Shown here: positions 1-58,517 of the stretch, in pieces
Numbering within the stretch: position 1 is the first letter of the stretch
Layout: the number at the start of each line of letters is the position of its first letter
Assembly: GCA_030705825.1 (NCBI GenBank)
Contig: JAUZPR010000006.1
Coordinates: 1 to 58,517, forward strand
Direction of reading: 5' to 3'
DNA length: 58,517 bases
Source of the DNA: Bacillota bacterium
Lineage (GTDB): Bacteria > Bacillota > Clostridia > Acetivibrionales > JANLFN01
The notes under the pieces: generated by a model
The model's input: only the letters and a program-made list of their open reading frames with translations
Told to the model about the DNA's origin: nothing
Databases searched by the model: none
Position numbers and translations under genes: made by a program

Positions 1-1248
1 ACATCACAGCCGGAATACTGGGACAAGGTGGAAAAGCTTGTGGGTGGAGCTCCTTCAACTTTAAACCTGATATTTCCGGAAGTCTATCTTGGTAAAATTG
101 ATGAAAATAAAAAGATTGAAAAAATTAATAGTACAATGAAGAAATACCTGTCGGGCGGTATTTTATCTGCCCAAAAAACCGGATTTGTTCTTATAGACAG
201 GAAAACGTGCAAGGTTGCTTCAAGAAAAGGTTTAATAATGGCTGTTGACCTTGAAATGTATGATTACAGCAAAGGCTCCCAGTCTCTTATCAGGGCAACC
301 GAAGCAACTGTAGTTGACAGGCTTCCTCCCAGAATCAAAATCAGGGAAAATGCTTCGGTGGAAATTCCCCATATAATGATTCTTATTGATGACGAGGAAA
401 AAACAGTTATTGAGCCGATTGCAGAAAAAAAGGCATGTTCGGAAAAACTCTACGATTTTGAATTGATGCTTGGTGGTGGACATGTCAGAGGCTGCAGCAT
501 AACAGATGCTGAAGATATAGAATCTATATTGGGAGCACTTTCCAGGCTTGCAGAACCATCCTCTTTTTCAAAAAGGTATAATGTACAAAACAAAGGTGTC
601 CTGCTATTTGCAGTAGGTGACGGAAATCACTCCCTTGCAGCGGCAAAGGGGCACTGGGAAAATGTAAAGAAAAGCCTTTTACCTGAAGAAATTGAAACCC
701 ATCCGGCAAGATTTGCTTTGGTGGAGCTTGTTAATGTCCATGACCAAGGTCTTGAATTTGAGCCTATACACAGGGTCGTTTTTAACGTTGACCCCGAAGA
801 TCTGCTTGAGAAGATGCAAAAATACTTCAAGAATTATTCAGGAGTAACCTTAAGATACTTCAATAATCCAAATCAAATGAATGACGAAGCCAAAAAGCTG
901 TCAAACCCGGGCAAGGCACACCTAATCAGGTTTGTAACCTCAAAGTCACAGGGAATTATAGCAGTTGAACAACCCAAATACAACCTTGAGGTAGGTACTC
1001 TTCAGTCATTTCTTGATGATTACTTGAAAAGCTACAGTACCTGCAAAATAGATTACATCCATGGTGATAATACTGTTATTGATTTGGGCTCAAGAGACAA
1101 TTCTATAGGCTTCCTGCTTCCGGTAATGAAGAAGGAGGATCTTTTCAAAACGGTGATTCTGGAAGGCGTCCTGCCTCGGAAGACCTTCTCCATGGGAGAA
1201 GCCGAGGAGAAAAGGTATTATCTTGAATGTAGGAAAATAGTTAAATAA
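1..1248 (+). CDS. DUF1015 family protein (5' end outside window)
   Basis: The reading frame is open from base 1 (first codon aca), so the true start lies upstream; the GTG at 28 is an internal codon. About 415 residues are visible. The text resembles the DUF1015 family, a conserved bacterial family of about 400 residues with no established reaction: an early PEVYLG stretch, a central GDGNHSLAAAKGHW motif near residues 200-213 and a late DYIHGDN segment. GDGNHSLAAA is the most telling signature. There is no signal peptide and no membrane segment, so the protein should be cytosolic. A rho-independent terminator follows directly. Family assignment is by recognised motifs; function is unknown. 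Confidence 0.85.
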   Translation, partial: TSQPEYWDKVEKLVGGAPSTLNLIFPEVYLGKIDENKKIEKINSTMKKYLSGGILSAQKTGFVLIDRKTCKVASRKGLIMAVDLEMYDYSKGSQSLIRATEATVVDRLPPRIKIRENASVEIPHIMILIDDEEKTVIEPIAEKKACSEKLYDFELMLGGGHVRGCSITDAEDIESILGALSRLAEPSSFSKRYNVQNKGVLLFAVGDGNHSLAAAKGHWENVKKSLLPEEIETHPARFALVELVNVHDQGLEFEPIHRVVFNVDPEDLLEKMQKYFKNYSGVTLRYFNNPNQMNDEAKKLSNPGKAHLIRFVTSKSQGIIAVEQPKYNLEVGTLQSFLDDYLKSYSTCKIDYIHGDNTVIDLGSRDNSIGFLLPVMKKEDLFKTVILEGVLPRKTFSMGEAEEKRYYLECRKIVK

Positions 1249-1270
1249 AATCTCTAAATCTTGTTTATAG

Positions 1271-1301
1271 CAGGGGTGAACACCAATTCACCCCTGTTTT
1301 T
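1271..1301 (+). terminator. Rho-independent terminator of the DUF1015 gene
   Basis: A perfect 10-bp stem (CAGGGGTGAA at 1271-1280 with TTCACCCCTG at 1287-1296) is followed by a run of five T. The other strand has no T-run, so it serves the + strand gene; the convergent glycosyltransferase ends at 1308. Confidence 0.9.
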
Positions 1302-1307
1302 ATTTCT

Positions 1308-2669
1308 TTAACCCTTATTTATGAATTTCTTAAATTCTTCTAAAAATGCCATCCTGCCTATTGTATTTTTTCTTACCGAAGTCTTTAGTATATGAAATTC
1401 CCCGGTCAGAGTGGGAAGATTCCACTGAGCCTTTGATGAAAGGCTGTTAATTATTCCCGCAATACGTATCCAGTAAAGAACAAACCTGTATAAGGGCATA
1501 ACAAAGCAAATATACCAGTGTTTCCTTAAATATCTTCTTACTGAATTCTGACCCTTAAGATACCGTTCTGAAACTGCCAGATACAAAAAGCTGTTCAACA
1601 GATAGGCCGTATAAAGCAGAAGGTTGGCACCTATCAACAGCTGTAGCGGATAATTTATAAAAAACAGATATATCAAGGCAAAGAACCAGATAAATCTCGG
1701 AAATGCCAAGGTGTGATCCGATACTATTATCCTCATGGAAAACTTTTTAAAATAATCTTTTATACTTCCGGTATGCATTTCTTTAAATAGGCTTGCAACC
1801 TCCAGTTCTCCCCTCTGCCACCTTTGTCTCTGAATATAGAGTTTATCAATACTTTCTATTGGATCAGTATATAAAAAGGCATTGCTGCATAGCTTAATCT
1901 TACCCCCTGCGAATCTTCTTATCTGGAAGGTCATATGGGTATCTTCCCCAATAGTATCGGAATTGTATAGCTGCGTTTTAAGCAGGGCTTCCTTTCTGAA
2001 GCACGAAAATGCCCCCGACATGGTAAAAATGGAATCGGTCATAGATTGAAAGCTTCTGCCCACAAGAAAGGTTTCGGTATATTCAAACAATTCACATTTT
2101 TGAATAAGCTTCATACCCTTACTTTTACTCTGTTCTATACATACCGGGTCAATCAGTACAACTCCTGTCATGCAGTTTATTTTTTTATCGGATTCAAACT
2201 TAGCGGCCACGCTTCTTATTGCATCCTTATCTAGCCATCCGTCACTGTCTATATTTATCAGATACCTTGCAGAACTGCTGAAAATACCCTTGTTCAGTGC
2301 TTTGGACTTACCTCTGCCTGAATTTAACCACCTGATTTTCATATTTGGATGAGCCCGCTGAAAACCTTGGAAAACCTCAAAACTGCCATCTTCTTTTCCA
2401 TTATTAACAAGAATAATCTCTATCCTGCTGTTCGGATAGTTTTGACCTGCAATGGAGTCAAGACATTTTCCAATTGTATTTACTGAATTGAAGACAGGCA
2501 CTATTACCGTCACTTCAGGCATGAAGTCAAGCTTTATATGCTTATTTTTCCGGTATCCTGAAGCTGTAAAAATTCCGCTTACAATACCCGTGATTATCTC
2601 CCATATCAAAGGTATGACAAGCCAGACGCTCCAGAATATGAACTGCTGCAAAATCCTACCTGTTTCCAC
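1308..2669 (-). CDS. Family 2 glycosyltransferase, exosortase G-associated
   Basis: Membrane-bound GT2 enzyme, matching the glycosyltransferase type that accompanies exosortase G in Gram-positive bacteria. It has an N-terminal membrane segment, then a GT-A domain opening with PEVTVIVPVFNS, a DSDGW metal-binding motif, a later GEDTHMT segment and the QRQRW motif of processive GT2 enzymes, then C-terminal membrane segments. The frame is open to a TTG at 2720, which would overlap the exosortase gene by 65 bases. A GTG at 2669 preceded by GGTGAG at 7 bases looks better, and a TTG at 2651 is also possible. It is the last gene of the cassette transcribed leftward from 7864. The sugar donor and acceptor cannot be read from sequence; a role in glycosylating or anchoring the sorted protein is inference. 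Confidence 0.85.
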   Translation of the reverse strand: METGRILQQFIFWSVWLVIPLIWEIITGIVSGIFTASGYRKNKHIKLDFMPEVTVIVPVFNSVNTIGKCLDSIAGQNYPNSRIEIILVNNGKEDGSFEVFQGFQRAHPNMKIRWLNSGRGKSKALNKGIFSSSARYLINIDSDGWLDKDAIRSVAAKFESDKKINCMTGVVLIDPVCIEQSKSKGMKLIQKCELFEYTETFLVGRSFQSMTDSIFTMSGAFSCFRKEALLKTQLYNSDTIGEDTHMTFQIRRFAGGKIKLCSNAFLYTDPIESIDKLYIQRQRWQRGELEVASLFKEMHTGSIKDYFKKFSMRIIVSDHTLAFPRFIWFFALIYLFFINYPLQLLIGANLLLYTAYLLNSFLYLAVSERYLKGQNSVRRYLRKHWYICFVMPLYRFVLYWIRIAGIINSLSSKAQWNLPTLTGEFHILKTSVRKNTIGRMAFLEEFKKFINKG

Positions 2670-3243
2670 CAGCCGGCTCACCAACCTTCTGCTTAAGAAT
2701 ATGGGGCTTTGTAAAAACAATATAATAAAGAATAACTGTCAGTATAAAAAAGAGGAATCTGGCAATTACAGTATGACTTATAAAGAATGCCGCCGGCCCG
2801 AATAATTTAACAATGCTGCATATCACAAATATTCTTGCAACATTTGCAGCAAAAATATAGAAAGCACCCGCCGCTGCAAGAAACCCCTTCATCCTCCATG
2901 AATACAATGGGTAGAATGACAGAAGGCAAATATATACCAATGTTTCAATTATTCCCGAGCATTCATAGTCTATAAAAAAGGAAACTGCCTGCAGCTTGTA
3001 ATTAACGGTAACTGACAAATAGCCGGGGTAAGCCGATATCATTCCTGTAACCTTTCCGAATATATACATAATATAGGTAACACCATACCCGAGATAACTC
3101 TCGATAGTACCGGTTCCCATGTACATAAGCAACAGGAACATACCTATGCTGCCGGCTGCGAACAGGAAGAAAGCCATGTTTTTTCTTTTAAGCAAAACCA
3201 ACAAAAGAATCCATAATATTAATAGAAAGGATACAAATATCAC
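2656..3243 (-). CDS. xrtG: Exosortase family protein XrtG
   Basis: Polytopic membrane transpeptidase-like protein of 195 residues, a normal length for Gram-positive exosortases. The three residues typical of the exosortase/archaeosortase superfamily are all visible: Cys in DYECSGIIE (about residue 95), Arg in ANVARI (about 137) and His in SHTVIARF (about 156), each beside a membrane helix. Exosortases are thought to cleave a C-terminal tripartite signal and transfer the protein to an acceptor. The start is a GTG whose GTGA overlaps the stop of the preceding substrate gene by 4 bases, so the two are translationally coupled. Assignment rests on the catalytic motifs and the neighbouring genes, which match the known XrtG neighbourhood. 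Confidence 0.88.
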   Translation of the reverse strand: MIFVSFLLILWILLLVLLKRKNMAFFLFAAGSIGMFLLLMYMGTGTIESYLGYGVTYIMYIFGKVTGMISAYPGYLSVTVNYKLQAVSFFIDYECSGIIETLVYICLLSFYPLYSWRMKGFLAAAGAFYIFAANVARIFVICSIVKLFGPAAFFISHTVIARFLFFILTVILYYIVFTKPHILKQKVGEPAGGNR

Positions 3244-3980
3244 TCTGGCTCACCTCTTCGTTTTCTCTTTCCAACCGACATAACAGAGATAAATCCTGAT
3301 AAAACTATTAAGACCGATACTGAAGCAGTAAAAACTGGAAAGGTCGAGATAGTGGAAATGGTTATATACCCCGAATCCGGAGCCCTGTCTCTGCCGCTCT
3401 GATAATAAAGTTCAACCTGATATCCGCTTTTAGTGCTGCTTGCCAGCTGTGAAAGCGGTATATAAAATCCAACCCTGTTTGCCGTATTTTCATCATCCCC
3501 CCATAACCCTCCGGTACTCCAAAGGTATTGTCCCTTTTCGTTAAGAAGAAGTACAATAACCCATCTTGTATAAGGATGGTAAAAAACATAAGCTGTCCTG
3601 TTTCCCGAATCGGTTTTAAAATTTGCCGAAAACAGCCAATAGGTATATTTATATGAGTTTGAATTAAAATTTCCGATTATGTCCTTATAAAGGTCATCAT
3701 ATTTCAAATCCTTTTCTTTAGAATTTCCTTTAGTATTGTTTCCCGATCCCTGCTGCCTTTCACAGTACAGATAAAGGTTCCCTGCGGACGAGTCAGGATA
3801 CCATTTCATATTTACCATGTCCATAAAAGAGGACTCATCCCCTTTAGGATCGGATAATGAGGGTTTGTCAGCCCAGTCTGAAAAATTACCGTCAAGAGTG
3901 ATTCCCGATGCAGCCATTACCGGTATAGGAACATACAAAATACATATAACAACAAAAATCACAATAATAAATTTTTTCAT
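3240..3980 (-). CDS. Firmicu-CTERM-type exosortase substrate with CBM9-like domain
   Basis: Exported protein of 246 residues. It starts with a signal peptide (MKKFIIVIFVV through VMAAS) and continues with a segment resembling carbohydrate-binding CBM9/DOMON-like domains (ITLDGNFSDW, NLYLYCER). It ends with the three-part sorting signal: a polar linker, one membrane helix (about 20 residues from FTASVSVLIVL) and a basic tail GKRKRRGEPE. This is the pattern of the Firmicu-CTERM domain recognised by XrtG. A TTG at 3992 also opens the frame, but AAGGTGGG touches it; the ATG at 3980 lies 12 bases from that site and is preferred. It is the only protein in the window with such a tail. What it binds on the outside is unknown. 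Confidence 0.82.
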   Translation of the reverse strand: MKKFIIVIFVVICILYVPIPVMAASGITLDGNFSDWADKPSLSDPKGDESSFMDMVNMKWYPDSSAGNLYLYCERQQGSGNNTKGNSKEKDLKYDDLYKDIIGNFNSNSYKYTYWLFSANFKTDSGNRTAYVFYHPYTRWVIVLLLNEKGQYLWSTGGLWGDDENTANRVGFYIPLSQLASSTKSGYQVELYYQSGRDRAPDSGYITISTISTFPVFTASVSVLIVLSGFISVMSVGKRKRRGEPE

Positions 3981-4018
3981 AATCGGTTTCAACCCACCTT
4001 ATATACAAGTTTCCTCAT

Positions 4019-7000
4019 TTAAAGCAGAATCTCTTTTTTCTTTTTTATTGAAACAAATAAAAGTAAGAATACTGCTGCAAGTCCGGCTGTACTTAAGCCA
4101 ATTCCTTCCGCTAGATAGGGATAATTAACCCTTATCTTTAATTCATTGTTTTTCATATATATAAGGTTATGGATACTTTCATAGGTTCCGGTAATGCTTG
4201 CAAAAGAATCCAGAGCCGATACCGGGGTGAGTGTATCCCGGCTTTCCGCCTTTATATCAAGTACATTATTTTTGTTATTGATATCAAGCCTGATGATCCT
4301 TCTTTCGGGAAGAACATTTTCTTTTAAACCTGTTATCTGTTCAAGCAGCTTTATTACACTTTCATCCTTGGTTTGAAGTGCAAAAAAAGGAAGGTTAAAG
4401 CCCATGATTTCAATATTCTGATTGAATTTTGTACCTATGAAATTCATGTTCTGGTTGGAATAATATGTGTTTCCCTGTACTCCGTCCAGATTTTCAAGAT
4501 ACTCTGTTTTCCATCTGCTGTATTCCTTTGGTATGCTGTTCAGTATATCAATTTTGTTGTTGTCAAACTCAAGCAAGGGATATTTTCCGTTGAATTGGAC
4601 AGGCTGAGCCGATACGCCCAAAAACTCCGGCCTGGACGAAAAAACATCAGGCTGGGCACCGGTCATATCTATAATTACTTTTACACCTTTTTGTGAAACC
4701 GTTTTAATCAAGGCTTCTGCTTTAGACTTATTCCTGTATTCAAAACCGGATAGGAAGATCACTCTGTATTTTGACAGCTGTTCCTGGGTGTAATCATCTA
4801 TAAAATAACTTCCTCCGGTTTGCAATTGCGGAAACATATATGCAAGATTAGGTGCATATTTGCCGATACCTAACCCTTCATACTCCGGTTTTGTCCCAAA
4901 GGTGTAATTAAAAGGGAGCCTTAAAACCATAATTTTGTCAGATTTATAAACAGGCTTATAGCCTGCCTCTGAAGCGCTGTTAAGCATATCCGCTTGGTCC
5001 TTGAACTTATCGTTCTTTATTATAATTGTATCTGCACCCAATTCAAGACACCTATCAAAGGCAAAAGGTAGCCAGTTATTTTCTACAGCAGTATTTATCC
5101 AGACTATGTTACCTGAGGTTTCAGCTCCCTGCCATGCCCACCCGTATACCTGGCTAATGTTTTTTCCTGCTGGATTGTCACTCAGGTAATAACCTGGATA
5201 AGATCCGAAGGTACTCAGGTCAAGAACAGCTATCTTATGACCGGCCAGGTTTACTGCATGTTCAAGATCTTCAGATATGGCTGGAGGGGTTACACCAAAA
5301 GCCAAAACGCTGAATGAAATAAAGCAATCCACTGCTACAAGCAATAAAAGGGAAATAAGAATGCTTTTTCTTAGAGGGTCCCAGAATAACAGTCCAACAA
5401 AGAATATCCCCATTGCAAAGGGAGTAAAGCGTTCCATCCAGAAGAGCTGGTTGAGCGGCATTTTTTCAATCAAAGGTGCTGTTATTGACAGGGTCCCTAT
5501 AAAAAACAGAATTACCAAACCGAAAGCACCTCTGCTTTTTTTGTTTCCGAACAACAAACCGGCAAATGAAACTATTATTACAGACAGTCCGAAATAGAAT
5601 GCTTCCCTGTTCTGGGTCAGCCTGATCAAAGGGTTAAGCGACTGCGTAAGAGGATGCGATAGCTGCAAGGCAAGAGACGATAGTGCTCCCTGGTCAATTG
5701 AAAACATGCCTCCTTTTAGTGCGGGATATAACCAAACTCCGGCAAGCATAATTCCTGCTACTGCAAAAGCCAGTGCTTCCAAACACTGTCTCAGCTTCCT
5801 CCGGGACAAGCCATACCACAAAAGAAACGCAAACATGGTAATGCCTGCCATAGCTGCAATCATTGCATGGCATAAGGTTATCAGAAACATAAGGACAGCA
5901 ATTAAAAGTCCCGTGGTTCTTTTCCTTTTTTCAACATACAGCCAGACAGCCAGCAGCAAATACGGAAAAATCACACCGACTGCTGCTCTTGGCAGATTAC
6001 CTTCCGAAAACAGTACTCTAAGGTTGTCAGGTATAAAAAACCATAAAAATCCAAGCAGCAGGCCCAATATCTGTCTATTGGTCTTAATGCCCCAGAAAAC
6101 CCAACCAAAGGCGCCTGTTATAAATAGAGCTGCCATAAATAGCGAATAGGACACCGGAATACTGCCATGGCTGATAAAAAGAAACAAAGTATACAAGTAA
6201 TAAGGAAAAGGTGCCCAGTACCTGAAAGGCTGAATTCCGTTGTACCACAAATCAGTATAAAGCGGGAATATGTTCCCGGATTTTATGCTCTTGTAAAGCA
6301 GATCAGCCTTGAATATATGGCCCCAAGTATCCGAACCCCATGGATATGCACCGTTTCCGGTAATATATAGTATTAAAACAACTGTAGTCGGTAATATGAT
6401 ACAGAGGGAAAGTAAAAGGAATTTTTTATTTTTTCTCAAGGATGTTTTATTATCAAAATTACCGTCCTTAATATCACTGATCATTAATACATTTGAGCCA
6501 TCCCCCGGCTTACCGGATATAATCCCTGTGCCCTTATCCATTTCAATTATCTCTTCTTCACTTTCTAACTTATCTGGAACAGGTGCTATCGGGTTTTCAG
6601 GCTCCAATGTTTCAAGTTCATAGGATAAACCTGTTGCCTCGACCAGCCTTGTAATTGAGTCCTCGATTTTATCATTTTTAGAAACAATATATGTTCTTGC
6701 GGGATTCTCGCTTATTTCAAGGGATTCGAGAAGCCAGCCCGACTTTTCGGATATGGCTGATATTTTTTCAAAGAAAAAATCCCCTATATTCTCCATAGTC
6801 GGATTACATGAAGAAAAAAGGGGAGTTTCGTTCAAAAGGCACCCCTCAAACTCTGAAAAATAGGCATGTATTTCATTTTCTATCTCACTGAACTGCCAGA
6901 AAGTATCCCCTTCTTTTTTGATATAAAGTACAAACTCCCATGTATGGGGATGGATTCCGCTTTCGCCTGTTCCTATTCTTATATTGTGTCTGGCATTCAG

Positions 7001-7033
7001 GTAAAACCTGAAACGGTATGATCTTGTTGCCAT
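4019..7033 (-). CDS. Exosortase G-associated membrane protein with N-terminal 6-pyruvoyl-tetrahydropterin synthase-like domain
   Basis: A 1004-residue two-part protein. Residues 1-130 resemble 6-pyruvoyl tetrahydropterin synthase, including the zinc-ligand pattern ARHNI then HPHTWEF and the NPTMENIG motif. After an acidic linker, residues about 200-620 form a polytopic membrane domain of more than ten helices, starting near KFLLLSLCIILP and containing WGSDTWGHIFK, reminiscent of membrane glycosyltransferases/mannosyltransferases. Residues 620-960 look extracytoplasmic, and a last helix plus KKKK tail anchors the C-terminus. The start ATG has AGAGG at 7 bases. It sits 48 bases after the DPM1-like glycosyltransferase gene and just before the sortable substrate. 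A PTPS-related domain of this kind is known from XrtG loci. Its reaction is unknown and pterin synthesis is unlikely given the fusion. Confidence 0.8.
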   Translation of the reverse strand: MATRSYRFRFYLNARHNIRIGTGESGIHPHTWEFVLYIKKEGDTFWQFSEIENEIHAYFSEFEGCLLNETPLFSSCNPTMENIGDFFFEKISAISEKSGWLLESLEISENPARTYIVSKNDKIEDSITRLVEATGLSYELETLEPENPIAPVPDKLESEEEIIEMDKGTGIISGKPGDGSNVLMISDIKDGNFDNKTSLRKNKKFLLLSLCIILPTTVVLILYITGNGAYPWGSDTWGHIFKADLLYKSIKSGNIFPLYTDLWYNGIQPFRYWAPFPYYLYTLFLFISHGSIPVSYSLFMAALFITGAFGWVFWGIKTNRQILGLLLGFLWFFIPDNLRVLFSEGNLPRAAVGVIFPYLLLAVWLYVEKRKRTTGLLIAVLMFLITLCHAMIAAMAGITMFAFLLWYGLSRRKLRQCLEALAFAVAGIMLAGVWLYPALKGGMFSIDQGALSSLALQLSHPLTQSLNPLIRLTQNREAFYFGLSVIIVSFAGLLFGNKKSRGAFGLVILFFIGTLSITAPLIEKMPLNQLFWMERFTPFAMGIFFVGLLFWDPLRKSILISLLLLVAVDCFISFSVLAFGVTPPAISEDLEHAVNLAGHKIAVLDLSTFGSYPGYYLSDNPAGKNISQVYGWAWQGAETSGNIVWINTAVENNWLPFAFDRCLELGADTIIIKNDKFKDQADMLNSASEAGYKPVYKSDKIMVLRLPFNYTFGTKPEYEGLGIGKYAPNLAYMFPQLQTGGSYFIDDYTQEQLSKYRVIFLSGFEYRNKSKAEALIKTVSQKGVKVIIDMTGAQPDVFSSRPEFLGVSAQPVQFNGKYPLLEFDNNKIDILNSIPKEYSRWKTEYLENLDGVQGNTYYSNQNMNFIGTKFNQNIEIMGFNLPFFALQTKDESVIKLLEQITGLKENVLPERRIIRLDINNKNNVLDIKAESRDTLTPVSALDSFASITGTYESIHNLIYMKNNELKIRVNYPYLAEGIGLSTAGLAAVFLLLFVSIKKKKEILL

Positions 7034-7081
7034 GTTTGTTCCTCTTGTCTAAGGCGTGTTGTTTAAGCAATACCAAAACTG

Positions 7082-7864
7082 TTATTTATAGAGGCTTTCC
7101 ACCGAATCTTTGCTTGCTAAAGGCATCTGAACCTTTGCAAGCAGCATAAAATAACCCTTGATTGTTTTTGGTATATTCATTTTGCTTTTGCCTTCTTTTA
7201 AATCATATTGAAGAATCAGAGGGAATTCCCCCGCCCTAATACCTATTTTGCAGAATTTGGCAAGCAGTTCGGCCATACAGTCGAAACCATTCGTTGTTAT
7301 AAGCCTGTTCCGGTATATTTCAGCCGCTTTCCTCAAATAACCTATGTTGTATGCCCTGAAACCACTGGAATAATCAGTTATATTGGCAATAGGAAAAAAG
7401 GTTTTAAAAAAAATCAAAGCTCCTCTGCTGAATAATTTTCTAATCAGCGGGACTCCGTTCTCCATGCTGCCAGGAGTAAAACGTGACGCAACTACAAGAT
7501 CAAGGCTTTCCCGGTAAAGTTTCAGGCACATATCAGAAATAATAAAAGGATCATGGGTATTATCCGCATCCAAAGTTACCAGAATGTCATTGTCGGAATA
7601 TTTGTCAATAGCAGTGTTTATAAGGATTTTGACAGCTTCCCCCAAGCCCATGTTTTTCGAGTTGTTTATATAGTGAACATATTCATACTTGCCCGAATTA
7701 GCTTTTAATATCTCACCGGTCCTGTCGGTACTGCCATCATTAACAACCAATACATCCATTCTGCTGCCCATTTTTTTACGTAAAACTTTAAGCTTTTCAA
7801 AGAGCTTTGGCAGAGCAGCTTCTTCGTTATATGCCGGGAGACCGATTACAATTCTCTTTTCCAT
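7082..7864 (-). CDS. Family 2 glycosyltransferase, DPM1/polyprenyl-phosphate type
   Basis: Soluble GT2 enzyme of 260 residues, first gene of the XrtG cassette. It opens with IVIGLPAYNEE, followed by VVNDGSTDRT and the metal-binding LDADNTHDP. It lacks the C-terminal membrane helices of many relatives, so it resembles dolichol- or polyprenyl-phosphate mannosyl/glucosyl transferases that charge a lipid carrier. A GTG at 7876 extends the frame, but GTGAGG lies 6 bases before the ATG at 7864, which decides the start. In context it probably supplies a lipid-linked sugar to the large membrane protein or to the second glycosyltransferase (inference). Confidence 0.82.
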   Translation of the reverse strand: MEKRIVIGLPAYNEEAALPKLFEKLKVLRKKMGSRMDVLVVNDGSTDRTGEILKANSGKYEYVHYINNSKNMGLGEAVKILINTAIDKYSDNDILVTLDADNTHDPFIISDMCLKLYRESLDLVVASRFTPGSMENGVPLIRKLFSRGALIFFKTFFPIANITDYSSGFRAYNIGYLRKAAEIYRNRLITTNGFDCMAELLAKFCKIGIRAGEFPLILQYDLKEGKSKMNIPKTIKGYFMLLAKVQMPLASKDSVESLYK

Positions 7865-8051
7865 AAGTAACCTCACAGTAATGATGTTAGTTTACATAAT
7901 ACTGTGATTATAACATTAAATAAATGTCTTTTTAAAAGGCAATTATTTCTTAAAACACAATCAGATTAGATATTACTCAACTCTCCGAGTAACACATGTT
8001 TGTTTCGAGACATAAAATATAGTTGAATGATTTAAAATCCGGTGAAAATAA

Positions 8052-9512
8052 ATGAGAAGAGGCTATTATTATAATTTCGGCAAGCCCGAACCCGTCTCAA
8101 GCAAACCCGAACCAAAAGACAGCCAGATCAGCTCTCCTTCAGACATAATTGAAAAAGACTTCCGTGGGGGTATAATTGACCAGCATAAAAAGATTGAAAT
8201 GTATTTATTCACCTTGTTTGATAAAGCCATGCTGCCGCGTGAGTATACAAGTCCTGCTCCTATCAAGAGCGGTACAACCATGCTGGAAGAAGTCCACAGG
8301 TATATTAAAAGAAAAGATGCAAATGGCGAGCTGGTTAACAAGGTACGTGCATACATTTCGGCAGCTGTACCTTCGCTTGAAAAGGAATACCTGAGCCAGA
8401 GCAAATTTTTCAAAATACGTTATACGACAACAGGTACAAATTCCGTACCTGGGGATGATACAAACCGGAACGGAATACCTGATTATGTAGAAGCAGTAGC
8501 GGCAGCCTTTGAGAATGCTAAAGCTGTAACTTGTGGGCAAAGAGGCTTCAAGACCCCTATTCTGGATTCAGGCAAACCATCTATGGATATCAACTTATAC
8601 GACCTGAATGGAAAATACGGGATTACCTTTCCCCAAAAATCCTATACCAAGGATAATGGTTTAAGGCTTACATCAAGTTCAATAAGTATCGATAACAATT
8701 ATTCATCTCAAAAGGGATTCAAGGAAGCAAGCCTCGATTGCATGAAAGTTACCGCTGCACATGAATTTTTCCATGCCGTTCAAAATTCCTACAATGCCGA
8801 TTCGGATTCATGGTGGAAAGAGGCTTCGGCAACCTGGAACGAAGATGAAGTATATGACGGTGTCAACGATTATCTGCAATATCTCGGAAAATATATGTCT
8901 TCACCGGGAATGCCGCTTGACCAGACCAGCTACAGCGGTGTAATATTTGTAAAATTCATATCGGAATACTGGGGCGGTTATGAAACGGTAAAAAGCATAT
9001 GGGATACCCAGGCAAAGCGTTATAGAAACAGTGTGAATGCAATCGACACTGCAATAAAATCCAAATATAGAATTGAAGATCTCGGAAGTATTTATAACAG
9101 ATTTACAGCTTGTAACTATAATCCATCCCAGTACTATAAGGAAGGATACCTATGGAATACCACAGTCGCCCTGCAAGATACAATCGAGAAATATCCTTCT
9201 GAAGGGATAAAAGGCACTCTGAGCCATCTTTCATCAAATTACACCTTGTTTAAAGCAGGAAACTCCGCTAAAACATTAAAAGTCCAGGTTCAGGGAACAT
9301 CTGGCACTCAGTGGGGATTCAAGGTTGTCAAAAGAAGGTCGTCGGATAAGAAATGTGAAGCCGTCAGCATACCCTTTGACTCCAGGACAAATACCAGTGA
9401 ATTTATATGCGAAGGCTTCGGAAGTACGTATAACGAGGTCTGCCTTGTATGCTCCAATCTCGATAAGACCTCCGATGGAGGGGTATACACTGTTAAGGCA
9501 AGTGTGGAGTAG
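8052..9512 (+). CDS. Putative zinc metalloprotease (MXAN_6640-like)
   Basis: 486-residue protein with a clear gluzincin-type active site: HEFFH at residues 237-241 and a downstream WWKEASATWNEDEV segment that supplies the likely third ligand. Residues near 130-145 (GDDTNRNGIPDYVE) look like a calcium-binding thrombospondin type 3/dockerin-like loop, common in secreted enzymes. This layout fits the MXAN_6640 family of putative metalloproteases. The N-terminus (MRRGYYYNFGKPEP) carries no signal peptide, which is odd for a protein with such domains. The start ATG is preceded by GGTG at about 7 bases. It is a single gene with its own upstream region, divergent from the XrtG cassette, followed by a hairpin. 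The substrate is unknown. Confidence 0.75.
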   Translation: MRRGYYYNFGKPEPVSSKPEPKDSQISSPSDIIEKDFRGGIIDQHKKIEMYLFTLFDKAMLPREYTSPAPIKSGTTMLEEVHRYIKRKDANGELVNKVRAYISAAVPSLEKEYLSQSKFFKIRYTTTGTNSVPGDDTNRNGIPDYVEAVAAAFENAKAVTCGQRGFKTPILDSGKPSMDINLYDLNGKYGITFPQKSYTKDNGLRLTSSSISIDNNYSSQKGFKEASLDCMKVTAAHEFFHAVQNSYNADSDSWWKEASATWNEDEVYDGVNDYLQYLGKYMSSPGMPLDQTSYSGVIFVKFISEYWGGYETVKSIWDTQAKRYRNSVNAIDTAIKSKYRIEDLGSIYNRFTACNYNPSQYYKEGYLWNTTVALQDTIEKYPSEGIKGTLSHLSSNYTLFKAGNSAKTLKVQVQGTSGTQWGFKVVKRRSSDKKCEAVSIPFDSRTNTSEFICEGFGSTYNEVCLVCSNLDKTSDGGVYTVKASVE

Positions 9513-9519
9513 ATGGTTG

Positions 9520-9706
9520 GGGGTTGTAGGGAACGGTGCCCTCACCGTTCCGGTCAAGACATAGGGGCTCCGTCTCTATCTCCCCCTCCTCTAACCCTCA
9601 TCCCTAACCCTTCCCCCAGCGCATTGGGGGAAGGGAACTTAAATTCAATAAAAAATAGCTCCGTAGCAATACCCGTCCTTCCCCTCGATGTGAGGGGAAG
9701 ATAGAT
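9520..9706. repeat. Intergenic hairpin repeat cluster
   Basis: Three perfect inverted repeats lie in a row: GGAACGGTG/CACCGTTCC (9530-9551), CCCTTCCCCC/GGGGGAAGGG (9608-9635) and CTTCCCCTC/GAGGGGAAG (9678-9700). The middle part, if translated, gives the TLIPNPSPSALGEG-type string seen as a spurious peptide from dispersed repeats in many bacteria. The composition is far from that of the neighbouring genes. No coding role is suggested. Confidence 0.6.
9530..9551 (+). terminator. Hairpin after the metalloprotease gene
   Basis: GGAACGGTG (9530-9538) pairs with CACCGTTCC (9543-9551) over a 4-base loop. No T-run follows, so it may be part of the repeat cluster rather than a true terminator. Confidence 0.45.
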
Positions 9707-9722
9707 AGGGAGTTAACCCTTA

Positions 9723-10445
9723 TTAAATACTTATAATTTCCTTTTGGTCATATACCGCCTTAATTGTTCCGCCAGGCGGTACTATCAGATATTCTTCCTT
9801 ATTCCATTCACCGTTTACCAATCCCTGCAGCAGGCGCATATCGCCTCTTACCACTTTAACCCTTGCCTGTTTCTCTTCCGCAAGGGCTTTGAATTTTTTA
9901 AGGTGTTCAGGCTGTCCGGTTTCCGGCATATCTATAAAAACTATTTCTTCTTCATTTATTTCAGGGTGAAGTGTTTTCCATATGAATTGGGCATTATCTT
10001 CCCCATACTTTTCAATCAGTTCCTCAAGGGTATCGGTAAAACCGGTTTGTTTCCCGACTTCACCGCCACACAGAATGGAATCTCCTCTTTCCATATATCC
10101 TGCAGTACTCCATGACATACTTGGATTGTTTCCGAAGTAATCCAGGAATTTTCCAATGGAGCCCAAAAAAATTGTGCAGCAGTCATGAGCTCTTGGAATA
10201 ACAAGCGGAACATTTCCTGTAGTAATTCCCAAAGCTGCGTTCCCGCATAAACCGAACCCCAGCAGGATGGCATCGAAATTGTTACCGGCTTCCATGATAT
10301 GTGACTGAAGCAAATCTCTTAATGTCTCAGGCTGTTCATGGGCGCCCTTTGGCGTAAACTCAACCGAAATTGTATGGGGTGACCTGCTGACAGCAAGACA
10401 TGCTTCCCTTGTAAACACTTCACAGCAAATGAATTTCAGTTTCAT
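9723..10445 (-). CDS. DUF1638 domain protein
   Basis: 240-residue soluble protein with the conserved cysteines of DUF1638: CCEVF near the N-terminus, GFGLCGNA near residue 67 and HDCCT near residue 88, then a LCGGEVGKQTGF segment. DUF1638 proteins often sit with corrinoid methyltransferase genes, and their cysteine/histidine motifs suggest metal or corrinoid binding; that role is not proven. No corrinoid gene is visible nearby. The start ATG has GGAG at 9 bases. It lies 35 bases downstream of the methyltransferase gene on the same strand and could be cotranscribed. Confidence 0.78.
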   Translation of the reverse strand: MKLKFICCEVFTREACLAVSRSPHTISVEFTPKGAHEQPETLRDLLQSHIMEAGNNFDAILLGFGLCGNAALGITTGNVPLVIPRAHDCCTIFLGSIGKFLDYFGNNPSMSWSTAGYMERGDSILCGGEVGKQTGFTDTLEELIEKYGEDNAQFIWKTLHPEINEEEIVFIDMPETGQPEHLKKFKALAEEKQARVKVVRGDMRLLQGLVNGEWNKEEYLIVPPGGTIKAVYDQKEIISI

Positions 10446-10480
10446 ATTTCAAGGCTCCATATGTATATATTTAGTAAACA

Positions 10481-11101
10481 CTATAATATTTCAAGCATAC
10501 CAGCGCATGAGGAAATTTGTATGTACTCGGAATTTATACCTTCTTTGGCTAAAGCTTCGGTAATTTCTTCCGATACCAGATAAATCTCATCCTTGTCCCA
10601 GATATCTTTATTTTTATTTCTGCAGGACTCCAGCTGCTGTCTGTTTCCAAATGCTATATCTCCTATAACAATTTTGCCTTTTTCGGCGAGTGACTTTTTC
10701 AATTTTTTAATGAATTGTACCTTCTTATAATCATCCAAATGGTGAATTGCATAAGTCGATATTATATAATCAAACTTTTCAGAATCTAATTCCGGCGGCA
10801 GTCCCAGATTGAAATCCCATCTGATAAATCTGGCCCCGGGCATTTTTTCACCGGCGATGTCTGTCATCTTTTGTGAAAAGTCAATTCCATAGATGCAAGC
10901 ACCGTCATTGTATAACCTATTAGTCAGTACTCCTGTTCCAAATCCTATATCCAATATTTTTGAATTCTTTTTTATGTCTACTACATCATAAATACGGTTT
11001 AATAATTGGTAGTAGCCTTCAAATGGATACCCTGATGAATTTTTGTCAACAAATTCATCGTACTCTTCAGCCCAAATGTCAAACCCTTTGTTATCAAGCA
11101 T
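10481..11101 (-). CDS. Class I SAM-dependent methyltransferase
   Basis: 206-residue methyltransferase with the Rossmann SAM-binding motif ILDIGFGTGVLT near residue 47, an acidic second motif IYGIDFS and a YAIHHLDD segment typical of small-molecule methylases (UbiE/YrrT-like). The frame is open to 11209, but AAGGAG lies 6 bases before the ATG at 11101, giving MLDNKGFDIWAEEYD, the usual N-terminus of this family. The substrate is unknown. It sits between the CCA-adding enzyme and DUF1638 genes on the same strand. Confidence 0.85.
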   Translation of the reverse strand: MLDNKGFDIWAEEYDEFVDKNSSGYPFEGYYQLLNRIYDVVDIKKNSKILDIGFGTGVLTNRLYNDGACIYGIDFSQKMTDIAGEKMPGARFIRWDFNLGLPPELDSEKFDYIISTYAIHHLDDYKKVQFIKKLKKSLAEKGKIVIGDIAFGNRQQLESCRNKNKDIWDKDEIYLVSEEITEALAKEGINSEYIQISSCAGMLEIL

Positions 11102-11183
11102 TTTTTTCTCCTTTTTATGTACTTTTATGTTTGGTAACCTTAAAGCTCCCCCTGTTATAACATTCTTACATTTTAACACCCGT

Positions 11184-12524
11184 TTATCTTCTTGTGTATT
11201 TTTTCGCAATATTCAAAAGTATATCTTTCCTGTTCAATTCGGGATTGTTCAAAACATCTGCCAAAAGTTTGTCCAAAGCATTCTTGATTTTAATACCTTC
11301 CTCAAAACCTTCCCTGACAAGGTCATCCCCTGTAACGGCAAGACCTTTCAGGTCTACGCACTGTCCTTTTTCCATTATTTCCAGGTATATATCCCTTATC
11401 TCCTTTAAGGACTTAAGCCTTTCTTCCAGGAAGTCCGGGGTTTGAGCTCTTTTATCGGCTTCGTATACCTTGAGGAGTATTTCGAAAAGGTCGCTGCCTG
11501 CCCGGTTTACAGCTTTTCTGACAGATGTAGGATCGGGTTTTATATCTATATCGTGAAGCTCAACTAATTTAAGTATTTTATGAATAGATTTTGTATCAAA
11601 CCTTAACCGTCTAAGTATACTTCCGGCAAGAGCAACACTTTTAAAAGGATGCCCATAGAAATGGTCTATACCCTTTTTGTCTGTAGTCTTGACATAAGGC
11701 TTGCCGATATCGTGCAGCAACATTGTCCATCTGATTATTTTGTCCTTTTCAGCATACTGTATTGATTTGATAATATGTTCGGCCACATTATAGACATGAT
11801 AAGGGTTGTTTTGGGGCGTATCAAAGCAAGGTAAAAACTCCGGCATGATATATCCCATCAGGTTGGTTTTCTTAATCAGCCACAGTCTGTCAGGATTGTC
11901 AGATAATAATATCTTTGTAAGCTCGTCCCTGATTCTTTCAGCACTTATATTTTTTATCAAAGCTGCATTTGATAAAATGGATTCCAATGTTGATCTTTCA
12001 GCCTCAAAACAAAGCTGGGCCGAAAATCTTACAGCCCTAAGCATCCTTAAAGCATCCTCATTGAATCTTTTATCCGGTTGACCTACTGTACGTATGGTTT
12101 TGGACTGTATATCCACGGCTCCCGAAAAAGGATCCAATAAGCCTTCTTCCTTATTATATGCAATTGCATTTATGGTGAAGTCCCTGCGTGATAAATCTTC
12201 CACAATACTTTTTGTATAGTTTACGGCAGACGGATGCCTGTTATCGGCATATTCCCCATCCTGCCTGAAGGTGGTGACTTCAAAACAGCTGCCATTTATG
12301 ACAACGGTTATGGTTCCATGTTTTATACCGGTATCGATGGTTTTTGTAAACAGTTCCTTTATTTCGCAAGGTGTTGCACTGGTGGTAATATCCCAGTCGG
12401 CAGGAACCCTCCCCATAATACTGTCTCTTACACATCCACCCACTATATAAGCCTTGTGATTGGATGCCTTTAAAGTTTCAATTATAAATTCCGCATCCGG
12501 AGGTATATTAATATCAATTTTCAT
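11184..12524 (-). CDS. cca: CCA-adding tRNA nucleotidyltransferase with HD domain
   Basis: 446-residue class II CCA-adding enzyme, which builds or repairs the 3' CCA end of tRNAs. The head domain shows YIVGGCVRDSIMG and the catalytic DWDI pair near residue 43, then the RRDFTINAIAY motif and the neck motif RMLRAVRFSAQL. A C-terminal HD phosphohydrolase domain follows with LLHDIGKP near residue 270. The start ATG is preceded by AGAGGG at 7 bases. The length fits HD-containing clostridial homologues. The downstream methyltransferase starts about 80 bases away on the same strand. Confidence 0.93.
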   Translation of the reverse strand: MKIDINIPPDAEFIIETLKASNHKAYIVGGCVRDSIMGRVPADWDITTSATPCEIKELFTKTIDTGIKHGTITVVINGSCFEVTTFRQDGEYADNRHPSAVNYTKSIVEDLSRRDFTINAIAYNKEEGLLDPFSGAVDIQSKTIRTVGQPDKRFNEDALRMLRAVRFSAQLCFEAERSTLESILSNAALIKNISAERIRDELTKILLSDNPDRLWLIKKTNLMGYIMPEFLPCFDTPQNNPYHVYNVAEHIIKSIQYAEKDKIIRWTMLLHDIGKPYVKTTDKKGIDHFYGHPFKSVALAGSILRRLRFDTKSIHKILKLVELHDIDIKPDPTSVRKAVNRAGSDLFEILLKVYEADKRAQTPDFLEERLKSLKEIRDIYLEIMEKGQCVDLKGLAVTGDDLVREGFEEGIKIKNALDKLLADVLNNPELNRKDILLNIAKKYTRR

Positions 12525-12542
12525 ATGTAATCCCTCTTTAAG

Positions 12543-12911
12543 TTATCCCAACCTGTCTACAATTGCTCTAAGTACATCGTCAAAGCGCATGTTCCCTATT
12601 TGATCAAGCATTTTATCCAGCGTGGTTTTCTTTTTGAGCGAACCCGAGAGAAGTATTTCAACAACCTGATTCTTATCAATCAAAACTGAAGTAACTTCGA
12701 AAACACCGCCTAATAATCCGGCTATTACAAGAGCCTGTGCGGGAGTAATAATGCCCGGGCCTGCCGATATGGGTCCTGTACCTGTAATTGTATTTGATTG
12801 AGTCGACGCATCCGAATTATTATTCCCTTTCCCAGATTGATTACTCCCGTGACTTCCGAGCTGAGCCACTACTTCTCTAAACAAAGAGCTTATATTATCT
12901 ATTGAGAACAC
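12543..12911 (-). CDS. Small hypothetical protein with low-complexity linker
   Basis: 122 residues that I do not recognise. The N-terminal 20 residues are followed by a Ser/Asn/Gly-rich linker (HGSNQSGKGNNNSD), a hydrophobic stretch ITPAQALVIAGLLGGVF and a C-terminal amphipathic helix with DKMLDQIGNMRFDDVLRAIV. The start is a GTG with AGGGGGG at 6 bases, a very strong site that argues it is expressed. It begins 31 bases after another small gene and ends 19 bases before cca, so all three may be one transcript. A spore or membrane-associated role is only a guess. Confidence 0.65.
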   Translation of the reverse strand: MFSIDNISSLFREVVAQLGSHGSNQSGKGNNNSDASTQSNTITGTGPISAGPGIITPAQALVIAGLLGGVFEVTSVLIDKNQVVEILLSGSLKKKTTLDKMLDQIGNMRFDDVLRAIVDRLG

Positions 12912-12941
12912 GGAAGTCCCCCCTAAAATAAATATTTAAAT

Positions 12942-13148
12942 TTAGACAGAAGGGAAAACAGCTGGTTGAGTGGGAAAAGCTGCGGGTATGCTGTTCCCGG
13001 TCAAATACAATATAAATATAAGAGCGGTTACTACTAATAAAAGATTATGCTGTCCCTGTTCTGAAACCGGCAAAGTAATCACACCTTTATTTCTATCCTG
13101 CAATAATGTTGAAACATTATCAAAAAAATTCGATTTTTTTAGTGTCAA
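12942..13148 (-). CDS. Small single-pass membrane protein
   Basis: 68 residues: a polar N-terminal half (FFDNVSTLLQDRNKG), one membrane helix (LLLVVTALIFILYL) and a short proline-rich tail. The only start giving this length is a TTG at 13148 with a weak ribosome site, so the start is uncertain. The position just before the 122-residue gene on the same strand and the clean membrane segment support a real gene. No family recognised. Confidence 0.45.
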   Translation of the reverse strand: MTLKKSNFFDNVSTLLQDRNKGVITLPVSEQGQHNLLLVVTALIFILYLTGNSIPAAFPTQPAVFPSV

Positions 13149-13300
13149 ATTTCCATATATAGTATTATATTAACACCAGCCCGCGTTGTTACATATACAT
13201 TTCTGAATGAGCAAGTGAAAAACAAGCTTTATATTAAGTCTGTTTCCAATTATAACACATAAGAAGCGGCACACCTATATCTTGCCAAAATACCGGGCTG

Positions 13301-13957
13301 TTACCTGAGATAAGTACTTCCGTCAAGGGGAATCAGAACCTGTAAGCCTGGCATACCTTTCATCAATCCAACTGCATATATTGTGTAATTCTTGTCTGCA
13401 TCGATTCTTATGTTAGGTACATATAAAATAGAATCCTTTCCGTCCTTTGGCCTTACATATATGGTATAAACACCCGGCGGTACGGCTCTATATCTTGATA
13501 CGCCTTTGTATTTCACATCTGAAAACAGGACTTCTCCATTAGGCTGGTAAACTTCCAAAGAAGGTGAATCGGGAACCAGATTTGCAAATCTTATATTTGC
13601 ATGAAGAGGAGAAATAGGTACTCGGACATCATCAATAGGGAGTATGTCGGGATCAGCATGCTTTCCGACAGCAGCCACTGTGTAAATCATAGCAGGAAGC
13701 AACTCAATCTCTTTTGACGAATGAGGTTTTGCAGTTTGTCCGGCCGGATACATCCTGATTGTATATTTCCCAGGCCTCATCTCCATATACGAGGTAAAGC
13801 CTCTGTACGCAAGATTTCTTGCAATAATGAGGTTATCGGCATACACATCAACTGCCGTTACTTCCGGTGAAGCATTCAGTATACGAATATAGGCGGGTGG
13901 ATCTTCTCTTGCTCCAGTTACCTGCATCTGATAATTCCAATAAGGATTGTAATACAT
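13301..13957 (-). CDS. DUF4397 domain protein
   Basis: 218 residues made of two similar beta-rich repeats, each with an AxIRxxNxxP opening: AYIRILNASPEVTAVDVY near residue 22 and ANIRFANLVPDSPSLEVY near residue 120. Each continues with a tyrosine-rich PGxYTI(R/Y)xxP strand. This is the DUF4397 pattern. Unlike many DUF4397 proteins it has no signal peptide; it begins MYYNPYWNYQMQ. GAAAGG lies 12 bases before the ATG. Function unknown; cell-surface or spore-coat placement would be speculation. Confidence 0.8.
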   Translation of the reverse strand: MYYNPYWNYQMQVTGAREDPPAYIRILNASPEVTAVDVYADNLIIARNLAYRGFTSYMEMRPGKYTIRMYPAGQTAKPHSSKEIELLPAMIYTVAAVGKHADPDILPIDDVRVPISPLHANIRFANLVPDSPSLEVYQPNGEVLFSDVKYKGVSRYRAVPPGVYTIYVRPKDGKDSILYVPNIRIDADKNYTIYAVGLMKGMPGLQVLIPLDGSTYLR

Positions 13958-14050
13958 ATTAAATCATTACCTTTCAAAAGTTTAGTATAATATAATATGA
14001 CTAAACCTCAGGCAATGTGTTTAATGCATCAATGCAAATGAAAAAAGTAT

Positions 14051-14581
14051 TTAATATGCTATGACTTCTCCATTCCAGAATAGATATATGTATTTTTCCC
14101 TTACTGTTTTCCCGGTTAGCATTGATAATGCTTTTGCGTAGTATTCGATCTGAAGTCTGTATTTTTCCTTAATAAAATCATGATTTTCGTCGGGTATGAA
14201 GTCTGTCTTGTAATCCAGAAGTATAATTTCATTATCTTCCTCAAAATAACAATCTATTGCTCCCTGCAGCAGTATTTTTTCAGATGAATAATTAGCGGCT
14301 GAAAGATCTTTAAATATTTCGGCTGCACTTATTTCGGTATTAAACGGTACCTCTCTGTATACCAAACCGGATTTCAGCATTCTTTTTCCCATATCGGAAG
14401 TTAAAAATCTTCTTATCCTGTAATTATCTGTAACTGCAGCCTGTTGAACACTTATCAGGGATTTTGCTATCATTTCCTCCAGCTGTTTTCCGATTTCAGC
14501 TTCAAGGCTTGAATTCAGCTGATTTGAAGAACTAGTTTCATTTAATACAACCGAAATCCTTTTTAAATCAAGATGCTGCAT
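14051..14581 (-). pseudogene. addA: AddA C-terminal nuclease domain, separated by a frameshift
   Basis: 176 codons that complete AddA. It begins MQHLDLK, which in intact AddA proteins directly follows the conserved GxxxH motif ending the upstream frame. It holds the RecB-type nuclease active site: GAIDCYFEEDNEIILLDYKTD near residue 107, with the Asp and the DYKTD lysine. The upstream stop and this ATG overlap as TAATG. The sequence around 14581-14586 reads CAT TTA TAA TG; one extra T (CAT TTT ATA ATG) would restore HFIMQHL, close to the family consensus. Either the base is missing from the assembly, or the gene is broken, or the two parts are made by coupled reinitiation. Confidence 0.8.
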
Positions 14582-17500
14582 TATAAATGAGTAATAGAAC
14601 CTTTTTCTGCCGCGCTGAAACTCCTTGTTTCTTCAAGGAAAGCCGGCTTTTTTATATATGGGGGCAGAAATACCTGTGACGGTAATATATCCGAGGAATC
14701 GGCATTAAAAAGCCTCTTTATTTCAGTAACTGAAATCTTTGCCGGAATTTTTCCGGACTTGGGGTAAGGATAAACCCAATCAAGCCTTCGTTCGATTTCA
14801 GTTTTCATTTTGCTATCCGACGTCAAAGCTTGCGGAAAAGGCTTTACTTCAAATTCATCAAGAATAGCGACTGACTCAAGTAATTCATTTCTCCTCCATA
14901 CTTTTGCGTCCCATACTGATTCATCATTAATCCATTTGCATTGAGGCGTCTGCATCAGGTATCCCTCAAAAAATCCCTTTAGTCCAGAATGCCTTGCCAG
15001 GGCAGGCACAATCCAGTCCAGATAGCATCTTGCCTTAATGCTTTCAAATACCGGAAGCTTCATGTCTTCGGATTCCATATGCCTGCACCATTTTTGAATA
15101 CTTTTGGACACATTTTTTAATGATGCGGTTATTACAAGTTTTTCCCTGGCTCTAGTCAGAGCAACGTATAATATCCTCATTTCTTCTGAAAGGGTTTCAA
15201 CCTTCATTTTATACTTGATTGCCTGTTTAGCCATGCTTGGATAGGATAACCGTCTTTTATAATCAACGAAATCAGGTCCGAAGCCTAAATCCTGATGAAA
15301 CAGGATACTTTTGGCGGCATCCCGAAAATTGAACATTCTGCCGCAGCCTGCAAGTATAACTACCGGGAATTCAAGGCCTTTACTTTTATGGATACTCATA
15401 ATCCTTACTACATTTTCATTTTCACCGAGGATTTTGGCACTTCCCATATCACCGCTGCTGTTTTTGATTTTTTCTATAAAACCGATAAAGTTGAATAAGC
15501 CCTTATAACTGGTATTTTCGTACTGTCTGGCTCTCTCAAACAGAATTCTTAAATTAGCCTGTCTCTGTATGCCTCCAGGCATGGTTCCCGCATAACTGTA
15601 GTAACCGGTTTCTCCGTAAAGGTACCATATAAGCTCGTTTGTTGGTGTATATTGAGCCTTGTGTCTCCAGCTCCTGAGCTTGTTTAAAAATGTGTTGAGC
15701 CGTTCCCCAAGGTTTCGTTCCATCTCCGCTGCCATACATAATGCCTCATAAAGAGATACTTCCCTGTTTACAATTCTAATATCTATAAGCTCCTCAGCCG
15801 AAAAGCCTGCCATTGGAGACCGGAGTACGGCTAAGAGCGGAATATCCTGCCTTGGATTATCAATAATCTGCAGAAGGGATAATACCGTCTGCACCTCAGT
15901 TGTTTTAAAGAAGCCTGTATTTGTATCTGCATAAACAGGTATACCCTGTAAGGTCATTTCTTCCACAAAGACCTGTGACATACTTTTTGTTGCTCGCATT
16001 AGAATCACAATATCCTTGTATTCAACCTTTCTGTACTTGCCCATTTCCTTATCGCAAATTTCAAAGGGTTTACTTCCATTGGCTCCTGTCAGCTGCCTGA
16101 TTTTCTTAACAGCAATACGTGCTTCGCATTTGGCCGAATCGGGAGGTTCCTCCTCAGTTTCACTACTGATTGCCTGTTCAAAGGTATCCGAAACCGCTTC
16201 CATATCAGACAGTTCCGAGTCAGCCATATCGGCAAGCAGCAATTCAACGGGTTCGGAAGCAGCCGCATTTTGGTCATCTTTCGGGGGATATAAAGCCCCT
16301 GGGTAAAGGGCTTCTTTCTGGCCATATTCAATTTCACCTATATTCTTGGACATAATCTGTTTAAAAATATAGTTAATGGCATCAATTACACCTTTTCTGC
16401 TCCTGAAGTTCCTGTGAAGCAGTATTTTTCTCCTGATATCCTCTGAATTATCTGAATAGGAGTTGTATTTTTCGAGAAAAAGCTCAGGTTTGGCCTGCCT
16501 GAACCTGTATATGCTTTGCTTGACGTCTCCGACCATAAAGATATTCGGAGTACCATAAGCATCTCTTGAAATTGCAGAAAGTATTACATCCTGGATCAGG
16601 TTGCTGTCCTGGTATTCATCAATCAGTATCTCGTGAAACCTTTCCCTTAATTCAACAGCTGCTTTGGAAGGCTTGATTTCATTTCTTCCGTTTTCTTCGT
16701 TCTGGGTGGTATCAGTAAGAATTTTGAGGCATAGATGTTCAAGATCGCTGAAATCCAACAGTCCTTTATCTCTTTTTTTGCTTGTATATTTCTCATCAAG
16801 CTTGATAACGAGCTCTGAGAGGCATTTTATCATAGGATAAAGCTTGCGGTGCTCTTCGTATATATCGGATGAAGTTGCCGAGAACAGACTTTCCTTTAAT
16901 TCATTAACCCTATCCTTGACTTCGTTTCGAATGTTTTTAATAAAATCCTGTTTATCCTTATCTGCATCCTTACCGCACCTGGCAAGCCTTGTAAATTCAA
17001 TATTAGAGAAGTATTCCTTCAAATCATCCCAGCAGCTGTCCAAGGACTGCCTGATTTTTTCGATGATAATCATGTCACCTTCAATATTACCGGCATACGG
17101 GCTGAGTGCCGGATCTTCAGATGCTGCATCATACGCCTGTTTCAGTGAATATTGAAAGCCTTCAAACTCCATTCTTAAATCACTTTTCAGAACCTGACCC
17201 CATTTGGTTTCTCCAAAATCAGTACCGGCATCTCTGTTGAATTCTTCCGAAAATTCATCAAGCCACTTTTCAGGCCATGGATGACTTCTAACAAAATCAT
17301 AAAGCTCCAAAACCATCTCCTGAACTTTTCTGTCATCACGTCCGCTGCCATAGCTTTCAATCAAAGCCATAAAATTCTCATTCGCATCCTGCTCCTCGTA
17401 CATTTCGTCAAAAAGCTGGTCAATGGCTTCTTCTTTCAAGAGTTCAGCTTCTGTTTCTTCTGCTATTCTAAAAGCCGGATCTATATCTATATAATGAAAA

Positions 17501-17844
17501 TTATTCTTAATTACTTCCAGACAAAAGGAATGTATTGTTGTTATACTAGCCCTGTTCAAAAGCATAAGCTGCCTTTGAAGTCTTGCCGGTTCGGGCGACA
17601 CTTCCAGCTGCTGCGCTATGGCATCGCCTATTCGTTCCCTCATTTCGGTGGCTGCCGCATTGGTAAAAGTCACGACAAGCAGCCTGTCTATGTCGACAGG
17701 ATTTGCACCGTCCGTAACCTTTTTTACTATTCTCTCAACCAAAACTGCTGTTTTACCGGCTCCGGCAGCAGCTGAAACCAAGAGGCTGCAGTCTTTTCCG
17801 GAAATAGCCTGCAGCTGCTGTGTAGTCCACTTTTTTTCACTCAT
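14581..17844 (-). CDS. addA: ATP-dependent helicase/nuclease subunit A (helicase part)
   Basis: 1087 residues of the UvrD/PcrA-like helicase of the AddAB complex, which resects double-strand breaks and feeds RecA repair. Walker A is VSAAAGAGKTAVLVERI near residue 23, the DExx motif is DEYQDSN near residue 410, and later motifs include MVGDVKQSIYRFRQA and VVRIMSIHKSKGLEFPVV. The frame ends prematurely at GSITHL, exactly at the start of the nuclease domain, which continues in another frame at 14051-14581. Together they give about 1264 residues, normal for AddA. The start ATG has GAGAGG at 10 bases and lies 14 bases after addB, so the two form an operon. Confidence 0.9.
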   Translation of the reverse strand: MSEKKWTTQQLQAISGKDCSLLVSAAAGAGKTAVLVERIVKKVTDGANPVDIDRLLVVTFTNAAATEMRERIGDAIAQQLEVSPEPARLQRQLMLLNRASITTIHSFCLEVIKNNFHYIDIDPAFRIAEETEAELLKEEAIDQLFDEMYEEQDANENFMALIESYGSGRDDRKVQEMVLELYDFVRSHPWPEKWLDEFSEEFNRDAGTDFGETKWGQVLKSDLRMEFEGFQYSLKQAYDAASEDPALSPYAGNIEGDMIIIEKIRQSLDSCWDDLKEYFSNIEFTRLARCGKDADKDKQDFIKNIRNEVKDRVNELKESLFSATSSDIYEEHRKLYPMIKCLSELVIKLDEKYTSKKRDKGLLDFSDLEHLCLKILTDTTQNEENGRNEIKPSKAAVELRERFHEILIDEYQDSNLIQDVILSAISRDAYGTPNIFMVGDVKQSIYRFRQAKPELFLEKYNSYSDNSEDIRRKILLHRNFRSRKGVIDAINYIFKQIMSKNIGEIEYGQKEALYPGALYPPKDDQNAAASEPVELLLADMADSELSDMEAVSDTFEQAISSETEEEPPDSAKCEARIAVKKIRQLTGANGSKPFEICDKEMGKYRKVEYKDIVILMRATKSMSQVFVEEMTLQGIPVYADTNTGFFKTTEVQTVLSLLQIIDNPRQDIPLLAVLRSPMAGFSAEELIDIRIVNREVSLYEALCMAAEMERNLGERLNTFLNKLRSWRHKAQYTPTNELIWYLYGETGYYSYAGTMPGGIQRQANLRILFERARQYENTSYKGLFNFIGFIEKIKNSSGDMGSAKILGENENVVRIMSIHKSKGLEFPVVILAGCGRMFNFRDAAKSILFHQDLGFGPDFVDYKRRLSYPSMAKQAIKYKMKVETLSEEMRILYVALTRAREKLVITASLKNVSKSIQKWCRHMESEDMKLPVFESIKARCYLDWIVPALARHSGLKGFFEGYLMQTPQCKWINDESVWDAKVWRRNELLESVAILDEFEVKPFPQALTSDSKMKTEIERRLDWVYPYPKSGKIPAKISVTEIKRLFNADSSDILPSQVFLPPYIKKPAFLEETRSFSAAEKGSITHL

Positions 17845-17858
17845 TTATGTCCAACCTC

Positions 17859-20800
17859 TCAACTGTTTCTCATACTTTCCCATACATTTTCATCTTTCAG
17901 GTCGTTCATCACTTTGTACTTATTATCCTTCAAGGAAGGATCGAACTGGCAGACCGACGTATAACTGCAGTAGGAACAAGGTGTTTCATTCTTTTTTCTG
18001 TAAGGTTTTATCTCCACATTACCACCCATCATTTCCTTTACAATGCCGGCCAGGAGTTTTCTGACATGTTTTCTCAGCAAGCTGAATTGTTCGGCTGTTG
18101 CGGCAGAGGATTTTCCAAGGACCTCTCCGGTATTCATCCTGGCAGGTATCACAAGAGATTCTCCATTTATTTCACTGTCCATATCACGCACCAGCTTTGC
18201 ATCTGCCAGTACCAGGCCTTTCATTCTAAGCTTTTTCATCAGCTGTCTTTCGATTTCCATGTCATCTATTGCGCAGTTTGCTCTTACTATGGGATCATCT
18301 ATTCTGAAATACAGGATACCACCTGGCAGCACAGGTTTTCCGCCTTGAATCTCCATTCCTGAAAATACAGCTTCCAAATAAGTCACAAGCTGCATCTGAA
18401 GTCCGTTATAAACATCGGATAATTTAAAGTCCTTCATTCCCGATTTATAGTCAATTATTCTGAAGTAAAGATTTTTTTCGGTGTCAAGAGTATCAATCCT
18501 GTCTATCCTGCCTGTCAGCGTGAGTTTTTCGCCCGAATCCAGTTCTATTTCGACCGGCGGCAGTTTACCGTTTCTGCCAAAAGCTATTTCATAGCCCAGA
18601 GGTTCAAAGCTGCCTTTTCTTATATGCTCGGATATAACCCATACTGTCCTTGTCAGAATCCTTTTTAATTTTGAAGCCAGATACCTGTAACGGGCAGATG
18701 TATTAAGTATATAATCGGGCAGACTGTTCAAAAGTTCATCAACCAGTTTGGATATTTCCTTAGTACAGGTTTCCATATCCAATCCGCGCCACCCAATACA
18801 GTCCTCCTCTATTTGGGAAGAAAACCTGTCTATTATGGTATGCATAAAGGTGCCTATATCTGGAGCCGATATCTTAAATATCCTTCTTTCACCGGCCATC
18901 AGTCCGTACTTTAGGAAATAGGAAAACGGGCAGGCCGCATAGCTTTCTATTCTGGATACGCTTGAGTACAGATTTTCTCCGTACAGCCTCCGTATCTTCT
19001 CACTGTTTATGCGAGCCGACTGATTTGTATAATTCAATCCATTGAGTGAAGTATTTAATTTATCCCTCCATTGATCTTTTTCAGCAAACCAGTCATATAC
19101 ATACTTCCAATATGAAGCCGTTTCATAACCATCTGCAGATCTTCGAAGCTCGGAAAGCAGTTCATTTAAAACAGGCCCGGGGGATGTCAGGTTTTTATAA
19201 CCTTCTTCATCCTCATAGCTTATAAGATTGCTGTATTCATTTAAAGCAGGGAAGATTCTTTTGAGTCTGGAAAGAATAATTGAAGGTCTTAGAGACCTGC
19301 CTTCATGATCGGCAATAGGATAGCTTAATCTTAAGCTTTTGGACGGTGTGGCAAAAGCAGTATAAATCAGGAACTGCTCTTCAAAGGTTTTGGTTCTGGT
19401 ATCCTGGGCCAATTCCAGCCCTTCAGAATAAAGCTTTTCCCTGTCCCTGTCGGATAAAACCCCTTCATTATTTGATACTGCCGGTAAAATCCCATCATTT
19501 GCTCCAAGTATATAAAGAGCTTTGATTTCATGGTTTTTGGAACGTTCCATACTGCCTACCTGAATCTGATCCAGAGCAGGCGGAATAAGGCCTATGCTGT
19601 ATTCGCCGAAGCCGGTGGAAAGTACATCCCTGAAGCGTTCGATATTCAAACTGTCGTCTCCCATAACTTCTACCACCTGGTCCAGCACTTCAATTAAAAT
19701 ATTCCAGACCTGGCTGTATTCATTGGCTTCCTCATAATTGCCTTCAGCCCTGAAATCCTTGATAATAGTTTCTATCCTTTCAGGAACACCTATGTCACAC
19801 AGGAAGTCAAACAGTGCCGTACACTGTTCACGGGCTTTTTTTCTGCCTTTTATCCGGGTGAAAAATACTGAAAGCGGATTAGTAACAGTTCTTCTAACCT
19901 CATTCACCTTTTTTAAAACATCAAGTTCATAATCTGAAGGCTGATGTTCGTTCAAATCCTGCCCCATCCGGTAATTCCAGTCCCCGGTCTGAAGCCATCT
20001 GCTTCCCCTTATCCCATTGGCAAGAACATAGTTTTCAAGTAAATCCGAATCTTCCAGGCATATGCTTAAAAGACCGGTTTTGATATATCTGAATACAGGC
20101 TCATAGGCCCAATTACTTATATGTATCTCCAATACAGACTGTATTAGTCTGACCAGGGGATGGCTGTCCAGGCTCCGTTTACTGTCAATGAAAAAAGGTA
20201 TTCCATATTCGTTAAACACAGCGCGTATAATCCTGTCGTAAGCTTCAAGGTTTCTGCTTACTACGGCAATTTGCCCGTATCTGAGTTTTTTGTCCCTGCA
20301 AATTGTAATGATATCCTTTGCCGTTTCCTCTACTTCTGCAAATATATTGACCGAAGCAAATAAACTGATATCTGAAGTTTTTTTATGGTATGGAACAAAA
20401 GGGTGAGAAAAAAAGTGTTTTTCGAGATGCAGGAGTTCTTCACTTTCTATAAATCTATAATTCTCTTCAAGCAGCTTCTCCCGGTCTATGACTATACCCT
20501 GGGACTCAGCTATTTTAAGCAGCTTACCGGCTGTTTTGACAGCAGGCATGAATATATCGGAATCCAAAACCTTTTCCTGCAAAATACAATCGGTACAAAG
20601 GCAAACAGTTACTCTCCCGACTTTTTTGAGCAGTTCCATAATGACCCTGTACTCCTGGGGGGTAAAGCCTGAAAACTCATCTATCCAGATTTCGGCATCC
20701 TCCAGCATATCAGAGCCTGATAATCTGTCGGCGAGTTGTGTAAGATCGTCGTCAGAATCCATGTACCTGTCCCCCAGCTTTTCTTCAAAGCTGGAATATA

Positions 20801-21278
20801 TAAGGCTTATCTCGTTCAGTTTAATTTTAAGATATTGGTCCGAAAGTTCCGTAGCCGTATCACCAAGCTTTTCAGGCGTTACGTTGTATCTCTTCAGTTC
20901 TCCTATTAAGTCCGATAATGTATTTATAAAGCCCTTTTGCTTTGCGGCTTTTGAAAACACCTTGAGCTTGTCCTTGGCTTCCTCAACTGAACGGTATATT
21001 AACATGGCTTTACCGGCTGAATTGATATGGCGTCTGGTTAGACCGCCGGTTTCGTTGAAAACCCTGTATGCAAGACGTCTGAAGCTCAGAACTTCGGCAT
21101 GGAGGGTTCCCGCATTCCCAACAAATCTCAGCAGATTACGTTCAGCCTGTAATGTATATTGTTCGGGAACTATCAGAATTAATTGGCTTTTTGTATTATT
21201 AATCCTATTACCTATTTCATTAAGGCAGAAATGGCTTTTTCCGGTACCTGCGCGTCCATACACCAAACGAAGGCTCAC
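17859..21278 (-). CDS. addB: ATP-dependent helicase/deoxyribonuclease subunit B
   Basis: 1139-residue partner of AddA. The N-terminus MSLRLVYGRAGTGKSHFC is a near-perfect AddB start with Walker A. The C-terminal nuclease domain has GTFMHTIID, IDRIDTL and IIDYKSG, and is closed by the iron-sulfur cysteines: one near residue 795 (YAACPFSYFLKYG) and CSYCSYTSVC near the end. A GTG at 21287 extends the frame, but GGAGA touches it; the GTG at 21278 lies 9 bases from that site and yields the family's usual start. First gene of the addBA operon. Confidence 0.93.
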   Translation of the reverse strand: MSLRLVYGRAGTGKSHFCLNEIGNRINNTKSQLILIVPEQYTLQAERNLLRFVGNAGTLHAEVLSFRRLAYRVFNETGGLTRRHINSAGKAMLIYRSVEEAKDKLKVFSKAAKQKGFINTLSDLIGELKRYNVTPEKLGDTATELSDQYLKIKLNEISLIYSSFEEKLGDRYMDSDDDLTQLADRLSGSDMLEDAEIWIDEFSGFTPQEYRVIMELLKKVGRVTVCLCTDCILQEKVLDSDIFMPAVKTAGKLLKIAESQGIVIDREKLLEENYRFIESEELLHLEKHFFSHPFVPYHKKTSDISLFASVNIFAEVEETAKDIITICRDKKLRYGQIAVVSRNLEAYDRIIRAVFNEYGIPFFIDSKRSLDSHPLVRLIQSVLEIHISNWAYEPVFRYIKTGLLSICLEDSDLLENYVLANGIRGSRWLQTGDWNYRMGQDLNEHQPSDYELDVLKKVNEVRRTVTNPLSVFFTRIKGRKKAREQCTALFDFLCDIGVPERIETIIKDFRAEGNYEEANEYSQVWNILIEVLDQVVEVMGDDSLNIERFRDVLSTGFGEYSIGLIPPALDQIQVGSMERSKNHEIKALYILGANDGILPAVSNNEGVLSDRDREKLYSEGLELAQDTRTKTFEEQFLIYTAFATPSKSLRLSYPIADHEGRSLRPSIILSRLKRIFPALNEYSNLISYEDEEGYKNLTSPGPVLNELLSELRRSADGYETASYWKYVYDWFAEKDQWRDKLNTSLNGLNYTNQSARINSEKIRRLYGENLYSSVSRIESYAACPFSYFLKYGLMAGERRIFKISAPDIGTFMHTIIDRFSSQIEEDCIGWRGLDMETCTKEISKLVDELLNSLPDYILNTSARYRYLASKLKRILTRTVWVISEHIRKGSFEPLGYEIAFGRNGKLPPVEIELDSGEKLTLTGRIDRIDTLDTEKNLYFRIIDYKSGMKDFKLSDVYNGLQMQLVTYLEAVFSGMEIQGGKPVLPGGILYFRIDDPIVRANCAIDDMEIERQLMKKLRMKGLVLADAKLVRDMDSEINGESLVIPARMNTGEVLGKSSAATAEQFSLLRKHVRKLLAGIVKEMMGGNVEIKPYRKKNETPCSYCSYTSVCQFDPSLKDNKYKVMNDLKDENVWESMRNS

Positions 21279-21390
21279 AAAATGCACTCTCCAAATAAAA
21301 GATTCTAACTGTCCATTTTATTTAAGTAAAATAATGACTTTTCTATTTATATAATTATACCATATATATCGATAACCATTTTGAGTTGAT

Positions 21391-22095
21391 TTAAATAAGC
21401 TTGATATCATCGGGATCGTTGTTTTTCATGTCAATATAAAGCTTTCCGGATGTATCCAATGAAGCCAGCATAACATCTTTGCTGGTTCCGATTCCTCTTT
21501 TTCTAAGCTCCTGGTCAAGCCAACCTTCATCAAGATTAACCTGTTTAAGATTATCGAAAATTATTTCGCCATCAGCTATAAGGGTTAACGAAAGTCCCTG
21601 ATATCCTGTATCCATATTTAGGTCTGATGGTGTTAAGGGCTGTTTTTGTGACTTCATCTGGACACTTATCTTACCGTTTGTTTCAAGTAGGGCAAATTCT
21701 ACGTCTGCCAGATTGAATACACCCTTTTGTCTTAGTTCTTCAAGAAAATCATTTATGTTGAACAATTCCCTTCTAAGATTCTTCTCAACGATTTTACCGT
21801 TCTGAATAAGAACAGCAGGCGTAGAACCTGTTATTTTTCTGATTTTCATGCTTTTCATCGACAGGTATGATACTGCAAATGCCAGTAAGGACCATGCAGC
21901 GATACCCATTATTCCATGGACATACCCCACTCTTTTGTCAATTGAAAAGGAGCCTGATATTGAACCGAGCGTTATTCCGGCTATATAATCAAAAGGTGTA
22001 AGATGCGCAATGCTTTTTTTCCCCATCAATCTGGTAAAAATAAAAAGTATAACGGCCGACATGAGACATCTGGCCAATGTGTCCATATAATCCAT
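21391..22095 (-). CDS. DUF421 membrane protein (YetF/YrbG type)
   Basis: 234 residues: three N-terminal membrane helices with the family's MGKKSIAHLTPFDYIAGITLGSI-like segment, then two tandem soluble repeats (NIDEFLEELRQKGV-like and DEGWLDQELRKRGI-like), each ending in an LxxLDTxGKLYI-type strand. This is the DUF421 pattern shared by Bacillus YetF and the spore germination protein group. A spore-related role is possible in a clostridium but not shown. Single gene, divergent from the DUF362 gene. Confidence 0.85.
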   Translation of the reverse strand: MDYMDTLARCLMSAVILFIFTRLMGKKSIAHLTPFDYIAGITLGSISGSFSIDKRVGYVHGIMGIAAWSLLAFAVSYLSMKSMKIRKITGSTPAVLIQNGKIVEKNLRRELFNINDFLEELRQKGVFNLADVEFALLETNGKISVQMKSQKQPLTPSDLNMDTGYQGLSLTLIADGEIIFDNLKQVNLDEGWLDQELRKRGIGTSKDVMLASLDTSGKLYIDMKNNDPDDIKLI

Positions 22096-22276
22096 AATTA
22101 ATTACCTTCCCCGTAATTTGTTTATAATGCTATTATCTCCATCCGTATGTTTTCATATTTTACCCAAGGAATAAGTATTATTAGTATATATTTACACATC
22201 TTGTAAACCTCAGATAAAAGTAATATTATTTTATTATTGCTATTCACAAATAACTTTCTATCTTAGGAGTTGAACT

Positions 22277-23431
22277 ATGAGCAGGGTTTCAATTGTTAAG
22301 TGTGATAATTATGAAAATAAAAATTTAATACAAGCTTTGGAAACAACCTTTGACAATCTCGGAGGTATATCCAGATTTATCAAACCAGGAATGAAGGTTG
22401 TAATCAAACCCAATCTGGTAATGAAGAAGAATCCTAAGGATGCAGCTACAACTCACCCGGCTTTGGTAAGTGCTGTTTGCTCCCTGGTGGTTAAAGCGGG
22501 TGCTTCGGCTATAATAGCAGAAAGTCCCGGAGGGTTGTATACCGAAGGAAGTCTAAAGGCTGTCTATTCAGTCTGCGGTATGGATAAAGCCGCATTGGAA
22601 TCAGGTGCAGTACTTAATCATGATGTTTCGGAAGTGGAAATACAAAACCCTGACGCTAAATATGTCCGAAGGCTGAATGTTATCAAGCCCCTTACCGAGG
22701 CTGACCTGATTATAAATCTGCCCAAATTGAAAACCCATGGCCAGATGATATATACGGGAGCTGTTAAAAACATGTTCGGAGCCATACCCGGACTCCAAAA
22801 GCCCGAATATCACATGAGGATGTCCAATTATGAAGATTTTGCAAACGCTTTGATAGATATATACCTAAGTGTTAAGCCCGGACTTAATATAATGGATGCG
22901 GTAACAGGCATGGAAGGTTCCGGACCTACCGCTGGAAATCCCAGGCATATCGGTATTATAGCCGCTTCTGAAAACGCCTTCGAGCTTGATATGACCATGC
23001 TTGATATTTTAAAGGTTGACCCCGGGTATGTTTTTGTCACCAAATGCGCAATAAGCCGTGGTTTATGCCCCGCGAACATAAAGGAAATAGATATTGTCGG
23101 TGAAAAATCAGAAAATGTCAGAGTCGAAAAATTTGATATGCCACAGCTGGATACTTTGGCAAATATTCAGTTTTTTAACAACAGAATGTTAAGGGCTCTC
23201 TTTACTTCCCTCAAACCCAAGCCTGTTTTCAGACATGCAGCCTGTGTAGGTTGTTCCGAATGTGCAAAAAGCTGCCCTGCACATATTATAGAGATGAAAA
23301 ATAAAAAGCCTTATGCCGATCTGTCCAAATGTATCAGATGCTTCTGCTGCCAGGAACTGTGCCCCGCAAAAGCAGTAGTTATAAAAAAGCCCTTGATTTC
23401 AAGGATAATATTCGGCAAACCTCATAAATAA
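22277..23431 (+). CDS. DUF362 protein with C-terminal two-cluster ferredoxin
   Basis: 384 residues. The DUF362 domain spans residues 1-295, with VIKPNLVMKK, DLIINLPKLKTHGQM and GAVKNMFGAIPG as family landmarks. It is followed by a bacterial ferredoxin domain with two complete 4Fe-4S motifs, CVGCSECAKSCP and CIRCFCCQELCP. DUF362-ferredoxin fusions are common in anaerobes and are presumed redox proteins without a defined substrate. No membrane segment. The start ATG is preceded by AGGAG at 7 bases. It converges with the DUF1648 gene, with only 20 bases between stops. Confidence 0.9.
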   Translation: MSRVSIVKCDNYENKNLIQALETTFDNLGGISRFIKPGMKVVIKPNLVMKKNPKDAATTHPALVSAVCSLVVKAGASAIIAESPGGLYTEGSLKAVYSVCGMDKAALESGAVLNHDVSEVEIQNPDAKYVRRLNVIKPLTEADLIINLPKLKTHGQMIYTGAVKNMFGAIPGLQKPEYHMRMSNYEDFANALIDIYLSVKPGLNIMDAVTGMEGSGPTAGNPRHIGIIAASENAFELDMTMLDILKVDPGYVFVTKCAISRGLCPANIKEIDIVGEKSENVRVEKFDMPQLDTLANIQFFNNRMLRALFTSLKPKPVFRHAACVGCSECAKSCPAHIIEMKNKKPYADLSKCIRCFCCQELCPAKAVVIKKPLISRIIFGKPHK

Positions 23432-23450
23432 GATGTCTAGTAAGTAAGTT

Positions 23451-23966
23451 CTATCTGTTTTTTATTGATTTGACTATGTAGAATATGATTGTTCCGAAAA
23501 TTGCCACCAGTGTAATGGGAAGAAACGCTATACCAAGCCCTGTTCCAAACTCTTTCGCATTTGCAGATTTTATGGTCATCCACTGTATGTAGAACAGCAG
23601 GGCTGTTATTTCCAGCTTCAGTGCGGTAATCATCTGCCTAGCCAGCCTGTATTGTTTAGCTGCATTTTCAGACGTAATAGGTACGGCATAGTTAAATATG
23701 CGAGGAAATCTCCCAAGCAACGTCATGGGAATATACATAACCCCGGCTATTGCAGGTATAAACCACAGCATGCCCTTTCCGCCCCAACCGTCAATTCTTC
23801 CCGCCGCATTAAAATGAGTAGGAATTCTGTCTGGAAGTGTGCTATAGGATGTTATGGTTTTGACCATCAATATGACAATCAAAATAAAGCCCGCAGCTTC
23901 CAGGATTATTTCGAAAGCGGTAATTGGGACCTTGACTTTAGGCCGTTTATTGCTATCATTCATCAT
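23451..23966 (-). CDS. DUF1648 membrane protein
   Basis: 171 residues with four predicted membrane helices. The DUF1648 signature LPDRIPTHFNAAGRIDGWG lies after the first helix (about residues 47-65). Such proteins resemble the N-terminal part of Bacillus SdpI-type immunity proteins, but this one lacks an obvious full SdpI extension. AGGTG lies 5 bases before the start. Function unknown. Confidence 0.8.
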   Translation of the reverse strand: MMNDSNKRPKVKVPITAFEIILEAAGFILIVILMVKTITSYSTLPDRIPTHFNAAGRIDGWGGKGMLWFIPAIAGVMYIPMTLLGRFPRIFNYAVPITSENAAKQYRLARQMITALKLEITALLFYIQWMTIKSANAKEFGTGLGIAFLPITLVAIFGTIIFYIVKSIKNR

Positions 23967-24072
23967 TATATCACCTGTTATTCATCTCAAATTATCTCTT
24001 GGACTTTTACATAATTTTATCAAATTAAAAGGTTAACTTCCATAAATTTATAAGATTTTTCAATTCAATAAA

Positions 24073-24099
24073 TGAGTCAGGGGACAGTCCCTTGACTCA
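24073..24099. repeat. Palindromic repeat with GGGGACAGTCCC core
   Basis: TGAGTCA (24073-24079) pairs with TGACTCA (24093-24099) around a GGGGACAGTCCC core. Sequences with this GGGACAGTCCC core occur as dispersed intergenic repeats in many bacteria. It lies just beyond the hydrogenase operon terminator. Confidence 0.5.
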
Positions 24100-24101
24100 A
24101 C

Positions 24102-24129
24102 AAAAAAACCGGGTGATGAATTCACCCGG
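24102..24129 (-). terminator. Rho-independent terminator of the hyd operon
   Basis: In the - direction CCGGGTGA (24129-24122) pairs with TCACCCGG (24116-24109), followed by seven T (24108-24102). It lies 18 bases after the hydA stop. Confidence 0.92.
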
Positions 24130-24146
24130 CAGCTACCTTGATTACC

Positions 24147-25931
24147 CTATTTCAGAAACTCATTATATACCCCTCGTTTTGTATAGCTTGTATGTAGCAG
24201 CTCATGCGGCTTGTGTCCCAGCGGTTCCTTCAGGTATTCCTCATACAATGCTTTAATAAACGGATTCTCATGGGATTTTCTCAGCTTTTTGCCCTCATCC
24301 TCCCTGTATATTGCCTCGAGTCTTTTCTGCCTGATACTGCTGTCGGTTGGTCTTGGTTGACCGCCTCCGCTTATGCAGCCTCCGGGGCAGCCCATTACTT
24401 CTATGAAATGATAGGGGGATTCACTGCCGGCAATCTGTTCCATCAGTATTTCAGCACCTTTTGCGCCGCTTGTGACAGCTATTTTAAGGATAAAGCCGTC
24501 AAGGAACCTGTATTCCGGAAGCGGATTTTCTATTGTTATATCGGCAGTTTTTATCTGATTCAAACCAACTATAGGCTCTATATGTAGGCTCTCAAACGGC
24601 AGCTCCCTGCCGGTAACCAATTCATATACCGTTCTTAAGGCAGCTTCCATAACTCCTCCGGTTGCGGCAAAAATGTCGGCTGCTCCGGTTGACAAACCAA
24701 GCGGGTTATCGAATTCTCCATCCTCAAGCTCATCAAATTCAAGACCCGCGTCCTTTATCATTCTGGCAAGCTCTCTTGTAGTAAGAACAGCGTCTACATC
24801 CGGAATACCGTTTCTTTTCATCTCCGGCCTGGTAATTTCAAATTTCTTTGCGGTACAAGGCATTACAGAAACCACATATATATCCTTTGGGTTCAAGCCA
24901 AGCTTTTCAGCATAATAGGATTTAACAAGCGCTCCCAGCATCATATGCGGGGACTTGCAGGTGGACAGGTGATCAAGTTGATTGGGAAAGACATGCTCGA
25001 TATATTTAATCCAGCCCGGGCTGCAGCTGGTTATCATAGGCAGGGTATTTTCCTTTGATGTAATAGCCGCCTTTACTCTTTTAAGCAGTTCGTTTCCTTC
25101 CTCGATAATTGTCAGATCAGCTGCAAAATTGGTGTCAAAGACGTCATCAAACCCTATCTCCCTGAGGGCAGTAACCATTTTCCCGGTAACAAGAGTTCCG
25201 GCTTCATAACCGAATTCTTCCCCAAGTGCCGCTCTTATAGCCGGAGCTGTCTGTATAACAACCCTCTTGTTTTTATCAAACAGAGCATTCCATACATTCT
25301 GAATGCTGTCCTTCTCCTTCAATGCACCTACGGGGCATACAATGGTACACTGTCCGCAGTTTATGCAGTTTACACTGTTTAGCGGCAGTTCGGCAGCAGG
25401 ACCTATAACAGTTTTAAATCCCCGTTTCTGAACATTCATTATGCCTATACCCTGAATCTGATTGCATACGGTGACACATCGCCTGCAAAGTATACATTTT
25501 GATGTATCCCTTACTATGGACGGAGAAGAATCATCTACAAAGGTTTTGGACTTTTCGCCTTCAAACCTGAATTCGCTTATTTGTATCAATTCGCCCAACT
25601 TCTGGAATTCGCAGTTCTGATTTCTCGAACAGCTCAGGCAGTCTCTCGGATGATCTGAAAGCATAAGCTCATACAGAAGCTTTCTCGCCTTTTTAACCTT
25701 TTCCGTATTTGTGTAAACAGTCATTCCCTCTTTAACCTGAACCATACAGGATGCCTGAAGGGATTTTGCTCCCTCCACCTCTACGACGCAAATTCTGCAG
25801 GAGCCTATTTGATGTATACCTTCAAGATAACAGAAATGAGGAATTAGAATATTGTTTTGTTTAGCTGCCTCAAAAATGGTCATCCCCTCATCCGCCGTTA
25901 TTTTTTTATTATTAATAGTCAAATTAACCAT
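24147..25931 (-). CDS. hydA: [FeFe] hydrogenase catalytic subunit HydA
   Basis: 594-residue cytosolic hydrogenase, proton-reducing subunit of a trimeric electron-bifurcating complex. In order: an N-terminal 2Fe-2S ferredoxin-like domain (HFCYLEGIHQIGSCRICVVE region), a His-ligated 4Fe-4S site (HPRDCLSCSRNQNC), two 4Fe-4S motifs (CILCRRCVTVC and CINCGQCTIVC), then the H-cluster motifs TSCSPGWIKYIE, MPCTAKKFE and MGCPGGCISGGGQP, and the small-subunit-like C-terminal tail. All H-cluster cysteines are present, so it should be active given the HydEFG maturases, which are not in this window. The frame is open to 26054, but GGAGGGGG precedes the ATG at 25931 and gives the family N-terminus MVNLTINN. 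Confidence 0.95.
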   Translation of the reverse strand: MVNLTINNKKITADEGMTIFEAAKQNNILIPHFCYLEGIHQIGSCRICVVEVEGAKSLQASCMVQVKEGMTVYTNTEKVKKARKLLYELMLSDHPRDCLSCSRNQNCEFQKLGELIQISEFRFEGEKSKTFVDDSSPSIVRDTSKCILCRRCVTVCNQIQGIGIMNVQKRGFKTVIGPAAELPLNSVNCINCGQCTIVCPVGALKEKDSIQNVWNALFDKNKRVVIQTAPAIRAALGEEFGYEAGTLVTGKMVTALREIGFDDVFDTNFAADLTIIEEGNELLKRVKAAITSKENTLPMITSCSPGWIKYIEHVFPNQLDHLSTCKSPHMMLGALVKSYYAEKLGLNPKDIYVVSVMPCTAKKFEITRPEMKRNGIPDVDAVLTTRELARMIKDAGLEFDELEDGEFDNPLGLSTGAADIFAATGGVMEAALRTVYELVTGRELPFESLHIEPIVGLNQIKTADITIENPLPEYRFLDGFILKIAVTSGAKGAEILMEQIAGSESPYHFIEVMGCPGGCISGGGQPRPTDSSIRQKRLEAIYREDEGKKLRKSHENPFIKALYEEYLKEPLGHKPHELLHTSYTKRGVYNEFLK

Positions 25932-25972
25932 AAAAACCCCCTCCAACAGTATAGATTCAGTGGACAATGGGC

Positions 25973-26121
25973 AGTGTACAGTTATTTTAATAGTCAATTG
26001 ACAATTAAGATAAATAAAGAAGACTCCAAAAGAATACTCTCTGTTAACTGCCAAATCTACTTATAATTTGTCAACTGCTAAACTAAATTAACTGTCCTCT
26101 GCCAACTGTCAACTGTACACT
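25973..26121. repeat. Small element with terminal inverted repeats between hydA and hydB
   Basis: AGTGTACAGTT at 25973-25983 and AACTGTACACT at 26111-26121 are perfect 11-bp inverted repeats bounding 149 bases. Inside are several degenerate copies of a CAGTTGACAGTT-like unit (for example at 26070-26120). It fills almost the whole hydB-hydA gap and looks like a MITE-type or decayed repeat. No transposase and no clear target duplication is seen. Confidence 0.5.
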
Positions 26122-26123
26122 AA

Positions 26124-29100
26124 TTAAGTTCTCCTGTCACACCTCAAACACCTCATTGCCTCTGCAATGGCATTGAGCTTGTGGAAACCGACCGCAACCT
26201 CGTCAAAGTTATTTTTTCTAAGTTCCGGGTCCAGAAATTTCATTGGAAACCTCTCATGCTCAACAACTTCCTTTTCATCTGACGGCTTGGGGATGTCTAT
26301 ATCCTCTCCGGTATTCAGGATGCCCTTGCCTCCAAGATAACGGTCAATGGACCTCGCGGCATTTTTACCGTCGGCTATTGCCGTTATAACTGTGTCTGAG
26401 CCCCTGACAATGTCTCCTCCTGCAAAAACACCTTTCATTCTGGTCATCAAAGTGTTTTTTTCAGTTACAAAGGTGCCCCACTTTGTAACTTCAACTTCAT
26501 TTTTATTGATAAACGGCAAATCTGAATACTGGCTAACAGCCGGTATAACCGTATCAACACTGATTCTGAATTCCGAACCTGGAACAGCCTTAGGTTTCCT
26601 TCTGCCTGTCTGATCAAATTCTCCCAGTTCCATTCTGACGCATTCTATTTCACTTACTCTATCCTTTCCGATAAATCTGACCGGCGCAACAAGTTCCATT
26701 ATTTGAACTCCTTCTTCCAATGCATCCCTGATTTCTCTGGAATCGGCAGGCATATCCCCTATCTGCCTTCTATAAAGCATAATAACTTCCCTTGCCCCCA
26801 CCCTCAGTGCCGTTCTGGCCGCATCAACAGCAGTATTTCCTCCTCCGATAACCGCCACCTTATCCCAAATCTTGACTTCTCTTCCCAAGTTTACATCTCT
26901 AAGGAATTCCAAACCGTGATATACATCCTTTAAGTCTTCTCCCGGTATGTCGATTTTTCTTGAAAACTGCGTTCCGGTTGCAATATAGACTGCGTCATGC
27001 TTGTTTCTCAGCTGATAGAAGGTAATATCGGCTCCCACCTCGGTATTGAGGTTTAGCTTGACTCCTACCTGCTCTATCATTTTTATTTCATGCTGCAACA
27101 CATCCTTTGGGAGCCTGTATTCAGGGATCCCAAAGGCCAGAACTCCTCCGGCCACAGGCTGTGATTCATAAACCTCCACATCATAGCCCAACCTGGACAG
27201 GTAATATCCACATGTCAAGCCTGATGGTCCAGCACCTATTATACCTACGCTTTTTCCCTTTTTAGGGAATACAAGATCCATGTACGGCTCCTCATTCTTA
27301 AGCACATAATCGGCCGCATACCTTTTCAAATCCGAAATTGACAATGGTTCATCCATCTGAGCCCTTCTGCATTTGCTCTCGCATGGATGGGTGCATACTC
27401 TGCCGCAAACAGCCGGGAAAGGATTTTCCTTTCGGATAAGATTATAAGCATCCCTTATCCTGCCGGCGGCAATCAATGCTATGTACCCGGGAACATTTAC
27501 TCCAGCCGGGCATGCGTTCTGGCATGGGGAGATGAACATTGAAGAGCAGACACCCGCCCTGCAGTGTTTGTCTTTAATATGTTCTTCATATTCTTCCCTG
27601 AAATATTTAATAGTACTGAGAACCGAATTGGGAGCTGTCTGACCCAGCCCGCAGACTGCAGTCTCCCGGATTATCTGTCCCAGCTCTTCCAGAAGCTCAA
27701 TATCCCCGTCCCTTCCTTCACCCTGTGTTATCCTTTCAAGTATCTCAAGCATTCTTTTGGTTCCAAGCCTGCATGGGACACATTTTCCGCATGATTCATC
27801 CTGTATGAATTCCATGAAATACCGCGCAATATCCACCATACAAGTATCCTCATCCATTGTTATTAGTCCGCCTGAGCCCATAATAGCTCCAAGCCTGACC
27901 AATGAATCATAATCTACAGGAGTGTTGAGGAATTCCCTTGTTATACAACCCCCTGACGGGCCTCCTGTCTGAGCTGCTTTAAATTCCTTGTTCTTTCTGA
28001 TACCTCCGCCTATATCAAAAATAATTTCACCAAGAGTGGCACCCATCGGCACCTCTACAATACCTGTATTGTTAATATCCCCTGCAAGGGCAAATACTTT
28101 GGTTCCCTTGCTTCCCTTTGTTCCGAAGCCGCTGAACCATTCACTGCCGTTGAGCATTATCTGTGCGATATTGGCATAGGTCTCAACATTACTAATAATA
28201 GTCGGTTTGCCGAAAAGTCCTTTCTGAAAAGGAAATGGAGGCTTTTGCCTGGGTTCGCCTCTTTCTCCCTCAATAGAAGCCATAAGCGCAGTTTCTTCAC
28301 CACAAACAAAGGCACCTGCTCCTATTCTTATCTCCAAATCAAAATCGAAACTACTTCCCAGTATATTCCTTCCAAGCAGACCTGCATTCCTGGCCTTCAT
28401 TATTGCAAGTTCCAGCCTTTCCACCGCAAGCGGATATTCGGCACGTACATAAACGTAGCCTTTTTGTGCCCCGATAGCAAAGCCGCCAATCATTATTCCT
28501 TCTATTACGGAATGGGGGTCACCTTCAAGTATGCTTCTGTCCATAAAAGCTCCCGGATCACCCTCATCTGCATTACAAACTATATATTTTTCCTTTCCAT
28601 CAGCTTTAAGACCTGCCTCAAGCTTGACACCCGTAGGGAAACCGCCACCTCCCCGTCCCCTCAAACCCGACTTTTTCAATTCTTCAACTACACCTGCAGG
28701 AGATATGCGTGACAGTACCTTTGCCAATGCCATGTAGCCGTCTTTGGCTATGTACTCGTCCAAAGATGAATAATCAATGCTTCCGCAGTTTTTCAGGGCT
28801 ATTTTTACCTGGTCCCTGAAATACCCTATATCCTTTATTAGTGGAACATGTTGACCGGTCTTTTTATCAACATAGGTGTTCTCAATTCTTATTTCTCCTG
28901 AAACAAGATGGGACTGGACAATAGCAGGAATGTCGGAGGGTTTTAGGCGGGTATAAAATGCCCCTTCAGGATATATCACCATAACGGGTCCCAAATCACA
29001 GGTTCCGATACATCCTGTTTCAGACACAAACACCTTATGCGTAAGGTTTTTATCCTCAAGAGCCTTTAACAAGGCATTTTTTACATCCTGACAGTTCGAG

Positions 29101-29222
29101 GAGACACATCCTGCACCTGAACATACAAGCACCCTGTACCTGTATTTGTCCATCTTGTTTTCATAAGCTTCCTTTACTTTAGTAAGGTCATTTATGGACT
29201 CTATCCTTATCTCACTGATCAT
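26124..29222 (-). CDS. hydB: HydB-type NADH-binding subunit fused to a GltD/NfnB-like flavoprotein domain
   Basis: 1032 residues in two halves. Residues 1-560 are HydB/NuoF-like: an N-terminal thioredoxin-like 2Fe-2S domain (CSGAGCVSSNC, CIGTCDLGP), the FMN/NADH fold (RGRGGGGFPTG near residue 190, ADEGDPGAFMDRS) and the 4Fe-4S motif CGKCVPC. Residues 565-1032 resemble the small subunit of glutamate synthase or NfnB: Cys-rich CQNACPAGV and CGRVCTHPCESKC, then FAD site GIIGAGPSGLTCGYY and NAD(P) site VAVIGGGNTAVDAA. The usual C-terminal two-cluster ferredoxin of HydB is replaced by this half. Such fusions are known beside clostridial hydrogenases. It probably adds a second pyridine nucleotide site, possibly NADPH (inference). 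Confidence 0.9.
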   Translation of the reverse strand: MISEIRIESINDLTKVKEAYENKMDKYRYRVLVCSGAGCVSSNCQDVKNALLKALEDKNLTHKVFVSETGCIGTCDLGPVMVIYPEGAFYTRLKPSDIPAIVQSHLVSGEIRIENTYVDKKTGQHVPLIKDIGYFRDQVKIALKNCGSIDYSSLDEYIAKDGYMALAKVLSRISPAGVVEELKKSGLRGRGGGGFPTGVKLEAGLKADGKEKYIVCNADEGDPGAFMDRSILEGDPHSVIEGIMIGGFAIGAQKGYVYVRAEYPLAVERLELAIMKARNAGLLGRNILGSSFDFDLEIRIGAGAFVCGEETALMASIEGERGEPRQKPPFPFQKGLFGKPTIISNVETYANIAQIMLNGSEWFSGFGTKGSKGTKVFALAGDINNTGIVEVPMGATLGEIIFDIGGGIRKNKEFKAAQTGGPSGGCITREFLNTPVDYDSLVRLGAIMGSGGLITMDEDTCMVDIARYFMEFIQDESCGKCVPCRLGTKRMLEILERITQGEGRDGDIELLEELGQIIRETAVCGLGQTAPNSVLSTIKYFREEYEEHIKDKHCRAGVCSSMFISPCQNACPAGVNVPGYIALIAAGRIRDAYNLIRKENPFPAVCGRVCTHPCESKCRRAQMDEPLSISDLKRYAADYVLKNEEPYMDLVFPKKGKSVGIIGAGPSGLTCGYYLSRLGYDVEVYESQPVAGGVLAFGIPEYRLPKDVLQHEIKMIEQVGVKLNLNTEVGADITFYQLRNKHDAVYIATGTQFSRKIDIPGEDLKDVYHGLEFLRDVNLGREVKIWDKVAVIGGGNTAVDAARTALRVGAREVIMLYRRQIGDMPADSREIRDALEEGVQIMELVAPVRFIGKDRVSEIECVRMELGEFDQTGRRKPKAVPGSEFRISVDTVIPAVSQYSDLPFINKNEVEVTKWGTFVTEKNTLMTRMKGVFAGGDIVRGSDTVITAIADGKNAARSIDRYLGGKGILNTGEDIDIPKPSDEKEVVEHERFPMKFLDPELRKNNFDEVAVGFHKLNAIAEAMRCLRCDRRT

Positions 29223-29242
29223 ACTTTTTCATCACCCACCTT

Positions 29243-29743
29243 TTAGTAATATTGCTCGATAATTGTCTGAAGCTTGTCTGGATTGACCTGTTTAAAGACT
29301 TTATCGTTGATTGTAATAGCTGGCGCCAATCCACAGGCACCGATACACCTCATTACCTCCAGCGTAAACTTGCCGTCGGCAGTTGTTTCACCAACCTGAA
29401 TGCCCAAAATTTCGGTCAAACGGTCTATTATTTTTTTACCGCCGCGGACATAGCATGCGGTACCGAGACATACCCTTATGGTATATTCACCTCTCGGTTT
29501 TGTAGAAAAGAATGAATAAAAGGTTGTAACGCCATATACCTCGGAAAGCGGTTTATTAACTTTTTTTGCTATGATTTGGAGCAGCCCGAGCGGAAGGTAG
29601 CCATAAATCCCCTGAGCAAGATGAAGTATCTGGATAAGACTGCCCTCCTTATCCTTATACTCATCTATCATTTGTTCAATCCTTTCAAGCTTTTCCTGTT
29701 CAGTTTCCTTGTGGCATTTGCACTGCTTTGACTGAATATTCAT
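29243..29743 (-). CDS. hydC: HydC/NuoE-type 2Fe-2S subunit
   Basis: 166-residue thioredoxin-like ferredoxin subunit, first gene of the hydrogenase operon. It has the NuoE family text GVTTFYSFFSTKPRG and the four 2Fe-2S ligands CLGTAC and CIGACG (near residues 93-98 and 133-137). The N-terminus carries an extra Cys/Lys-rich stretch SKQCKCHKE. It passes electrons within the HydABC complex. Separated from hydB by about 20 bases. AAGGAGG lies directly upstream of the ATG. Confidence 0.92.
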   Translation of the reverse strand: MNIQSKQCKCHKETEQEKLERIEQMIDEYKDKEGSLIQILHLAQGIYGYLPLGLLQIIAKKVNKPLSEVYGVTTFYSFFSTKPRGEYTIRVCLGTACYVRGGKKIIDRLTEILGIQVGETTADGKFTLEVMRCIGACGLAPAITINDKVFKQVNPDKLQTIIEQYY

Positions 29744-29839
29744 AAAACCTCCTTAAACCAACAAATAATAAGCCTTACCATTGCATTCAAAAGGATTTGC
29801 CTTATCTTTCTATCTGTCTTCTTAACGAGCATGTCATTA

Positions 29840-29857
29840 TTGTGTTTTTTTTAACAA
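29840..29857. promoter_or_regulatory. Possible Rex operator in the hyd leader
   Basis: The - strand reads TTGTTAAAAAAAACACAA, matching 11 of the 14 fixed positions of the Rex consensus TTGTTAA-N4-TTAACAA. Rex is a redox (NADH/NAD+) repressor common in clostridia. It lies about 100 bases upstream of hydC and downstream of the predicted promoter. Confidence 0.35.
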
Positions 29858-29970
29858 TGCAAAACAAAATACTGCTGTGTCTTTCAAGCGGAAATTATAA
29901 GATACACAAGATGAGAAAAAAATGTACTTCAAAGAGTTAATTTTTAAGTGAAATGTATTAATATGGGTAC

Positions 29971-29999
29971 ATTATAACACTTGTATGCGCTGTATTCAA
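29971..29999 (-). promoter_or_regulatory. Predicted sigma-A promoter of the hydCBA operon
   Basis: On the - strand, TTGAAT (29999-29994) and a perfect TATAAT (29976-29971) are separated by 17 bases. Transcription would start near 29963, giving a leader of about 220 bases before hydC. The 471-base gap 29744-30214 holds this promoter, the Rex-like site and a second possible TATAAT at 29899-29894; I see no gene in it. Confidence 0.7.
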
Positions 30000-30214
30000 T
30001 AATTTTCCGGTAATTCCTCTTAAATTGGTGTACTAATTTTAATACAAACCTTAAATTCAAGCTGAAAACCTTCATACTTATTCCTGTGAACGGGAAATAA
30101 ATTTTACCGTTTCAAAGCATATAACAGCCTTTTGAGTAAATCAAGCCAATTTCTAGTAATGTTTATAAAACATCCTTAATAAATATAGCAACAAAAACTT
30201 AAGGATGAGCTAAT

Positions 30215-31165
30215 ATGAAAAGTGCAACATGTTTCAAAACGGATAGTAATTCAAATATACCGATAAAAAGATACGGCATATTAAAAAAACTTTTTCTTTC
30301 CTTTATGATTATGGCTTTAACAATAACCGGTATGGGTACTGCCTTCTGTGAAACCAATGACGGTTGTAAGGACAGTACCGAAGACAATTCTTCAGATTAC
30401 AGTTCTTCATTCCTTAATTCCATTTTCAACGAGAGCTCTGGCCTTACAAAATTCTTCAAGACTGCAAAAGAGATTGCAGAAGCCAATCTTGTGCAGCCCA
30501 GAGAATTTAAACCCATATACCCTGTAAAATGGATAGACAGGAACAGTCAGTCTGTCTGTTTTACGTTTGATGACGGTTACAGCAGACAGTCCATTGAAAC
30601 TGTTCTTAATGTTCTTAAAAAGGAAAAAATCAAGTGCACTTTCTTTATTGTAGGAACCTGCCTGCGCTTATACCCGGATTTGTGGAAACGTGCAGTAAAT
30701 GAAGGACATCATATCTGTAATCATACCAATACCCATACTTTCCTGGCCTCTCTCAGCGATGAACAAATAAAAAAGGAGATTACGGGATGGGAAAGTGCCG
30801 CAACAGATGTTCTTGGCAAGGATTATGTCGAGGATATGAAAAACAATTTTCCGTATTTCAGGCTTCCCGGCGGTGAAGGGGACTCCCAGAAGAGAATAAT
30901 GAAAGTTATAGCCGACTGCAAATACATACCTGTGGGGTGGTCACTTGAAACTGTATCAAGCGTACTTAACCACCATAATCTAAAGAAAGAATCTGCAGGA
31001 CCAATTGCGGAGGAGGTTTCCGGCTATGTTTCGAAAAATTCCTCAAAGGGAATGATAATTCTCATGCATTTTAATGCTTATGATTCGCTTGAGTTGGAAA
31101 ACACAATAGACAATATACTGAAAAAGGGATTGGTTATAAAAGATATAAGCGAATTTATAAAGTAA
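30215..31165 (+). CDS. Polysaccharide deacetylase (NodB domain)
   Basis: 316-residue exported enzyme, likely removing acetyl groups from peptidoglycan or another surface glycan. A basic N-terminus and one hydrophobic segment (LFLSFMIMALTITGMG, residues about 30-46) act as signal peptide or anchor. The NodB domain has TFDDGYS near residue 119 with the metal-binding/catalytic Asp pair, HTNTHTF near residue 173, a FRLPGGEGD segment and LMHFNA near the end. The Pro-Gly-Gly variant fits PdaA-like enzymes. Single + strand gene, divergent from hyd. The next gene downstream is DUF1540. Confidence 0.87.
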   Translation: MKSATCFKTDSNSNIPIKRYGILKKLFLSFMIMALTITGMGTAFCETNDGCKDSTEDNSSDYSSSFLNSIFNESSGLTKFFKTAKEIAEANLVQPREFKPIYPVKWIDRNSQSVCFTFDDGYSRQSIETVLNVLKKEKIKCTFFIVGTCLRLYPDLWKRAVNEGHHICNHTNTHTFLASLSDEQIKKEITGWESAATDVLGKDYVEDMKNNFPYFRLPGGEGDSQKRIMKVIADCKYIPVGWSLETVSSVLNHHNLKKESAGPIAEEVSGYVSKNSSKGMIILMHFNAYDSLELENTIDNILKKGLVIKDISEFIK

Positions 31166-31166
31166 C

Positions 31167-31295
31167 TCAACTTTCCCGCATCATTATTACGCTCCAGCCG
31201 GTCATTTGAAATATCGAACACTTCAACGATATTTCAATTTTATTTGATGTTAATACCGCTGAGAACGGCTGCTTAATTCAAAGTGGGAAAGTTGA
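31167..31295. repeat. Nested inverted-repeat element
   Basis: Three perfect helices are nested: TCAACTTTCCC/GGGAAAGTTGA (31167-31177 with 31285-31295), CAGCCG/CGGCTG (31195-31200 with 31266-31271) and TTGAAATATCG/CGATATTTCAA (31206-31216 with 31227-31237). It occupies the gap after the deacetylase gene. It could be a MITE-like element or a structured RNA; no T-run follows, so a simple terminator is unlikely. Confidence 0.6.
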
Positions 31296-31389
31296 ATAAA
31301 GTAAATCCGTATAAAGTTCTTCTTCAAAGGAATTACTAATCATGTTGAAACAATTAGCTATAAGAATTTAAGAACGATGGAGGCTATAT

Positions 31390-31560
31390 ATGAGAGTTAA
31401 TAAAACCGACAGCCCTATTGGAAGAGTTAAATGTGTGGTAAATACATGTCAGTACTACAGTAATGGTGACCAGTGTACGGCTGAAAAAATCGAGGTACAG
31501 TCCAGAAATGCAGCCGATACGCAGGAAACCGACTGTGCAACCTTTACTCCGAAAGGATAA
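31390..31560 (+). CDS. DUF1540 cysteine-rich small protein
   Basis: 56 residues. The four-cysteine DUF1540 pattern is clear: KCVVNTCQYYSNGDQCTA followed by I-V strand residues and TDCATFTPKG at the end. Cysteines fall at about residues 15, 20, 29 and 49 and probably bind a metal. Proteins of this family are common in spore-forming clostridia; the function is unknown. ATG at 31390 with a weak purine-rich site (GATGGAGG) about 8 bases upstream. Too short for many gene finders. Confidence 0.85.
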   Translation: MRVNKTDSPIGRVKCVVNTCQYYSNGDQCTAEKIEVQSRNAADTQETDCATFTPKG

Positions 31561-31616
31561 GACTTAATTGTTTTAATTGAATAATGTAATAAAACGAATA
31601 TAGGCTGTTGCATAAA

Positions 31617-31697
31617 TCGGGTTGACACATGGGTCAACCCCTACATTCGGTTAATTATTATATTCTGTAGTAGGGGCAAACCCATGTGTTTGCCCGG
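31617..31697. repeat. Paired hairpin repeat
   Basis: Two related hairpins lie in opposite orientation: GGGTTGACACATGGGTCAAC(CC) at about 31619-31640 and GGGGCAAACCCATGTGTTTG(CCC) at about 31673-31695. Each is self-complementary, and the arms of one hairpin are changed on both sides relative to the other (TTG/CAA against CAA/TTG), so pairing is kept. It resembles dispersed GTAGGGGC...GCCC repeats of other bacteria. It sits between convergent genes. Confidence 0.6.
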
Positions 31698-31712
31698 TTT
31701 TGAAATGCCTTT

Positions 31713-33380
31713 TTAATAGAAACAGCTTCCACCTATGAATTCTCTTATTATGGAATTCAACGGGATCTCCTTTGACTCGATAGGAAGGAAATATCCAAGG
31801 AATTCTATGAGTCTTCTTGCCTCGGCATATTCAGGGTGTGTATTGTCTACCTCTGAAAGTAGCGGCTCTGCCAGGGTTTTCAGCACACTCAACTCATATA
31901 TTGTAGCAGAATTAAACATAATATCCGCTTCCTCCTGGTAAGGGAAAATATTCTTCTCCTCTCCCCTGCGCACCGAAGGCCATCTTTTGATTGTACTTAC
32001 AGCAGAACTTCCGCGGAATTGGAAATCCCGCACTATTCTTCTTATCAGTCTTGAATCTGTCGAGGGTATCTTATTGTGATTATCAATATTCATTGCAGTT
32101 AATGCACTTACATATATTTTGAATTTGGTTTCCTTGGGTATTGTAGAGGTTAGCTTTTCATTAAGTCCATGTATTCCTTCGATAATCATTATCTGATCGT
32201 CTTCTATCCTGAGCTTTCTTCCGAATTTCTCCCTGCATCCGTTTGGAAAATTAAAAATAGGTATCTCAACCTCATTTCCGCAAATCAATTCCGACAGATG
32301 CTTGTTGAAAAGAGGTACGTCAATAGCCTCAAGAGCTTCAAAATCGAATTCGCCGTTTTCGTCCAGCGGGGTCTGCTCCCTGTTTACAAAATAATCATCC
32401 AGAGATATGGTCACGGGCCTTAAGCCACTGACCCTAAGCTGTATTGCGAGCCTGTGAGCAAAGGTTGTTTTCCCTGATGATGACGGACCCGATATCAGTA
32501 CAATTTTCTTTTTGTCAGGACTTCCTGTAATCATATCGGCTATCTGGGCTATCTTTTTTTCATGAAGCGCTTCCGAAACTCTTATAAAATCGGATATCTG
32601 ACCTGCTTGAATTATATCATTCAGATCGCCAACATTATCCACACCCAGTATATGACCCCATTTTTTATATTCCTTGAATATATTGAACAGCTTTTTTTGC
32701 TCCCTGAAATCAGGCAAGCAGCTTGGATCGGATTTGTCCGGGAATCTTAGAATCAATCCTGGTGCATAATACTTCAAATCAAAGATATCAACAAATCCGG
32801 TATCTGGAGTCATGTAACCGTAAAAATAATCCTCATAACCATCACAGTTATAGATGGAGACGTAGGGCTTTTTCCTGTATTCTATGGCATGGAATCTGTC
32901 GAGCTTTCCATTTGTAATAAACATTTTTTTAGCGTCGTCCGTAGGAATTATACGTTTTACAAACGGTATCCTTCGGTCAACAATTTCTCTCATTCTGGCT
33001 GCTATCATCTTAACTTCGCTTTCCAAAAGCTCGGTTTGACCTTCTACGCGGCAGTAAACCCCCTTACTGATGGAATGGCTGAGAATCACCTTTCTGTCCG
33101 GGAATAAATCATAAACTGCCTTTATCAGAATAAAATAAAGACTTCTTCTGTAAATACGCATACCGTCGTCAGCAGTTAAATCAATGAACTCTACCTGACA
33201 GTTTTCGTAAAGATGATAATTTAATTCTCTGATGTCATTATTAACCTTTGCAGCCACTATCTTGGATTTGGATTTGTCCGGGAACTGCAGACTGAGTTCT
33301 TCGAGTGTAATACCTTCCTTAACCCTATTTTCACTGTTGTCAGCAAATTTTACATTAATCCAACGCATATCATTGTTCAT
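31713..33380 (-). CDS. Nucleoside (uridine) kinase with TGS-like N-terminus
   Basis: 555-residue protein: an N-terminal TGS/ThrRS-like region (residues 1-230, with FADNSENRVKEGITLEEL and LSHSISKGVYCRVEG) followed by a uridine kinase/phosphoribulokinase domain. Walker A is ISGPSSSGKTTFAHRL near residue 296; the SLDDYFVNREQTP and IIEGIHGLN motifs are typical of uridine kinases. This two-domain nucleoside kinase is widespread in clostridia. It would phosphorylate uridine/cytidine or a related nucleoside; the exact substrate is not established. GAGG lies 10 bases before the ATG. Confidence 0.88.
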   Translation of the reverse strand: MNNDMRWINVKFADNSENRVKEGITLEELSLQFPDKSKSKIVAAKVNNDIRELNYHLYENCQVEFIDLTADDGMRIYRRSLYFILIKAVYDLFPDRKVILSHSISKGVYCRVEGQTELLESEVKMIAARMREIVDRRIPFVKRIIPTDDAKKMFITNGKLDRFHAIEYRKKPYVSIYNCDGYEDYFYGYMTPDTGFVDIFDLKYYAPGLILRFPDKSDPSCLPDFREQKKLFNIFKEYKKWGHILGVDNVGDLNDIIQAGQISDFIRVSEALHEKKIAQIADMITGSPDKKKIVLISGPSSSGKTTFAHRLAIQLRVSGLRPVTISLDDYFVNREQTPLDENGEFDFEALEAIDVPLFNKHLSELICGNEVEIPIFNFPNGCREKFGRKLRIEDDQIMIIEGIHGLNEKLTSTIPKETKFKIYVSALTAMNIDNHNKIPSTDSRLIRRIVRDFQFRGSSAVSTIKRWPSVRRGEEKNIFPYQEEADIMFNSATIYELSVLKTLAEPLLSEVDNTHPEYAEARRLIEFLGYFLPIESKEIPLNSIIREFIGGSCFY

Positions 33381-33480
33381 ATACTTATTACCTCACAAGT
33401 AGAAATTTTCGTACACAAGTATCAATTAATCTTATATTCTATATATATTATATGAATTCCTTCAATGGTATTAAATCGAG

Positions 33481-33508
33481 TTAATTTTACCGGATCAGGT
33501 AAAATTAA
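33481..33508. promoter_or_regulatory. Perfect inverted repeat between divergent genes
   Basis: TTAATTTTACC (33481-33491) and GGTAAAATTAA (33498-33508) around GGATCA. It lies between the divergently transcribed nucleoside kinase and prfC, a position suited to an operator. No T-run fits a terminator on either strand. Confidence 0.45.
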
Positions 33509-33648
33509 ATATATTATTGTTTGAATGGTGTAAAATACAACAAAACCAAGTACATCCATGCCGTAACTATTTGACAGACTATATGGCCATAATATATACT
33601 TGAATTTGTTTATTTTCTCGATAAGAAGCATTTAAGAAGGGGTTAGCG

Positions 33649-35253
33649 ATGCAGGACTTAAAAAATACAATCAGTAATGAAGTTTCAAGAAGAAAAACCT
33701 TTGCCATAATTTCACACCCGGATGCCGGAAAAACCACACTAACAGAAAAACTTCTTCTGTATGGCGGAGCAATAAGGCTTGCAGGTTCAGTTAAGGCAAG
33801 AAAAGCGAATAAATATGCTGTTTCGGATTGGATGGAAATAGAAAAGCAAAGGGGTATTTCGGTAACCTCCAGTGTACTTCAGTTCAATTACGAAGGATTT
33901 TGTATCAATATACTCGATACTCCCGGCCATCAGGACTTCAGTGAAGACACATACAGGACACTTATAGCCGCCGACAGTGCAGTCATGCTGATAGACGGGG
34001 CCAAGGGTGTGGAGGAACAAACCATAAAGCTGTTCCATGTGTGCAAAATGAGAGGAATACCAATTTTTACTTTTATAAACAAGATGGACCGTGCCAGTAA
34101 GAATCCCTTTGACCTTATAGATGAACTTGAGCAGGTGCTGGGCATCCGTTCGTACCCGATGAATTGGCCTATCGGAACCGAGGGGGATTTCAAGGGTGTA
34201 TATAACAGAGCCAATGCCCAGATAGAACTTTTCAACGGCGGAGATCATGGACAATCCGCAGTTGCATCCACCGTAGGTAAGGTTGATGATCCATTGTTTG
34301 CCAACGTATTGGGCGAGCATTATCACAAACGTTTATGTGAGGAAATAGAACTGCTTGATATGGCTGGCGATGAGTTTGACAGAAAAAAGGTTCTTAATGG
34401 TGAATTGACTCCAATATTTTTTGGCAGTGCAATGACCAACTTTGGAGTGCAGCCTTTTCTTGAAGAATTCCTGAAGCTTGCTCCCGCACCTGGAATCAGA
34501 ATGTCTTCGGCAGGAGAAGTTGATCCTGAGGATGAAAAGTTTTCGGGGTTTGTATTTAAGATTCAAGCCAATATGAACCCTACTCACAGAGACAGGATAG
34601 CTTTTATAAGAATATGCTCCGGACGGTTCACCCGCGGAATGTCGGTTTTTCACATTCAGCAGGGAAAGGAAATCAGGCTTTCACAGCCCCAGCAGTTTAT
34701 GGCCCAGGAGCGTACAATTGTTGAAGAAGCATATCCCGGAGACATAATTGGTGTATTCGATCCAGGTATATTCAATATAGGCGATACACTTTGTGAAGGC
34801 GGAAACCAGCTCAAATTTGAAGGTATACCCGTATTCCCGGCAGAGCATTTTGCCAGGGTAACAGCATCAGACTCCATGAAGCGCAAACAATTTCAGAAGG
34901 GTATTAACGAGCTTTCAGAAGAAGGTGCCATACAGGGCTTCAAACAGATTGACATAGGAATAGAAGCTCTTATAATAGGTGCGGTTGGAGCGCTGCAGTT
35001 CGAGGTTCTTGAACACAGGCTCAAATACGAATACGGAGTAGATATAAGAATACAGCATCTTCCCTTCAGGTTTGCCCGTTGGATACACGATGAGACATTG
35101 GATCCAAGAAAGCTCAACTTAACCAGTTCAACAATGATTGTTCAAGACAAGGAAGACAGGTATGTTCTGCTTTTTGAGAATGAATGGTCAATAAACTGGG
35201 CTCAGGATAAGAACAAAGGGCTGCAGCTTTCTGATATACATGTGCTGGCATAA
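33649..35253 (+). CDS. prfC: Peptide chain release factor 3
   Basis: 534-residue translational GTPase that recycles RF1/RF2 from the ribosome. The G domain shows SHPDAGKTTLTEK near residue 23, the RGISVTSS switch, DTPGHQDFSEDTYRTL and NKMDR. The length and the bulky C-terminal domains with FARWI are typical of RF3, not EF-G. The start ATG has GAAGGGG at 6 bases. A terminator follows. Confidence 0.95.
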   Translation: MQDLKNTISNEVSRRKTFAIISHPDAGKTTLTEKLLLYGGAIRLAGSVKARKANKYAVSDWMEIEKQRGISVTSSVLQFNYEGFCINILDTPGHQDFSEDTYRTLIAADSAVMLIDGAKGVEEQTIKLFHVCKMRGIPIFTFINKMDRASKNPFDLIDELEQVLGIRSYPMNWPIGTEGDFKGVYNRANAQIELFNGGDHGQSAVASTVGKVDDPLFANVLGEHYHKRLCEEIELLDMAGDEFDRKKVLNGELTPIFFGSAMTNFGVQPFLEEFLKLAPAPGIRMSSAGEVDPEDEKFSGFVFKIQANMNPTHRDRIAFIRICSGRFTRGMSVFHIQQGKEIRLSQPQQFMAQERTIVEEAYPGDIIGVFDPGIFNIGDTLCEGGNQLKFEGIPVFPAEHFARVTASDSMKRKQFQKGINELSEEGAIQGFKQIDIGIEALIIGAVGALQFEVLEHRLKYEYGVDIRIQHLPFRFARWIHDETLDPRKLNLTSSTMIVQDKEDRYVLLFENEWSINWAQDKNKGLQLSDIHVLA

Positions 35254-35284
35254 TTTATTAATCAGAATTAATGGTAAGAAAACC

Positions 35285-35321
35285 AAGGACATATTTCGAC
35301 CAGGAGATATGTCCTTCTTTC
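35285..35321 (+). terminator. Terminator after prfC
   Basis: AAGGACATAT (35285-35294) pairs with ATATGTCCTT (35307-35316), followed by CTTTC. The T-run is short, so efficiency is uncertain. Confidence 0.6.
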
Positions 35322-35408
35322 ATATGCCACACTTTGCCATTTTCCCTTCAATATGATATAATAATTGTATTTCCTGCTGTACAAATGAAAATGAAGTCGG
35401 TGATAATT

Positions 35409-37886
35409 ATGGGGATAATATTCAATCAAACAGGGATTATGTCTGTAAAGGAAAATCAAACCATATTTCATGAAGGCCAGGACGTCAATTCAGTCAATGT
35501 CCTGTTGAAAGGCAAAGCAGAAGCATACATTTCTTTATTTGAAAATTCCGAAGAAAAATCCGAAAACAACATTCTAAAACAAAGCTACAGAATCTTTGAA
35601 CTCGGGCAAAATACCTTCATAGGAGCCAGCGATATTCTTCTGTCGGGAAAATATTCACTTACATGCCATACTGTTGAGGATAGTAATGTATACGGAATAG
35701 TTGCAAAGAACCAGGAGCAGTTGAAGGCAATATTGGCTTCCAATAAAGATTACGGAGCTTTTTTTACTGCATCATTGTCGGCTCTTATCACCCAGTCATA
35801 TACGGCATTTAATAAAATACAGGAGTTTGCCGCTCAGTTGGGCGCACTTTGTGACAATCTTTCGGTATTTCTTTGGGCTCATAAAGCTCACAAGAATTTC
35901 ACATATTTACCATCCGGAAGATGCTTCAGTGAAGGCTTTGAAAACTACCAAAAAATCCTTGAAAATGAAGCAACGGTTCCCGATGAATTCAGCAGCCTAT
36001 TCTTTGAGCAGGATAATTCGTCGGTTTTTGAAACGTCATATTCATATTCAAGTAATTTGAACACTTCAAAAATAAAGTATTATAAGAGTATTCTCAATAT
36101 ACCTTCTGATATTTGTAAAAGTTATTTCACCTCAGATGACTATGTCACCGAATATCACATAAAAGACGCATCTGAATGTCTTTATGATATTCTCAACTCA
36201 ATAAAAAATGCTTTCAGAGCTGCAGACAGTTATATGTCAGACCTTTTTACAGCGGGTGAGGACTGTATACTGGCAGAATATTCCGAAGCAGCAGCCGAGC
36301 TTGCAAGGAGCGGCGGGAATAATTCAACCCTTCTTAGGATAATCGGCTATGCTATGGAACGAATAAAAAAGGCAATTGAAAGGTATAAAAGCGACTACCT
36401 TTATACTCCTGATATTGAGCCCAAACAGCTTGACGAGCTCTATGCGTGGATTGAATCCCAAGGTATATCTAAAAGCCAACCGGTTTCAGCAGCTTGGGGT
36501 GATAACAGCGGTGAAATGCTGCCTGAAGAGCTCAGGGACAGTGCACGTAAAATAGTCGAGTACTCTGAAATTCCATGGAAGCAAGCCGAGCTTTTCCTGG
36601 AGGATTTAAAATTGTACGGCAGACATAAAAGCCACCTTCAGGACTCTGAGTCCAGAAACTTGGTTTCCTCTATTACCTCCAATTTCTTTTTAATCTATGA
36701 GAATGTCCTCAAAAAAGCTGTTGAGCAAAAGGATAATTCACGATTAATAAATATGTTCCTTACCTATGCCTATATGGATGAAAGGCTTCTTAATCCCAAA
36801 CATACCCTGGAGCTATACAGGCTGGCAGGCAGAAACCTCACAAAAGCACAAAGCTCGGTATATGACATAAAAACCTGGCTGACAATGGTTTATGAAATGG
36901 AAAAGGAACCCTCCATAAACGAGTTCGGACAGGATTATTACGGTGTTTTCAGAGAAATGAAAAAGCGCGGAGAGTTAACCGATAAGGATAAAGCCGCTTA
37001 TGATAATGGCAAAGACAACAGACTTAAGCATGAGATAAACAACCTTTTCAGAATTAACCAGAAAGTCTGCCACGGACAGATAAACAGCTATTTCCCCATT
37101 TTGAGCGATGAAATGGTGGCAAGGGAGCTGTCAAAGGCTATTGTTACACCCGAGCTGGTTGAACAAGACATTGTTAAGGTCCTTGAAATAGATTTTTCGG
37201 CATTCCACAGAGAAGTATCCTTTCGAAATGCGGAAAAGGACATAGAAAAGGAATTTATCCAGAAATTTGCCAAACCTGACATTATACTTATGCCAACCTT
37301 CGGAAGCCGGCAGGTAATGTGGCAGGAGCTTACAGGAAGGGACAGGAGTACCTCCGCCCGTTTTGTTCTGCCCCTCTTCACTTCCGAAAATCTCTTTGAT
37401 TTGATAATAAAGCTTATCGGCAATTTCCGGTGGGAACTCTGCAGGACAATGATGGGCGCATCCTGGAATGACGTTTCAGAAAGCTCTCTTACATCGGATT
37501 ATACCGATTTTATCCAGTTTTATAAGAAAAACAAAGAGCTTTCGGAGGAAGCCAAGGAGAAAATTACAACTCAGATACAGAAGTACAGAAATTCAACCAG
37601 GGAAATATTTACGTCAGATTATGAGACCTGGATCAAATATGAATCAAAAGGAATCCTTCGTTTGAATAAAATTGCCCGCAGCGTACTGTTCAAGCATTGC
37701 ACCTTTTCAAGGAAGATACGAGAAAGCCTTGAAAAGCAGCCTGTTTTCAGCGATATGATCAACCAGTTCAAAAATCAGAGAACCAAGCTGGTTAAGAGTC
37801 TGGAAAGCAAATATAACAGGTATGCAAAGCTTGGACCCCTTGACTCTGAGCTTGAAGAGAATTTGATATTCTACAGGGATTTATAA
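35409..37886 (+). CDS. Large protein with N-terminal cyclic nucleotide-binding-like domain
   Basis: 825 residues. Residues 1-115 fit a cNMP-binding/Crp-type beta-roll (SVKENQTIFHEGQDVNSVNVLLKGKAEAYI opening, then LGQNTFIGASDILL). The remaining 700 residues are mostly helical, show no DNA-binding helix-turn-helix and match no family I know. Notable is DIILMPTFGSRQVMWQELTG near residue 630 and a Lys-rich helical tail. The frame opens at 35271, but the ATG at 35409 is preceded by CGGTG at 7 bases and gives the domain its proper N-terminus. Soluble; no membrane helix. It follows prfC and ends before the marR promoter. It may be a sensor protein, but of what is unknown. Confidence 0.7.
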   Translation: MGIIFNQTGIMSVKENQTIFHEGQDVNSVNVLLKGKAEAYISLFENSEEKSENNILKQSYRIFELGQNTFIGASDILLSGKYSLTCHTVEDSNVYGIVAKNQEQLKAILASNKDYGAFFTASLSALITQSYTAFNKIQEFAAQLGALCDNLSVFLWAHKAHKNFTYLPSGRCFSEGFENYQKILENEATVPDEFSSLFFEQDNSSVFETSYSYSSNLNTSKIKYYKSILNIPSDICKSYFTSDDYVTEYHIKDASECLYDILNSIKNAFRAADSYMSDLFTAGEDCILAEYSEAAAELARSGGNNSTLLRIIGYAMERIKKAIERYKSDYLYTPDIEPKQLDELYAWIESQGISKSQPVSAAWGDNSGEMLPEELRDSARKIVEYSEIPWKQAELFLEDLKLYGRHKSHLQDSESRNLVSSITSNFFLIYENVLKKAVEQKDNSRLINMFLTYAYMDERLLNPKHTLELYRLAGRNLTKAQSSVYDIKTWLTMVYEMEKEPSINEFGQDYYGVFREMKKRGELTDKDKAAYDNGKDNRLKHEINNLFRINQKVCHGQINSYFPILSDEMVARELSKAIVTPELVEQDIVKVLEIDFSAFHREVSFRNAEKDIEKEFIQKFAKPDIILMPTFGSRQVMWQELTGRDRSTSARFVLPLFTSENLFDLIIKLIGNFRWELCRTMMGASWNDVSESSLTSDYTDFIQFYKKNKELSEEAKEKITTQIQKYRNSTREIFTSDYETWIKYESKGILRLNKIARSVLFKHCTFSRKIRESLEKQPVFSDMINQFKNQRTKLVKSLESKYNRYAKLGPLDSELEENLIFYRDL

Positions 37887-38048
37887 ATTTCAAGGGGTGG
37901 CTAAATGCCGCCCTTATAATTTATAAAGAAAAACTCAGTTTTCAGTATTAACGGGCAGATATTCCCCATAATTTCGGGCTAAAATAGAATATATTAGATA
38001 AAATAGGGATTAACAAATCTATTAAAATATAATATATTTTAAATATCA

Positions 38049-38071
38049 TATATTTTGAAATTCAAAGTATA
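38049..38071. promoter_or_regulatory. Predicted MarR operator upstream of marR
   Basis: A 23-bp palindrome centred on 38060 with one mismatch, core TTTGAAATTCAAA (38054-38066). It ends where the ribosome site of the marR gene begins, so a bound repressor would block marR itself. A 20-base stretch of it recurs inverted at 38563-38582. Confidence 0.7.
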
Positions 38072-38084
38072 GGAGGTGTTTAAT

Positions 38085-38546
38085 ATGGCTAAATACGAAT
38101 CCAATGACATATATCTGGCCGGAGACTTATTAAGGCAACTGTTCGACAAATATAACCGTTTGGAAAACAAAAAGTACCTGTATAAGGATCTAAAGGATTT
38201 AACTCTTATTGAAATCAATACTATAATTGTCATAGGCTGTGAAGGATTGAAAAGTATGTCTCAGATAGCAAATGAACTGGGGGTTACTTTCGGTACACCT
38301 ACAGTGACCATAGACAGACTGATAACCAAAAATCTGGTTGAACGTATAAGGGATGAAGGTGACAGGCGTCAGGTTTTTGTAAAGCTTTCGGAAGACGGAA
38401 AGAAAATCTATAATGCAGTTTCGGAATTAAAGAAGAAAGTGACTGAAAAGGTATTTGAAGTATTGTCGGATGATGAAAAAATATTATTAATAGGAGTCCT
38501 CTCCAAGCTAAACAATAAATTTAATGATTTGTTTTCGGACATTTGA
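38085..38546 (+). CDS. MarR family transcriptional regulator
   Basis: 153 residues with a central winged helix-turn-helix: MSQIANELGVTFGTPTVTIDRL (about residues 65-86), then the wing RIRDEGDRRQVFVKLSEDG with the family's DxRxxxVxLTxxG pattern. The ATG at 38085 sits behind AGGAGG and replaces a GTG at 38076. Matching palindromes precede this gene and the downstream membrane-protein gene, so it most likely represses both itself and that gene; the ligand is unknown. Confidence 0.9.
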   Translation: MAKYESNDIYLAGDLLRQLFDKYNRLENKKYLYKDLKDLTLIEINTIIVIGCEGLKSMSQIANELGVTFGTPTVTIDRLITKNLVERIRDEGDRRQVFVKLSEDGKKIYNAVSELKKKVTEKVFEVLSDDEKILLIGVLSKLNNKFNDLFSDI

Positions 38547-38561
38547 TTTTTTTTGTTCTAT

Positions 38562-38583
38562 TACTTTGAATTTCAAAATATAG
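38562..38583. promoter_or_regulatory. Predicted MarR operator upstream of the YhgE/Pip gene
   Basis: ACTTTGAATTTCAAAATATA at 38563-38582 is the exact reverse complement of 38049-38068. It overlaps a plausible -35 region; a TATACT -10 box follows at about 38595-38600. Confidence 0.7.
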
Positions 38584-38669
38584 TTTTATCAAAATATACT
38601 AAAATTGAAGGAGTTGATGCCACACACTTATAGAATTAAGTAATGATAAAAATTAAAGGAGGGACGAAA

Positions 38670-41033
38670 TTGAAAGGAAATATAAAACGATTCAGAAAAC
38701 AAATAGTTATTGCGGCAGTTATCATCCTCCCTCTAGTCTACAGCTTTTTCTATCTTGATGCTTTTTGGGATCCATACAGCAGGCTTAGTGAGCTACCTGT
38801 TGCATTAATCAACCAGGATACGGGTGCTGTAGTTAACGGAGAACAAAGAAATCTGGGAAATGAGATAGCTGATCAATTAAAGGGAGATAAAAACCTGAAG
38901 TGGACATTGACAAATAGTTCGGAGGCTTCAAAAGGTATTTCCAAGGGAAAATACTATGCGGAAATAACCATACCTTCCGACTTTTCCAGAAAAATTTCAA
39001 GCGCCGGCAATGTAGACAAAACTCAGGGCATAATAATGTACCAGCCGGAAGAAAAGAGAAATTTTCTGGCGGCCCAGGTCATGAACAGGGTTATGATTGA
39101 ATTTAAAGATAACGTTTCGCAGAAAGTTACAAAGGAGATTGTTAAAAACGTTATTGACAAAATAAATCAGATTCCCGGGAGTCTTAAGGATTTAAACGAC
39201 GGACTTGGAAAAATGGCTTCCGGAACAAAAGATATTTCAGGCGGTATCAGTAATTTAAGAAATAATCAAATTCAATTCAACAATGGACTGACAAAATTAA
39301 AAGCTGGTCTTGCAGATGCAAAAAGCGGCAGCATTCAGCTTTATACAGGCAGTAAATCGTTGGCTTCATATGAAAATACTTTTTATACAAGCCTTAATGC
39401 AGGAGTACCTGATATATTAAAGCTGTCCCAAGGGTCAAACCTGTTTTATAAAAGCCTGCAGACTTTGAACAGCGGTTTGGATAATCTCAATAAAAACCTC
39501 AGCAAACCGGATACAGGATTATCCGCAATTGCAGATAACGCAGTCAAATTCGGAAACGGTTTGCAGCAGTTCAATAAAGGCTTCAGTGCCATTAGGTCGG
39601 GTACCGGGAATTTGTACGATTCGACAAAAGCATTTTCATCAAATATAAAGACATATTCCGAGGGATTGGATCAGTATCTGGACAGCGTTAGTTCATTAAC
39701 TACTGCGGACAAAAGTATTTCACAATTTTTGGCCGCTTATCTGAATTCTCATCCCGAAGCAATGTCTGATAAAAATATTCAGAATATCTTGAATATAACA
39801 AAGCAATCGGGAGGCTCTCTGGATAAAATCAACACTTCAGCCGGTATGCTGAAGACAAATATGGATACCCTGGTCAAAGCGTCACAGCAGCTTGAGGGTG
39901 GAACAAAAACCTTAAATGACGGCGTGACGGCTATAAATGACAATTCTGCAGCGCTGATTTCAGGTGCAGAACAGCTGAGCAGCGGAGTAAATCAAGCCGG
40001 TAAGTCATTAAGTGACCTTTCGGGTGCTGTAAATCAATTAGCCGGCGGTTCGGCACAATTGACGGGTGCCTACTCCCAAATTGACACAGGATTAAAAAAA
40101 TCGGCTCTAAGTCTTCAAGATGCAGCCAAAGCCGCAGGACTTCTTTCAGAAAACAGCAGTAAATTGGCTTCGGGCGCAAATCAGCTTAACTCAGGTATAG
40201 CAGCCGCATATAACGGCAGTGCGGAACTTAATGATAATGCTGTAAAATTTGCAGACGGCGAAAAAGATCTATTAGATGGAAGCAATCAGCTGGCAACAGG
40301 AATAAATACCATGCAGTCACAAATTACAACTAATATCGGCAGTATGGATGCTCTCAACGGTCTTGATAGTTTCGCAGCATCTCCAGTGAAGCTTGAGCAG
40401 TCGAGCATTGATCCTGTTCCAGATTACGGAACTGCTTTTTCTCCTTATTTTATATCGTTATCCCTTTGGGTCGGATCAATTTTGATTCTTATAATCATAT
40501 ACCTGGATCCGGATATAAACCTGAGAAGGCGGTATTCCAAGCTGCTGCATTCCGATATGAGGTTCCTTGGATTTGCACTGATTGGAATTGTTCAAGCAGT
40601 TGTACTTTCACTTGCTATAAAATTCGGTCTTAATCTGCATCCAAAGAGTGAACCCTTATTTTATCTGGTAACTATTTTGGTTTCACTGAGTTTTATTTCT
40701 GTAGTGGAATTTCTGGTTATACATCTTAAGGATGCAGGCAAATTCCTTGTAATGCTTCTTCTTATACTTCAGCTTACCAGCTGCGGCGGTACATTCCCGA
40801 TGGAACTGGTTCCCGGGTTCTTCAAGATAATCAAGCCATTCATGCCTATGACCTATTCGGTAAATGCATTGAAGGAGGCAATTTCAGGAGTGAATTACGG
40901 AGACTTGAACAAGAACATGCTGGTACTTGGCGGAATAATGGTGGTTTTCCTGGCAGGAAATGTACTACTGTCATGGGTCAAATCCACTAAAAATGAAGGT
41001 ATCGAAAATACATTGGAAGTACTTGATATATAG
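38670..41033 (+). CDS. YhgE/Pip domain membrane protein
   Basis: 787 residues of the YhgE/Pip (ABC-2 permease-like) family. One N-terminal membrane helix (IVIAAVIILPLVYSFFYLDAFWDPY), a YhgE-type soluble segment (LPVALINQDTGA, GKYYAEITIPSDFS) and a long coiled-coil stretch with repeated LxxGxxxLxxG patterns (residues about 170-560) lead to five C-terminal helices. Such proteins act in export or phage-receptor roles in other Firmicutes. An ATG at 38643 lacks a ribosome site; AAAGGAGG lies 7 bases before the TTG at 38670, which decides the start. Probably repressed by the MarR protein encoded just upstream. Confidence 0.87.
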   Translation: MKGNIKRFRKQIVIAAVIILPLVYSFFYLDAFWDPYSRLSELPVALINQDTGAVVNGEQRNLGNEIADQLKGDKNLKWTLTNSSEASKGISKGKYYAEITIPSDFSRKISSAGNVDKTQGIIMYQPEEKRNFLAAQVMNRVMIEFKDNVSQKVTKEIVKNVIDKINQIPGSLKDLNDGLGKMASGTKDISGGISNLRNNQIQFNNGLTKLKAGLADAKSGSIQLYTGSKSLASYENTFYTSLNAGVPDILKLSQGSNLFYKSLQTLNSGLDNLNKNLSKPDTGLSAIADNAVKFGNGLQQFNKGFSAIRSGTGNLYDSTKAFSSNIKTYSEGLDQYLDSVSSLTTADKSISQFLAAYLNSHPEAMSDKNIQNILNITKQSGGSLDKINTSAGMLKTNMDTLVKASQQLEGGTKTLNDGVTAINDNSAALISGAEQLSSGVNQAGKSLSDLSGAVNQLAGGSAQLTGAYSQIDTGLKKSALSLQDAAKAAGLLSENSSKLASGANQLNSGIAAAYNGSAELNDNAVKFADGEKDLLDGSNQLATGINTMQSQITTNIGSMDALNGLDSFAASPVKLEQSSIDPVPDYGTAFSPYFISLSLWVGSILILIIIYLDPDINLRRRYSKLLHSDMRFLGFALIGIVQAVVLSLAIKFGLNLHPKSEPLFYLVTILVSLSFISVVEFLVIHLKDAGKFLVMLLLILQLTSCGGTFPMELVPGFFKIIKPFMPMTYSVNALKEAISGVNYGDLNKNMLVLGGIMVVFLAGNVLLSWVKSTKNEGIENTLEVLDI

Positions 41034-41046
41034 GAGAATTTATAAC

Positions 41047-41080
41047 AAAGCCCGGAAATCCAATTGATTTCCGGGCTTTT
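41047..41080 (+). terminator. Rho-independent terminator after the YhgE/Pip gene
   Basis: AGCCCGGAAATC (41049-41060) pairs with GATTTCCGGGCT (41066-41077), followed by TTT. It marks the left edge of the accessory block. Confidence 0.9.
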
Positions 41081-41130
41081 CATATAAGCACGCCTCATAA
41101 TTCTGCATTTATTGTTTTTTGTTAAATAAC

Positions 41131-41495
41131 TTATTTTCTGCTGCCTATAACTTTAATCTGAACATCAAGGTTATCCAGCTTCTTCTATTTTATCAAACCT
41201 TACATCATGCTCTTCAAGCTTTTTTATAGTCTGAACCTGACATTCATATAAGGTTTTAATATCCGGCCTTACCTGATTTTCAATGGAAGACTCAATTTTC
41301 CCCAGTCCCTTATCCAAAGTATCAAATCTTTCCTTGGTTTCAGACCTGAAGAGTCAGGTGAAATAGCAAGTTTCTTTCTAATCTCCCTAAAAGTATCTCC
41401 TTGCATAGCCATTCCTTTATGTCAGGCAGTCTTGGTAATATGTCCGAATCATATCGGCTTGTTTTATTTGGAATTCCTTTTCTACTACCACCCAT
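41131..41495 (-). pseudogene. Decayed phage-type small protein (terminase small subunit-like)
   Basis: From ATG 41495, with GGGGGTGAG upstream, the frame reads MGGSRKGIPNKTSRYDSD and LPRLPDIKEWLCK. It then continues only after a frame change as QGDTFREIRKKLAIS, later as ERFDTLDKGLGKIESSIEN and VRPDIKTLYECQVQTIKKLE, and after another change as KLDNLDVQIKVIGSRK. The first part resembles the N-terminal helix-turn-helix of phage terminase small subunits; the rest is a coiled coil. At least two frameshifts make it non-functional as one protein. Confidence 0.65.
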
Positions 41496-41534
41496 GTTCT
41501 CACCCCCTATAACAAAAAGAGACTTGTTATGGCT

Positions 41535-42716
41535 CTAATACTTTTTCGGGTTAAATCTTCCATTTTCATCATAATTGATTGATTGAGTATACCCACAAGC
41601 ATTCCAAATGCTATCAAATACAGGTCTAAGTAACAAATCAATTTCTGTATTAAAATCTTCAAGTATGATAACTTCTGAGCTCAATATTTCTCTATCTATT
41701 TTATATTCAATCCCTCTGTAAAAGTTAAAACTTTTTGGCATTTCATATCCTTTAACACCCGTTAATGTAATAAAAATAAAGTATGGCAACTCAACCTTAA
41801 CTTCTTTTAAAAAGTCAATATATTGCTTTGTACTTTTTATTAATGCTTCTTCGAATGCAACATATGGTATAAATTTTTGACTTTCATCTGCGCTAGATAG
41901 TAACGATGATTCAACAGCTTCAATAATCCCATTCTTATATAGTTGAGTATATGCATCCACTTTTCCAGCTTCTATTGCTTCTGAATATAATATCATTCCC
42001 TCAAAATTTATTCTCTTTCTCGATGCTCCGTAATATATGGTATTGAAGAACTGATTGTTAAATACACTTTTTATATCAATTTTTTCAGCCTTTATATTAA
42101 AAGCTGATATAGGAACTATTTGTAATACAATGTTTGATTTGGTATTTAGTCTCAATAATGTTTCACCAGCAACTATATTAGCAATTCTGTCATTTTTGAA
42201 ATTCTGTATTTTTTCACTTAATGATTCAGATAAAACAAATGCACTCCTAAGCTCATCCACATCAAGCTGGTATACCCCATTACTGCTTCTTGCGAAAAAT
42301 CTACTCCAATTTTGAAATGTGACACAATGTGGGCTACGCCAACTTTTTGGGATGCGAATTACTAATGCCTTTTTGTTATCAGCAACATCGATTGGTTGAA
42401 TTTTTATTCCTGGTATTCTTGGCTGAACTCCTTGTCTAACCAGATCTTCAATCCAACGAATTTTAGAGTCTATTTCTTCATTATAAATACCTATTATTTC
42501 AGCCGGTACACCATTCTCCTCTTTTATACCATAAATAATGTCTCCACCACTTGAATTAGCGAATGAAGTAATGTCCTTCAAGAATTCACGTTTATCACTA
42601 TCACTGTTGCCAGAAAACTTCTCTTTATAATCCAGTGTTTTCTTTTCAAGGACAGAATCATTTACCAATAGTAATAAATCATCTCTATTAATATTTTCTA
42701 TCGGTTTTTGAATCAT
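41535..42716 (-). CDS. AlbA_2 (Schlafen-like) domain protein
   Basis: 393 residues. The N-terminal AlbA_2 domain (residues about 10-170) shows LDYKEKFSG, FLKDITSFANSSGGDIIYGI and RSPHCVTFQNWSRFFAR, the usual ATP-binding-protein/Schlafen AlbA_2 landmarks. The C-terminal half matches nothing I know. Proteins with this domain are often found in mobile and defence gene sets, though many have no proven role. GTG at 42719 and ATG at 42716 both follow GGGAG at 7-10 bases, so the start is uncertain by one codon. Composition is more AT-rich than the core genes on either side. Confidence 0.75.
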   Translation of the reverse strand: MIQKPIENINRDDLLLLVNDSVLEKKTLDYKEKFSGNSDSDKREFLKDITSFANSSGGDIIYGIKEENGVPAEIIGIYNEEIDSKIRWIEDLVRQGVQPRIPGIKIQPIDVADNKKALVIRIPKSWRSPHCVTFQNWSRFFARSSNGVYQLDVDELRSAFVLSESLSEKIQNFKNDRIANIVAGETLLRLNTKSNIVLQIVPISAFNIKAEKIDIKSVFNNQFFNTIYYGASRKRINFEGMILYSEAIEAGKVDAYTQLYKNGIIEAVESSLLSSADESQKFIPYVAFEEALIKSTKQYIDFLKEVKVELPYFIFITLTGVKGYEMPKSFNFYRGIEYKIDREILSSEVIILEDFNTEIDLLLRPVFDSIWNACGYTQSINYDENGRFNPKKY

Positions 42717-42894
42717 CACTATTCAACTCCCTTCACCAAAATTTTACACTAATAGAAGAAGAATCACAACTGAAATAGAAATTCGTCCACTCTCAAATAA
42801 ACGTTTGCATCTATATCTCGTATAAGGTTTACTTTTGCGTCACCATATATTTGGGCATATACATAAATTCTAAATTAGAAGGCGATTGATATCA

Positions 42895-43035
42895 ATGAAA
42901 AGAGTATCAACAACATTAGAAACTAGCTCTGGAAGAAATGTAAAATTTCATGACAACTACAACAACCAAAATATGAGTAGACCACAGTTTGTTAAAGAAA
43001 TTAATAATGGAATACATCCGATAATTCGTTCGTAA
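42895..43035 (+). CDS. Small protein, possibly truncated
   Basis: 46 residues: MKRVSTTLETSSGRNVKFHD, then NNQNMSRPQFVKEINNG. I recall similar N-terminal text in longer small proteins of unknown function, where the chain continues beyond this point, so this may be a truncated copy. AGAAGG lies 12 bases upstream. Only + strand frame in the block; no promoter clearly seen. Confidence 0.45.
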   Translation: MKRVSTTLETSSGRNVKFHDNYNNQNMSRPQFVKEINNGIHPIIRS

Positions 43036-43043
43036 TCTTCTTC

Positions 43044-43115
43044 CTATACACCAAGTTGTTCATCAGTGTAATCCAGACCATCAATTTCCAACTTTAATCT
43101 CTGTAAATTTGTCAT
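43044..43115 (-). pseudogene. Short remnant ORF with strong ribosome site
   Basis: 23 codons, MTNLQRLKLEIDGLDYTDEQ, behind AAGGAGGG at 6 bases. The text resembles the start of small phage-associated proteins, cut short by a stop at 43044. Likely a fragment left by deletion. Confidence 0.4.
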
Positions 43116-43174
43116 GCTCTGACCCTCCTTTTCATATTTTGTAATAAAAAACTGGCTTTTACACCAGTTATACT

Positions 43175-44935
43175 TTAAACAACAATATTCAATTGCTTTA
43201 ATTTGTTCCTTAAATTCTGTATTGTTATTGGTTCATTAAAGAACCACTCAATTAAGTTTATCCCATTTTCCGTACAGAGTTTCTTTTTTCTATTATCTAA
43301 CTCAACACGTTTATTGAAGTCCTCTTCTCCACCAAAGTATTTTGTAGGCTCAAAGTGCTGTAATCCTTGATACTCGAAAGCACAATTTATTTCAGGTGCA
43401 AATACATCAATCCTTTGTGGTCTAAGCCAATTCGGAGAATACTGCATTGTAGCTTCTGGAAAGTTTTTCTTAATCAACTCAAACATTGCCGATTCAGATT
43501 TCCACTTTGATGGTATTACCTTTTCTAAAACCAATTTTTCTTCTATTTTCTTCAATGTATTCTTTAAAGCATCTTCATCTGACCATTGACCAATAGCATT
43601 AAAACAGTACATACACCTATCCAGCATCTTTTTTTGAATCCCAATAAGATAATCCTTAAGCTGTGATTTAAACACAAAGCCATGATGAGCCATTAATTTA
43701 TCTAATACATCCTCAATATAACGCCTAAAATCAATATTAAAAAATTCCTTAAAATGTTCACTATGTAAAGTATCACAATATTTAATCAAATATTTAATAT
43801 CTATACCATAAATTCTTATTCCATAAAGAACCTCTCTTAAAAAACCAATAGGTTTAAAATTATAAAGCATCAGTTCTAAATCCATCATCTGCTCTTTTGA
43901 ATATACTACTTGATGGTTTTCGGTGTCATCTAATGGGCATTCATTCTTAATGATTTCATGTTTCAATGCACATTTTGCCAGTTCACACGCTATATAGTAT
44001 CTTTTACTTGGAATTTTAGTGAAGTAAAACTTGAACTCATTTAAAGTAATATCATTGACTGCTTCTGCTTCCCTTTCTTTAGGTTGTAGATGTTTAGGCA
44101 AAAGAAAACTTGCATCAACTTCTTGGTTCGTAAGATTTACTCTTGTATCTTGCCAAAATCGGCTATCAACAGATTTTCTGCAAACAGTTTTTTCACCAAT
44201 ATCAAGAGAATAATTTATTAAACTAAGTTCTTCATTTTCATCTTCCAATTCATTTTTTATATACATAATACTATTTGATTTTTTATTATACTTATATTCA
44301 GACTTCGTAAATTTATCAATTAAGATTGGTCTTTCATTGGACACATAATATAAATCGCCATCCACAATTGTGTTTTTATATGGAGTGTAGCAAATAAAAC
44401 TTATTGTATCATTAGGGTTTTTTATTAATGTAATACTTATCCCATCAATTCTTTTAATTATCTCCTTGCTTTTATCTTCATTTAATGTATAAACATTTAA
44501 ATTATTATAGAAAAAGGCTAACATTTTTTCAGGTATTGCTTTTGTATAAAATACTTTTATATCTCCATTACCTTTTTGTATATATGCATAGTTTACATGT
44601 TCATCAATTATCTTGATATAACCATCTTTCGCAACACATAAGTCACCTGTTCTTTCTCGAAAGTCTCGCCTATATTCTCCTGATAGTTTCATATTTCTTA
44701 TAAAAACAATCGTAGACGTATCTGCTGATAAATAAACTACTTGAACATTTTTACCAAGTAGTAATGGATTGGAACTAATTCTCTTCAAATAGCATTCTGT
44801 GTCAAACTTATGGTAAATTAGAATACCTATCTCTCTGGAAAAGTAAAAGTCCTCCAATACATTTGTTGCTAATAGTCTTTTCTCATTTTTTTCATATATA
44901 AAAAGATTCTTTTCCTTGTCATACTCATATCTCAT
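43175..44935 (-). CDS. Protein with beta-propeller-like N-terminus and C-terminal Vsr-like endonuclease domain
   Basis: 586 residues. The first 240 residues are beta-rich with short repeats (DFYFSREIGILIYHK, GDLYYVSNERPILID, KYNKKSNSIMYIKNE) that look like a beta-propeller. The middle is helical with a possible MYCFNAIG turn. The last 100 residues fit a very-short-patch-repair/PD-(D/E)xK endonuclease fold: RIDVFAPEINCAFEYQGLQH and GGEEDFNKRVELDNRKKKLC, with Asp and Glu in the catalytic positions. Frame open to 44974, but GGTGGGGG precedes the ATG at 44935, 17 bases after the partner gene's stop. Immediately downstream of, and probably cotranscribed with, the DUF3883-like gene. No methylase is nearby, so a classical restriction system is unlikely. 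Confidence 0.65.
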   Translation of the reverse strand: MRYEYDKEKNLFIYEKNEKRLLATNVLEDFYFSREIGILIYHKFDTECYLKRISSNPLLLGKNVQVVYLSADTSTIVFIRNMKLSGEYRRDFRERTGDLCVAKDGYIKIIDEHVNYAYIQKGNGDIKVFYTKAIPEKMLAFFYNNLNVYTLNEDKSKEIIKRIDGISITLIKNPNDTISFICYTPYKNTIVDGDLYYVSNERPILIDKFTKSEYKYNKKSNSIMYIKNELEDENEELSLINYSLDIGEKTVCRKSVDSRFWQDTRVNLTNQEVDASFLLPKHLQPKEREAEAVNDITLNEFKFYFTKIPSKRYYIACELAKCALKHEIIKNECPLDDTENHQVVYSKEQMMDLELMLYNFKPIGFLREVLYGIRIYGIDIKYLIKYCDTLHSEHFKEFFNIDFRRYIEDVLDKLMAHHGFVFKSQLKDYLIGIQKKMLDRCMYCFNAIGQWSDEDALKNTLKKIEEKLVLEKVIPSKWKSESAMFELIKKNFPEATMQYSPNWLRPQRIDVFAPEINCAFEYQGLQHFEPTKYFGGEEDFNKRVELDNRKKKLCTENGINLIEWFFNEPITIQNLRNKLKQLNIVV

Positions 44936-44952
44936 TATGCCCCCACCATTTT

Positions 44953-46347
44953 TCAAATAATACCTACTCTCCATTGGTATGTTTCAAATTTATACTTTGA
45001 ACTATCAAAAATATTATTAATAATTGTTACAATAACATCATCACTACAATCTGCCAATATGTTTTCCACCCTATAAATAGAGTACCGCTTACCCTCATTT
45101 ATCAATTTTTCTGCAACTTTCCTTTCATGTTCAGATATATAGAAAGGCAATCCGACATTTTCAGATGTTTTGACTTCAATAAAAATCTCAGTTCCATCCA
45201 ACTCAAATGATAAAATATCATAACCATTGGTTTCATCATCAGACTTACTCTCGAGCATGTAACAATAATCAGTATTCTTCAATTTTTCAAACTCTCTATC
45301 AAATACAAACGCTTCTCCCAAATCCCCTATCTCAATTTGCTTTTTATGTCTACTAAGATAGTCAGTTTTTAAGTACTTTTTCTTAAGTTGCTCAAAAGTA
45401 TAAATTGCAGATAAATTTGTTTTCGGCTCATTAGATTCTATTTGCTCTTGTTCAATTTCATCTATACTGTATTTAGTGTTTTTTTTTAGTTCCTCTGAAC
45501 ATTTCTTGCAAACTATTCTTCCGTTTACTGAAACCCAGTTTTCAAAATTATTCTTGTATGCTTGCTCACAGTTAAAGCATACAATTCTTACTGCATCTCG
45601 GGTATTCTTTATTTCTGTGGGTGTGAGATTATCTAGTCCTACCATATTACCTAAATTTTTAATACACTTATCTAAGTCTCCAAAACCGTTTTTATTCCTT
45701 TTGTGATACTCGTACCAGAATTCCTGACAATTTTCAGGTAAAACTATTTCATTACCCTCGCTGTCTAATACGCCTTTCTCAGTGTAAGAATCCCTTTTTA
45801 TTTCTCTAATATATACTGGTAATAAATTTGTTTCAAACAATAAGTACCAAGCGACAAAGCATCTTACTATATTTTTTCGTTCTACTGTCTGCTTTACTAA
45901 ATCTTCAATGTCATTGAGTTTACCAAAATCTATTATTTTCTTTTTTGGTTCATGAGAAGTTTCCACTACAATTTTATTTTCTTTCACACCATATATTTTT
46001 TTATCAAAATAGTTCTTTTTGTCTGCTTTTATCCAAATATCATCAAATCTAGTATCATTAATTATGTCATAAGCGTACAAGTACTCAAAAAAGGTTTTAA
46101 TAAAAGTGCCCTTTTTACTTTTTGTATTTTCTTCCTCAATTAACTCATTGATAAAATTAAAATCCTCCATTGTCAGGTTCTTAATATCGTACTTTTCAAT
46201 AAAGTAAAATAAAAAACCCAAAGCACTCCTATACCCTCGGAAATCTTTATACAATTTAAAGAAATTATCTATATGAAGTTTACTTTCTAAAGTAAACTTA
46301 GGTTCAATGATTTTAAATGGATATATTGACTGATTCTTTTTAGCCAC
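44953..46347 (-). CDS. DUF3883-like nuclease-domain protein with zinc ribbon
   Basis: 464 residues. The N-terminal 100 residues are helical and recall the SAM-like core-binding domain of tyrosine recombinases. A central CFNCEQAY...IVCKKCSEEL (about residues 257-287) forms a four-cysteine zinc site. The C-terminus (about 345-440) resembles DUF3883, a PD-(D/E)xK-type fold: GDLGEAFVFDREFEKL, GYDILSFELDGTEIFIEVKT with the EVK motif, and ISEHERKVAEK. GTG start with GGGAG at 9 bases. It heads a two-gene unit with the Vsr-like gene. Function unknown; a nucleic-acid-targeting role is inferred from both nuclease-like ends. Confidence 0.65.
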   Translation of the reverse strand: MAKKNQSIYPFKIIEPKFTLESKLHIDNFFKLYKDFRGYRSALGFLFYFIEKYDIKNLTMEDFNFINELIEEENTKSKKGTFIKTFFEYLYAYDIINDTRFDDIWIKADKKNYFDKKIYGVKENKIVVETSHEPKKKIIDFGKLNDIEDLVKQTVERKNIVRCFVAWYLLFETNLLPVYIREIKRDSYTEKGVLDSEGNEIVLPENCQEFWYEYHKRNKNGFGDLDKCIKNLGNMVGLDNLTPTEIKNTRDAVRIVCFNCEQAYKNNFENWVSVNGRIVCKKCSEELKKNTKYSIDEIEQEQIESNEPKTNLSAIYTFEQLKKKYLKTDYLSRHKKQIEIGDLGEAFVFDREFEKLKNTDYCYMLESKSDDETNGYDILSFELDGTEIFIEVKTSENVGLPFYISEHERKVAEKLINEGKRYSIYRVENILADCSDDVIVTIINNIFDSSKYKFETYQWRVGII

Positions 46348-46434
46348 ACTTGACCACTCCCAATAAATATTTCACATCATAGCATCATAGAGGCTTGTGA
46401 GTCAAAACCTTCCTTATCCTTTGATTTTAAAAAT

Positions 46435-46704
46435 TTAAATTAGAATTAGTGCTACGATTATGATTAATGTAAGTAATAAAACAAAAACAGATAAGCAACC
46501 GACTGAACTTGTTGGAGTAGCCCTCTTTCTTTCTATTTCTCTAAGTCTCTGCTTAGCATATTTGTTGACAGTACTTTCTTTTGGCTTGATTAATTTATAA
46601 AATTCATCATCGGACAAATAGTTATAAACATCTCGTTTCAACTTTTCATTATGCTTTTTCATTTTACTGTAACTTATACTAAAACTACCATATCCTCTTG
46701 CCAT
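46435..46704 (-). CDS. Small C-terminally anchored membrane protein
   Basis: 89 residues: a basic, charged cytosolic part (KMKKHNEKLKRDVYNYLSDD, AKQRLREIERKR) and one C-terminal helix (GCLSVFVLLLTLIIIVALILI end). An upstream ATG at 46710 is too close to GAGG; the ATG at 46704 is 7 bases from it. It precedes the nuclease-pair genes on the same strand at 88 bases distance and may belong with them. No family recognised. Confidence 0.6.
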   Translation of the reverse strand: MARGYGSFSISYSKMKKHNEKLKRDVYNYLSDDEFYKLIKPKESTVNKYAKQRLREIERKRATPTSSVGCLSVFVLLLTLIIIVALILI

Positions 46705-46892
46705 TACCATACCTCACAGGCATAAATGTTTTTATGTGTGCACATTTTAACTATCTGCCAGAACCTTACATTCAAATCCTTGATTGTAGAATCATGTTAT
46801 CTAGTAGCAATACCTTGTAACATATTACCATTATATCATAACTTTTGGATAAATAGCGCCTATATTCGTCATCTTAGATTTAATTTAAATAG

Positions 46893-46928
46893 AAAAAAGC
46901 ACCCTGTAATATCTATTACAGGGTGCTT
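46893..46928 (-). terminator. Terminator of the tRNA operon
   Basis: GCACCCTGTAA pairs with TTACAGGGTGC (46899-46909 with 46915-46925); in the - direction six T follow (46898-46893). It lies directly after tRNA-Lys. Confidence 0.92.
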
Positions 46929-46929
46929 T

Positions 46930-47005
46930 TGGTGAACCATCCGCGACTCGAACGCGGGACACCTTAATTAAAAGTCAAGTGCTCTGCCAACTGAGCTAAT
47001 GGTCC
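46930..47005 (-). tRNA. tRNA-Lys (anticodon TTT)
   Basis: Complete cloverleaf on the - strand: acceptor GGACCAT/ATGGTTC, D arm TTAGCTCAGTTGGCAGAGC, anticodon loop CTTTTAA reading TTT, T arm GCGTTCGAGTCGC, encoded CCA. It is the last tRNA of the operon and borders the accessory block. Confidence 0.96.
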
Positions 47006-47008
47006 GTG

Positions 47009-47085
47009 TGGCTGGGATGGCTGGACTCGAACCAACGAAATGCCAGAGTCAAAGTCTGGTGCCTTACCGGCTTGGCTACATCCCA
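47009..47085 (-). tRNA. tRNA-Gln (anticodon TTG)
   Basis: Acceptor TGGGATG/CATCCCA with G discriminator, anticodon stem CCAGA/TCTGG with loop CTTTGAC reading TTG, T arm with GGTTCGAGTCC, encoded CCA. Three bases separate it from tRNA-Lys. Confidence 0.96.
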
Positions 47086-47106
47086 ATATATAAAGTTTTG
47101 ATTTTA

Positions 47107-47176
47107 GAGGCCGGATACCAGATGCAGGAAAAGCGTAAACCTTATTCGCGTCTTCCGACGTCTGGTATCCGGCCTC
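47107..47176. repeat. Long hairpin between tRNA-Gln and tRNA-His
   Basis: GAGGCCGGATACCAGA (47107-47122) and its exact reverse complement (47161-47176) form a 16-bp stem over a 38-base loop. It lies inside the tRNA operon. It could be an inserted repeat or an RNA-processing signal. Confidence 0.7.
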
Positions 47177-47181
47177 ATTTT

Positions 47182-47259
47182 TGGGGTGATTAGTGGGACT
47201 CGAACCCACGGCCTCCAGGGCCACAACCTGGCGCTCTAACCAACTGGGCTATAACCACC
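47182..47259 (-). tRNA. tRNA-His (anticodon GTG)
   Basis: Has the extra G(-1) paired with C73, acceptor GTGGTTA/TAATCAC, anticodon stem CCAGG/CCTGG with loop TTGTGGC reading GTG, T arm GGGTTCGAGTCCC, encoded CCA. First tRNA of the operon. Confidence 0.96.
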
Positions 47260-47289
47260 ATAACAGTACCTGAAAAAAGGCACAAAGAT

Positions 47290-47318
47290 ATTTTAAGACA
47301 GGGAGACCTATTTGTCAA
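47290..47318 (-). promoter_or_regulatory. Promoter of the His-Gln-Lys tRNA operon
   Basis: TTGACA (47318-47313) and TAAAAT (47295-47290) with 17 bases between, about 30 bases before tRNA-His. A consensus sigma-A promoter. The rest of 47319-47567 shows nothing else I can support. Confidence 0.88.
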
Positions 47319-47567
47319 GCGATATTTTGAAATAGAAAGCTGTTAATTCCTGGGCTATAAGGTTTTGCGGCAAAATTTTCCTTTGTTCTTGGACTTTCTC
47401 CTCCGCTTTATGTCACGTTTCACGTAAAAATGTTCCGTTTTTATATAAATAATGTTTTATTTTTTATACATTTTCTATTGTAAAATGTAGATTTATATTA
47501 TATTATATTGATGGTATATTTTATAAAAACTGCCATAAATATTGGAAAACTAGTATTATATGTTGTT

Positions 47568-47597
47568 TTGTCAAGCAGTGTCTTTACTAAGGATAAT
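47568..47597 (+). promoter_or_regulatory. Promoter of the 60-residue membrane protein gene
   Basis: TTGTCA (47568-47573) and GATAAT (47592-47597) with an 18-base spacer; transcription would begin about 16 bases before the ATG at 47620. Confidence 0.55.
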
Positions 47598-47619
47598 ATT
47601 GATAAAGTGGTGATATTAT

Positions 47620-47802
47620 ATGAACACACCCCTCATATTAATTGCAGTTTTCGTTTCCGGTCTGGTCGTAGGAATATATTCGACATTGATGACTTTACGT
47701 TTTGTAAATTCAGTCCGCAGAAGCATGAAAAGAAAGAAATCCATAAAAGCTTCATCTTTTGATCACAGCTATATTAAAACTGAACTAAAGAAGGTCAGCT
47801 GA
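47620..47802 (+). CDS. Small N-terminally anchored membrane protein
   Basis: 60 residues with one N-terminal helix (PLILIAVFVSGLVVGIYSTL) and a strongly basic tail (RRSMKRKKSIK). GGTG lies about 8 bases before the ATG and a plausible promoter lies just upstream, so I prefer it to the overlapping longer frame starting at 47508. LapA-like in shape, but no family is recognised. It converges with nadE, with stops nearly touching. Confidence 0.55.
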   Translation: MNTPLILIAVFVSGLVVGIYSTLMTLRFVNSVRRSMKRKKSIKASSFDHSYIKTELKKVS

Positions 47803-47803
47803 T

Positions 47804-49726
47804 TTATTCAATATCCTCCAGCCATAAAGCGGCTTCCGCATCACTCGGCATACGCCAGTCACCTCTTGGTGACAGACTCACCGATCCTACTTTTGGACCA
47901 TCGGGTATGCAAGATCTTTTGAATTGCTGGCTGAAGAACCTTTTATAAAACACGTTCAGCCATTTTTTAATTTCAGCCTTATCATAATTCCCTTCAAATG
48001 CTTTCATTGCAAGGAATAAAATCTTTCCTGGTTCATAACAGTTTCTTACTGCGTTGTAAAGGAAGAAATCATGCAATTCATAGGGCCCTATTATATCTTC
48101 CGTCTTCTGGTTTATGTCTCCATTGGAATCAGGCGGCAGCAGTTCGGGGCTTATTGGTGTGTTCAGAATTTTGTACAATACTTTTTTGGTTTCCTCATCA
48201 ACCATGTTATCGGCTGCCCACTGAACCAGGTACTTGACAAGTGTCTTTGGAACACTGCAGTTGACTGCATACATGGACATGTGGTCCCCATTATAGGTAC
48301 ACCAGCCCATTGCGAGTTCCGACAAGTCTCCTGTTCCTATAACCAGACCGCCCATTTTGTTTGCCAGATCCATAAGTATTTGTGTTCGCTCTCTGGCCTG
48401 AACATTTTCATATGTGACATCATGAATCCTGGGATCATGGCCGATATCCTTAAAATGCTGCATACATGCATCCTTTATGTTTATTTCGCGTAAAGATGCA
48501 CCTGTGGTTTTTATAAGGGTCACCGCATTTTTATATGTCTCATCTGTAGTTCCGAAACCAGGCATTGTTACAGCTATAATATTCTCCCTGGGCAGTCCGA
48601 GCCGATCAAAAGCTTTGGCTGTTACAAGCAGTGCCAGCGTAGAATCCAATCCTCCGGATATTCCTATAACTGCATATTTGGAATGTGTATGATTAAACCT
48701 TTTACCAAGACCTGAGGTTTGTATGGCAAAGATTTCACTGCACCTCTTATCCCTTGAATCAGGATTTGAAGGTACAAACGGATGCGCATCAACATTCCTG
48801 TAAAAATCAGAAACAACCAATTCCTTGATTCTAAATTTTATTTTTCTAAAGGCAGTACCCTTTTCGGGCTCCATAAAGCTGGTATTTTTAATCCGGTCGC
48901 TTATCAGTCTTTCTATATCAATATCGCCAATTATCAGTTGGTCATCGTTTCTGAACCTTTCGGATTCCTCAAGTATATTGCCATATTCCGAAATAATAGC
49001 ATGTCCCCCGAAAACAATATCAGTCGTAGATTCATTTATACCTGAAGAGGTATAAATGTATCCTGCGAAGCATTTTGCAGACTGCTGCCTTACAAGCTCT
49101 CTCCTGTATTCATATTTGCCTATTATTTCGTTGCTGGCCGAGAGGTTGAACAAAAGAACCGCTCCCGAGAGAGCCTGCCGAGAACTTGGCGGAATAGGCA
49201 CCCAAAGGTCTTCACATATTTCAATTCCGAAACAAATCCTGTCATCCTTCTCATCCTGGAATACCAAATCCACTCCGAATGGAACATTTTTTCCGCAGAT
49301 GTTTACCGAATCATCCTTGTTATCCAAACCTGAAGCAAACCAGCGTTGTTCGTAAAACTCACCGTAACCTGGTATATATGTTTTAGGGACCACTCCCAAT
49401 ATGTTTCCTGACTGCAGCACAACAGCGCAATTATAAAGCTGACCGGCACTATAAACCGGCAAACCTGCTATTACAACAGTATCACAACTTTGAGTAGCTT
49501 CCATGATATCCTGGAGATGCGTTTCTGCACCTTTTAACAATATTTGCTGTTGGAACAGGTCCGCGCATGTATATGAAGTAATGCATAATTCCGGAAAGAT
49601 AATAAATTGTGCTCCCTTTTCAGCCGCCTGTTTTATTAGCTTTTTAATGGCATCAGCATTATAGCTTAAATCTCCTACCTTTAATGAAGGTACTGCTGCG
49701 GCAGCTCTAACGAAACCGTAACTCAT
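47804..49726 (-). CDS. nadE: Glutamine-dependent NAD+ synthetase
   Basis: 640 residues. The N-terminal glutaminase (CN-hydrolase) domain has its catalytic triad in FPELCITSY (Glu), PKTYIPGYGEFYE (Lys) and GIEICEDLWVP (Cys). The C-terminal NAD synthetase domain has the ATP loop GISGGLDSTLALLV near residue 345 and GTGDLSELAMGWCTYNGDH. It converts deamido-NAD+ to NAD+ using glutamine as ammonia donor. The frame is open to 49780, but AAAGGTG precedes the ATG at 49726, giving the family start MSYGFVRAA. It lies downstream of glnN, separated by structured element 1. Confidence 0.95.
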   Translation of the reverse strand: MSYGFVRAAAAVPSLKVGDLSYNADAIKKLIKQAAEKGAQFIIFPELCITSYTCADLFQQQILLKGAETHLQDIMEATQSCDTVVIAGLPVYSAGQLYNCAVVLQSGNILGVVPKTYIPGYGEFYEQRWFASGLDNKDDSVNICGKNVPFGVDLVFQDEKDDRICFGIEICEDLWVPIPPSSRQALSGAVLLFNLSASNEIIGKYEYRRELVRQQSAKCFAGYIYTSSGINESTTDIVFGGHAIISEYGNILEESERFRNDDQLIIGDIDIERLISDRIKNTSFMEPEKGTAFRKIKFRIKELVVSDFYRNVDAHPFVPSNPDSRDKRCSEIFAIQTSGLGKRFNHTHSKYAVIGISGGLDSTLALLVTAKAFDRLGLPRENIIAVTMPGFGTTDETYKNAVTLIKTTGASLREINIKDACMQHFKDIGHDPRIHDVTYENVQARERTQILMDLANKMGGLVIGTGDLSELAMGWCTYNGDHMSMYAVNCSVPKTLVKYLVQWAADNMVDEETKKVLYKILNTPISPELLPPDSNGDINQKTEDIIGPYELHDFFLYNAVRNCYEPGKILFLAMKAFEGNYDKAEIKKWLNVFYKRFFSQQFKRSCIPDGPKVGSVSLSPRGDWRMPSDAEAALWLEDIE

Positions 49727-49810
49727 ATGATCACCTTTAATATCTTCAATTAAATAAGTTAATAATAATAAGTCTACCATATTTAAATACTTTTGTGTGT
49801 ATACTCACAT

Positions 49811-49915
49811 AAAAAAACCACCCAAAAACCGTCAGGAGTCGAAGTTGACGGTAGGAACCAAAGCCTTTTGTATTTTCTTCATCGAAATGTGATTGCTTAT
49901 GGTTCTTTTGGGTGG
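49811..49915 (-). ncRNA. Structured element 1 (three helices, T-run on - strand)
   Basis: Outer stem CCACCCAAAA/TTTTGGGTGG (49818-49827 with 49906-49915), inner hairpin ACCGTCA/TGACGGT (49828-49834 with 49846-49852) and a third arm GAACCAAAGC/GCTTATGGTTC (49855-49864 with 49895-49905). In the - direction seven T follow the outer stem, so it can terminate transcription. It lies between glnN and nadE. It shares 21 identical bases (49818-49838) and the same fold with element 2. No known RNA class recognised. Confidence 0.6.
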
Positions 49916-49953
49916 AAAAATATTATCATAAATTATTAATTTATATCAACAAT

Positions 49954-52047
49954 TCACACATTAAAAAGCATATCCTCATAAGTCGGTAATGGCCAAAGCT
50001 CCGCATCAACAAGAGTTTCAAGCTTGTCACCATTTGCACGCAGGGATGACATTCCTGTAAATATCTCATCTCTGTAATAGCAGGCAATATCATACATGTC
50101 TTCGTTCTTTTCAGAAACTTTAGCCAGAGCAAGTTCCAATATCTTAATTTTGTTTTCAAAGGTAGCGGCTGTTGAAAGCACTTCAGACAAAAGCCCTGCA
50201 GGGGCTGATATATTTGCATTAACACCTGTTGATTTAATATTATTGATTGATGCTGCCAATTCGGATGCAAATTTTATTGCAGCCGGTAATATCTGACGCT
50301 TTGCTATCTCAATCATTGTAAGTGCTTCAATATTGATAGTCTTGATATAGGTTTCCAGCATAATTTCACATCTGGATTCCATTTCAGCTTTGCTGAGGAC
50401 ACCATGCTTCTCCATAATACTTGTGTTCTTTTCATCAATAAGAGCTCTTGTAGCCGCTACGGTCGATTTTATGTTGGGAAGGCCTCTTTTTTCAGCTTCC
50501 TTTACCCATTCGTCGGCATAGCCGTTACCGTTGAAAATAACCCGTTTATGCTCTTTTATGATTCCAAAAATAATTTTGTCTGTTTCAGTTCCACAGCTGC
50601 CCGAACTCTCCAGCTTGTCGGCTATTTGGCTTAAAACCTCGGCAACAATAGTATTTAATGTGAAATTGGCTGCAGCGATGGAAGCAGAGGATCCAACCAT
50701 TCTGAACTCAAATTTGTTGCCGGTAAAAGCAAACGGTGATGTTCTGTTTCTATCTGTATTGTCTTTTAACAGGTTAGGCAGAGTTGATACTCCCAGATCC
50801 ATTGTTCCACCCTGTTTTGAACTTCTTGCTCCGCCATTTTCAATCTGTTGAAGTATATCTGTCAATTGCTCTCCAAGGAATATTGAAATTATAGCCGGAG
50901 GTGCTTCATTAGCACCCAGCCTGTGGTCATTACCCGGATTTGCGGCAGACACTCTTAACAGGTCGGCAAACTGGTCAACTGCTTTGATAACTGCACAGAG
51001 AAATACGAGGAATTGCTTGTTTTCATGGGGTGTCGATCCGGGATCAAGCAGGTTAAGGCCGTCATTGGTACTCATTGACCAGTTGTTATGCTTACCTGAC
51101 CCATTAACACCGGCAAAAGGCTTTTCATGAAGTAAGCACACAAGGCCGTGCCTTAAAGCTACCTTCTGCATAAGTTCCATAGTCAGCTGGTTATGGTCGG
51201 TAGCCATATTTGTTGTAGAAAAGATAGGGGCAAGTTCATGCTGAGCCGGTGATACTTCGTTATGCTGGGTTTTTGCAAGTATTCCCAGTTTCCAGAGTTC
51301 TTCATTCAGCTCCTTCATAAAACCGGATATTCTTTCTTTTATCTGGCCGAAATAGTGGTCCTCCAATTCCTGTCCCTTGGCCGGTTTAGCACCGAATAGT
51401 GTTCTTCCGGTAAGTATCAGGTCTTTTCTTTTATCGTACAATTTCTTATCTATAAGGAAATATTCCTGTTCGGGTCCAACTGTTGTTGTAACCTTTACAG
51501 ATGTTGTATTGCCGAATAATTTCAAGATGCGGAGGGCCTGCTTTGAAAGAGCGTCCATAGAACGCAGCAAAGGAGTCTTCTTGTCGAGAGTTTCTCCGGT
51601 GTATGAAACAAATGCTGTAGGAATGCATAAGGTTCCATCCTTGATAAATGAAGGAGAAGTACAATCCCATGCGGTATAACCTCTTGCTGCATTTGTGGCT
51701 CTTATACCTCCTGAGGGAAAAGATGACGCGTCGGGTTCACCCTTAATCAGTTCCTTGCCTGAAAATTCCAGAATAACTTTACCGTTAGAAGTCGGATTTA
51801 TAAAGGAATCATGCTTTTCGGCGGTAATACCTGTCAATGGCTGAAACCAATGTGTAAAGTGCGTTGCCCCTTTTTCAACTGCCCAATCCTTCATTGCACT
51901 TGCAACAACATCTGCTACTGCAGGGTCTAAAGGAAGACCTTCGTCTATTGTCTTTTTCAAGGCTTTATAAGTTACTTTGGGAAGCCGTTCCATCATTACC
52001 GCATCGTTAAAAACATACGAACCAAATATTTCACTTAAATTTGACAT
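49954..52047 (-). CDS. glnN: Glutamine synthetase type III
   Basis: 697 residues, the length of GSIII and clearly longer than type I. Landmarks are [10 protein letters not shown] near residue 70, [17 protein letters not shown]-type text, [10 protein letters not shown] near residue 190, [10 protein letters not shown] near 265, [10 protein letters not shown] near 320 and EFRMVGSS near 460. It makes glutamine from glutamate and ammonia with ATP, in the cytosol. The start ATG at 52047 has GAAAGGGG at 8 bases; a further upstream start at 52065 is less likely. Preceded by a leader with two hairpins and a terminator (52081-52159), implying antitermination control, and located just after amt1-glnB. 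Confidence 0.95.
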
Positions 52048-52080
52048 TTTATTATCCCCTTTCAATTGATTTAAAGTTAA

Positions 52081-52159
52081 ATCAAAAAGCCTCCGGAAAA
52101 TCCCATAAGGATGATCCGAAGGCTGCAGTGCCGGTTTGATTTACTACCTCGTGGTAGTA
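52081..52159 (-). promoter_or_regulatory. ANTAR-type antitermination leader of glnN
   Basis: In the - direction: hairpin P1 (TACTAC-CACGAG-GTAGTA, 52159-52142; an extra C-G pair could shrink its loop to ACGA), 9 bases, hairpin P2 (GGC-ACTGCA-GCC, 52132-52121), then a terminator whose 5' strand AGCCTTCGGA (52124-52115) overlaps the P2 3' strand and pairs with TCCGGAGGCT (52097-52088), followed by five T. The P2 loop has A at position 1 and G at position 4, as in published ANTAR targets. Confidence 0.7.
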
Positions 52160-52189
52160 TTAAATTTGATATATTTAAGTACTGTTTTA

Positions 52190-52528
52190 CTAAATAGCCT
52201 TATCGCCTTTTTCACCAGTTCTGATACGTACTGCATCATTAACACCATATACAAATATTTTCCCGTCTCCAACTTCACCGGTATGGGATATGTCACATAT
52301 AATTTTAATTACATCTTCAACATTGCTTTCACTTGTGACAATTTCAACCTTTATTTTTGGAAGAAGGTTCAAATTGACCTCCGTACCCCTGTAATATTCT
52401 TTTCTGCCCTTTTGCAGGCCGCATCCCATAACCTGGCTTATTGTTATTCCGCGTATATTTGCTTTATTCAATGCATCCTTAACGTCCTCAAGCTTACCTG
52501 GTCTTATTATTGCTTCTATTTTTTTCAT
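52190..52528 (-). CDS. glnB: PII nitrogen regulatory protein
   Basis: 112-residue PII trimer protein, downstream partner of amt1 (34 bases apart). Family text: N-terminal MKKIEAIIRP, T-loop KGRKEYYRGTEVNLNLLP, B-loop GEVGDGKIFVYG and C-terminal VRIRTGEKGDKAI, all ATP/2-oxoglutarate site elements. The residue aligned with the uridylylated Tyr51 of E. coli GlnB is Val (count: Y46-R-G-T-E50-V51), so classic uridylylation is not expected. It probably regulates the adjacent Amt or glutamine synthetase by direct contact. Confidence 0.93.
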   Translation of the reverse strand: MKKIEAIIRPGKLEDVKDALNKANIRGITISQVMGCGLQKGRKEYYRGTEVNLNLLPKIKVEIVTSESNVEDVIKIICDISHTGEVGDGKIFVYGVNDAVRIRTGEKGDKAI

Positions 52529-52562
52529 AGCGGTTTCACACCTCTCTTATTAATATTTTTAA

Positions 52563-53906
52563 TTAAAGAGAAATACTTTCCTGACCGGAAAAATCAGGGT
52601 ATGCATCTTCACCGTGCTGTGATATGTCAAGTCCCTCTTCTTCTTCTTTTTCACTTACACGAAGTTTAGTAAACAGGGATATTACTTTCAGAATAACGAA
52701 TGTTCCCACAACAGCCAAAGCTATTGTTACACCAACTGCCAGCAGCTGAATCAATACTTGAGTAAATCCGCCTCCAAGGAATAAGCCTTTATGCTGTGCA
52801 TAAGAGTTTATAGCCGGGTCTGCAAAGAGGCCTGTTGCTATAGCTCCCCATATACCGCCTATACCGTGGCATCCGAATGCATCAAGTGCATCGTCGTAAC
52901 CAAGTTTTGCCTTGACTACACTGACTCCGAAATAACACAGCGGGCTGACCAGTAAACCAATGATTATTGAAGGCATGATTCCTACAAAGCCTGCGGCAGG
53001 AGTAATTGCAACAAGTCCTACGACTGCACCGGTTGCGGCACCTAGTAAAGTCGGTTTTCCATGGTGAACCCATTCTATGATTACCCACGAGAGTAAAGCT
53101 GCGGCAGCCGCTGTATTAGTAGTTGCAAATGCACTCATTGCAAGACCGTTCATTGCAAGGGCACTTCCTCCGTTAAATCCGAACCAGCCGAACCACAGAA
53201 GTGATGCACCTATAAGTACAAACGGGATATTATGCGGTGTCATTGCTACTTTGCCATGGCCTCTACGTTTACCTATCATAATTGCTGCGACCAGGCCGGA
53301 TACACCGGAACTGATATGGACAACAGTACCACCTGCGAAGTCAAGTGCTCCAAGCTTTGCCAACCAACCACCCGAACCCCAGACCCAATGTGCCAGAGGA
53401 TCATAAATGAAGGTTGACCACAACAGTATGAATACAAGAAATACGGGGAATTTAATTCTTTCAGCAAATGCACCGGTTATAAGTGCAGGTGTGATAATAG
53501 CAAACATCATCTGGAAAAAGGCAAACAATACATGTGGTATTGTAGTTGCGTAGGAAGAAGGATCTCCGGCTACTCCGCTGAAACCAAGAAAACTGAGATT
53601 TCCTAAAAGTCCATGTCCGGTATCGGGACCAAATGCCAATGTATATCCGATTATTACCCATTGAATTGATACAAGACCCATTATTACAAATGAGTGCATC
53701 ATAGTACCCAAAACATTCTTCTTTCTTACCATACCACCATAAAAAAGTGCCAAACCAGGTGTCATAATAAAAACAAGTACGGTTGAAATAAACATGAATG
53801 CAGAGTCGCCTGTATCAATCTTGGTTGCGCCATCTGCAAATGCTGTTACCGGCAGCATCAAAAGCACAAATAGGATAGACAGTAAAACAGGTAATTTCTT
53901 TTTCAT
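52563..53906 (-). CDS. amt: Ammonium transporter Amt
   Basis: 447 residues: a signal peptide (LPVLLSILFVLLMLPVTAFA) and eleven membrane helices. Amt landmarks are the FYGGMVRKKN segment, GSGGWLAKLGALDFAGG and the two pore histidines in VVHISSGVSG and FGCHGIGGIWG. The C-terminal tail DISQHGEDAYPDF is the usual PII-responsive cytosolic tail. AGGAGG precedes the ATG. It is preceded by an ANTAR-type leader and followed by a PII gene, a classic Amt-PII pair. Confidence 0.95.
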   Translation of the reverse strand: MKKKLPVLLSILFVLLMLPVTAFADGATKIDTGDSAFMFISTVLVFIMTPGLALFYGGMVRKKNVLGTMMHSFVIMGLVSIQWVIIGYTLAFGPDTGHGLLGNLSFLGFSGVAGDPSSYATTIPHVLFAFFQMMFAIITPALITGAFAERIKFPVFLVFILLWSTFIYDPLAHWVWGSGGWLAKLGALDFAGGTVVHISSGVSGLVAAIMIGKRRGHGKVAMTPHNIPFVLIGASLLWFGWFGFNGGSALAMNGLAMSAFATTNTAAAAALLSWVIIEWVHHGKPTLLGAATGAVVGLVAITPAAGFVGIMPSIIIGLLVSPLCYFGVSVVKAKLGYDDALDAFGCHGIGGIWGAIATGLFADPAINSYAQHKGLFLGGGFTQVLIQLLAVGVTIALAVVGTFVILKVISLFTKLRVSEKEEEEGLDISQHGEDAYPDFSGQESISL

Positions 53907-54035
53907 AAAACACGACCTCCTAAAAATAAAAATTTTAAATTTAACCCTTAAGCTATGCGCAAATTTGGTTCTTTCTGTTTCTAATGTTTTTTTAAGCTCT
54001 GAACCCCCTTTATGAAATTTTTAACCTAAAAAAAC

Positions 54036-54117
54036 AAAAAACGCCCAAACCTATATTTGTTCAAAAATATAGATTCCGGCGTCTAAGCCATAATAACAAA
54101 ATTCATCCAGGAATTTG
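54036..54117 (-). promoter_or_regulatory. ANTAR-type antitermination leader of amt1
   Basis: In the - direction: P1 AAATTC-CTGGAT-GAATTT (54116-54099), 9 bases, P2 GGC-TTAGAC-GCC (54089-54078), then a terminator (54082-54041) with outer pairs ACGCC/GGGCGT and an inner CTATATTT/AAATATAG stem, followed by T6. P2 and the terminator share GCC. Both loops are six bases with G at position 4. Confidence 0.65.
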
Positions 54118-54322
54118 TCATTAATTATTTATTAATTTTGATATAATCATACCATCTATCCTGCAAAAACGCAATAGATTAATTCAAATTTTTTAAGAAA
54201 TCAAATAACTATTTTATTATCAATCTTTGTATCTTCTTTTGTTTCCCCTATTCAGCCCCTATTTTCCAACGTCTAAGCAATCGAAAGTAATCATGGCCTC
54301 AGCAGCCAGTCTCATCCTAAAT

Positions 54323-54349
54323 ATATTGCAAATATAAAATTTGCAATAT
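54323..54349. repeat. Perfect inverted repeat in the amt1 upstream region
   Basis: ATATTGCAAAT (54323-54333) and ATTTGCAATAT (54339-54349) over a 5-base loop, followed by ATCGATTATCGAT. It could be an operator; no T-run makes a terminator unlikely. The 653-base gap 53907-54559 holds the amt1 leader, this repeat and element 2; I see no gene. Confidence 0.5.
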
Positions 54350-54404
54350 CGATTATCGATTTATTCATTTTAATCAAATCATGCCAGTTTTAGATTTGCA
54401 TGAA

Positions 54405-54509
54405 CAAAAAAAGCCACCCAAAAACCGTCAGGAGATCGTAAAAGGCGGTAATTGTCTGAGCAGCATTAACTTTCTTCCTCGAAGCTATGTTGTTCAGTTT
54501 TTGGGTGGC
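54405..54509 (-). ncRNA. Structured element 2 (three helices, T-run on - strand)
   Basis: Outer 13-bp stem GCCACCCAAAAAC/GTTTTTGGGTGGC (54413-54425 with 54497-54509), inner hairpin ACCGTC/GGCGGT (54424-54429 with 54444-54449) and a third arm CTGAGCAGCAT/ATGTTGTTCAG (54456-54466 with 54487-54497, containing G-U pairs). In the - direction T-rich sequence follows. Same architecture as element 1, with a different third-arm sequence but kept pairing. Lies 50 bases after the DUF1646 gene. Confidence 0.6.
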
Positions 54510-54559
54510 AAAAATTGTTTAATATATTGTTTAAATTTTTTATCTAAAACTTATTGTAT

Positions 54560-55582
54560 TCAAATTAAAAAGATTATTCCAAAGTAAACCGACATAATGC
54601 CAAGTCCAAGCGGCACACCCAGTCGGGCCCATTCTTTGCTTTTGATTCTTAGCTTTCCCGCCGATATTATATTGGGTATATTGCCGGGTATCAGCATACC
54701 TCCGCTTACAAGCAGTCCCATCAATACAGCCTGAATTTGCAGTGAAGACATTTTGTTGCTAACTTCAGCAGCTGTAAGAGTCGCATTATCCAATATAGCC
54801 GAAATCATATTTATCCAATATAGCAACCAACTTTTAAGCTGAATTACGTACATATCCACCAAAGGTTTAAAACCGGTTCCTAAAAGCTCTAATGCCAGAA
54901 CGAAAAGAAATATCTTACCGGTTCTGATAAAGCTGTCTTTATATGTTTCCTCTTCTTCAATTTCATCCGGTAGATCTGTATTTATACTACCGTTTCTTAT
55001 ATAGAAGAAACCCACAAGTCCTAATATTATAATTCCAGGTATTATATAAATACCTACTTCTCTTATCAAATACATAAAATCAGTATTCATTTTGGTTACT
55101 ACTACTGTCGAAAGCGGTTCGCCTACCGGTGTAAGTACTGCTCCCAAACCAATAGCAAAGCAGGCGATTATATCAATGTGTATCCTTTCTCCCCTGTTAA
55201 CAGGCAGCAAATTAATTATTTCAACAAGTATAAGTGCTGCAATTATTGCAGTAATAACACTCGATGCCAATCCGAGAACAATTATCAAAAGCATTACAAA
55301 AATTTTTAAAGGCATTAAAACAAGAATTTTATTTATAAAACTCCGGATAACATTTTTTAAAAGTCTAAAAAGAATACTTGAAACAAAAACAGCTATAGTT
55401 ATAAAATATAAAAATCTATTTTGAAGTATTTCTTCAAATAGTTTGGATGAAAATGTTCCCGAAATAATAACAGCCGATATTCCCATTATGAAAAGAAAAA
55501 CTTCCAGATTCTGTTCGACTATCTTCAATGAAAAGGGTAAAATCAAAACTATTGCCAGAACTATCAATAATCCTGCTGTCAA
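54560..55582 (-). CDS. DUF1646 family membrane transporter
   Basis: 340 residues with about ten membrane helices. Family text includes AVLTPVGEPLSTVVVTKMN near residue 155 and LDNATLTAAEVS, features shared with Na+/H+ antiporter-like (ArsB/NhaD superfamily) DUF1646 proteins. The substrate is unknown; the position among ammonium transport genes hints at an ion-balance role (inference). TTG start with GGAGG at 9 bases. Follows amt2 after a large hairpin on the same strand. Confidence 0.8.
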   Translation of the reverse strand: MTAGLLIVLAIVLILPFSLKIVEQNLEVFLFIMGISAVIISGTFSSKLFEEILQNRFLYFITIAVFVSSILFRLLKNVIRSFINKILVLMPLKIFVMLLIIVLGLASSVITAIIAALILVEIINLLPVNRGERIHIDIIACFAIGLGAVLTPVGEPLSTVVVTKMNTDFMYLIREVGIYIIPGIIILGLVGFFYIRNGSINTDLPDEIEEEETYKDSFIRTGKIFLFVLALELLGTGFKPLVDMYVIQLKSWLLYWINMISAILDNATLTAAEVSNKMSSLQIQAVLMGLLVSGGMLIPGNIPNIISAGKLRIKSKEWARLGVPLGLGIMSVYFGIIFLI

Positions 55583-55630
55583 TTCACTGCGCCTCCCTTC
55601 TGCCCGGTCTTCGATCCTCCATTATAGAAA

Positions 55631-55680
55631 ACCGGTTGAAGCCTGAACTTTTGTGGGGCTGGTTCAGGCCCCGAACCGGC
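55631..55680 (-). terminator. Two-part hairpin after amt2
   Basis: CCGGTT (55632-55637)/AACCGG (55674-55679) and GCCTGAAC (55641-55648)/GTTCAGGC (55662-55669) form one interrupted stem; in the - direction TTTTCT follows. It probably ends or attenuates the amt2 transcript before the DUF1646 gene. Confidence 0.65.
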
Positions 55681-55727
55681 ATTCTTACTTGTTTAGCTTA
55701 AAATTACAGACCTGCAGCATCCGGATT

Positions 55728-57347
55728 TTAAGCTTTGAACATATTGTTTTTACCCTTTTGCAGCGCCTTTACCTGTTTGGGTATAACTGAATCCGACATG
55801 CTTATCTCCTGTTTTGTCAAAACGTAATCAGGATAAGCAAGTATACCCATTTCCGGAATGTCAAGACCACCGATTTCAGCTTCAGGTGCTACTCTGATAC
55901 CCATTATCTTGTCAAGCACCTTGTAGAATACGAAGGATGCGCCAAAGCCCCATACAATCAATACTGCGACATCTATAAGCTGTGCACCCAGCTGTCCGAA
56001 GCCTCCTCCATAGAACAAGCCCTTAACACCACCTGCAATTCCGTTAAATCCGTCGCCATATGAACCGTCTGCAAACAGTCCTAATGCTATCAAGCCCCAG
56101 GCACCATTTACAAAGTGAACCGATACAGCACCAACCGGGTCATCAATTCTGAGTTTATGTTCAATGAAGTATACCGAGAGGCATACAAGTACTCCCGCAA
56201 TTGCGCCAATCAGTACTGCCATAATACTATTAACAAATGCACACGGAGCAGTTATTGCAACCAAGCCTGCCAGAGCACCATTACACATCATAGATGGATC
56301 AGGTTTACCGAACTTAATCCACATATAAAACATTGCGACCAGTCCGCCTATTGCACCTGCCAGCATTGTATTTGTAGCAACTACAGCCAGCCTGAAATCC
56401 TGTCCGTTAAGAGTACTGCCTGCATTAAATGCAAACCACCCGAAGAACAGTATGATGGTACCCAGTATAGCCATTGGAATGTCATGTCCGGGGAATGCTA
56501 CTACTGTTCCGTCTTTTTTATACTTGCCTATTCTGGGCCCGATAATAATGGCCGATGCGAGAGCCATAATACCACCCATCGCATGAACGACACCTGAACC
56601 TGCAAAGTCAAGAGCTCCATGACCAAGGCCAAAATTCTTACCAAGGGTTGAAAGCCAGCCGCCACCCCATACCCAGTTGCCGTATAGCGGATAATATATC
56701 ATCGATACGAAGAATGAACCCATGACTATTGCCGAGAATTTAACTCTCTCTGCCATAGCTCCTGTTGGAATGGTTACAGTTGTATCCATAAACACCATCT
56801 GGAACATGAACATTGCAAATATTCCTACATCATAGGTTCCTCCGGAAGTAAGGAAGAATCCCTTATAACCGAATAGTCCCCCAAAGCCCTTTATAGCAAC
56901 TTCGCCGTTAAGAGTAGCAGTGCCCGAGCCCAATAGGGACGTACCCCCGCTGCCTCCGAATTGTAACGCAAACCCCATTATCCAATAACCTATAGCTCCT
57001 ACAAGAAATACCATCAGGTTCATAGCCATGGTATGCATTGCGTTTTTTGCCTGTGTGAATCCTGTTTCCACCAGTGCGAATCCTGCCTGGAAAAAGAATA
57101 TCAAGCAGCCGGTAAGAATAACCCAAACAAAATTTATACCTATTTTATTTTTTCCTACCTGATTGCCTATCTCCTGCATGGTAGGCTGGCCCGGAGTTTG
57201 TGCCGCCACATCACTTATCGAGCCTATGTTTGCACCCGAAGGATCACCTGCAGGCTGGCTATTATCGGCAAAAACTGCTGTTGCCAGGCCACCAAAAACA
57301 ATCAAAACTACAATTAATAAAACCAAAGTTCTGGTAAAAATTTTCAT
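55728..57347 (-). CDS. amt: Ammonium transporter Amt with extended N-terminus
   Basis: 539 residues, about 90 more than amt1. A signal peptide (TLVLLIVVLIVFGGLATAVFA) is followed by a roughly 45-residue polar segment rich in Pro, Gly, Ser and Gln, then the Amt core: FFFQAGFALVETGFTQAKN, GGGWLSTLGKNFG, VVHAMGGIMALAS and SVHFVNGAWGLIALG with both pore histidines. The C-terminus adds DYVLTKQEISMSD. This is the longer Amt subtype with the GFALVETG signature. Last but one in a probable operon glnB-orf-amt-DUF1646. Confidence 0.93.
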   Translation of the reverse strand: MKIFTRTLVLLIVVLIVFGGLATAVFADNSQPAGDPSGANIGSISDVAAQTPGQPTMQEIGNQVGKNKIGINFVWVILTGCLIFFFQAGFALVETGFTQAKNAMHTMAMNLMVFLVGAIGYWIMGFALQFGGSGGTSLLGSGTATLNGEVAIKGFGGLFGYKGFFLTSGGTYDVGIFAMFMFQMVFMDTTVTIPTGAMAERVKFSAIVMGSFFVSMIYYPLYGNWVWGGGWLSTLGKNFGLGHGALDFAGSGVVHAMGGIMALASAIIIGPRIGKYKKDGTVVAFPGHDIPMAILGTIILFFGWFAFNAGSTLNGQDFRLAVVATNTMLAGAIGGLVAMFYMWIKFGKPDPSMMCNGALAGLVAITAPCAFVNSIMAVLIGAIAGVLVCLSVYFIEHKLRIDDPVGAVSVHFVNGAWGLIALGLFADGSYGDGFNGIAGGVKGLFYGGGFGQLGAQLIDVAVLIVWGFGASFVFYKVLDKIMGIRVAPEAEIGGLDIPEMGILAYPDYVLTKQEISMSDSVIPKQVKALQKGKNNMFKA

Positions 57348-57374
57348 TATAATTCCCCCTTAATAATTTGACAA

Positions 57375-57653
57375 TCAAACATTCTTTTTCAGAAAACCTT
57401 TCATGGGCTTTGAGAAATTCTTCCACGAGAACTGTGAATCTGGATCAATCCGTTTCTTAAGTTTAAAAAGAGATTTCATATACCTGAAGCCTAAAAATAA
57501 AACTACCAGGCCGATTACATACGAAGGTATTCTCGATCCTACAAGTCCAAACGACGTCTGGTAAACAATTCCGAATATAGTGAACAATATTCCAAGAAGC
57601 ATTATCAAAGCTGCAGTTATAAACAAAACTTTATATGCCGACCTTTTATCCAT
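57375..57653 (-). CDS. Small two-helix membrane protein between PII and Amt genes
   Basis: 92 residues with two membrane helices (VLFITAALIMLLGILFTIFG and IPSYVIGLVVLFLGFRYM) and a basic C-terminus (FKLKKRIDPDS, FLKKNV). The ATG at 57653 lies 1 base after the glnB stop, with AGAAGG at 9 bases inside glnB, so translation is coupled. No family recognised. Its fixed place between a PII and an Amt gene suggests it serves ammonium transport or its control (inference). Confidence 0.7.
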   Translation of the reverse strand: MDKRSAYKVLFITAALIMLLGILFTIFGIVYQTSFGLVGSRIPSYVIGLVVLFLGFRYMKSLFKLKKRIDPDSQFSWKNFSKPMKGFLKKNV

Positions 57654-57654
57654 A

Positions 57655-57993
57655 TCAAATCGCCTTCTCTCCACGTTCTCCGGTTCTTATCCTAACCGCG
57701 TCTTCAATCGGATAAACAAAAATCTTACCGTCCCCGATAGCTCCGGTCCTTACTTTATCAGCAATTCCATTTACCAATGGATCTACTTTGTCATCAGGAC
57801 AGACAATTTCAACCTTGACTTTAGGCAAAAGATTTATGTTAAGTTCGGTTCCTCTGTAGACCTCCTTTCTTCCTTTCTGCAAGCCGCATCCGGAAACCAT
57901 ACTGACCGTCATTCCGAAGCTTCCCAGCTTACCGGTTACTTCCTTAAGCTCCTCAAGCTTTTCAGGTCTGGTGATTACCTCGATTTTTTTCAT
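57655..57993 (-). CDS. glnB: PII nitrogen regulatory protein, second copy
   Basis: 112 residues, about 60% like the first copy by eye. T-loop KGRKEVYRGTELNINLLP, B-loop GAIGDGKIFVYP, C-terminal VRIRTGERGEKAI. Position 51 is Leu where E. coli GlnB has the uridylylated Tyr. AAAGGAGG lies 7 bases before the ATG at 57993; the frame upstream to 58047 lies in the leader. Coupled to the small membrane protein and amt2. Confidence 0.93.
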   Translation of the reverse strand: MKKIEVITRPEKLEELKEVTGKLGSFGMTVSMVSGCGLQKGRKEVYRGTELNINLLPKVKVEIVCPDDKVDPLVNGIADKVRTGAIGDGKIFVYPIEDAVRIRTGERGEKAI

Positions 57994-58017
57994 ACAAACG
58001 CCTCCTTTTCGATATAA

Positions 58018-58098
58018 ACAAAAAACGCCGGAACCTATATTATCCAAATATAGATTCTGGCGTCTAAGCCTTAAGATATGAAACTCTGCCAGGAGCTT
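58018..58098 (-). promoter_or_regulatory. ANTAR-type antitermination leader of the second glnB operon
   Basis: In the - direction: P1 AAGCTC-CTGGCA-GAGTTT (58098-58081), 10 bases, P2 GGC-TTAGAC-GCC (58070-58059), terminator ACGCCAGAATCTATATTT...AATATAGGTTCCGGCGT (58063-58025) then T6. P2 and the terminator share GCC. P2 and the terminator are nearly identical to those of the amt1 leader, while P1 keeps only the loop CTGG. Confidence 0.7.
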
Positions 58099-58219
58099 TA
58101 TATCTTATTATTAAATTATGAATTTATTATACTATCAAACTTGCAAATATTCAATAATTATTTGTAAGTTTATTTTATTTCTTAATAATTTTGCAGGATT
58201 TTAATTAAAATATTTCATT

Positions 58220-58517
58220 TCAATCATTTCCGCGTACCATCAATATAGCTTCTGCTATTTCTCTCATAGGCATCCTGTTGTCCCGGCTTTTCTTTCTGAT
58301 TATCTCGAACGCTTCATTTTCGGATAACCCATCGCATTTTACCAATATCCACTTGGCTTTTTCAACTACTTTTCTGCTTTCCAGTGATTCATTGAGCTGC
58401 CTTATTTTTTGTTCATATTCAATAATTCTATGATAATTCAGCATACTTACATCCACGATTTGCAGGAATGCTTCCTCCATTACAGGTTTCGCTGTAAAGG
58501 TCACTATTCTGCTTTTA
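58220..58517 (-). CDS. ANTAR-domain response regulator (5' end outside window)
   Basis: The frame is open to the window edge, so only the C-terminal 98 codons are seen. They begin at the end of a receiver-like domain (FTAKPVMEEAFLQIVD), pass through a coiled coil (YEQKIRQLNESLESRK) and end in an ANTAR RNA-binding domain: VVEKAKWILVKCDGLSENEA and FEIIRKKSRDNRMPMREIAE. ANTAR proteins bind paired six-base-loop hairpins and prevent termination, mostly in nitrogen genes. The leaders at 58018, 54036 and 52081 are its obvious candidate targets. The GTG at 58504 is internal. Confidence 0.88.
   Translation of the reverse strand, partial: KSRIVTFTAKPVMEEAFLQIVDVSMLNYHRIIEYEQKIRQLNESLESRKVVEKAKWILVKCDGLSENEAFEIIRKKSRDNRMPMREIAEAILMVRGND

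Follow-up and report, generated by a model that had tools for sequence, protein, structure and literature searches.

A complete exosortase G operon in a Bacillota genome and a possible membrane-held role for its single partner protein

The window analyzed here, the whole stretch of 58,517 nucleotides at positions 1 to 58,517 of contig JAUZPR010000006.1, carries at 1308-7864 on its minus strand a complete exosortase G (XrtG) operon of five consecutive ORFs (Table 1). Judged by its profile matches, the cassette is a member of the known kind defined by TIGR03110, TIGR03111, TIGR03112 and TIGR04145. In one clade of related loci the Firmicu-CTERM partner is naturally fused to an XrtG without its catalytic Cys, and because these fusions stay under purifying selection, the sequences suggest that the partner is a membrane-held component of the machinery and not its cargo. 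We propose, with confidence just short of even, that the operon encodes a synthase-dependent machine that makes a surface polysaccharide and has a single exosortase partner protein dedicated to it.

Many substrates have been predicted for bacterial exosortases and, to our knowledge, hardly any biochemistry has been done on them. With its five genes, one exosortase and a single partner, a system of this kind offers a tractable case, and naturally occurring fusions whose catalytic site is dead are a testable clue to the purpose of the sorting reaction. If tethering replaces that reaction, then the reaction would serve to keep the protein membrane-bound and not to release it.

The exosortase G operon of the window

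The first-pass annotation of this segment had described five overlapping or closely spaced minus-strand genes, and all five ORFs are present. The DPMS-like GT2 opens the operon and is followed by the PTPS/PF10131 protein, the Firmicu-CTERM protein, XrtG and the TIGR03111 GT2, with gaps of 48 nt and 38 nt, an overlap of 4 nt and a last overlap that may reach 65 nt. It is uncertain where the last gene starts, TTG 2720 being the most upstream candidate and the TIGR03111 match running from residue 23. The candidate promoter comes from a consensus scan that returned 31 sites vs 20.2 expected, and the candidate terminator sits between the end of the operon and a DUF1015 gene that converges on it.

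Table 1. Features of the exosortase G operon in the window
Feature	Position	Strand	Basis
Candidate sigma-70-type promoter of the operon	7907..7936	-	TTTAAA/TTAAAA - TATAAT, extended TG; consensus scan only
GT2, dolichyl/polyprenyl-phosphate-hexose synthase-like, first operon gene	7082..7864	-	PF00535 E 1e-21; phmmer vs 5mlz
PTPS/PF10131 membrane protein, putative GT-C-type transferase	4019..7033	-	TIGR03112 122 bits (cut-off 69); PF10131 558 bits; PF01242 50 bits
Firmicu-CTERM protein, presumed XrtG partner/substrate	3240..3980	-	TIGR04145 E 8e-10, 38.9 bits; alignments
XrtG exosortase, 195 aa	2656..3243	-	TIGR03110 169.1 bits vs cut-off 102.75; Cys95, Arg137, His157
XrtG-associated GT2 (TIGR03111), membrane-bound; true start maybe downstream of 2720	1308..2720	-	TIGR03111 584 bits, cut-off 364
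Candidate shared terminator, 12-bp stem-loop + T-run	1269..1298		Consensus scan

The exosortase has the intact Cys, Arg and His claimed for it, and these three residues are invariant across the unfused relatives in our alignment. Its filing as an XrtG locus with the usual associated genes also holds, since the profile search that had been suggested as a check matched XrtG and the adjoining TIGR03111 and TIGR03112 proteins above their curated cut-offs. The Firmicu-CTERM protein was matched over nearly the whole TIGR04145 model but below the curated cut-off of 50 bits; its assignment is backed by adjacency to xrtG and by homology to other xrtG-adjacent proteins. The single local substrate that had been noted extends to the whole host genome (3.65 Mb), which contains one TIGR03110 match, one exosortase-superfamily match and one TIGR04145 match, and neither TIGR04145 nor our own substrate profile gave a second convincing substrate there. 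The next-best match of the latter profile, on contig C12 (E 1.7e-4), proved to be an FtsX-type ABC permease and was rejected as chance, and a weaker one on contig C234 (E 0.04) lies outside the sorting-signal region. A single-sequence search of genome contigs returned one short relative, and a scan of viral contigs returned no XrtG.

The cassette is distributed sporadically in Clostridia and related classes. Known XrtG/Firmicu-CTERM cassettes include those of Lactiplantibacillus plantarum (LP_RS09075-09090), the Lachnospira eligens megaplasmid and the Lactococcus plasmid pBV60, with which the window shares the same genes, mostly in the same order, and one exosortase with one dedicated partner (PMC12854382). 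Unlike them, the window has a PTPS domain fused to the PF10131 protein, a DPMS-like GT2 in first position and a substrate under the TIGR04145 cut-off. No biochemical study of an XrtG cassette was found in the literature searched, in keeping with the first-pass remark that this biochemistry is undescribed.

Glycosyltransferases and the PTPS/PF10131 protein

Both GT2 enzymes recognized at first pass are confirmed by profile. The one encoded at the operon end has the motifs DSDG, GEDTH and QRQRW and an estimated ~4 TM segments. The processive-synthase signature (D, DxD, ED, QxxRW) is complete in 34/34 aligned copies, one of them a second paralogue at locus L038, with D141, D143, E242, D243, Q280, R283 and W284 invariant throughout, and because of this full signature the enzyme probably polymerizes sugar rather than glycosylating protein. 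All processive motifs are common to this GT2 and to PgaC/IcaA, but against the PgaC/IcaA-like model TIGR03937 it reaches 133 bits, far under the cut-off of 422, and the window locus, unlike PgaC/IcaA systems, is without PgaA/B/D or IcaB/C/D partners. The GT2 that opens the operon matches the P. furiosus DPM synthase 5mlz (phmmer E 2e-16), has the DxD region LDADNTHD and lacks a hydrophobic TM segment. From this likeness, its more likely role would be to supply the PTPS/PF10131 membrane protein with a sugar donor by charging a lipid phosphate. It is absent or unrelated in several related loci.

The PTPS-like membrane protein of the first-pass annotation is likewise present, and consists of a PTPS-like cytoplasmic domain (residues 1-118), a PF10131 domain of ~10 TM segments, an extracytoplasmic region and a C-terminal TM segment. 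WGSD..GH..K is conserved after TM1, as is an Asp in the first loop, and the PF10131 protein is a probable GT-C-type transferase, the AF2 model (pLDDT 38) being too poor to judge a GT-C fold. The zinc triad His...HxH of the PTPS domain is present in the window (H...HPH) and in nearly all relatives, and the SE[TN]P glutamate is kept in nearly all copies. Measured against the Cys and the Asp-His pair that we take to be the catalytic residues of QueD, the copies have no conserved Cys before HxH and no DH before LN; a search for a solved structure on which to align these residues found none.

The partner protein and its fusions to XrtG

One protein with a helix and basic-tail sorting signal had been recognized, and its architecture is as follows: a signal peptide ending in VMAA, a beta-rich domain (LDGNFSDW), the pre-helix motif DRAPDSGYITISTISTFP, a C-terminal TM helix at ~216-234 and the basic tail GKRKRRGEPE. 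A CBM9/DOMON fold suspected from LDGNFSDW gave no Pfam match and no PDB sequence match. The AF2 model is weak (pLDDT 58), and a fold search with it stayed within noise (all Z < 5), including the best fold match (VIA), the ethylbenzene dehydrogenase gamma chain 2ivf_C (Z 4.7 over 124 residues).

We compared 37 related loci and kept 36 in the tree, and the Firmicu-CTERM domain is found at all 36. It is fused to XrtG in a single clade, which comprises 10 loci from 9 genomes. The catalytic Cys is absent in 10/10 fusions (Asn in nine, Ser in one) and present in 26/26 unfused XrtGs, a contrast that represents a single evolutionary event and not ten independent tests, the fusion having one origin in the tree (98/95 support). 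In the nine fusions with a readable junction the pre-helix motif runs directly into XrtG helix 1, leaving the partner no C-terminal helix or tail of its own, and no AxA signal-peptidase site was seen in the six fusions with extracted N-termini. The Cys-less XrtG domain is under purifying selection (dN 0.016-0.22; dS 0.18-2.05 or saturated; dN/dS ~0.1); it retains Arg and His and keeps 18/19 other near-invariant positions largely or fully. No other exosortase was detected in the fusion-clade genomes. Lacking the catalytic Cys, the XrtG of these genomes is thus unable to make glycan-attached or released cargo. Natural fusions of the partner to the PF10131 protein also occur, and some loci have tandem repeats of the Firmicu-CTERM domain. 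Neither a pseudo-exosortase nor the fusion of an exosortase to its substrate was found described in the literature searched.

Proposed mechanism and alternatives

Around these observations we infer polymerization, an anchor, a sugar-handling role for the partner and a regulatory role for the PTPS domain. The TIGR03111 GT2 would polymerize and export a sugar chain, while the DPMS-like GT2 would load sugar onto polyprenyl phosphate and the PTPS/PF10131 protein would probably transfer this lipid-linked sugar, outside the membrane, to the chain or another acceptor, its cytoplasmic PTPS-like domain acting as a ligand-binding switch and not as a catalyst. The Firmicu-CTERM protein would be secreted, with its beta-rich domain outside and adjoining the synthase, and XrtG, through Cys95, would remove its C-terminal helix and move it to a membrane-held anchor, where it may handle the chain or regulate the synthase. 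Archaeosortases provide a precedent, in which cleavage is followed by lipid anchoring and Cys173, Arg214 and Arg253 are needed (PMC9263693, PMC7157517). Like XrtG, ArtA of Haloferax volcanii is a polytopic Cys/Arg enzyme that reads a three-part C-terminal signal made up of a motif, a helix and a basic tail, but its third catalytic residue is Arg253 where XrtG has His, and XrtG has one partner, lies beside glycosyltransferases and, unlike ArtA, does not occur with PssA. EpsH/PEP-CTERM (XrtA-type) systems also link an exosortase to exopolysaccharide genes, but with many substrates and in outer-membrane bacteria, whereas XrtG has one and occurs in Gram-positive-type genomes.

From the fusions, it seems that the partner does its work while tethered next to the synthase, and cleavage by XrtG is predicted probably to do no more than fix it there. 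Tentatively, and a little less firmly than for the polysaccharide machine itself, we regard the Firmicu-CTERM protein as an obligatory extracytoplasmic subunit of the polysaccharide synthase, fixed by XrtG, with one clade having swapped sorting for fusion to a Cys-less pseudo-exosortase that serves as structural anchor. That clade may have shifted function after the fusion, which would make it less informative on the Cys-bearing XrtG of the window.

In the first-pass annotation the two glycosyltransferases glycosylated the sorted protein or built its anchor, so that XrtG would cleave the Firmicu-CTERM protein and join it to a glycolipid or polysaccharide from these enzymes, or the enzymes would glycosylate the partner. 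The fact that XrtG, its substrate and GT genes are constantly linked, the intact Cys/Arg/His of unfused XrtGs and the archaeosortase lipid-anchoring precedent all agree with such classic sorting, but attachment by the known mechanism is impossible in a clade without the Cys or a cleavable helix, which still keeps the GT genes and an XrtG fold under selection, and the TIGR03111 GT2 resembles a chain polymerase and not a protein glycosyltransferase. Given these processive motifs, the DPMS likeness of the other GT2 and the Cys-less fusions, the role assigned to the glycosyltransferases is not the best reading of the locus, and we hold classic sorting to be doubtful. A different possibility, that XrtG acts chiefly as a structural subunit of the membrane complex and docks the partner to the synthase, with cleavage a secondary or turnover step and hence losable, is consistent with the Arg, His and most invariant positions held under purifying selection in the Cys-less form; the Cys is, however, invariant in the unfused XrtGs, which span several families, and catalysis is therefore important in every case where the partner is a protein of its own; we judge this reading improbable. 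We consider it very improbable that XrtG frees the partner from the membrane to be secreted and to serve in carbohydrate binding or as part of a matrix, in line with PEP-CTERM/exosortase systems whose sorted proteins are thought to exit the membrane (PMC1569441): tandem domain repeats would fit an adhesin, but the fused form is not releasable by XrtG.

A link of the cassette to c-di-GMP is a lead from four loci, too few for more. GGDEF-containing genes occur in the fetched regions of L049, where GGDEF and EAL lie immediately upstream, of L032, where GGDEF-HD falls within the cassette, and of L038 and L027 (nearby). The same operon adjoins c-di-GMP genes on a conjugative lactococcal plasmid, and in lactobacilli it is among the genes overexpressed in interferon-inducing strains (PMC12854382).

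The window operon and its relatives

The window carries a complete and unremarkable operon of an already known kind, its five genes all lying on the minus strand from 7864 to 1308 in the order (5′ to 3′) DPMS-like GT2, PTPS-PF10131 membrane protein, Firmicu-CTERM protein, exosortase G (XrtG) and XrtG-associated GT2. A putative metalloprotease gene diverges from it, a DUF1015 gene converges with it, and a strong stem-loop separates this DUF1015 gene from the end of the operon. In the window's own genome (3.65 Mb, 242 contigs) there is one match each to TIGR03110 (XrtG), TIGR04145 (Firmicu-CTERM) and the exosortase superfamily. As a second substrate, the sole additional match of a purpose-built substrate profile touching the sorting-signal region was rejected, being an ABC permease; a weaker match to this profile lies on contig C234 (E 0.04). 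Elsewhere in the window, a 599-aa protein without Pfam match overlaps a NOV_C-domain protein and adjoins an SLFN/AlbA_2 protein, and with three tRNAs nearby these genes might form a defence-type island.

Of 391 genomes in the window's class, 13 gave an XrtG match, as did 13 of the 398 genomes sampled for the phylum; all 14 control genomes gave none. XrtG is also plasmid-borne in three genera (Aneurinibacillus, Lachnospira/[Eubacterium] eligens and Lactococcus). The comparison set comprised regions around 34 XrtG matches in other genomes and three plasmid regions, with ORFs assigned using profiles built for this analysis. Each of the 36 loci kept, the window's included, has a Firmicu-CTERM domain, singly or in up to three tandem copies. 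At 22 loci the domain is a gene of its own, usually adjoining xrtG (downstream of the GT2 instead at L034), and at four it ends the PF10131 protein; three of these four (L039, L045, L072) also carry the PTPS domain in the same ORF. An internal signal-peptidase-like site is kept in the three PF10131 fusions with an extracted domain start, and those C-termini inspected at full length still carry the helix and the basic tail.

Features of the window and of compared loci
Feature	Location	Strand	Remark
DUF1015 gene	28-1248		convergent
MXAN_6640-family putative metalloprotease	8052-9512	+	206 bits; divergent
PTPS-like domain	6659-7033
SLFN/AlbA_2 protein	41535-42719
599-aa protein	43175-44974	-
NOV_C-domain protein	44953-46347	-
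Three tRNAs	46933-47258
Firmicu-CTERM at PF10131 C-terminus	L039:9786-13676, L045:2013-5915, L072:10388-14251, L073:10371-12821
Firmicu-CTERM::XrtG fusions	L040, L041, L043, L044, L063, L067, L068, L069, L070, L071		ORFs ~400 aa
GGDEF, EAL genes	L049:4407-6098		plasmid pBV60
GGDEF-HD gene	L032:11582-13366

Fusions lacking the catalytic cysteine

Rather than the window operon, the part worth following is a set of natural fusions in other genomes, in which Firmicu-CTERM is joined to the XrtG N-terminus (ten loci, nine genomes). The position of the catalytic Cys95 is Asn in nine and Ser in one; Arg137 (10/10) and His157 (9/9 where covered) are retained. Cys95 is kept in 26/26 unfused XrtGs, six of them from the family to which most of the fusions belong. 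At the nine readable junctions the conserved pre-helix motif GDIQWxPFP is followed immediately by XrtG helix 1, leaving neither a separate sorting helix nor a basic tail. PPGSW(L/M/F)V stands in the six extracted fusion N-termini where most unfused forms carry an AxA signal-peptidase site. In a tree of 36 XrtG proteins, including the window's and omitting L046 (a distant exosortase) and L074 (a chimeric reading frame), the fusions form one clade (support 98/95), and the cysteine was thus lost in one event, not ten. Within this clade dN is about one tenth of dS and most other near-invariant positions are kept (exceptions being a conservative Ile141-to-Val and Phe177); the Cys-less domain is therefore still selected. 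No second exosortase was found in the genomes carrying fusions, nor any fused form outside the clade in a phylum-wide search with a fused protein as query.

As read from sequence, the fused partner would be membrane-held at both ends with a dead sortase, which could neither release nor transfer it. With the other cassette genes nevertheless retained, the likely purpose of XrtG catalysis where XrtG is unfused, as at most loci and in the window, is to keep the protein membrane-bound close to the machinery, a reading drawn from one clade. It fits the mode of archaeosortase A, which cleaves its substrate before lipid anchoring (PMC9263693, PMC7157517). Searches for an exosortase pseudoenzyme gave no literature match, though Cys-less forms are possibly mentioned in the founding survey (Haft and co-workers, 2012). 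On XrtG, Firmicu-CTERM and their TIGR families, nothing relevant was found in the literature searched beyond a Lactiplantibacillus plantarum operon among overexpressed genes (PMC12854382) and one table entry (PMC8951740).

Sugar enzymes, PTPS-like domain and c-di-GMP genes

The XrtG-associated GT2 has a full set of processive motifs and, among NCBIfam families of known function, is closest to poly-GlcNAc synthase, far below cut-off. The other GT2 resembles dolichol-phosphate-mannose synthase; some cassettes have no linked copy. In the PF10131 protein, about ten TM segments, with a conserved aspartate after the first, precede an outer region of 400 residues and a single C-terminal helix; from this architecture and general family properties we take it for a probable GT-C-type transferase. 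In the PTPS-like domain of the window and 31 related domains, the zinc histidines and pterin-anchoring-type glutamate are kept in nearly all copies without the catalytic Cys and Asp-His, which makes ligand sensing plausible and a pterin or purine sensor possible. An extra degenerate copy without the histidines occurs at L031 and L032. GGDEF and EAL genes lie directly upstream of the cassette on Lactococcus plasmid pBV60 and a GGDEF-HD gene lies inside it at L032, which suggests possible second-messenger control.
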